Shown here: in pieces, positions 1-23,780 of the stretch
Position numbering within the stretch: the first letter of the stretch is position 1
Layout of the letters: every line of letters starts with the position of its first letter
Virus record (IMG/VR): IMGVR_UViG_3300026094_000036
Span: 1 to 23,780 of that record
From: a virus
Length of the DNA: 23,780 bases
Reading direction: 5' to 3' (one strand)
The notes under the pieces: model-generated
Database searches by the model: none
What the model was told of the DNA's origin: nothing
What the model saw: the letters and a program-made list of their open reading frames with translations, nothing else
Translations under genes and position numbers: made by a program

Positions 1-1
1 G

Positions 2-844
2 CGCGATTTCAAGAACGTTTTAAAATGGCAAAGCAAGGTTGAAGAGTTTGAATCCCGCGTATCCAATTGGAAGAATAAGGTAAACCAGTTAAAGGTTGAA
101 GAGCACTCAATTGCGTCGGACATTCAAGATATTAAACGACGAATTGACAAGTATAATCAGACCAAAAAAGAAATCAGAAACAAGAGACGTGCTCAAAAAC
201 GGATTGATCAACTCAATTCAAGACTTGATGGCATCAAACAAAAACTTGATGATGTTTCATCCAGTGTCCAAAGGTATCATAGCAATATCAAAGTTGCAGA
301 GCAAGAACAGCAACGCATTCAGCAAGAACTTGCTGTGTATAGTGAGCTTGATCAAAAATATCAAGCATACGATTATTATCTTGAAGCTGTGAAGCGGGAT
401 GGTGTTCCTTATGAGCTTATTGACCGCACAATGCCTGTTATTGAACAGGAAGTCAACAACATCCTTTCACAGATCGTTGACTTTAGCTTGAACATTGAGT
501 TGGACGGAAAAAACATCAACGCGTACATTGTGTACAACGCAGATACATCATGGGCATTGGAGATTGCGAGTAATTTTGAACGGTTCGTATCAGGACTTGC
601 GATTCGTGTTGCTCTTATAAGCATTGCCAATTTACCGTGCCCAAATTTCCTTGCTATTGACGAGGGATTTTCCGTCGCAGACAGCACAAATCTAAACAAC
701 ATGGGTCTTCTGTTTGAATATATGCGCGACCAATTTGAATTTGTGGTTGTGATCTCACATCTTGACATGATGCGCGATATGGTGAATGGGCTGATTGAAA
801 TTGGGAAAACTGAAAATGGATTCAGTAAAGTGTCGTACATATAA
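2..844 (+). CDS. Rad50/SbcC-like recombination ATPase, gp46 type (C-terminal part, 5' truncated)
   Basis: The frame is open from base 2 and gives 280 residues with no start inside the window, so the N-terminal half, including the Walker A region, lies to the left. Residues 1 to about 115 are a charged, Lys/Glu/Gln-rich coiled coil. The C-terminal ATPase half-domain follows: an ABC-signature-like FVSGLAI (about 195-201), a Walker B FLAIDEGF (216-223) and a switch His in ISHLD (about 252). This order of coiled coil, signature, Walker B and His is that of SMC/Rad50/SbcC proteins. In T4-like phages the equivalent is gp46, which works with the gp47 nuclease to resect DNA ends for recombination-dependent replication. 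The family call is firm; equating it with gp46 is inference from the other T4-like genes here. A hairpin plus T-run follows directly. Confidence 0.85.
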   Translation, partial: RDFKNVLKWQSKVEEFESRVSNWKNKVNQLKVEEHSIASDIQDIKRRIDKYNQTKKEIRNKRRAQKRIDQLNSRLDGIKQKLDDVSSSVQRYHSNIKVAEQEQQRIQQELAVYSELDQKYQAYDYYLEAVKRDGVPYELIDRTMPVIEQEVNNILSQIVDFSLNIELDGKNINAYIVYNADTSWALEIASNFERFVSGLAIRVALISIANLPCPNFLAIDEGFSVADSTNLNNMGLLFEYMRDQFEFVVVISHLDMMRDMVNGLIEIGKTENGFSKVSYI

Positions 845-852
845 ATGCTAAC

Positions 853-889
853 CGTGTGGGGTTTTTCTTACACGCACCCACACGTTTTT
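853..889 (+). terminator. Rho-independent-type terminator after the gp46-like gene
   Basis: An 8-bp perfect inverted repeat (CGTGTGGG at 853-860, CCCACACG at 877-884) with a 16-base loop is followed at once by five T residues (885-889). It lies between the stop of the recombination gene and the first fibre gene, so it would separate a replication/recombination transcript from the late structural block. The loop is long for an intrinsic terminator, so strength is uncertain. Confidence 0.6.
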
Positions 890-916
890 CAATATACCCA
901 CAAGAACAACTATATC

Positions 917-1882
917 ATGGCTCAAGTATTTGGAGTAGAACAGGATGAAATTGTCGCAGGTGACACTGTTAAAGCATCTCACATAAAAACGTTGTATGAT
1001 GTGCTTTCTGGGTCGGTCTCTCCAGATCCGGCGGAGTTCACCATAGATTCAGATGTAACAATTTCAAATGGCATTACAATTTCAAATGGCATTGATGTGT
1101 CTGGTGGCAATATCACTGCAACATCCTCAACGCTCACAGCCGGGGTCTATGAAGCCACATCTACTGATCCCAATGTGACCTTCGGAAATGATTTTAGAAC
1201 TGCTCTAAGTACATACATACAGTCTGAAGCCCCGTCTGCCGATACCTATGTGGATGGCGTATCCTTTGATTCTGGAACAGAAACCCTGACACTCACGCGA
1301 TTTGGAAGAAGTGATCTCACCACGACAATTGATGTAGGATCGGATGTAACCATAACCGGCGGTAGCAACATCAACGTTTCTCAATCCGGCGAAGATTTCA
1401 CGGTTTCAACAACATCCACCCTCACAAACATTACATCCATTGATAGTTCTGGAAATACATCATTTAGTATCACTGTATCAAACCCTTCTAATCCAACGTT
1501 GGTGCTGGCAAACGCTGACAGCATTCTTCGCTCAAATTTGTATGTTGACGGTGATATAGTTGCCACTGGCGATGTTGTTGCGATGGGGTCTCTTCCGAGT
1601 GATGTTTGTCTCAAGAAGAATCTGGTCCAAATAGAAGATGCACTTGGAAAAGTGAATGAAATGGGCGGTTACCATTTTGAATGGGATGAATCCAAAGTCA
1701 AGCACTATCATGGAAAGGATTATGGCGTTATTGCACAGGAAGTTCAAAAAGTAATGCCAGATGCAGTCAAAAAAAGAAGCGATGGATTTCTTGGTGTCAA
1801 TTACACAAGAATCATACCGCTTCTTATACAGGCAATCAAAGATCAACAGCAAGAAATCCAAGACCTCAAGAAGCTTCTTTAG
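917..1882 (+). CDS. Tail fibre/spike-like protein with C-terminal S74 intramolecular chaperone
   Basis: The protein has 321 residues from the ATG at 917. An in-frame ATG at 845 would add 24 residues translated through the terminator hairpin and is unlikely. The body is rich in Ser, Thr, Asn and Gly with beta-helix-like repeats, including a duplicated TISNGI. The last 94 residues match the Peptidase_S74 / endosialidase chaperone domain: SDVCLKKNL (Ser228 and the following Lys pair), then YHFEW, DYGVIAQEVQKVMPDAV, and VNYTRIIPLLIQAI followed by a C-terminal helix. In this family the domain trimerises the fibre and then releases itself by cleaving before the Ser, using the Ser and Lys residues. 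The usual SDIRLK(K/E)N motif has Cys in place of Arg here. It is probably a receptor-binding fibre. The leader before the start is CA-rich with no Shine-Dalgarno. Confidence 0.85.
   Translation: MAQVFGVEQDEIVAGDTVKASHIKTLYDVLSGSVSPDPAEFTIDSDVTISNGITISNGIDVSGGNITATSSTLTAGVYEATSTDPNVTFGNDFRTALSTYIQSEAPSADTYVDGVSFDSGTETLTLTRFGRSDLTTTIDVGSDVTITGGSNINVSQSGEDFTVSTTSTLTNITSIDSSGNTSFSITVSNPSNPTLVLANADSILRSNLYVDGDIVATGDVVAMGSLPSDVCLKKNLVQIEDALGKVNEMGGYHFEWDESKVKHYHGKDYGVIAQEVQKVMPDAVKKRSDGFLGVNYTRIIPLLIQAIKDQQQEIQDLKKLL
1058..1093 (+). repeat. Perfect 18-bp tandem duplication in the S74 fibre gene
   Basis: ACAATTTCAAATGGCATT occurs twice back to back (1058-1075 and 1076-1093), encoding TISNGI twice. 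Identity at the DNA level suggests a recent duplication in the fibre shaft. Confidence 0.9.
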
Positions 1883-1913
1883 AAGAACCCCTGTGTGTAC
1901 GCGTAATGACGAC

Positions 1914-1922
1914 TATATAACC
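1914..1922 (+). promoter_or_regulatory. Possible late promoter TATATAACC
   Basis: A TATATAA element 26 bases before the start at 1940, in a 57-base gap. It resembles the TATAAATA-type late promoter of T4-like phages and the TATATAATA elements in the head region of this window. No -35-like element was recognised. The gene behind it has a T-run and AAA directly before its ATG, with no Shine-Dalgarno. Confidence 0.35.
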
Positions 1923-1939
1923 CCCAATTTTTTTTTAAA

Positions 1940-2980
1940 ATGGCCTTTTCAATTTCAAACTTTCAAAATGAAACAAATGCAACCTCATTTGTTGAGGGTT
2001 CACAGAATGCGGCTCCTGGAACTCTTCCGGGACCGGTCATAACATCCCAGTACGTTGCCGAGTCAGCAACGGCTTCATTGAATCAGAATTACCTTTTACC
2101 AAGTGGAGACACCAAAATGGTAAATGGTTTCCCCGGTAGACCAGACCAAGTTGGTACAGAAATGGGAGGACCAACGCTGGTAGACATGGATTGGTCAACC
2201 ACAGTTTCGGCTGTGACGGACCGCTTAGAACCATCACAAAACACCCCATATTTACTTGGAAACCCCAATAATTACACAAATTTAACAGATAGTCTTGATA
2301 TTCTTGCGTTCAGCAACGGCATCAAGTCAATATCCACAGACAACTTTGGGGATATGAGAGGAAACTATGGAAATACTACTATTACCGGAGAATATCAAGA
2401 TTCCATTGGAAATTCATTTTCTCTCAATGAGCCAATTCAGGTGATTGGAATTGGGTCAGACCATAAGATCAATAGTTCAGAATTTGCCTCGGGATTTGGC
2501 AATAACCCGTATGTATTTAGTATGAATGTAGACTTTACCCTGCAAGTTTACACGGCAGGGCTGGGAACACCTGCAAACTTTGAAGTATCGGTAGAAGTGA
2601 CTGACAACTCACCCGGTCCAAATGCCAATAACGTGACTTCTTTTACGGATACAAACACTGGTCAATATTACACATATGATTCAAACACCCAAATTTTTGA
2701 ATATAGTAGACCATTGCCAGTGTCATATACATATGAAGGACTAACATTGCCAGATGGGGTAACTACTTTCACAACGTCCACTGATGTGCTATGGACTGTG
2801 GATGTTCCGAATAGCACAATTGGCAGTTTCACATTAAGCGGTGTATTGAAAAAAATCAACACAGTTGATTTGAGTCCCATTATCAATCCAGGTGGTCCGG
2901 GTAATCCAGGTGATCCGACTGATCCGGGTGATCCGACTGATCCGGGTGATCCGACTGATCCGCCTACCACTATCCGGTGA
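1940..2980 (+). CDS. Putative virion fibre/adhesin with Gly-Asp-Pro repeat tail
   Basis: The protein has 346 residues. I do not recognise a family. It is rich in Asn, Thr, Ser, Gly and aromatic residues and predicted by eye to be mostly beta. There is no signal peptide or membrane segment, as expected for a virion surface protein. The C-terminus (about 315-346) is a low-complexity Pro/Gly/Asp stretch built from the hexamer GDPTDP repeated three times, after GGPGNP. Such tails act as flexible or collagen-like linkers in phage fibres and decoration proteins. Its place between an S74 fibre and another fibre-like gene supports a role in the tail fibre or virion surface. Function is inferred from composition and context only. 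Confidence 0.6.
   Translation: MAFSISNFQNETNATSFVEGSQNAAPGTLPGPVITSQYVAESATASLNQNYLLPSGDTKMVNGFPGRPDQVGTEMGGPTLVDMDWSTTVSAVTDRLEPSQNTPYLLGNPNNYTNLTDSLDILAFSNGIKSISTDNFGDMRGNYGNTTITGEYQDSIGNSFSLNEPIQVIGIGSDHKINSSEFASGFGNNPYVFSMNVDFTLQVYTAGLGTPANFEVSVEVTDNSPGPNANNVTSFTDTNTGQYYTYDSNTQIFEYSRPLPVSYTYEGLTLPDGVTTFTTSTDVLWTVDVPNSTIGSFTLSGVLKKINTVDLSPIINPGGPGNPGDPTDPGDPTDPGDPTDPPTTIR
2909..2962 (+). repeat. Three perfect 18-bp tandem repeats encoding GDPTDP
   Basis: The unit GGTGATCCGACTGATCCG occurs three times without mismatch (2909-2926, 2927-2944, 2945-2962). The flanks (GGTGGTCCGGGTAATCCA before, CCGCCTACC after) look like diverged units. Slipped-strand copy-number change would lengthen or shorten the tail in frame. 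Confidence 0.95.
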
Positions 2981-3043
2981 CACTTGTGTATATGCTATTT
3001 TGCACACGCACATAAGGACATACAGAATAACACACCAAACGAA

Positions 3044-4378
3044 ATGGCTATTATACCCCAAATATCAGTTGTTAAACCAGATCAAGAAGTGCTGCGGTAC
3101 ACTGGCACAACGGTTGATGATATTAGAAATGCCGTTCAAGAAAATTCATCGGGTGGAGTTGTCCAAATTACAATCCAACAGGGCACATTTACAGGATCTT
3201 CGCCGGTAGAAATTCCTGTAAACGTTTATGTTGTGATTATGCCCGGTGCCAAATTTCAAGAGGATGTGACGGATCTCTTTGTGGATGCCACCAACCCGAC
3301 ATCTCCGTCCCCCAATGTTGCAGATTTCAATTCTCTGCGAACCGGAGGAAGTGGGAATGTTGTATTTACGGTTGAAACAGATGATACATTGGAACAAAAT
3401 ACAACATCCGGAAACATTGACCTTTCCGTGAAATTGTCCACGGACAAAAATTCATTGTTGCTTGATAGTAAAACGTCAGGAGACTTTGATAGGCTCACGG
3501 TGAATCCGCAAAATGTTGTTGCCCGAACGGATTCGGATTTAACCACCATTCCAATGAATAACAACAGCGTGCTTTCTAAAGCAACTGGCAACATTGAAAG
3601 CACACAATTTTCATCAAATTCCATTCTTGCCCGATTTGGAACGGACAACTTGTCAAACGTTCAAATCAGGGATAATAGCATTCTTGCTAAAATTCCCGGT
3701 AACCGGTTTGAAGATTCAGTGCTGTCTGAAAACACGTTATTGGCTCGTCTTCCGGGTTCGGACCTTGATCAGGTAGACCTTGACGATCAATCTTTGATTG
3801 ATGCCTTCAAACTTCAAGCAAGTGACATAGCAAGTGGCGAATTCAAAGACGCGGGGTCTGGAATATCGTATGAATTCAATTCAAATGTCAACGTTGACTT
3901 CAACTTGACGGTGTCCAACAAGACGTTTACCGATGTTATAGAGTCAACAGGTGAAAACGACATCAATGTCTTGTCTGGAGAATCAGTTATTATTCAGGGT
4001 GGAAGAGATTCATTTACGACAACGAATGGAACAATTTTTCTTGAAGGTCAGGTTGGAGAAGGTCCGATTTTTGAAGTGGGGAGAGAAGAAATTTTTGGTT
4101 ACCAAAACTGGGTTGAAATACGAGGATATGATCAATTTCGCATTATCACTGAAGATCCCACAGAAATTAGTGAAGGTGGCGTAGGTCAAGATATGTTCGT
4201 GATTCACAAGGAAGGGTATATTGATCTACCAATCAAGGACACAGTTCCCCGAAACCCGCCGGAAGGATACATTCGCTTTTATGCTCGTTCTGACAATTTG
4301 GGCAACCCCACCTATGATGATGGGCGCGTCATATTCGTCACAAGCGGCGGTGAGCGCACAGAGGTTGATCCCTCGTAA
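3044..4378 (+). CDS. Putative tail fibre protein with 19-residue repeats
   Basis: The protein has 444 residues from the ATG at 3044, after an A/C-rich leader; an upstream in-frame ATG at 2984 overlaps that leader and is less likely. The N-terminal ~90 residues resemble a small beta domain (IRNAVQENSSGG, then ITIQQGTF, as in beta-helix or pectate-lyase-like segments). Residues 157-248 hold five copies of a degenerate 17-19-residue repeat of the form N-S-hydrophobic-L-A-K/R-x-x-G, typical of fibre shafts. The C-terminal part is Gly/Asn/Thr-rich and ends in IRFYARSDN, then DDGRVIFVTSGGE, a strand pattern often found at the end of phage structural proteins. I infer a virion fibre or spike; no enzyme motif was seen. 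Confidence 0.65.
   Translation: MAIIPQISVVKPDQEVLRYTGTTVDDIRNAVQENSSGGVVQITIQQGTFTGSSPVEIPVNVYVVIMPGAKFQEDVTDLFVDATNPTSPSPNVADFNSLRTGGSGNVVFTVETDDTLEQNTTSGNIDLSVKLSTDKNSLLLDSKTSGDFDRLTVNPQNVVARTDSDLTTIPMNNNSVLSKATGNIESTQFSSNSILARFGTDNLSNVQIRDNSILAKIPGNRFEDSVLSENTLLARLPGSDLDQVDLDDQSLIDAFKLQASDIASGEFKDAGSGISYEFNSNVNVDFNLTVSNKTFTDVIESTGENDINVLSGESVIIQGGRDSFTTTNGTIFLEGQVGEGPIFEVGREEIFGYQNWVEIRGYDQFRIITEDPTEISEGGVGQDMFVIHKEGYIDLPIKDTVPRNPPEGYIRFYARSDNLGNPTYDDGRVIFVTSGGERTEVDPS
3512..3787 (+). repeat. Five degenerate 17-19-residue repeats in the fibre gene
   Basis: The protein repeats begin NVVARTDSD, NSVLSKATG, NSILARFGT, NSILAKIPG and NTLLARLPG and are 17, 18, 19, 19 and 19 residues long. They are diverged at the DNA level, so they are old and not likely to expand by slippage. 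Confidence 0.8.
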
Positions 4379-4412
4379 AGCACGGATGGAACACGCACAC
4401 AAAACCAAACAC

Positions 4413-6191
4413 ATGCCCCCAGTTTATATGCCAAAAATTAAAAAGACCCGTCAGAAACGAAATCTTGCAGATACCGAAACGTTCATCACAGATGAGAGCG
4501 AAAACAGTCCACAGTATTTCAACATATCTCAACTCAATCAAGAGCTGTCTCTCGGTAAAAATGGGTTCGCTGTTCAGGGATCAGAAAACCTTAGAGCGGG
4601 CGCGGAAATTGCAATAGAGGTTGTTGATAGTGTGGGTGACGTGATTTATCATGAAGTGAGAAATTATAAAGAGGATGCGAAAAGAATTGTTGGGATTTTT
4701 GTGTATCAAGACACAGCACCGGGACCAGCAACCATCACAGTCCTGTCAGAAGCGATACGTGATGCAAATGGGGTCCCTGTTCCCCCCAACCAAAGAAACC
4801 GCTTTAACGTGAAATGGACGCGCTCGGTAAACGTGAATCCCAACAAATTCAACGATGACCAGATTCGCTTCATACGAGAACCTGAACTCATTTTGAGCGA
4901 TGAAGTTTACACCAAAAAGCAAGGCAAGTTTGCATCGGAGTCTGCGTCATTAGAGCGGATTGGGGATCCGGATTTCACCCCCATTGAAATTCAAGAACAA
5001 GGTGAAGATTTTTCAAGTTTTCCTCTTTACACTTTATCTCAAGGGACCCCACGAGTTAGTGGCACGGTGTATCCAACCAAACAGTGGCCCTATGATTACT
5101 TTATGATCAAAGCCGGTTCGTTTGATTGGATTGATGGCAACATGGACGATGAAACGTTGATCATATCCAAGGATGCACTTCCCTTGAACCGGAACATGAC
5201 AGTGCGATTGACTGAAATTGTGAATGAGCGATATGCTCGGTTTGAAATCGTCACCGAAGAATACAGGGATTATCTCAAAAAATTCAGCTTTGATACCGAA
5301 ACTTTTTTTCTACTGTATAGGAGAGACCCCTTTGCGTATGAGCAGAAAGAGACTGCGTACTACAAAAACATTCAAATTGGTTTCATGCAGACATTGACAG
5401 GAGAATGCATCCGGGCACAGGTGTATAACCGCTTGCGCAATGAACGTTCTTCGTTTGAATTTGTTGGAAACTTTGAAATTGAACCTGTTGAGTTGTTGAC
5501 CGACATTGAAGATCAGAGAACCGAACTTGTGAGTCCTGTTGGGGTGATTGATTCTCAATCCCATATTGATCGGTTCTTCACTTCAGATTCAAATTGTAAC
5601 TTGAACTTCAACAATGATTTTCTTGCAAAGAGTGTGCAGATCCAACCCAATGCCACGGGATTAGCTGAAGGAACGTATCAGGCAAGTATAGATTTCCAAA
5701 ACCCCGATATTCAAAGGTTTACGTTCTTTTCATACTCGGAATACACGGTATCATTTCAAGCAGCTTTTAATTCCGAAACGCCCATTGATAGCACACTTGA
5801 GGTTTTTTTAACCGGGTCTCCATTTTTTGATCGGATGGTCAAGATTGGCGATGTTGATCTGAATCAAGAAACGTACCACATAACAACAGTTAGTGAAAAC
5901 TTCGTCCCTGACCAGACAGCAGAAAGTTTCCAGTCCGACAGTACAGCAACCAGCTTTGAGATCATTTTTAAGGTCAATTCTCCACAAACCGATGTTTCTC
6001 ATGAATGGTACGTCCGAGACATAAGTCTGCAACCCGCCCAAGAAGCCGGGTTCAGCCCAGACTACAGTATACTCCGTGTGCCCATAGACACCACTAAATA
6101 CGGTTCAAACGAGCTATCGGATTTAGAGTATAAAGTTGATCTGTTTGACATCAATGGCAACAAAGCTGGTGTGAACATTGTGTCAGGATGA
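4413..6191 (+). CDS. Large virion structural protein, family not recognised
   Basis: The protein has 592 residues from the ATG at 4413, which follows a CA/A-rich leader like those of neighbouring genes. In-frame ATGs at 4386 and 4428 are alternatives. The N-terminus is basic (MPKIKKTRQKRN). A stretch at about 55-125 with AGAEIAIEVVDSVGDVIY and alternating hydrophobics looks like an Ig-like or carbohydrate-binding beta sandwich. The middle is rich in aromatic and acidic residues (FDWIDGNMDDE, YRDYLKKFSFD). The last 150 residues again look like a beta sandwich (YTVSFQAAFNSETPIDSTLEVFLTGS). No signal peptide or membrane segment. Following two fibre genes, it is probably a tail or fibre-associated protein. 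Its last 9 bases overlap, tail to tail, the 3' end of the minus-strand gene at 6183-6362. Confidence 0.55.
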   Translation: MPPVYMPKIKKTRQKRNLADTETFITDESENSPQYFNISQLNQELSLGKNGFAVQGSENLRAGAEIAIEVVDSVGDVIYHEVRNYKEDAKRIVGIFVYQDTAPGPATITVLSEAIRDANGVPVPPNQRNRFNVKWTRSVNVNPNKFNDDQIRFIREPELILSDEVYTKKQGKFASESASLERIGDPDFTPIEIQEQGEDFSSFPLYTLSQGTPRVSGTVYPTKQWPYDYFMIKAGSFDWIDGNMDDETLIISKDALPLNRNMTVRLTEIVNERYARFEIVTEEYRDYLKKFSFDTETFFLLYRRDPFAYEQKETAYYKNIQIGFMQTLTGECIRAQVYNRLRNERSSFEFVGNFEIEPVELLTDIEDQRTELVSPVGVIDSQSHIDRFFTSDSNCNLNFNNDFLAKSVQIQPNATGLAEGTYQASIDFQNPDIQRFTFFSYSEYTVSFQAAFNSETPIDSTLEVFLTGSPFFDRMVKIGDVDLNQETYHITTVSENFVPDQTAESFQSDSTATSFEIIFKVNSPQTDVSHEWYVRDISLQPAQEAGFSPDYSILRVPIDTTKYGSNELSDLEYKVDLFDINGNKAGVNIVSG

Positions 6192-6362
6192 AAATCCGGA
6201 AGACTTTAGGTTCTCCATTATTTCAAGCCTTTTCTTTTCTGTGTATGACCCCCATTTGATCAAATGGGTGCGTGTTCTGCCACATGAAGAACAGATGTTT
6301 TTGTTGGGGTCAAATTGGCATTCCTTGGTGCAAGGACTTGAAGGGTTGGTGGTATTTTTCAT
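6183..6362 (-). CDS. DUF1289-like small cysteine protein, encoded antisense
   Basis: The minus-strand frame from the ATG at 6362-6360 to a TGA at 6185-6183 gives 59 residues. The pattern SPCTKECQFD, then ICSSCGRT, then IKWGSYTEKKRLEIMENL matches DUF1289, whose members read SPC-x3-C, C-x2-CGRT, W-x-x-(M/Y)-x-x-x-E-(K/R)-x-x-I-(M/L). The four Cys (11, 15, 24, 27 by count) suggest metal binding; the biochemical function of the family is not established. It is the only convincing minus-strand gene in the window and overlaps the 3' end of the preceding + strand gene by 9 bases. Its leader (about 6363-6385) is A/T-rich without a Shine-Dalgarno, like other genes here. The + strand reading through the same DNA lacks any recognisable domain. 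Confidence 0.8.
   Translation of the reverse strand: MKNTTNPSSPCTKECQFDPNKNICSSCGRTRTHLIKWGSYTEKKRLEIMENLKSSGFSS
6251..6268. repeat. 18-bp perfect palindrome
   Basis: CCCATTTGATCAAATGGG is its own reverse complement over 18 bases, with a central TGATCA. It lies inside the DUF1289-like gene, where it encodes part of THLIKWG. It may be a coding coincidence or an operator-like site. Confidence 0.9.
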
Positions 6363-6437
6363 GGTGATATTGTTATATTATTGTGTGAATGATATTCCGT
6401 GTATCTATACAAAACAAGGACACGGCGTGTTTCAAAT

Positions 6438-7916
6438 ATGCAGCACTCATTTTCCAACTTCTCTAAACATCAAATGAATCTTAAACAGAACATTGACAAA
6501 ATCGGTTCCTTCTTGGCTGAAAAATACCTTTTGGAAATAAAGCGTGAAAACATGCCCCAAGTTAATTCGGACATGACACAGGATATTTTGACCGTTTTCA
6601 AAGAAAATGGGGTTCTTGTGACACGTGAAAAGGTGGAATGTGATTCATTGCATCCCACACAGGAAAATTATTCTTCAGAGAAAGTTGATGATATAGTTGA
6701 AAAACTCAAAGCAAACAAAACGTGTCTGCCTTTGTTTGTAAGTGAGGATTATCATATACTGGATGGGCACCATCGTTGGTTGGGAGGAAAGAAGATTCAA
6801 GACAACTCAAATGGAAAGGTTGTTAAACTTCCAATCATCCGGATTCAGCTTCCCAAAAACAAAGCACTCGTGCAACTCATTGATGCGTGCAACAAAGTGG
6901 ATGAAGAAACGGATTCATTGAAACACGCGGTTATTTACCCTGGCTCATTTCCACCTTTTCACAAAGGAGATTACAGTGAGTATTGCAAACTTAAAGATCG
7001 GTTTGGTTCAAACAACGTGTATATCGTAGCATCAAACAAAACATCACCACGTCAGCCTCTCACATTCAGTGACAAGCAAGAGGTGATCACCAAAATGTAT
7101 CCCATACCAAAAAGTATGGTATGTGAGGTTGAAAATGTGTACAACCCAGTAGAGATTTTTGATGATCTTGATGTGTCAAATACGGTGGTCGTGTTGGCCT
7201 TGACCGAAACCCAGATTTCTAAACTTGAAGAAAACGACAACCTGAAAAGATCGTTCAAGGAATATAAATTTGTTGATCTGGAAACGTTTGATTCGGGGAC
7301 GTGTTATTACCACCAAGTAACCCCACAGGATCATGTGTCTGTTTTCTTGTCGGGAGAAGATGGAATTTCGTTGGATCGCTCACACATCATTGAAGCGTTT
7401 GCGAATAAACAGTTGTCTGATGCATCCAAGAAAACGCTGTTCAAAGAAATCTTTGATGGGTGGAATCAGGATATTTTTGAAATTCTGGTTGAGAAATTCA
7501 ATGTGTCCAATGTTTTGGGCGGCAAAATGATCCAAGACATGATTAATGCAGGGATCGTTGATATCAAGGAGTGTCAACAAGTGGTTCTTGGTAAATTCCA
7601 ATCTTTGTTTGAGTCAACCCAAACTCAGGCAGTTGGAGCGGATGATGGACCCGCAACATGGTGGGAAACGCAAGATGAATTTCAGAAACAGAATGCCAAA
7701 CTTGCAGAACGAATGGGGTTTGAAGTGATTGATCAGATTGGAACAAAAACACCCGACTCCCTTAAAACGGATGTACTCCCATACGCAAGTTTTTATCCGA
7801 TTGGAAACAATAGCCAGTCTCCAGTCCAGAATCCGGACAGCGTGTATTATCCATATGTCCGTTCTCTTGCTCGCATGTTAGGCTTTCAAATTATTGATTA
7901 TCTACATGACAAATGA
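6438..7916 (+). CDS. ParB-like domain fused to HIGH-type nucleotidyltransferase domain (variant active site)
   Basis: The protein has 492 residues from the ATG at 6438; in-frame ATGs at 6399 and 6474 are alternatives and I cannot decide between 6438 and 6474. Residues about 55-140 form a ParB/Srx-like domain, with DYHILDGHHRWLGGKKI around 104-120 (the DGHHRW signature). Residues about 163-330 look like a cytidylyltransferase/NMNAT-type Rossmann domain starting VIYPGSFPPFHKGDY. The canonical HxGH is HKGD here, so the last active-site His is replaced by Asp and activity is doubtful. ISLDRSHI may stand in for the ISxTxxR motif. The C-terminus has a twice-repeated element (LAERMGFEVID and LARMLGFQIID). 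The stop overlaps the next start as ATGA, so the two products are probably translationally coupled and may act together. Confidence 0.75.
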   Translation: MQHSFSNFSKHQMNLKQNIDKIGSFLAEKYLLEIKRENMPQVNSDMTQDILTVFKENGVLVTREKVECDSLHPTQENYSSEKVDDIVEKLKANKTCLPLFVSEDYHILDGHHRWLGGKKIQDNSNGKVVKLPIIRIQLPKNKALVQLIDACNKVDEETDSLKHAVIYPGSFPPFHKGDYSEYCKLKDRFGSNNVYIVASNKTSPRQPLTFSDKQEVITKMYPIPKSMVCEVENVYNPVEIFDDLDVSNTVVVLALTETQISKLEENDNLKRSFKEYKFVDLETFDSGTCYYHQVTPQDHVSVFLSGEDGISLDRSHIIEAFANKQLSDASKKTLFKEIFDGWNQDIFEILVEKFNVSNVLGGKMIQDMINAGIVDIKECQQVVLGKFQSLFESTQTQAVGADDGPATWWETQDEFQKQNAKLAERMGFEVIDQIGTKTPDSLKTDVLPYASFYPIGNNSQSPVQNPDSVYYPYVRSLARMLGFQIIDYLHDK

Positions 7917-9733
7917 AAAATACGGTTATATCATACCCCGGAAGATTTCAACCATTTCACAATGGGCACTATCAGGTTTGTGAACACTTGAAGACCATGT
8001 TTCCGGATGGAAATTTGGTCATGACCCTGTCTAATGTCGTTGAGTTCCCCCGTAGCCCGTTTTCATATCAACTTAGAGAAAAACTGATCAAGTCTGCAAT
8101 TCCGGGCGCTCGTGTTGTATCAGCGTCCAATGTGTATGCTCCGGATGTGCATGGCATATCAGAATCAGATGATGCGTTATATGTTGTGGCCGTTAGTGAG
8201 AAAGACCCTGAGCGGTATCAGCGATTGATTCAAGGTTCATACTTTTTGCCATATCATCCGGATGATATGGAACTTTTGCCTGCATGTCGGCATGGGTATG
8301 TCGTTCGTGTCCCTACATATGGCAACAACGAAGATTCAACGTGTCCATTGAATGCAACACAACTTCGGGCAAAATTGATGTCCAGTCAAGGTGCATGGCG
8401 CGAGTTTGTTGATGAAATGCCATGTGACAATAGTATCAAGCTATACAACCAAATGATTGCTGAATTGGCAATGCGTCAAGATTCTTGCTATTCCGTGTGT
8501 GATCACAATGTTAATGATGGAACCGTTGCATCGGGACACATCATGCATCCTTATGAAGACCATCAGATATCGTTTTGTGATATTGTAGACATGTTTCACA
8601 GCGTTGTATCTGACGACAGGAAGATGCGGTTACAGGAAAAGGTTGATGGGCAAAATATCAAGGTTACACGAAATTGCGATGGAGAAGTCAGGTTTGCGTG
8701 TAATTTGACCCATCGCAAAAATGGTGCCAAGAATGCCATGTCGCGTGATGACGTCATTGAACGATATTCAAAGTACCAAGATCCCAATGTCCTTGAGACA
8801 TTCAAAAACGCGTTTGATGCGTTTGAACTTTTCATGGAAGATTTTTCTTATATTGGCATGAAACAAGGAACGCGTTTTTGGAATGCAGAGATTGTAAACC
8901 CCGATAATAAAAATGTCGTAAAATACCATGATAAATACATCGTCTTGCATGGTCTAATGGGCTGTGATCAAGACGGTCGTGAAGTCAATTACTTCTCTTA
9001 TGATCCCGGTATGTATGGCTGTTATAACGGATTCAACTTTGTTGGTCCAATAGAAGTAGGCTTACATTCTGAAGCTTTGCTATTCTTCAAAGAATCAACA
9101 ATGTCCCTCAACAATTTTTTTGCTAATTTCACAGTACCCGACGCGGCAAACGGAATTTCGTTTCTTGAAGCATTGAATGTATTAGATGATAACAAAAATG
9201 ATGATGTGCCGATCCATCACCACATCCGTGAAGAGTTTTTGAATGAAATCGCACAATTTGCTTCTTCAAATCAGCACGTTCTTTCAATGGAACAAGCGAT
9301 TGGACTTACACAACGATTTGCATATAACCAAAAATCAGGTGTCACGGGATGTAATTTGCGAAAAATGCGAAGCATGTTTGATGATGATGCATTTCTTGAA
9401 AAATGCATCTCTCGGTTTCAAAACGGATTTGATTCCAAGTATGTCAACAAAGTTCGTCATTTTGTTGAACACATTGGGACTGCTATCAAAAAGCGTGTTT
9501 TCAATACGCTAAATGACGGTACAGATACAACAGGGATTGATGTATCCGAGATAGAAAAAATGAACCGTGTCGTTTCTAAGCGTGGGCACGATGATATGTG
9601 CGTGCATGTTGGCAATGACATTCCGAAATTTGAAGGGATTGTTTTTACATACAACGATAAAACGTACAAAATCACCGGTATGTTTAGGCGTATTAACTAT
9701 TTATTGGGATGTATTAAATATGGGCGGATTTGA
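7913..9733 (+). CDS. Bifunctional nucleotidyltransferase (HNGH) + RNA-ligase-like protein
   Basis: The protein has 606 residues. Residues 1-165 are an intact HIGH-superfamily nucleotidyltransferase: YPGRFQPFHNGHY at the N-terminus and NATQLRAKL near 147-155 as the ISxTxxR-like motif, as in NMN adenylyltransferases and cytidylyltransferases. From about 215 the fold changes to a covalent nucleotidyltransferase (DNA/RNA ligase-like) domain: motif I EKVDGQN with candidate nucleotidyl-Lys243, FWNAEIVNP as a motif III-like element, EGIVF (motif IV) and YKITG (motif V) near the C-terminus. Both active sites look complete. From family knowledge, the first domain would join a nucleotide to a phosphorylated substrate and the second would seal or adenylylate nucleic-acid ends via a lysyl-AMP intermediate; the actual substrates are unknown. 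It starts within the upstream stop codon (ATGA overlap), as in a two-enzyme operon. A role in RNA repair or NAD metabolism during infection is inference. Confidence 0.8.
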   Translation: MKNTVISYPGRFQPFHNGHYQVCEHLKTMFPDGNLVMTLSNVVEFPRSPFSYQLREKLIKSAIPGARVVSASNVYAPDVHGISESDDALYVVAVSEKDPERYQRLIQGSYFLPYHPDDMELLPACRHGYVVRVPTYGNNEDSTCPLNATQLRAKLMSSQGAWREFVDEMPCDNSIKLYNQMIAELAMRQDSCYSVCDHNVNDGTVASGHIMHPYEDHQISFCDIVDMFHSVVSDDRKMRLQEKVDGQNIKVTRNCDGEVRFACNLTHRKNGAKNAMSRDDVIERYSKYQDPNVLETFKNAFDAFELFMEDFSYIGMKQGTRFWNAEIVNPDNKNVVKYHDKYIVLHGLMGCDQDGREVNYFSYDPGMYGCYNGFNFVGPIEVGLHSEALLFFKESTMSLNNFFANFTVPDAANGISFLEALNVLDDNKNDDVPIHHHIREEFLNEIAQFASSNQHVLSMEQAIGLTQRFAYNQKSGVTGCNLRKMRSMFDDDAFLEKCISRFQNGFDSKYVNKVRHFVEHIGTAIKKRVFNTLNDGTDTTGIDVSEIEKMNRVVSKRGHDDMCVHVGNDIPKFEGIVFTYNDKTYKITGMFRRINYLLGCIKYGRI

Positions 9734-9800
9734 ATGGGTTGACTCGGTCATGTATATATATCAACGACGGTTCGGAGATCCAATAAACACACATAAACAA

Positions 9801-9808
9801 TATAAAAC
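9801..9808 (+). promoter_or_regulatory. Possible late promoter TATAAAAC
   Basis: TATAAAAC lies 31 bases before the start at 9832, inside an A/C-rich gap that also holds TATATATAT at 9752-9761. It resembles T4-type late promoters (TATAAATA). The call is by resemblance and position only. Confidence 0.3.
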
Positions 9809-9831
9809 AACATACTCTAACACAGAACGAT

Positions 9832-10473
9832 ATGTCAACCCCAGTCAATATCAACGAATTCTCTAAATCGCCCAAACAGCAGAGCGCACTCAAAACCATT
9901 TTTCAGGGTGGGAATCCGGCAGATGAAAATGTACAAATATCTCGCCGCCCGGATCTAAATGTTGGACAAGCACCACCTGACGTTGAACCCGGTGATAAAT
10001 GGAAAGACCGCAAAGGTAACATATGGGAACAAAAAAAAGGGTATAAGATCAATCATGGCAAAACATATGGAAAGACGCGGGGAGTTCCGCTACTTTGTCC
10101 GGAATGCGAAACGGTCATGACCCACCGCCTTGATAGCAAGATGTATAAAATACATGGCATGTGTTTTGATTGTGTAATCACTTTTGAAGACGAAATACGA
10201 AAAGCTGGCAAATGGGATCTTTATGAAAAACAGCGTGTGGCTGCAAACATGAAATCATGGATCCGGGATCAAAAAAGCCAATTTCAAGAATTTTTGAAGG
10301 CGGGGGACCGTGAAGAGTATGTGAAGGATGAGTTTGGAAATGTAGAAACATGGACCGCCGATATTGATCTTGATCAACTCAAGTCAGATTTTAATGAATA
10401 TATCTCTATCTACCAATCAAAACTTGAAGCCATTGAATCAGAAATTGAAGAATTGAAAGAAAAAGGTTCTTGA
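9832..10473 (+). CDS. Conserved phage zinc-ribbon protein, function unknown
   Basis: The protein has 213 residues. After a disordered Pro/Gln/Asp-rich N-terminus (1-50) comes PGDKWKDRKGNIWEQKKGY, then a four-Cys zinc-ribbon-like module (Cys89, Cys92, Cys111, Cys114: CPEC and CFDC). The C-terminal ~90 residues are a charged helical region ending in a coiled coil (EAIESEIEELKEKG). I recall proteins of this layout, GD-x-W plus WEQ-x-x-GY, then Cys pairs, then helices, in large marine phages, where they are annotated as hypothetical; this is recollection, not a search. The 98-base gap before it has a TATAAAAC element at 9801-9808 and a CA-rich leader with no Shine-Dalgarno. Confidence 0.7.
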   Translation: MSTPVNINEFSKSPKQQSALKTIFQGGNPADENVQISRRPDLNVGQAPPDVEPGDKWKDRKGNIWEQKKGYKINHGKTYGKTRGVPLLCPECETVMTHRLDSKMYKIHGMCFDCVITFEDEIRKAGKWDLYEKQRVAANMKSWIRDQKSQFQEFLKAGDREEYVKDEFGNVETWTADIDLDQLKSDFNEYISIYQSKLEAIESEIEELKEKGS

Positions 10474-10550
10474 AGTATATTTTAATAAAAATGCCGTTTT
10501 TATGTGTTTCAGACCAAAAGACAAGGTTTTTTATGTGATGAACCAATTAT

Positions 10551-10566
10551 GTCTTATATCTAAGAC
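10551..10566. repeat. Short inverted repeat in the gap 10474-10578
   Basis: GTCTTA-TATC-TAAGAC forms a 6-bp perfect stem with a 4-base loop, 12 bases before the start at 10579. A weaker AT-only inverted repeat (ATAAAAA, 5 bases, TTTTTAT) lies at 10485-10503. Neither has the GC stem expected of a strong terminator; an operator or leader hairpin is possible. Nothing else was seen in this 105-base gap. Confidence 0.5.
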
Positions 10567-10578
10567 ACATAAATATAC

Positions 10579-10812
10579 ATGGATATAACCGCTATCATAG
10601 AATCTTTACAACAAGGGGGCGGCGCTGCTGCTGCTATTATTGCATTTCTCTGGGCGTGGTATGAAAAAAAGGATAAAGACTTTTGGCGCACACAGTATAT
10701 CAATCTCCGAGATGAACGTGACCAAGAGAATATGATTACAAAGAAAGAGCAAAAAAACCGTATCGCGTTTCTCAAGGATATCCTTAATCGGACCCAGGAA
10801 AGAGATGTTTGA
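10579..10812 (+). CDS. Small membrane protein, holin-like topology
   Basis: The protein has 77 residues: a short polar N-terminus (MDITAIIESLQQGG), one hydrophobic segment at about 15-28 (AAAAIIAFLWAWY), then a highly charged helical tail. This N-terminal-anchor plus charged-tail layout is that of BhlA/UviB-type small phage holins and of many other small phage membrane proteins. It opens a run of four small genes, two of which also have membrane or export signals, so a lysis role is plausible but unproven. No endolysin was recognised in the window. Confidence 0.55.
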   Translation: MDITAIIESLQQGGGAAAAIIAFLWAWYEKKDKDFWRTQYINLRDERDQENMITKKEQKNRIAFLKDILNRTQERDV

Positions 10813-10816
10813 ACGG

Positions 10817-10834
10817 GATAAAGCACACTTTATC
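10817..10834 (+). promoter_or_regulatory. Leader hairpin
   Basis: GATAAAG-CACA-CTTTATC forms a perfect 7-bp stem with a 4-base loop, starting 4 bases after the stop at 10812 and 47 bases before the next start. No T-run follows, so it is not a typical intrinsic terminator. It may protect or separate the two parts of the transcript. Confidence 0.4.
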
Positions 10835-10880
10835 GCTGCCCACAACAACCCATACGATTGAAAAAAACAACACGCCCATT

Positions 10881-11291
10881 ATGAGTCTTTTGAATGAAAA
10901 TCAAAAACGAGCTTTGAAAGAGCAAATTTCACAAGTTGTTAATGAAACGTTGCTGACTGAAAAAGAAAAGGATGGCAACTACCAAAAATTCTTTAAAGAC
11001 ATGCTTGATATTTTTGGAGTTGATGGTCCAGATGAAATTCCCAAGAAGCACCGTGAAAAATTTTTCAATTTCATTGACAATGGTTGGGATAGTCGTGACG
11101 ATGAAGTAGATTCATCGGCTCTTGACAACGCCAAAAAGTATGTCAAACAGAATAATATCAAGGAATCACGAATTTCGTCTACATCTATTATTAAGCGCAT
11201 TGTCCAAGAGCAAATGGATCAAAATGGAATTTCCCGCAAGCAAGCAATCAAGAATGTGTTGATGTCACTTAAAAAACTGGGTAAAATTTAA
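10881..11291 (+). CDS. Small charged protein with LxE-containing N-terminus, unknown function
   Basis: The protein has 136 residues from the ATG at 10881, after a leader of A-runs and CAACACGCCC; an upstream in-frame ATG at 10809 overlaps the previous gene and the hairpin and is rejected. The N-terminal ~30 residues (LNENQKRALKEQISQVVNET, then LLTEKEKDG) form an amphipathic helix with LNE, LKE and LTE, possible T4 gp21-type cleavage sites. The rest is helical and charged, with no membrane segment. A second helix near the C-terminus (IIKRIVQEQM, then ISRKQAIKNVL) resembles a small nucleic-acid-binding or scaffolding helix. It is followed after 2 bases by the next gene. I do not recognise the family. 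Confidence 0.6.
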   Translation: MSLLNENQKRALKEQISQVVNETLLTEKEKDGNYQKFFKDMLDIFGVDGPDEIPKKHREKFFNFIDNGWDSRDDEVDSSALDNAKKYVKQNNIKESRISSTSIIKRIVQEQMDQNGISRKQAIKNVLMSLKKLGKI

Positions 11292-11293
11292 CT

Positions 11294-11620
11294 ATGAACT
11301 GGATGAATTTTATATTGCACGCTTGGGAATGGATTCTGATGATCGTTTCTGTCATTGTGGGGTTTTTTGTGTTTTCACGTGACAAAAGAAATGGTGAATC
11401 TCCGAATTCGGATCGCACGGAGGAGTTGGACAATCAAGATGCCGACATTCAAGAACGAGAACAAAAAATCAGGGAGCAACAAAATCAAGATGAAGAGTTG
11501 TTGAATCAGCTTGAATCCGACCGAAAGCAAATTCAGGATGAACTCAATCAGATTGGAGATGATGCGCCGGAAGGCACCCAAGATATACGTGATTGGATCA
11601 ATGGATATAAAAACAATTAA
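11294..11620 (+). CDS. Membrane-anchored coiled-coil protein (possible spanin-like)
   Basis: The protein has 108 residues: an N-terminal membrane segment at about 5-27 (FILHAWEWILMIVSVIVGFF), then a Gln/Glu/Asp-rich coiled coil (about 45-90) and a short C-terminal tail. This is the topology of an inner-membrane spanin or another membrane-tethered rod. The next gene, 1 base downstream, encodes an exported coiled-coil protein, so the two could form an envelope-spanning pair, but spanin sequences are too variable to confirm this by eye. Confidence 0.55.
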   Translation: MNWMNFILHAWEWILMIVSVIVGFFVFSRDKRNGESPNSDRTEELDNQDADIQEREQKIREQQNQDEELLNQLESDRKQIQDELNQIGDDAPEGTQDIRDWINGYKNN

Positions 11621-11621
11621 C

Positions 11622-12056
11622 ATGAAAATCATTAGAATTGCTGTTTTGGCGTTGGGCGTGTTTTTCGCGTTTGGGGTCCAGAACACAAATGCCCAATCCC
11701 CATCGGGCGGCAGCGAGAGAGATACCATATGTGTTGAAACCCGTGTATTGGAACGCATCCGTGATGACGCAAAAACCAAACAGCAACGAATTGAAGCTCT
11801 AAACAGACTTGTTAACAACTTTGAAAGACAAGTTGCAACGTTTGAACGGCTGCGATCACGAGATAGTCTAATGTTGTCATTGACCGATCAGCGTCTTGAA
11901 ATTCGGGACGAGAAAATAGAGTTGCATTCCGATGAAATCAATCGTCTCAATTCAGAACTTGAACAAGCAAACCGGCGGAAGTGGTTGTATTATTTGGGTG
12001 GTGTTGGGACTATTGTGCTGTCCAGTGTCGTTCTAAATCAAGCCACTGCCAATTGA
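11622..12056 (+). CDS. Exported coiled-coil protein with C-terminal membrane segment
   Basis: The protein has 144 residues from the ATG at 11622, one base after the previous stop. An N-terminal signal peptide (MKIIRIAVLALGVFFAFG) ends in NTNA-Q, a good signal peptidase I site with Gln at +1, the pattern favoured in Bacteroidota. A coiled coil at about 45-110 and a hydrophobic C-terminal segment (YLGGVGTIVLSSVV, about 123-137) follow. N-terminal export plus C-terminal anchor is the topology of unimolecular spanins, but there is no lipobox Cys after the signal. In-frame ATGs upstream (for example 11601) would bury the signal peptide. Lysis or envelope function is inferred. Confidence 0.6.
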   Translation: MKIIRIAVLALGVFFAFGVQNTNAQSPSGGSERDTICVETRVLERIRDDAKTKQQRIEALNRLVNNFERQVATFERLRSRDSLMLSLTDQRLEIRDEKIELHSDEINRLNSELEQANRRKWLYYLGGVGTIVLSSVVLNQATAN

Positions 12057-12067
12057 AGGTTTCATAG

Positions 12068-12112
<45 letters not shown>

Positions 12113-12114
12113 TC

Positions 12115-12483
12115 ATGACGAAAGAACAAAAATTCAGAGCACTGATACGAGAAATGGTGCGAAATGAAATGCGGTCTAACAACTCCAAATCCCGTCTTGA
12201 CGAAGGGATTGGTGGGTTTGTTGGCCTATCTCCGATCAATTCCATGCCGTCCCATTCTAACCGCGACAACTTTTCGTTTAACGGGGTTTCAAGTATTGGC
12301 GCTCAACAAAAAGCAGCGGAAGAATCAAACATGGAACTAACCGAGCAAGCCCTGTCGGGTTCCAAAGTGGCGTCGGCATACTGCAATGATGATCAAACGT
12401 CATTCACGCTTGAAATTGAAGACGGTCCTCTCATTGAAATTCAAAGTGCGGGGGATCGTCTTAAAATCATCAAAATAGATTGA
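12115..12483 (+). CDS. Small head-region protein with IREMVR N-terminal tag
   Basis: The protein has 122 residues. The N-terminus (FRALIREMVRNEMRS) is an amphipathic basic helix containing Ile-Arg-Glu, closely matching the start of the protein at 22396 (VRKLIREMVRREL). A Gly/Ser-rich linker includes NFSFNGVSSIG, echoed in the next gene as NFDFRGVDSIG. The C-terminal ~45 residues (TSFTLEIEDGPLIEIQSAGD) look like a small beta domain. No known family. By the tag, it may be an internal head protein cut by the encoded prohead protease. Its start follows the CA-repeat leader, and its product ends 5 bases before the next ATG. Confidence 0.6.
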   Translation: MTKEQKFRALIREMVRNEMRSNNSKSRLDEGIGGFVGLSPINSMPSHSNRDNFSFNGVSSIGAQQKAAEESNMELTEQALSGSKVASAYCNDDQTSFTLEIEDGPLIEIQSAGDRLKIIKID

Positions 12484-12488
12484 AGCAC

Positions 12489-12887
12489 ATGAAACTTCAA
12501 CAGCTAATGAAATCGGCGATGCAAGATAAGATGGCTGACATGTTAGGCGTTCAGCCGGACCCTCGTGCGCATGCGTTTTCACCAAGTGATCAAGATGCAC
12601 GTCAGAAGCCCGCTAACAAGCCCGAGAAGCCGCGCAATTTTGATTTCCGGGGGGTTGATAGTATTGGAAGTTCAGATCCGTATAACGTGGTTGAGGGACC
12701 ATCTCAAACATTCACCGGGAATTCAGACACGACCAACAATATAACGTTGAAGCAGACTGCGAATGGTTTCAAAATTTGCATTCACGAAAAAACAGAGGTT
12801 CCCGATGACGGTGCCTCCGTTTTTCTCAATGCCGCTGAACTTAAACGACTTAAAAAGTTACTGGATGAAATGACTCAAGCAACATAA
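12489..12887 (+). CDS. Small protein upstream of terminase, related to its upstream neighbour
   Basis: The protein has 132 residues from the ATG at 12489 (an in-frame TTG at 12480 is a less likely start). It has an N-terminal amphipathic helix (MKLQQLMKSAMQDKMADML), a Pro/Asp/Lys-rich linker with NFDFRGVDSIGSS, and a C-terminal beta-then-helix part ending FLNAAELKRLKKLLDEM. The shared NFxFxGVxSIG motif and domain order suggest it and the 12115 product are diverged paralogues. It sits directly before the large terminase, where T4-like phages keep the small terminase, but I see no helix-turn-helix and do not call it one. Confidence 0.55.
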   Translation: MKLQQLMKSAMQDKMADMLGVQPDPRAHAFSPSDQDARQKPANKPEKPRNFDFRGVDSIGSSDPYNVVEGPSQTFTGNSDTTNNITLKQTANGFKICIHEKTEVPDDGASVFLNAAELKRLKKLLDEMTQAT

Positions 12888-12895
12888 AATCCGGA

Positions 12896-14551
12896 ATGTC
12901 AACAAATCAACGCCAAGAAATTCAGAAGGCGCAACGGCAAGAATATTTGAAATGCGCAATGGATCCAGCGTATTTCATGAAGAAGTATTGCAAGATTCAG
13001 CACCAACAGAAAGGCAAGGTAAAATTCAATCTATATCCGTTTCAAGAACGAACTCTTGAAGAAATTCAAGAGAACCAGTATAATGTGATTTTGAAAGCCC
13101 GTCAAATGGGCATTTCCACGTTGATGGCAGCATATGCTCTTTGGCTCATGACATTCAATAGCGACAAGAACATTCTTGTCGTTGCACTCAAACAGGCAGT
13201 TGCACGCAACCTTCTCAAGAAGACCAAAATCATGCACGCAAACCTTCCAGGGTTCTTGCGTCTCAAACGTGAGGTGGACAATCGTCTTTCCATTATGTTT
13301 GAAAATGAAAGTCAGATGTCTGCCGAAACAACCACCGGCAACGCCGGGCGGTCCGAAGCACTTTCACTTCTTATCATTGATGAAGCAGCTTTCATCAAAA
13401 ATGCACGCGAACTGTGGTCAAGCATTCAAGCAACTCTTTCTGCGTCCGAGGGGGACGCAGTTGTTCTTAGCACACCTTCTAACATCGGAACGTGGTTTCA
13501 TGAAACGTGGAGCAATGCTGTTTCTGGGGCTGATTTGGTAGATTCCACCGAAAATAAAGAGATTTGGAGTGGTGTCGGAGAAAATGACTTTCACCCCATC
13601 AAGTTGCATTGGTCCTTGCATCCAGACCGAGATGCGGCATGGAGACGTGAACAAGACAACAAGTTGCCTGCAAGCAAGGCAGCACGAGAATATGACACGT
13701 CATTTGAAAGCAGTGGTGACACTGTCATTGGAATGGAGCGCATTCGTTCCATTGAAAAATCGCAAGTAACCAACCCCCAATACAAAATTCCGGTTTTCAA
13801 CCAACGAGATTTTTGGGTGTGGCAAGAACCGCAACCCAACACGTCATATGTTGTGAGTTCAGATGTTGCGCGGGGGGATGGCGATGGCGATTATTCAACA
13901 ATTCAAATCTTCACAACCGATGAAATTGAACAAGTTGCTGAATATCGGGGGCATGTTCGCCCTGACCAACTTGGAAATCTTCTTGTCCGATTCGGGACCA
14001 TGTATAATGATGCGTTAATTGTCGTTGAACGCAATAGCTACGGTTACAGCACGCTCCGAACGATCATGGACCGCGATTACAAGAATTTGTTATACACGTC
14101 TAATGATCTTCACATCATTGACACCAAGGGCGGTAAAAGAAACAACAAGAAGGTGCTTCCCGGCCTTTACACAAGCCGGAAAACCCGTCCACTCATTGTT
14201 TCTAAGTTTGAAGAGTATATAAGGAAAGAATATGCCACTATTAGGAGTAGCAGGCTTTGTGAAGAACTCAAAACATTTGTATGGAAAAAGAACGGAAAAG
14301 CGGAGCATGTAAGCGGGTATCACGACGATCTTATTTTTGCTGCGATGTTCATGTTTTGGGCACGAGATACTGCAATCCGATTGCGAGGAGACGCTGAACG
14401 GCAAAGCCATTCAGCGATGAGAAACATTCAATCAAAAAAAGGTTCCAATTTCAGAAGGAATGCCGGTGGGTTGTATACACCTGGATCCGCCAAAGGCAAT
14501 CCGTGGCGAGACCAAAATACAGGGCAAGATTTGGGATGGTTGTTGGGTTGA
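12896..14551 (+). CDS. Terminase large subunit (T4 gp17 type)
   Basis: The protein has 551 residues, a normal length for the family, and is the DNA-packaging motor that docks on the portal. The N-terminal ATPase contains Walker A-like KARQMGIST (67-75; same variant class as T4 gp17), Walker B LLIIDEAAF (158-166) and coupling motif LSTPSN (191-196). The C-terminal RNase H-fold headful nuclease has acidic residues in SSDVARGDGDGD (Asp323), LIVVERNSYG (Glu378) and GYHDDLIFAA (Asp477/478). A basic, Gly/Asn-rich tail follows (about 500-551). The start at 12896 lies 8 bases after the previous stop. Both catalytic sites look intact, so the enzyme should be functional. Confidence 0.95.
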   Translation: MSTNQRQEIQKAQRQEYLKCAMDPAYFMKKYCKIQHQQKGKVKFNLYPFQERTLEEIQENQYNVILKARQMGISTLMAAYALWLMTFNSDKNILVVALKQAVARNLLKKTKIMHANLPGFLRLKREVDNRLSIMFENESQMSAETTTGNAGRSEALSLLIIDEAAFIKNARELWSSIQATLSASEGDAVVLSTPSNIGTWFHETWSNAVSGADLVDSTENKEIWSGVGENDFHPIKLHWSLHPDRDAAWRREQDNKLPASKAAREYDTSFESSGDTVIGMERIRSIEKSQVTNPQYKIPVFNQRDFWVWQEPQPNTSYVVSSDVARGDGDGDYSTIQIFTTDEIEQVAEYRGHVRPDQLGNLLVRFGTMYNDALIVVERNSYGYSTLRTIMDRDYKNLLYTSNDLHIIDTKGGKRNNKKVLPGLYTSRKTRPLIVSKFEEYIRKEYATIRSSRLCEELKTFVWKKNGKAEHVSGYHDDLIFAAMFMFWARDTAIRLRGDAERQSHSAMRNIQSKKGSNFRRNAGGLYTPGSAKGNPWRDQNTGQDLGWLLG

Positions 14552-14556
14552 TTCAC

Positions 14557-14784
14557 ATGAATTTTACGACATGCAAAACACCAAACCAGCCGAACAAAAA
14601 CTACATAAACCTCGTTCTTTCCGAAGCACTCAAACGCAAAATTGTATGCGGCAAACATAAGGAAAAGTGGGTTTCAACCAAAGATGGGTGGTACAAGCTG
14701 AAGTACAAAAACGGAAACCCCAAAGAAATCCGAATGAGTTCTAAAGAGCGCCGCAACAGAAGTCCGCAGTTCAAAAAAGCGTAG
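14557..14784 (+). CDS. Small basic protein; reading frame may continue by frameshift
   Basis: The protein has 75 residues from the ATG at 14557, 5 bases after the terminase stop (a longer in-frame ATG at 14503 overlaps terminase). It is strongly basic with a short motif KWVSTKDGWYKLKYKNG, then MSSKERRNRSPQFKKA at the C-terminus, suggesting nucleic-acid binding. After an A6 run (14773-14778) the +1 frame has no stop and encodes a Lys/Arg-rich segment leading in frame into the next gene. Proteins ending in MS-x-KE-x-x-x-RS usually go on with a Lys-rich tail, as far as I recall, so the frame may be shifted here by programmed slippage, mutation or sequencing error. Confidence 0.55.
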   Translation: MNFTTCKTPNQPNKNYINLVLSEALKRKIVCGKHKEKWVSTKDGWYKLKYKNGNPKEIRMSSKERRNRSPQFKKA

Positions 14785-14842
14785 TTCGGGGTCAAAACGG
14801 CGTGCGAGCAAGAAACGCAAACGAACACTACGAAAAAAAATT
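14773..14842 (+). other. Lys/Arg-rich coding-like stretch in the +1 frame
   Basis: Starting in the A6 run, the frame used by the next gene reads KKRSSGSKRRASKKRKR followed by TLRKKI and then the Met at 14843. Fourteen of 23 residues are Lys or Arg. This is not expected of a random leader and looks like the missing tail of the upstream basic protein. The leader also ends in an A-run directly before the ATG, so separate initiation at 14843 is still possible. Confidence 0.5.
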
Positions 14843-15334
14843 ATGAAAGAAATACGAAAACAGATTAGAGAAATTTTCATGCTTTCCGAATCCACCGGGT
14901 GTCGTGGGAAAGAGCATATCGGAAAGATTGATTACCACGGAATCACAGTCAACGTTGAACTATGTCCTCATGCTGTTGATAATTTGGATCGCCCCGACAA
15001 TATAGGGCCGCCCATCACCCGTGCAGAGATAATGCGAATGTGTCGCAAGGCAGTCCCCAAGATAATGACTGCTTTGTTGGAATGGGATATTCAACTCGCT
15101 GATGAATTTTTGATTACCAGCACGAAGTCCCACGTTAACCTCCCCGCAACGATTGAAAGTGTGCCAGGAAAAGAAAGAACGTATGAAATTCGGGGAATCA
15201 CCACAATGCGAAAACCGGGATTTCGCCCTAAATACGGTGACAAGCAATTCAAAGTAATGTCCGAGTGGTTGATCAAAACATTCAATCAAGAGATGGAACG
15301 AGCATTGAGTAACATGTATCAAATCAAAGTTTGA
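14843..15334 (+). CDS. Small head-region protein with IREIFMLSE N-terminal tag
   Basis: The protein has 163 residues. The N-terminus MKEIRKQIREIFMLSESTG is an amphipathic helix with IRE and LSE, possible gp21-type (Ile/Leu)-x-Glu cleavage points. The rest is a compact alpha/beta domain: HGITVNVELCPHAVDNLDRP, then PITRAEIMRMCRKAV, a helix, then strands ending RTYEIRGITTMRKPGF. The arrangement of HA-x-x-x-LDR, helix and late T-(T/V)-M strand is reminiscent of small BECR/RelE-like ribonuclease folds, but I cannot identify catalytic residues and hold this loosely. It ends 4 bases before the next start. Confidence 0.6.
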   Translation: MKEIRKQIREIFMLSESTGCRGKEHIGKIDYHGITVNVELCPHAVDNLDRPDNIGPPITRAEIMRMCRKAVPKIMTALLEWDIQLADEFLITSTKSHVNLPATIESVPGKERTYEIRGITTMRKPGFRPKYGDKQFKVMSEWLIKTFNQEMERALSNMYQIKV

Positions 15335-15338
15335 GAAT

Positions 15339-16022
15339 ATGGCAAAATACGACACACCAAGTTTACCAGATCAGAAAAAAGCGGAATACGATGGCAGAGA
15401 AGTTACTCTATACGACCCTTTTCGCATTGACGATGACGAAAAAAAGTTTGCGGTCTATGTTGAAAACCCGGATAGTGGGAACATCAACAAGGTTAAGTTT
15501 GGAAGTGCCGACATGGAAATCAAACGGGACAGTGAAGACAATTTGAAATCGTTTCGGGCGCGCATGAAATGTGATGATCTGGATCAGAGTGACAAACATA
15601 CCGCCAAATTTTGGAGTTGTGTTTTTTGGAGAGGTGATAAATCAGTTAGTGATTTGCTTGGTGAATCTTTTCCGGGGCCGTCAATCATCCCCAAAAGCAA
15701 AATTCGCATGTATTTGATCCAAGAATACAATGCGCTTGTAGAATCTTCAGAAACGTCGGATGTTTCATCGGTTCTTGATAGACCGGGAATGGTAATGATT
15801 ACCCCACAAAGCCCAAAATACGATTCTGTGGAGCGTGAAGTGAAAGCTGAAAACCCCAACATGGGTTTCAGTGGGTATTCATTTTATGTTGTCAACACAA
15901 AGACATATGACACGGACCAAGGATTTTCTGAAGTGTGGGGTGGCAATGCCAGCAACTCATTTCAATTTGGGACCGGAATGCGCGATATTCAACCCAATCA
16001 TCAATTGCAACGTGTGATATAG
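15339..16022 (+). CDS. Phage protein with FRARxxC...FWSC motif (DUF5872-like segment)
   Basis: The protein has 227 residues. Residues about 48-95 contain VKFGSADMEIKRDSED, then SFRARMKCDD, then DKHTAKFWSCVFW. This is a widely distributed phage segment (FG-x-MxIK, FRARHxC, DK-x-x-x-(Y/F)WSC) that I associate with DUF5872-type proteins near head genes; the assignment is from memory. The C-terminal half (MVMITPQSPKYDSVEREV, then GYSFYVVNTKTYDTDQGF) is mixed beta and unrecognised. It lies between terminase and portal, where T4 has tail tube gp19, but it shows no resemblance to gp19. The start at 15339 is 4 bases after the previous stop. Confidence 0.65.
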   Translation: MAKYDTPSLPDQKKAEYDGREVTLYDPFRIDDDEKKFAVYVENPDSGNINKVKFGSADMEIKRDSEDNLKSFRARMKCDDLDQSDKHTAKFWSCVFWRGDKSVSDLLGESFPGPSIIPKSKIRMYLIQEYNALVESSETSDVSSVLDRPGMVMITPQSPKYDSVEREVKAENPNMGFSGYSFYVVNTKTYDTDQGFSEVWGGNASNSFQFGTGMRDIQPNHQLQRVI

Positions 16023-16093
16023 CATGAAAGCAGAAAAAGACATATAGCAAAATGCATGTTACACACAAGCGTTTGCATAGCAAGAAGCACACA

Positions 16094-16102
16094 TATAAAA
16101 AC
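16094..16102 (+). promoter_or_regulatory. Possible late promoter TATAAAAAC before the portal gene
   Basis: TATAAAAAC lies 21 bases upstream of the portal ATG, in the 100-base gap 16023-16122. The leader after it is A/C-rich (CCAAAGCAAAAAACAACAAAC) with no Shine-Dalgarno. It resembles the T4-type late promoter TATAAATA. Nothing else was recognised in the gap. Confidence 0.35.
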
Positions 16103-16122
16103 CAAAGCAAAAAACAACAAAC

Positions 16123-18489
16123 ATGCCAGTCAAAAGCAATGCAGAAAAGAGCGGTACGATTCGGCAGGCTTTGAACAAGCTGTTTGGAAGTGAAGTTATT
16201 GTTCGTTCCTCGTCTGGAGGCCAAATCAAGACCGTGGATGTGCGTCAATCTCAAGCTGTGACGCGGTCGTTTCATCACGATAAATACAGACGCATGTATC
16301 AGTCTGGAATGAGTTCATACGCACCCCAGACGGCTGATAAGTACGGGTTTCATGCGAACCGAGTTTCATTATTCCAAACGTATGAAGAAATGGATGAAGA
16401 TCCCATCATTTCTTCTGCACTTGACATTTATGCAAATGAGGCAGCAACCAAAGATGCATTTGGTGAGATTGTTGACGTGGAATGCGAGAATGGCGAGATC
16501 AAGAGTGTTCTTGAAAACTTGATTTACGACATTTTGCATGTTCAAGACAATGCGCGTTGGTGGGCACGCAGTGTTGCAAAGTATGGTGATCTTTTCATGA
16601 AACTTGAAGTGTATCAAGATCACGGTGTTGTCAATGTCCAACCATTGAGTCCATACAACATCCAGCGATATACAGATCCCGATACAGGTCGCACACAGTT
16701 TTCATATGAAGAAGCGGGACATTCTACCCCCAACCAGTCGGACATTACATTTGAAGAATGGGAAATTGCCCATTTCCGATTCACAAACGACAGCAATTTC
16801 TTTCCATACGGAAAGGCTCTCATTGAAAATGGTCGTATGATATGGCAACAGTTGACCCTTATGGAAGAAGCCATGTTGATCCATCGCATCATGCGAGCGC
16901 CTGAAAAGCGTGTATTCAAAATTGACATTGGAAACATTGAACCGGATGCCGTGGATTCGTACATGAAAGGCATCATCAATGATATTCAGCAGACGCCTCT
17001 CATGGACCAACAGACCGGTCAATATAACCTTGAGTTCAATATGCGCAACATGCTTGAGGATTTTTTCTTGCCTGTTAGAGGGCGTGAGAACGGCACAGAG
17101 ATCAATAGTTTGCAGGGTCTTCAGTATCAGGTTATTGAAGACGTGGAGTACCTTCGCAAAAAGCTGATGTCTGCACTCAAGGTCCCAAACGCATTTCTTG
17201 GATATGAGAATGAGATACAGGGAAAATGTATTGACCCAAAGACAGAGATTCCGTTGATTGGCGGTGAAACAGTCACCGCCGAAGAAATTATTGATCACTA
17301 CAACAATGATGACGGAGATTCAGAGCCTCTTTACACATACTCTTATGATGAAGAGTCTGGTGAAATGGTTGCCGGAGAAATTGAGGCAGCAGAAATGACG
17401 CGGCGCAATGCTGAAGTTGTTGAAGTTGAGTTGGATAATGATGAAACCATTGTAACAACACCAGATCACAAATTCATGACGCGTGACGGTGATTGGATTG
17501 AGGCTCAAAATTTGGAGCCTGGACAACCACTCATGCCTCTTCAGAACGCCATTCAATCTACACATAAAAATCATGAGGTTGTGTCCGTTACAAAGCTGGA
17601 AGGCAGAATTGACACGTGTGACATTCAAGTAAAGAAGTACCACAACTTTGCAGTGTCGGCGGGTGTGATCATTCATAATTCAACTTTGGCCCAAGAAAGC
17701 ATCAAATTTGCCAATGCAGTTCGTAACTTGCAAGAATCTCTTGCACAGGAACTCAAAAAGATTGCATTGGTGCATCTTTATACCAAGGGGTATAAAAATC
17801 AGGATCTCGTTGGATTCAACTTCAAATTCACAAACCCGTCTATTGTTGCAGAGCAGGAGCGAATTGAATTTTTGAGCCGGAAGGCGGGCGTGGCACGTGA
17901 TTTGAGAGAATTGCCTATACACTCCGATAAGTGGATTGCAAAGAACATTTTCAACATGTCCGAAGAAGAGTACGAAGAGCAGCTTCGGGAGAAAGTGCGA
18001 GATTGGAAGCGCAATTTCCGCAAAGAACAGATTGAGCGAGAAGGAAATGATCCTGTCAAGACAGGTCAGAGTTATGGAACACCCGGAGACCTTGCAGCAT
18101 CCGGCAATGTCAATCTCAAAAACATTGACATGGACGATCTTGCCAAAAAAGGTGAAGACGGTGATAAAGGGGATAACAAGCCAAAAGGAGAATTTGATAG
18201 TGTCACAAAACAAGATGACGACAAATACGGACTCAAAGACATGTCCAACTTGCTTCGTCCAAAATCAAGCGATCTCAAACAAAATTTCCAGGGGGGCAGC
18301 CCTTTGGCTCTTGATTCGGTAGCCCCAAACCACAAAAAGAATCTGATTCAAGAATCTTTGAAACAAGAAATCATGAATGAGCAGTCCCGACAAGATCAAG
18401 AATGGGAGATCCCTGATGATAGTTTCATGAACGAAAATATCATTGATTCATTCCCCGATCCAAATGATGCAATGGAAATCCTTGAATGA
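16123..18489 (+). CDS. Portal vertex protein (T4 gp20 type) containing an in-frame mini-intein
   Basis: The protein has 788 residues as translated, 637 after removal of the 151-residue intein (369-519). The portal is the dodecameric ring at the head vertex through which the terminase pumps DNA. Matches to the gp20 family include SYAPQTADKYGFHANR, DEDPIISSALDIYANEA, RIMRAPEKRVFKIDIGN, MLEDFFLPVRGRENGTEI, EDVEYLRKKLMSALKVP and, after the intein, TLAQESIKFANAVRNLQ, then LKKIALVHLYTKGY. The intein splits the conserved GK-(S/A)-TLAQE segment. The C-terminal ~130 residues are an acidic, disordered tail containing LIQE and IMNE, possible prohead-protease sites. A TATAAAAAC element precedes the gene, and a terminator follows at 18497-18527. 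Confidence 0.95.
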   Translation: MPVKSNAEKSGTIRQALNKLFGSEVIVRSSSGGQIKTVDVRQSQAVTRSFHHDKYRRMYQSGMSSYAPQTADKYGFHANRVSLFQTYEEMDEDPIISSALDIYANEAATKDAFGEIVDVECENGEIKSVLENLIYDILHVQDNARWWARSVAKYGDLFMKLEVYQDHGVVNVQPLSPYNIQRYTDPDTGRTQFSYEEAGHSTPNQSDITFEEWEIAHFRFTNDSNFFPYGKALIENGRMIWQQLTLMEEAMLIHRIMRAPEKRVFKIDIGNIEPDAVDSYMKGIINDIQQTPLMDQQTGQYNLEFNMRNMLEDFFLPVRGRENGTEINSLQGLQYQVIEDVEYLRKKLMSALKVPNAFLGYENEIQGKCIDPKTEIPLIGGETVTAEEIIDHYNNDDGDSEPLYTYSYDEESGEMVAGEIEAAEMTRRNAEVVEVELDNDETIVTTPDHKFMTRDGDWIEAQNLEPGQPLMPLQNAIQSTHKNHEVVSVTKLEGRIDTCDIQVKKYHNFAVSAGVIIHNSTLAQESIKFANAVRNLQESLAQELKKIALVHLYTKGYKNQDLVGFNFKFTNPSIVAEQERIEFLSRKAGVARDLRELPIHSDKWIAKNIFNMSEEEYEEQLREKVRDWKRNFRKEQIEREGNDPVKTGQSYGTPGDLAASGNVNLKNIDMDDLAKKGEDGDKGDNKPKGEFDSVTKQDDDKYGLKDMSNLLRPKSSDLKQNFQGGSPLALDSVAPNHKKNLIQESLKQEIMNEQSRQDQEWEIPDDSFMNENIIDSFPDPNDAMEILE
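17227..17679 (+). other. Mini-intein (HINT domain, no homing endonuclease) in the portal gene
   Basis: The 151-residue insert begins with Cys1 (CIDPKTEIPL, block A), has block B at TTPDHKFMTRDG (Thr78, His81), block F at CDIQVKKYHNF and block G VIIHN, ending His150-Asn151 followed by extein Ser+1. All residues for standard class 1 protein splicing are present. Length and content leave no room for a LAGLIDADG or HNH endonuclease. The flanking exteins join as ...NEIQGK-STLAQE..., restoring the gp20-family sequence. The linker between blocks A and B is acidic. Confidence 0.92.
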
Positions 18490-18496
18490 CGTGATT

Positions 18497-18527
18497 CGCA
18501 TTCATACCTATATATGAATGTGTTTTT
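18497..18527 (+). terminator. Rho-independent-type terminator after the portal gene
   Basis: CGCATTCATA (18497-18506) pairs with TATGAATGTG (18513-18522) in a 10-bp stem with one G-U pair and a 6-base loop, followed directly by TTTTT (18523-18527). It lies 8 bases after the portal stop. The T-run merges into the TATATAATAC motif at 18527-18536, giving a back-to-back terminator and putative promoter. Confidence 0.65.
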
Positions 18528-18536
18528 ATATAATAC
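18527..18536 (+). promoter_or_regulatory. Putative late promoter TATATAATAC
   Basis: One of three TATATAATA(C/G) elements in the head region (also 20276 and 21171), each in a gap of over 100 bases. It lies 92 bases before the start at 18629. The 139-base gap otherwise holds the terminator and a long A/C-rich leader. The consistent 9-base core resembles a T4-like late promoter variant. Confidence 0.5.
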
Positions 18537-18628
18537 CACCCATCAATGCATGTTGTATATCTCCACATATACACACAGGACGATAGGAAAGAGACAAAAA
18601 ACACCATCACCACATATAACACATTGAA

Positions 18629-19498
18629 ATGAAGAAAATCAAGCATTCCAAATACAAGAATTCTGGACTGATATTTGAGCTTTTGGCACGTCAGATCACA
18701 CAAGATGTGTTAAATGGGCGTGAACAAAGCCATGCCATGAATATCATTCGTGAATACTACAAAAACACGGAGGTTGCCAAAGAATACTCCCTTTACCGTG
18801 TTCTCATGAATGAAAACTATCGGGATGAAAAGAAAGCACGAAATCTTCTTCAGCGTGTGTTGCGCAATAGGCGTATGCTTGATGAAGACAAGTTGAAAGA
18901 CGAGAAATACCGACTTGTTGGGGAAATCAAAGACAAGTACCCCCTTAAAGAGTTTTTCAAAACGAATATAAGCAATTATCGCAAGTTTGCAAGCATATAC
19001 AAGCTATTCCAAGCTGAACTGCAAGAAGAGGTTTACAACCCAACTGACGTTGTTGAGAGTGAAAGTACAATCATTGAGCATATCACAATTCCTAACACGT
19101 CCATTGATGACAAAGTAAAGCAGTCGGACTTGATAAAAGAATACAAAAAGCAAAGCCGTGGATTCCGGATGTATGCTCAAAAGTTGATGATGAAGCGCTT
19201 CAATGAAAAATACAACGGGTTGGGTGAGAATCAAAAGAAGCTGATTCGCAAATACATCAACAACATTTCAAACACCAACAATATGACCGAATATCTCAAT
19301 TCGGAGGTGGATCGGTTGGCTGAAGCCTTTTCGGACATATTGCCCAAGATCAAAGACGACGTTGCACGGATTAAGGTAGACCAAGCCGTTGATCTCATTG
19401 AAAACATCAAATGCGAGCACACGGTTTATGAACAGAATGTCAAACGTATGCTGATGTATTATCAGCTATACAACGAGATTGAACAAACGCTGTTATAG
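18629..19498 (+). CDS. Conserved portal-proximal phage protein, possible prohead core/scaffold
   Basis: The protein has 289 residues, almost all charged helix. The N-terminus KKIKHSKYKNSGLIFELLAR, then QITQDVLNG and NIIREYYKNTEVAKEYSLYR matches what I recall of a conserved hypothetical protein found next to portal genes in marine T4-like phages. EKYRLVGEIKDKYPLKEFF and the middle FRMYAQKLMMKRFNEKY continue the pattern. No enzyme motif, membrane segment or signal was seen. Its location right after the portal, where T4 keeps prohead core genes 67 and 68, suggests a scaffold or core role. That is positional inference. Confidence 0.65.
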   Translation: MKKIKHSKYKNSGLIFELLARQITQDVLNGREQSHAMNIIREYYKNTEVAKEYSLYRVLMNENYRDEKKARNLLQRVLRNRRMLDEDKLKDEKYRLVGEIKDKYPLKEFFKTNISNYRKFASIYKLFQAELQEEVYNPTDVVESESTIIEHITIPNTSIDDKVKQSDLIKEYKKQSRGFRMYAQKLMMKRFNEKYNGLGENQKKLIRKYINNISNTNNMTEYLNSEVDRLAEAFSDILPKIKDDVARIKVDQAVDLIENIKCEHTVYEQNVKRMLMYYQLYNEIEQTLL

Positions 19499-19539
19499 AA
19501 GTTTGCGGATCACACACATACAAAATTTCAAAATACGAC

Positions 19540-20238
19540 ATGAAAATACAGCGCTTGAATGAAGAAGACCCTTGTTGGGATGGGTACACAATGGTTGGAA
19601 CCAAGATGAAAAATGGTGAAGAAGTCCCAAACTGTGTTCCAGATGATGAAGTTGAAAACTATGATGAAGCAACGACAACCGCTAATGTTCCGGGATACAA
19701 TACCCCGTATGCGTTTTCAGGTGACGGAGACCAAGATATGATAGACCAGAAGCGGGAGTATCTAAAAAAATTGAACAAGCAATATGGATATACGCTGATG
19801 GACGATGTTCTATCAGAACAAGCCTTGCAAGACTTCAAGGAATGGATTTTACCATATGCACAGAAAAATGAAAAGGTGTTTGAAAGCGTTCATACACTTT
19901 TTTCCGCTGGTAACCCTATGTTGTCAGAAGCATCTTCATCTGAAATTATCAGAGGGCAGAATATTCGTGATCAAATGTCCACTGACCGGTTTGTTTTGGA
20001 GCTTGAAAAACGAATCGGTGTTTTAGAATTGCATGACGTATTATTATACATTGTTAGAAATCACGGATTGGGGTTTATTGAAGTGAACCAGGGGCGGCAG
20101 GTATATACCACTGCTGATCAAGTGCGTTCCATGCTTGGTGATCGGCAATATACAGATGCATTGTTGTATGGACTATCCAACGATGTTCTTGAACCCGCAC
20201 TGGATGGCATCAAACGAGATTACAACCTTTCTTACTGA
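19540..20238 (+). CDS. Phage protein with CWDGY...VPNCVP motif, probable head-associated
   Basis: The protein has 232 residues. It starts MKIQRLNE-EDPCWDGYTMV, then NGEEVPNCVPDDE. The PCW-x-GY...NG-x-x-VPNCVP motif is common near head genes of marine phages, as far as I recall, usually close to the N-terminus. LNE directly before it fits the gp21-type Leu-x-Glu cleavage rule, so Met1-Glu8 could be a removed propeptide. A second phage-type motif, TTANVPGYNTPYAFSGDGD, follows at about 46-64. The remainder is helical with LEKRIGVLELHDVLLYIVRN. It has a CA-rich leader, starts 41 bases after the previous stop, and is not further identified. Confidence 0.65.
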   Translation: MKIQRLNEEDPCWDGYTMVGTKMKNGEEVPNCVPDDEVENYDEATTTANVPGYNTPYAFSGDGDQDMIDQKREYLKKLNKQYGYTLMDDVLSEQALQDFKEWILPYAQKNEKVFESVHTLFSAGNPMLSEASSSEIIRGQNIRDQMSTDRFVLELEKRIGVLELHDVLLYIVRNHGLGFIEVNQGRQVYTTADQVRSMLGDRQYTDALLYGLSNDVLEPALDGIKRDYNLSY

Positions 20239-20275
20239 AAAAACTGCATAGAGACACCAAAAAATACACGTACCA

Positions 20276-20285
20276 TATATAATAG
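20276..20285 (+). promoter_or_regulatory. Putative late promoter TATATAATAG
   Basis: TATATAATAG lies 76 bases before the start at 20361, in the 122-base gap after the 19540 gene. It shares the exact 9-base core with the elements at 18527 and 21171. It is followed by GGAGAGGG, the only purine-rich run in this gap, which is too far from the ATG to be a ribosome binding site. Confidence 0.5.
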
Positions 20286-20360
20286 GAGAGGGTGTTTCAT
20301 ACAAGAAAGAAAGTTGCATGTAAACAACCATTGAAAAAAACACGCATACCAATAACTGAC

Positions 20361-20570
20361 ATGAACAATAGACTGAAAGAACTTGCTGGAATCCAAAATG
20401 AGAATGAACGACGCGAACAGCTTGAAAAATCATTAACCGAAGCCATTCGCCAGATACCATCAAGAGATTTGGTGTATGAACTTGCGGACACGATGTCTGA
20501 TGATTATCTGGAAGACGTGTTGCGAGAAATTCAACGAAAGATCAACGCGGGGTACTTTGATGAAGAATGA
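20361..20570 (+). CDS. Small helical protein, unknown function
   Basis: The protein has 69 residues, MNNRLKELAGIQNENERREQ onward, all helix-forming and acidic (DTMSDDYLEDVLREIQRKI at the C-terminus). The ATG at 20361 follows an A/C-rich leader. An upstream in-frame ATG at 20292 would start inside the leader and is unlikely. LKE and LTE lie near the N-terminus. Its end overlaps the next start by 11 bases. A prohead core role like T4 gp67 (a similarly small acidic helical protein) is possible on position and size only. Confidence 0.55.
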   Translation: MNNRLKELAGIQNENERREQLEKSLTEAIRQIPSRDLVYELADTMSDDYLEDVLREIQRKINAGYFDEE

Positions 20571-20730
20571 CGTGGTACGAAACATCATTAAGGAGGAGGT
20601 GGAAAAGCAACTTCTGATCCAAGAAGTATTCTCTGCTGAAGAGCGGCGAGAACTCAAAACGATTATCCGGGATGAATTATCAGATGTCTTTTACGATCTC
20701 TTTAGAAAGAGAACCTTTTGGGTTGATTGA
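20560..20730 (+). CDS. Small helical protein with IIKEE N-terminal tag
   Basis: The protein has 56 residues from the ATG at 20560, overlapping the previous gene by 11 bases. MKNDVVRNIIKEEVEKQLLI, then QEVFSAEER: an N-terminal amphipathic helix with IKE and IQE, similar to the tags at 12115, 14843 and 22396. The second half (LKTIIRDELSDVFYDLFRKR) repeats the helix style. The in-frame extension to 20476 is not credible. The coding sequence contains TAAGGAGGAGGTGG at about 20588, a near-perfect anti-Shine-Dalgarno complement with no start codon behind it. Confidence 0.5.
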   Translation: MKNDVVRNIIKEEVEKQLLIQEVFSAEERRELKTIIRDELSDVFYDLFRKRTFWVD

Positions 20731-20825
20731 AATGCTCCAAGGGGGATATATAGAGAGCGTATGTGTGCGTAAAAGAGTGTAGCGTGCATTGTGTGTATAT
20801 TCAATCCAAAACAAAAAATAACGCC

Positions 20826-21167
20826 ATGAAAATCCATAATGATAGCAGCAGCAATTCCAAGCAAGACAAAAAACTCCCAGACGTTCTTGTGGAATACGTT
20901 CAGAAGGTTGTGTTGTCCGAATTAGAGATGTTTCGCAAAAACGTTATTTCTTCACGATTGAAGAAACTGGAACGGATCGTGTCCCGAGGAAAAGGCGCGC
21001 GAATTGACGGTGTTGTTGTTGACCCCGCCACAGCAGAGAACATTCTTGACTATTATCACAACTATCTCGGAGATAACACCAAAAATCGGTTTATGCGTTG
21101 GCCCATTCGCAAGATGATGTTTGGGGCAAATAATGCTTCAATGGATTTAATGGAAGGTGGTTTTTGA
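20826..21167 (+). CDS. Small basic protein between portal and protease, unknown function
   Basis: The protein has 113 residues from the ATG at 20826 (the in-frame ATG at 20763 is in the leader). After a Ser/Asn/Lys-rich disordered start comes a helix (VEYVQKVVLSELEMFRKNVI), then VDPATAENILDYYHNYLGDN, then RFMRWPIRKMMFGANNASMD. No known family. By position it could be a prohead core component. A TATATAGAG element lies at about 20747, 79 bases before the start. Confidence 0.55.
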   Translation: MKIHNDSSSNSKQDKKLPDVLVEYVQKVVLSELEMFRKNVISSRLKKLERIVSRGKGARIDGVVVDPATAENILDYYHNYLGDNTKNRFMRWPIRKMMFGANNASMDLMEGGF

Positions 21168-21170
21168 TAT

Positions 21171-21180
21171 TATATAATAC
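21171..21180 (+). promoter_or_regulatory. Putative late promoter TATATAATAC
   Basis: Identical to the element at 18527-18536 over 10 bases. It lies 24 bases before the ATG at 21205 and 216 before the protease start, just after the previous stop. Confidence 0.5.
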
Positions 21181-21381
21181 AGCCACACTCACAACACATT
21201 CGCAATGGATATAATAGTCTTTTTGAAAGATACCGAAATCAACTCATGGAGTCAATGATCAACGACTTGAACGGAGTCAAGTTTGCATACATTTTTGAAT
21301 TTGAGGTCAAAAATGGAGAGTTGTTTCTTTCTACATGTCCAATGAGGTAACGACACGCTACATGGACATTTGATGAATTCA

Positions 21382-21389
21382 TATAAATC
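21382..21389 (+). promoter_or_regulatory. Possible late promoter TATAAATC before the protease gene
   Basis: TATAAATC differs from the T4 late consensus TATAAATA at one base and ends 7 bases before the ATG at 21397. That is very close for a promoter; it would give a transcript with almost no leader, so this call is weak. Confidence 0.25.
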
Positions 21390-21396
21390 ACACAAC

Positions 21397-22023
21397 ATGC
21401 CAAAACAAAAAGCTGACATTGTAGACGTGATCCCCTTTCAATACGAAAGGGTTCCAATTCAAGAGTCTTCCGGAAATGCCCAACTCACGGTGAAAGGAGT
21501 TTTGCAACGGGCAAACGCCAAAAACCAAAATGGTCGCATTTACCCAAAGAAAATTCTCAAGCGAGAAGTTGAAAAGTACAAGAAGGAAAAGGTCAACGAG
21601 CGTTTGAGTTTGGGGGAACTTGACCACCCGGACGATTCCACCGTCAATCTCAAAAACGTGTCTCATATCATCACAGATATATGGTGGCGAGGAAACGATG
21701 TGATGGGGAAAGTGGAGATCCTCCCAACTCCAAATGGGAATATCTTGAAAAGCCTGATTGAAGCCAATGTGAATGTTGGCATTTCCAGTCGTGGGATGGG
21801 CAGTGTTCAAAGCACGGGCGGTGACACAGTCAGAGTTGGCAATGACTTTGACTTGATTGCATGGGATTTCGTATCCAACCCTTCAACTCACGGAGCATTC
21901 ATGGAACAACTTAACGAATCCTTCAACTCTCAACGAATTATCACTCCGTGGAACCGGGTTACTTCATTTGCAGGTGAAATCATTGGAGAAATGAGTGACG
22001 AATACCATGATCCGACTGATTGA
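21397..22023 (+). CDS. Prohead core protease (T4 gp21 type, S77-like)
   Basis: The protein has 208 residues from the ATG at 21397 (the in-frame ATG at 21370 is less likely). It matches the gp21 head-maturation protease family: VKGVLQRANAKNQNGRIYPK at the start, catalytic His77 in LGELDHPDD, and the nucleophile Ser in VGISSRGMGS (Ser130/131), then FDLIAWDFVSNPSTHGA. In T4 this enzyme acts inside the prohead, cutting scaffold, capsid and internal proteins after (Ile/Leu)-x-Glu, and then itself. Here PIQE-S near residue 20 and QLNE-S near 190 are possible self-cleavage sites. It lies downstream of the portal, as in T4. Its end overlaps the next gene by 17 bases. Confidence 0.9.
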   Translation: MPKQKADIVDVIPFQYERVPIQESSGNAQLTVKGVLQRANAKNQNGRIYPKKILKREVEKYKKEKVNERLSLGELDHPDDSTVNLKNVSHIITDIWWRGNDVMGKVEILPTPNGNILKSLIEANVNVGISSRGMGSVQSTGGDTVRVGNDFDLIAWDFVSNPSTHGAFMEQLNESFNSQRIITPWNRVTSFAGEIIGEMSDEYHDPTD

Positions 22024-22399
22024 GATTGCACAACAAGGTGAAATGCAAGAATTGAATGAGTTTGCATCCAATCTTGCCCAAGCAATTGATCTGTACAGAA
22101 GCGGGTCAAGCGGTGGGTATGTAGTATGGACGGGCCATGTTGGATCATGGAGAATCAACGTTGAAGTCAACAAAAGTAATCGGACATTGGATGTGTCATT
22201 ATCGGATCAATCGGTTCGCATGGATCATAAGATCATATTTCATGCAAAAACCACGACCGATGATTATCCCACGTGGGACACATTTGTTGTGAGTTCGGGT
22301 CAGCTAACCGAACTTGAATCGTTCAAATCAACAAGCATGTCCGACTTTGTCAAGCATGTGTTCACGGCAGCCAAAAACAACAAAGAATATCTATCATGA
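22007..22399 (+). CDS. Small protein overlapping the protease gene, unknown function
   Basis: The protein has 130 residues from the ATG at 22007, overlapping the protease gene by 17 bases; an in-frame GTG at 21995 is an alternative. It starts with a helix (MIRLIEIAQQGEMQELNEFA, containing LNE), then a mostly beta region (GGYVVWTGHVGSWRINVEVN, then DVSLSDQ and HKIIFHAKTT) and a C-terminal helix. No known family. Its stop overlaps the next ATG as ATGA, so it is probably translationally coupled in both directions and may be a head protein made with the protease. Confidence 0.55.
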   Translation: MIRLIEIAQQGEMQELNEFASNLAQAIDLYRSGSSGGYVVWTGHVGSWRINVEVNKSNRTLDVSLSDQSVRMDHKIIFHAKTTTDDYPTWDTFVVSSGQLTELESFKSTSMSDFVKHVFTAAKNNKEYLS

Positions 22400-23250
22400 A
22401 GAACGTTAGAAAATTGATCCGAGAAATGGTTAGACGGGAATTGGCAACCAACCATGTGCAACCCGTGCGAAGTCCCTTTTCTCATTACTCATATTACAAT
22501 CCGGGGCGTCCATACAGCGACACGTTTCAAGACGTCACCCAACTCTACAACACCACGTACCGTGCAAAACACCATTCATCTCCATTCAAGAAAGTTTCAT
22601 ACTCTGAACCACTGAATATCTTGGTTGCCATTCCAGTGGAAGAAAGCGAATTCAAGTCGCCATTTGTTATTTTCGGATTAAAAGCGGCGCGGGGATATGG
22701 AAAAGATTACCGCTTCTTGGATAAATCCATTCCAGGTTCCGGTGGATATTACATTTCAGAAGAGCAAGCCAATCTCATGTTGATTGACACCAAAAAAGCA
22801 TTGCGTGAGCTAAATCACGATTACATGGGGTTGTTGGGTGATGTGGAACTTAGCGACCAATATCTCAATGAGGGGTTGAAGCGTGAAAAAGCCGTTTCCA
22901 AAGCTCAACAACGATTCTTTGGAATGGTCTATGCCTATAAACAAGGAGACCTTGATCTTGATGATTTGGACGACGATCTTGCAGATCGCGTTAAAAAGGC
23001 TGCTGATGGAATTAGCATGTCCGACGCCAAAGATTATGCCGAGACCGACACCGAAGATTTACCACAGCGAGCGGAGCATTACGTGAGAGAAATGGTCCGT
23101 GAATACATACTGGACAACATCCCACCCCCCAATTCAAATTCCCTGGTTGAACGTATTGAACGCGCATATGGAGACGACATAAAAGATTCCTGTTTTGGAA
23201 ATGCCAATCGCTTGGCTTGGAGCATATTTCGTGAAAAAAATTCCAAATAA
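22396..23250 (+). CDS. Head-region protein with IREMVRRE tag and DUF3008-like segment
   Basis: The protein has 284 residues; ATG overlaps the previous stop (ATGA). The N-terminus (MKNVRKLIREMVRREL) carries the shared tag, and a similar element (YVREMVREYIL) recurs at 229-239. Residues 68-165 form an unrecognised alpha/beta domain. Residues about 166-222 resemble DUF3008, a phage-associated segment: SKAQQRFFGMVYAYKQGDL, then RVKKAADGISMSDAKDYAET. Members usually read SKAQ-x-FMGMV, then (V/I)-x-x-x-A-x-x-M and D-x-x-DFA-x-T. LNE at 157-159 could be a further cleavage site. It is probably an internal head or scaffold-linked protein; function unknown. Confidence 0.65.
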   Translation: MKNVRKLIREMVRRELATNHVQPVRSPFSHYSYYNPGRPYSDTFQDVTQLYNTTYRAKHHSSPFKKVSYSEPLNILVAIPVEESEFKSPFVIFGLKAARGYGKDYRFLDKSIPGSGGYYISEEQANLMLIDTKKALRELNHDYMGLLGDVELSDQYLNEGLKREKAVSKAQQRFFGMVYAYKQGDLDLDDLDDDLADRVKKAADGISMSDAKDYAETDTEDLPQRAEHYVREMVREYILDNIPPPNSNSLVERIERAYGDDIKDSCFGNANRLAWSIFREKNSK

Positions 23251-23266
23251 GGTATGTATCAATGAG

Positions 23267-23317
23267 TTTTGCATGGCATGGTGTCATGCAAAAACGCCCA
23301 TCAATTCAAGTTGATGG
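23267..23317 (+). promoter_or_regulatory. Two tandem hairpins in the leader of the last complete gene
   Basis: TTTTGCATG (23267-23275) pairs with CATGCAAAA (23285-23293), a 9-bp perfect stem with a 9-base loop. It is followed by CCATCAA (23298-23304) and TTGATGG (23311-23317), a 7-bp stem with a 6-base loop. There is no T-run downstream, so these are more likely leader or mRNA-stability structures than a terminator. Upstream in-frame ATGs of the next gene would read through them. Confidence 0.5.
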
Positions 23318-23349
23318 ACCACATCCAAAGTATTTCAAAATATAGCGAT

Positions 23350-23748
23350 ATGAAGTTGACGAACATTGAAATTATAAGAGGACACGAAGCACTGCAAAAA
23401 ATTGAGGAGCGTGATGACCTTGGTGAAAAACTTGTTTGGCCCATCGTGATCAACATGGACGAGTTGGAAAGGGCAAAGAACCGATACGACAAAGCATATG
23501 CAAAATATGTGCAAGATGCAGTCGTTAGAGATGATGACGGAAATCCCGTATATCCAGATGGTGTAGACCCCAACCAAGCAAATGTTGATCCAAAATTCAA
23601 AGACAAACAAGCACTCGTTGACAATTTGAATGAGTTGGCGCAAAAAACAGTTGAGGTTGAAATTGAAACGGTGTCCCGATCCGATTTTAAATCCATTCCT
23701 TCACCCAAGATTCTCCGTAAATTGCGATTCATGATTGAGGAACTCTAA
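23350..23748 (+). CDS. Conserved small protein, unknown function
   Basis: The protein has 132 residues from the ATG at 23350. In-frame ATGs at 23269 and 23314 would be translated through or from the hairpins and are less likely. MKLTNIEIIRGHEALQKIEE, then LVWPIVINMDELERAKNRYD and a long helix, an acidic loop (DDDGNPVYPDGVDPNQAN), then VEVEIETVSRSDFKSIPS. Soluble, with no catalytic motif. Its place between the protease and what should be the scaffold or major capsid gene suggests a head role. The stop is followed by a 12-base A-run and the next ATG. Confidence 0.6.
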   Translation: MKLTNIEIIRGHEALQKIEERDDLGEKLVWPIVINMDELERAKNRYDKAYAKYVQDAVVRDDDGNPVYPDGVDPNQANVDPKFKDKQALVDNLNELAQKTVEVEIETVSRSDFKSIPSPKILRKLRFMIEEL

Positions 23749-23767
23749 AAAAAAAAAACACAATACA

Positions 23768-23780
23768 ATGAATGCAGATT
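23768..23780 (+). CDS. Start of a further gene (3' truncated)
   Basis: ATG at 23768 after A12 and CACAATACA, the usual leader style here; only four codons (MNAD) are inside the window. In T4 gene order the scaffold (22) and capsid (23) genes follow the protease, so it may be one of these, but nothing in the four codons shows it. Confidence 0.4.

Follow-up and report, generated by a model that had tools for sequence, protein, structure and literature searches.

Two adjacent genes in a 23,780-nucleotide stretch of DNA from a T4-like virus (IMG/VR record IMGVR_UViG_3300026094_000036; this whole stretch is called the window below) encode a SerK/ParB-like domain, two nucleotidyltransferase (NTase) domains of the HIGH type and a C-terminal domain for which the best reading is a new branch of the RNA-ligase (lysyl-AMP) fold. 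We give about an even chance to the view that the pair encodes, in split form and with a duplicated NTase, a widespread phage end-processing enzyme that repairs RNA (tRNA) ends. The arrangement is not a product of chance, since the catalytic residues of the ligase-fold domain are invariant in 142 dereplicated relatives and a huge phage carries the same domains in one ORF.

Organization of the two genes

A preliminary description of this DNA reported adjacent double-domain genes overlapping by ATGA, and this is the arrangement present: geneA runs to 7916 and geneB begins at 7913, both being uninterrupted reading frames across 3.3 kb. The overlap suggests translational coupling. The start of geneA is placed at ATG 6438, with alternative in-frame starts at GTG 6399 and ATG 6474. 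The features are as follows.

6438–7916, + strand: geneA (SerK/ParB-like domain, degenerate HIGH NTase and DDGP module); alignable with the first half of the L003 ORF 5578–8325 at 34% identity
6504–6914, + strand: SerK/ParB-like domain, DGHHR at 6762–6776 (family alignment and profile matches)
6927–7520, + strand: NTase1, HKGD replacing HxGH (PGSFPPFHKGD at 6939–6971)
7590–7913, + strand: DDGP module, ADDGPATWW at 7638–7664; corresponds to the L003 block separating NTase from ligase
7913–9733, + strand: geneB (NTase2 and RNA-ligase-fold domain), sharing ATGA with the end of geneA
7913–8440, + strand: NTase2, NMNAT-like, PGRFQPFHNGH at 7937–7969 and LNATQLR at 8348–8368 (PF01467, TIGR00125, PDB profile)
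8486–9730, + strand: ligase-fold domain with K243, E326, E574 and K586 (motif conservation and predicted fold)
8531–8575, + strand: family signature upstream of motif I, SGHIMHPYEDHQISF (conserved block GHxxHPxED)
8633–8656, + strand: motif I, QEKVDGQN, with the predicted adenylated Lys243 (family alignment)
8699–8701, + strand: codon of Cys263; Arg at the same site in dereplicated relatives
9629–9679, + strand: motifs IV and V, FEGIVFTYNDKTYKITG (family alignment)
12896–14551, + strand: terminase large subunit, a downstream neighbour kept near NTase-ligase genes

In the huge phage, the ParB-NTase-ligase domains lie in a single ORF flanked by neighbours similar to those of the window, and the pair in the window is thus read as the split form with a duplicated NTase. 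That the products of geneA and geneB belong together is supported by the single-ORF homologue L003.

The N-terminal domain of geneA was previously described as a ParB-like domain fused to an NTase. The domain is present (DGHHR; phrog_26754, ParB-like, E 2.7e-5) and its nearest solved relatives are the free serine kinases SerK and SbnI of the ParB/Srx fold; the best PDB matches of its profile are 1vk1 (E 5e-4), SerK 5x0j (E 9e-4) and SbnI 5ujd (E 0.08). However, it scores 13.9 against the NCBIfam SerK model NF053625, whose cut-off is 380. A partition ParB is rejected on the basis of the DGHHR motif, the SerK-like PDB matches and a score of 14.8 against TIGR00180 (cut-off 58.45). The following domain, NTase1, is homologous to HIGH nucleotidyltransferases by a profile (E 1.7e-26) built from related loci that were gathered with a seed pattern absent from geneA, despite 14.2 bits against PF01467, below the cut-off of 21. 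NTase1 is probably inactive, given its HKGD and the lack of any SxTxxR-type motif found in it. The DDGP module that ends geneA was not among the features listed previously.

NTase2 has the HNGH of the HIGH superfamily (PGRFQPFHNGH at residues 9–19 of the geneB protein, LNATQLR at residues 146–152) and exceeds the cut-offs of both PF01467 (26.3 bits; cut-off 21) and TIGR00125 (32.0; cut-off 27.7). By motif only the second NTase is intact, as first noted. With NadM-type NMN adenylyltransferases (MJ0541 1f9a, 1ej2) it shares the GRFQPFHxGH and SxTxxR-type motifs, and they provide the best PDB profile matches (1f9a, E 1.9e-8). The best NCBIfam matches of the NTase include NMNAT models, yet every NMNAT equivalog score is far under its cut-off (20.2 against NadM TIGR01527; cut-off 181.2). 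Unlike the NadM enzymes, many family members have GxHH or TGAH in place of HxGH.

A predicted ligase-fold family linked to nucleotidyltransferases

The presence of a lysyl-adenylate ligase-like domain in geneB is supported by the motifs and by the predicted fold. The Lys of motif I (KxDG; K243 in EKVDG), the Glu of motif III (E326), the Glu-Gly of motif IV (E574-G575 in EGIVF) and the Lys of motif V (K586 in YKITG), which are the motifs of the covalent (lysyl-NMP) ligase superfamily, are present in the window and invariant in 142 of 142 dereplicated relatives. Motif V of Rnl1 and Rnl2 proper carries K-x-K; in the window it reads K586-I-T588, and the Thr is likewise invariant in all 142, which places none of these proteins among Rnl1/Rnl2 proper. 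The GHxxHPxED block ahead of motif I was a further feature absent from the preliminary list.

The domain has no curated match in Pfam, NCBIfam or PHROG. PF09414 (RNA_ligase, Rnl2-type) does not match the window protein and is matched weakly, below its curated cut-off, in 7 of 25 family members (best E 0.011), and the ligase-family profile retrieved no ligase from PDB chains at the sequence level. Structure prediction had been proposed as a check, and 22 of the 25 family representatives were used as modelling input, the three from named phage records being excluded. The model of the window domain (mean pLDDT 69) consistently retrieved the ligase core, with modest scores. Among the 50 best Foldseek rows 43 are ligases, two are capping enzymes, which belong to the ligase superfamily, and five are unrelated proteins; the top rows are RNA ligases, with a weak best E of 5.7e-3. 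The 50 VIA rows all bear ligase titles and are led by a fungal tRNA ligase (Z 7.9), a Naegleria RNA ligase and T4 Rnl1 (both 7.8), values below 8 that according to the tool may reflect no more than a common arrangement. The predicted core and the motifs KxDG, motif III Glu, EGxV and motif V Lys are shared with ATP-dependent RNA ligases (fungal Trl1, Naegleria Rnl, T4 Rnl1, archaeal RNA ligase). The new family differs from them in having no PF09414 match over cut-off, K-x-T in motif V, its own GHxxHPxED signature, a helical region between motifs III and IV and coupling to a HIGH NTase, and the window protein nearly ends at motif V, with some 20 residues beyond it.

The family is large, very common among uncultivated phages and without prior characterisation. 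It occurs in at least 573 of 599 candidate stretches among the IMG/VR matches listed, the IMG/VR totals being lower bounds, and in three of 50,697 phage records. A scan of IMG/VR with the geneB sequence by itself gave nothing useful, nor did a PDB search with the N-terminal piece of locus L037. The 244 loci collected contain repeats of the same contig, and the 142 dereplicated loci are the set to use; dereplication and domain calls rest on custom profiles, with an NTase threshold of E < 1e-3. A HIGH NTase is fused to the ligase or encoded in another ORF in 119 of 123 informative dereplicated loci (the latter class takes in three loci with gaps of more than 300 bp), the exceptions being L014, L239, L241 and L242. 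Fusion occurs in both orders, NTase-ligase in 72 and ligase-NTase in 33 dereplicated loci, and the two domains are stand-alone adjacent genes in some relatives. The NTase lies inside 105 of 142 dereplicated ligase ORFs; among the remaining ORFs of 300 aa or more in these loci, 14 of 425 contain it.

An active and an inactive NTase were previously suggested to form one enzyme. One degenerate and one intact copy are indeed there by motif; such a pair is not obligate, because relatives use one NTase and the doubling is found in the window only, out of 244 loci. NTase-NTase pairing as the core idea is rejected in view of the single-NTase relatives.

Additional modules vary around one shared scaffold, in ORFs of up to 1907 aa. 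The L087 polyprotein has a CCA-adding enzyme (PF01743, E 6.4e-30; PDB 1miv, E 4.9e-32) inserted into the scaffold common to other members. Homologues of a P-loop kinase, fused or separate, occur in 20 of the 244 loci; its PDB relatives are weak (seryl-tRNA(Sec) kinase, E 0.02), so that the label of polynucleotide kinase is taken from phrog_505 (E 7.1e-6) and Pfam AAA_33/Zeta_toxin. Other relatives carry a fused RNase_T exonuclease or a SerK/ParB-like domain. The fused CCA-adding enzyme, kinase and exonuclease fit the nucleic-acid-end role proposed at the outset.

Possible functions of the enzyme

The preferred reading is an enzyme combining a putative nucleotide-binding domain (SerK/ParB-like), an NMNAT-like HIGH NTase and an RNA-ligase-fold enzyme. 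AMP from ATP (or NAD) would be loaded onto Lys243 and passed to a 5'-phosphate RNA end, which would then be sealed to a 3'-OH. The targets may be tRNAs or other RNAs cleaved by host defence, their ends being prepared by modules that relatives carry in fusion (kinase, CCA-adding enzyme, exonuclease). The NTase would provide or consume an adenylylated small molecule coupled to the ligase reaction; in the window this role would fall to NTase2, with NTase1 as a structural remnant. The analysis shows the domain composition, the conserved motifs, the linkage and fusions and a predicted fold like that of ligases; we infer an RNA rather than a DNA substrate, the direction of this chemistry and the role of the NTase. 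Against RNA end repair stand the modest model confidence and fold scores, the weak or absent sequence matches to known ligases, the Cys263 in place of the family Arg, the K-x-T of motif V, the occurrence of the CCA fusion in one locus, the activity of RNase_T-type domains on DNA as well, the lack of any tRNA gene found within the window and the location of NTase-ligase genes beside the terminase, a position that would fit a part in packaging or in the virion.

Kinase, ligase and CCA-adding activities are also combined in the RNA repair of T4 and jumbo phages (PNK, RNA ligase, CCA enzyme, RlaP), and phage RNA ligases act alongside kinases, CCA-adding enzymes and other NTases according to a part of PMC7824862. 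The new family differs in being a single polyprotein in some members and in the HIGH type of its partner NTase. Neither titles and the openings of abstracts nor that part of PMC7824862 describe an NTase-ligase fusion, and an earlier mention in the context of RNA repair is possible. Canonical RNA_ligase PF09414 is over cut-off in 3 of 18 long ligase-bearing records, and thus the new ligase is not merely an add-on to it; a CCA enzyme is encoded elsewhere in one of the 18. KptA-coupled repair is rejected as a general role, PF01885 being over cut-off in one of these records, plus one weak match.

The terminase lies within 5 kb downstream in 65 of 66 informative dereplicated NTase-ligase fusions, which favours nick sealing or end repair of concatemer DNA before head filling, as do the DNA ligases also found in the fold lists and the exonuclease fusion. 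Yet none of 12 ligase-NTase fusions and none of 13 ligases with a separate NTase (both informative) adjoin the terminase, RNA ligases top the fold lists and a CCA-adding enzyme is fused in L087; we find DNA sealing unlikely. Possible, if still rather doubtful, is a polyvalent late protein that joins, and perhaps injects, effectors with no relation to one another (SerK/ParB-like, kinase, NTase, ligase, CCA enzyme), without a common pathway. The varying modules, the long ORFs and the late-gene position agree with it, and polyvalent proteins with ParB-like domains are described in a section of PMC5512222. However, polyvalent modules would normally shuffle freely, whereas the NTase is scarcely independent of the ligase, being missing in only the four loci named above, and the two also form a pair as stand-alone genes.

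An NMNAT-type domain making NAD next to a ligase, with a bearing on host NAD-depleting defences, was also proposed; as an NAD economy, the NTase would remake NAD from NMN, for an NAD-using ligase or against NADase defences. The NMNAT-like relatives of the NTase and a weak match to the NAD-ligase adenylation domain in 1 of 25 ligase members (E 0.01) are in keeping with this. Every NadM phage carries NadV too, as stated in a passage of PMC9503650, and the occurrence of NadV, the NMN-making partner, in one of the 18 long records thus counts against it and sets these phages apart from NadM-type systems. The equivalog scores also speak against it, and the roughly 30 residues that separate the family signature from motif I would leave scant space for an NMN-binding Ia domain. 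NAD salvage is rejected as a general role, its use against host NAD depletion is weakened, and we regard an NAD economy of either kind as improbable. We attach a similarly low probability to decay of the window copy, which would explain HKGD, C263 and the split and duplication relative to L003; against it, both frames have stayed open, the ligase keeps its motif I Lys, the Glu of motifs III and IV and the motif V Lys, and the ATGA overlap hints at coupled translation. A long shot is that the NTase makes an NAD-like AppX, which the ligase uses in place of adenylylated RNA, appending X-phosphate to nucleic-acid ends. This would account for an NMNAT-type enzyme joined to a ligase in either order.

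The DUF6267 system and the significance of the family

DUF6267 (PF19782) and a 'cytidyltransferase' of Kyanoviridae (HTVC008M gp127/gp130, ACG-2014e, S-CAM1) look like a sister system. DUF6267 has HLEHxED, KWDG, EGYV and K in the same order, a HIGH NTase no more than 5 kb away in 43 of 50 informative loci and a ligase-like predicted fold (47 of 71 complete ORFs, dereplicated at 80%, were modelled), with ligases in 47 of 50 VIA rows. The best 11 Foldseek rows for its model are non-ligases, and hhalign between the two families, in single-sequence and profile versions, is too weak to establish homology (probability about 6%). Unlike the NTase-ligase genes, DUF6267 lies amid replication genes and away from the terminase in the records viewed, and no DUF6267-NTase fusion was found. 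PF19782 has no match in the window proteins and is over cut-off in none of the 18 ligase-bearing records; a full-text literature search found no paper on DUF6267.

The ligase-fold family described here has many hundreds of IMG/VR phage members and is represented by no Pfam, PHROG or NCBIfam model in the searches made. If it mends RNA, it would be an additional phage ligase lineage beside Rnl1/Rnl2 and give phages a new means of countering tRNA-cutting defences. Should NTase and ligase share chemistry, their product may be a new end modification, and, were AppX used, the new family and the DUF6267-NTase pair would be two forms of a system capping or tagging RNA or DNA ends across T4-like phages. 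Since the proposed sister pair is present in cultured cyanophages and a pelagiphage, laboratory testing may be possible.

Two adjacent window genes and their single-ORF relative

The window contains two adjacent genes, joined by an ATGA overlap, with two nucleotidyltransferase (NTase) domains of the HIGH superfamily:

6438-7916, geneA: DGHHR domain, NTase with HKGD at the HxGH position, DDGP module
7913-9733, geneB: NTase bearing HNGH, ligase-like domain with EKVDG, EGIVF and YKITG

The preliminary description had read this arrangement correctly: two NTases in overlapping adjacent genes, HNGH only in geneB, and the ligase motifs in place. It had also labelled the DGHHR domain of geneA ParB-like; the domain is indeed present, but its profile matches (1vk1, E 5e-4; free serine kinase SerK, E 9e-4; SbnI, E 0.08) point to a SerK-like domain rather than a DNA clamp. 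Among loci carrying ligase relatives, this domain is part of a fusion in L003 (huge phage LR756508), L031, L223 and L224; the window and L022 encode it in an ORF apart from the ligase.

A tblastn search with geneB matched three of 50,697 phage records, namely those of huge phage LR756508, Microcystis phage Mel-JY01 and huge phage LR756500. In LR756508, ParB-like, NTase, DDGP and ligase parts follow each other in one 915-aa ORF, the first part of which aligns with geneA (34% identity) and the second with geneB. Judged by eye, the preceding 725-aa ORF corresponds to the window ORF at 4221-6191, and the following 214-aa ORF, after which the terminase comes, to the one at 9832-10473. Since both window NTases match the sole NTase of this single-ORF relative (E 1.5e-27 and 5.6e-20; 32% over 99 aa between the two), the window carries a split version with two copies of the NTase. 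Such doubling was found in none of the other loci of the 244 examined, where any other second match to an NTase comes from a small free-standing protein of a different NTase type or, in one case, from a split gene.

The window, a virus record of 23.8 kb, also encodes a T4-type terminase, portal and prohead protease, arranged in T4 order. The portal protein contains an intein (16123-18489; Intein_splicing PF14890, E 9.8e-14, aa 381-519), and the 1243-aa portal ORF of L022 and L024 is likewise interrupted by large insertions. Near the contig start, positions 335-844 hold a C-terminal remnant of an SbcC/gp46-like gene (phrog_77, E 6.5e-13).

Fold and conserved residues of the ligase domain

Structure prediction of the ligase domain, suggested in the preliminary description, yielded a ligase-like core with modest scores (pLDDT 69, Z below 8). 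The AlphaFold model, built from 22 input sequences, has a pTM of 0.61, its pLDDT being a mean value that the core exceeds. The best 50 PDB rows from Foldseek comprise 43 ligases, two capping enzymes from the ligase superfamily and five unrelated proteins, with an archaeal RNA ligase at the top (E 5.7e-3), followed by fungal tRNA ligase and T4 Rnl1; the best 50 VIA rows are all ligases by title.

VIA matches of the ligase domain (a Z under 8 may mean merely a common arrangement)
Trl1: Z 7.9, rmsd 4.9, 208 aligned
Naegleria RNA ligase: Z 7.8, rmsd 4.0, 181 aligned
T4 Rnl1: Z 7.8, rmsd 4.8, 192 aligned

Because the individual scores are modest, the argument for a ligase fold relies on the consistency of the rows together with the motifs. 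Across 142 domains (242 dereplicated at 90%), E242, K243, D245, G246, E326, E574, G575, K586 and T588 are invariant (100%), and H209, H212 and H346 are conserved in 99%. A helical region is placed between motifs III and IV; in the window protein, about 20 residues follow motif V. An Arg located 19-20 residues or so past Lys243 is present in 99% of the 142 domains, being visible by eye in rows that the pattern missed. The window ligase has Cys263 at this position; the equivalent Arg is essential in T4 Rnl2, so the window ligase may be impaired. The window copy is an unusual, possibly weakened member of the family.

A ligase-fold family associated with an NTase

The loci were picked by the ligase alone, without regard to the NTase. 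In the 142 dereplicated loci, NTase and ligase form a single ORF in 72 and, in the reverse order, in 33; the NTase is in another ORF in 14 (11 within 300 bp), four lack it, and 19 are uninformative owing to contig or ORF ends. An NTase is therefore fused to the ligase or encoded in another ORF of the locus in 119 of 123 informative loci. As a control, among ORFs of these loci that are 300 aa or longer and lack the ligase, 14 of 425 contain the NTase, against 105 of the 142 ligase ORFs. Of all 22 NTase ORFs without a ligase, 13 have a ligase ORF no more than 300 bp away. It is very likely that this ligase-fold family is linked to the NTase, and the occurrence of fusions in either order argues strongly for a joint function. 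In three loci (L239, L241, L242), where no NTase was detected, the gene encodes the ligase only, and its surroundings differ, with other large ORFs common to all three.

The NTase motifs in dereplicated loci are HxGH (50 matches), GxHH (35), TGAH (15) and two single others, one being the window HKGD, with 25 unreadable by pattern. A terminase is found within 5 kb downstream in 65 of 66 informative dereplicated NTase-ligase fusions, versus none of 12 ligase-NTase fusions and none of 13 ligases with a separate NTase. Being confined to the former, this link is a trait of one branch and not of the enzyme.

Scanning IMG/VR with the ligase alignment gave at least 573 relatives among 599 candidates, and two further scans at least 528 of 600 and at least 592 of 600, overlaps between scans being left in. 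GTDB contigs contributed 10 loci, all within metagenome-derived genomes. One (L093, 8007-10418), a ligase-NTase gene inside a 2.8-Mb WOR-3 MAG "chromosome", has N runs within the locus and may represent either a provirus or a piece of phage sequence scaffolded in error. Pfam, PHROGs and NCBIfam hold no curated match for the ligase domain. The family is real and widespread and apparently has no name in the sources searched.

A possible sister system is formed by DUF6267, a Pfam domain of unknown function, and a HIGH NTase. HTVC008M gp127 (L122, 6819-8051; PF19782, E 3.4e-135) has HLEHxED, KWDG and EGYV, ordered like the motifs of the new ligase, and is encoded three genes ahead of a "cytidyltransferase". 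Relatives occur in 469 phage records; in ACG-2014e and S-CAM1 the NTase is the next gene, overlapping DUF6267, and a GR[FLM][NQ]PP[TH]xGH NTase lies within 5 kb in 43 of 50 IMG/VR DUF6267 loci with at least 2.5 kb of downstream sequence. The DUF6267 model (pLDDT 81.9) has the layout of the new ligase, and 47 of its best 50 VIA rows are ligases (top, Naegleria RNA ligase, Z 7.5); Foldseek alone ranked CorA first, and hhalign did not prove homology. Among 18 records with the new ligase, none had DUF6267 above the cut-off, and the new ligase was itself found in none of three Kyanoviridae records searched. DUF6267 looks ligase-like and, in Kyanoviridae, lies near a HIGH NTase.

Fused partners and the possible role

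Of the 244 loci, 20 have a P-loop kinase (AAA_33/Zeta_toxin), fused or separate; 6 of these count among the 142 dereplicated loci. An RNase_T exonuclease is found in L022 and L024. In L087 (835-6558), the NTase, the ligase and a CCA-adding enzyme (PF01743, E 6.4e-30; PDB 1miv, E 4.9e-32) are parts of one 1907-aa polyprotein. The CCA module is inserted between parts shared with other members (residues 1-90 and 735-1027 match L080, 1067-1907 several members), so an assembly chimera seems unlikely; the Pfam and PHROG searches made gave no match for the 735-1027 block.

The preliminary description had offered NAD synthesis as one option. The nearest solved relatives of the NTase are archaeal NMNATs (1f9a, E 1.9e-8), but all NMNAT equivalog scores are far under the cut-off. 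NadV was found in one of 18 long records bearing the new ligase, whereas PMC9503650 states that it accompanies NadM in all phages carrying the latter, which makes NAD salvage less likely as a general role. Section 21 of PMC7824862 describes phage RNA ligases accompanied by kinases, CCA enzymes and other NTases, and that section does not describe the present combination.

This ligase adds a new branch to a known fold, and its near-obligate partnership with an NTase is likewise new. Kinases, exonucleases and CCA-adding enzymes target nucleic-acid ends, the last being tRNA-specific, and it is mainly these fused partners that favour RNA repair. Beyond the observed domains, motifs, linkage, fusions and synteny, we give RNA end repair roughly an even chance of being the role of the system: Lys243 would be adenylylated, the ligase would seal RNA ends, and a product or substrate of the NTase would be common to the ligase reaction.

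Follow-up and report, generated by a model that had tools for sequence, protein, structure and literature searches.

The window analyzed here, a 23,780-base viral record from IMG/VR, contains a portal gene whose product is interrupted by 151 residues, which raises the question of what this insert is, whether it stays in the mature portal, and where it came from. We consider it highly probable that the insert, placed at the tunnel-loop site of a gp20-type portal, is a class 1 mini-intein, that it is spliced out to leave a portal of 637 aa, and that it comes from a portal-dedicated lineage of the HNH type, with the endonuclease since lost. The features concerned are collected in Table 1.

Table 1. 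Features of the portal locus in the window, and portal inteins with Pro1 on other contigs (the slash marks the insertion point)
Feature	Position	Strand	Remarks
Large terminase subunit (context)	12896..14551	+	No intein found in the gene
Portal protein gene, gp20 type	16123..18489	+	788-aa precursor, ATG start; Portal_T4, phrog_213, T4 gp20 structures
N-extein	16123..17226	+	368 aa; C-terminal end ...FLGYENEIQGK
Mini-intein, predicted class 1	17227..17679	+	151 aa, residues 369-519; Cys1, TPDH, block F Asp/His, His150-Asn151
N-terminal splicing block	17227..17541	+	Intein residues 1-105
Junction	17542..17568	+	Only ~9 residues here; same-site alleles have an HNH-type insert there
C-terminal splicing block	17569..17679	+	Last residues VIIHN
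C-extein	17680..18486	+	269 aa; +1 Ser, then TLAQE; begins the helix after the tunnel loop
Prohead protease (context)	21370..22023	+	
Pro1/DVYC inteins at portal site WIRNM/CKYGD	L342 aa 154; L224 aa 776; L264 aa 514; L110 aa 162; L105 aa 82		
Further Pro1/DVYC portal intein	L117 aa 674		

The host gene codes for a portal of the T4 gp20 type, as the 788-aa ORF matches Portal_T4 (2.2e-61, Pfam profile search) and phrog_213 (3.2e-59), finds T4 gp20 chains among solved structures, and has the terminase and prohead protease genes close by. A second contig (L001) is identical to the window across 10,364 bases. Placing the intein in the portal ring by means of an AlphaFold model of the full precursor was dropped, since that model was weak (mean pLDDT of 60.6). 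The motif ACACATATA, found a single time in the window, ahead of the portal gene, is no more frequent than chance predicts.

The insert, with junctions EIQGK/CIDPKT and VIIHN/STLAQE, has the sequence hallmarks of an intein. Residues 369-519 match the Pfam Intein_splicing profile at 1.3e-15 (58 bits against a cut-off of 35.8) and TIGR01445 (intein_Nterm) at 2e-11, while the match of the mini-intein to TIGR01443 (intein_Cterm) is marginal. Position 1 is Cys, the class 1 nucleophile; block B reads T78-P-D-H81 and is kept in the same-site alleles; Asp132 and His139 form block F when aligned with a DnaE intein; and the C terminus is H150-N151 followed by a +1 Ser, all in frame within a conserved protein that has uninterrupted homologs. 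Class 3 inteins lack the N-terminal nucleophile and have Cys at F:4 (PMC4031507), whereas here Cys1 is present and the F:4 position is, by alignment, Asp132. The AlphaFold2 model of the intein is a confident HINT fold (pLDDT of 89.6, pTM of 0.85), with the DnaB, NrdJ-1, and NpuDnaE inteins as best PDB matches (TM of 0.76 to 0.79). The profile E values, the confident model matching solved inteins, and the uninterrupted homologs at the identical point together argue that the insert is not due to chance. No nuclease match was found in it and the HNH-type insert of the same-site alleles is absent, making it a mini-intein without a homing endonuclease of its own. Its GC content is close to that of the exteins (43.5%, compared with 44.2 and 42.8%). 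An antisense ORF across it (positions 17320 to 17676), considered as a hidden HNH gene by comparison with PMC11855218, gave no Pfam match. Judged by its sequence, then, the segment is a class 1 mini-intein for which splicing is predicted. The original prediction of a 151-residue HINT intein with Cys1, TxxH, block F, and His-Asn/Ser+1, lacking an endonuclease, is thus borne out by profiles, model, and alignment.

Uninterrupted alleles of the site, for which the original prediction proposed a search, do exist: the insertion point reads through as GK-ATLA in portal relatives from IMG/VR and in named phages that infect Microcystis, Flavobacterium, and Rhodothermus. The same comparison amends the prediction in one respect, as a conserved segment is indeed split, but its Ser is not part of the conservation; relatives read GK-A-TLA rather than GK-STLAQE, and the Ser is the +1 residue that accompanies the intein. 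Of 93 portals without an insert, 89 have Ala and 2 have Ser directly after the cut, whereas all 12 distinct intein alleles have Ser (Fisher, 5e-14). Where inteins lie 2 or 3 residues earlier, Ser sits there instead and Ala is restored at the window's position in nearly all. As Ser is found at each intein's own +1 position and mostly Ala in the empty portals, the +1 Ser accompanies the insert, as splicing chemistry demands. On T4 gp20 the cut falls at about G393/T394, inside the tunnel loop (residues 374 to 398), which acts as a DNA valve in the T4 portal (PMC4493910).

The 14 alleles found at this same site comprise 12 of 375 to 463 aa and two mini forms, namely the window intein (151 aa) and that of L226 (143 aa). 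Three of the large same-site alleles were scanned and gave HNH_3 matches, of which only that of L102 passes the Pfam cut-off, those of L016 and L112 falling short of it. The closest relative of the window intein is that of L102, with which it shares 64% identity in the splicing blocks and groups at 100/99 in a 52-row tree; the L102 intein has 375 aa and the HNH insert missing from the window intein. Since this closest allele bears HNH, the window intein most likely lost its endonuclease, by parsimony of loss over gain, and that it is a remnant of a mobile form, in line with the domesticated remnant originally suggested, is likely. The window extein, in turn, is nearer to that of the intein-less L004 (73% identity) than to that of L102 (58%), which, set beside the splicing-block identity, fits lateral arrival followed by loss, as far as pairwise identities go. 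Loss has a parallel in the 143-aa form of L226 against the 384-aa form of L243, whose exteins are 97.4% identical, so loss can be recent. The splicing blocks of these two inteins are only 87% identical and the whole endonuclease region differs, so the difference between them could be a replacement and not a simple deletion. Across all portal sites there are 12 mini and 54 large forms, with 11 changes of state on the tree.

Excision of residues 369-519 would open with an N-S shift at Cys369, followed by transfer to Ser520 and by cyclization of Asn519 aided by His518; an O-N shift would then yield the portal with an uninterrupted GK-STLAQE. The precursor minus the insert comes to 637 aa, the spliced length originally predicted. 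As for its origin, an intein lineage dedicated to portals and carrying an HNH-type endonuclease inside it would have homed into this point, bringing the +1 Ser, and the endonuclease would later have been lost from the copy in the window phage. We propose that the endonuclease-less copy stays in place because it can hardly be deleted with precision from a loop that is both conserved and essential. The sequence, predicted fold, site, alleles, and relatives are observations, as is the absence of an endonuclease; splicing, homing, and a need for splicing before DNA passage are what we infer. The T4 portal channel is 28 to 44 Å wide (PMC4493910) and an unspliced subunit would put a folded domain in a channel of that size, which should keep DNA from passing through rings that contain unspliced subunits. 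T4 portals lacking residues 377 to 388 still form rings, with an increased share of 11-mers (about 28%), and are unable to complete packaging (PMC4493910). Given that the insert lies in a flexible, channel-facing loop and that these tunnel-loop-deleted portals still form rings, a block on DNA passage would, if splicing failed, be no less likely than a ring that does not assemble, and probably the likelier outcome.

Loss of the endonuclease need not mean immobility, as the HNH endonuclease of a co-infecting phage, encoded in a same-site allele, might cut empty portals and allow the mini-intein to be copied in by recombination. Related phages do have such alleles, and mini-inteins make up 2 of the 14 at the site, but no endonuclease gene was recognized in the 23.8 kb of the window, which is part of the genome, and nothing points to transfer of the mini form itself; we regard mobility in trans as unlikely. 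Somewhat less likely again is the idea that splicing is conditional and serves as a checkpoint, the inactive portal splicing only on some cue and so timing portal assembly (as the original prediction had it) or DNA packaging. The position in the DNA-contacting tunnel loop would suit such a role, as would the 12 folded inserts that would presumably not fit a channel of 28 to 44 Å (PMC4493910), and other inteins are known to splice conditionally (PMC6195587). However, no regulatory feature or sign of regulated splicing was seen, 77 of 79 near relatives have an uninterrupted tunnel loop and manage without the insert, and sporadic presence suits a parasite better than a control device.

That the segment is a splicing-dead HINT remnant, kept as a structural insert in the mature portal, seems very improbable, as the catalytic positions are all intact, the frame is open, the site is that of the DNA valve, and the +1 Ser has been kept where intein-less relatives have Ala. 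We give hardly any credence to a bacterial intein-like or pretoxin HINT domain; there is a weak PT-HINT match (28.3 bits against a cut-off of 27.7), but Intein_splicing scores far higher (58 bits), the +1 nucleophile is present, and the domain lies inside a conserved protein with uninterrupted homologs. The reading that we retain is that of a mini-intein which would splice and whose lineage is dedicated to portals.

The hosts of its relatives point to such a dedication. Two intein searches of IMG/VR, together with LR756508, gave 105 viral loci holding the intein N-terminal block (a count over contigs, including possible duplicates), and 102 of them are in gp20-type portals. The original remark that portals are less usual hosts therefore fails for this intein group, and portal inteins had been reported before (PMC5050341). 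Relatives in cellular genomes have flanks resembling GyrB, GyrA, and RtcB, names that were read from flank motifs, plus one portal (L147). Portal inteins stand apart from cellular ones at 98/94 in the 52-row tree, while in a wider tree of 104 rows a few of them fall outside the main portal group. Presence is nonetheless sporadic, since among the 79 portals nearest to the window's, 77 have an uninterrupted tunnel-loop motif; the other two carry related inteins, both at other sites. These 79 were found with a segment that avoids the insertion site, a first portal search having been biased to contiguous genes.

Insert positions cluster at 318 to 322, 333 to 336, and 365 to 373 (window extein numbering), which map to the inner clip, channel, and tunnel loops of T4, respectively, the three loops said to contact DNA (PMC4493910). 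Thirteen of 23 intein sites fall in these loops, a binomial enrichment that is indicative only, as independence of the sites does not hold, a tunnel-loop query produced the sample, the placement of a few of the 23 is approximate, and the limits of the loops were chosen manually (with 11 residues taken as the inner clip loop). A single clade of tunnel-loop inteins is compatible with the data (p-AU of 0.69), yet just 18% of the bootstrap trees contain it. One group with moderate support (86/80) brings together inteins inserted at 366, 367, 369, and 373, the pattern expected if the insertion point drifts, although the insertions may also have been independent. It is possible, although we hold this only tentatively, that an intein lineage specialized in gp20 portals colonized all three DNA-contacting loops and that its tunnel-loop point shifted between as many as six positions over a span of nine residues (365, 366, 367, 369, 372, and 373, window extein numbering), always with Ser at +1, a case of insertion-site drift in which splicing would necessarily precede genome packaging.

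Several known systems come close to this one. The PORT inteins of cluster C1 mycobacteriophages (six examples in Table 1 of PMC5050341, where the portal appears as POG1190) are likewise listed inside a phage portal. The inteins of L102 and of the huge phage LR756508 (L016) share the window's insertion point and have homologous splicing blocks (64% and ~48%, respectively), but that of LR756508 is larger (458 aa), bears an HNH-type insert that stays under the Pfam cut-off, and has Lys-Asn rather than His-Asn at its end; two further inteins lie in the same portal. The closest solved sequence relative is the NrdJ-1 intein (8ubs, 1.2e-8), with a HINT splicing domain in both, and the best NCBIfam match is the RtcB-type intein model NF052663 (6e-27); the hosts of these are ribonucleotide reductase and RtcB-type proteins, not portals. 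The MCM inteins of Haloarchaea resemble portal inteins in occupying several neighboring sites per gene, two of them lining a DNA channel, and one changes the +1 residue to Ser, as in the portal; MCM, however, is a cellular helicase with four sites, which are not adjacent positions clustered in one loop (PMC10643990). Terminase inteins have been proposed as packaging controls (PMC7156551). Our literature search, with most subscription journals outside its reach, found no description of inteins in gp20-type portals or of their concentration in the DNA-contacting loops.

As an intein, that of the window is ordinary; it is interesting as an entry to a portal-dedicated lineage. Repeated parasitism of an essential, structural, dodecameric phage protein at its DNA-gripping loops turns a single curiosity into a system, and with empty, endonuclease-bearing, and endonuclease-less alleles at one point, one can test directly the homing cycle, +1 co-conversion, drift of the insertion site, and how costly an unspliced portal is. 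It is also a warning that a portal gene from an environmental phage can easily be mistaken for a fused or broken one.

Some of the portals recovered are heavily loaded. L118 has a 1,907-aa portal ORF with at least four inteins (848-6568), and the 484-kb uncultured phage LR756508.1 has, at 539-2320 and 2402-6562, three inteins in its portal gene and one of the LAGLIDADG type in the adjacent upstream gene. L147 encodes a gp20-type portal with a tunnel-loop intein (2615-5632) on a 211-kb contig binned as a Woesearchaeota MAG; the contig would be phage DNA binned in error or else come from an archaeal virus. Several portal inteins start with Pro1 in place of Cys1 and, like class 3 inteins, have Cys in block F (DVYC; Table 1), and those of L103 and L130 at the same WIRNM/CKYGD site combine Cys1 with Cys in block F; going by their residues, these may represent natural steps leading from class 1 to class 3.

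Elsewhere in the window, two adjoining genes with nucleotidyltransferase-like domains lie at 6399-9733. The EKVDGQN-bearing part of the second gave no Pfam or PDB match; the motif itself recalls RNA ligases. A run of CA repeats at about 12085-12110 directly precedes, on the 5' side, the start codon of an ORF at 12115.
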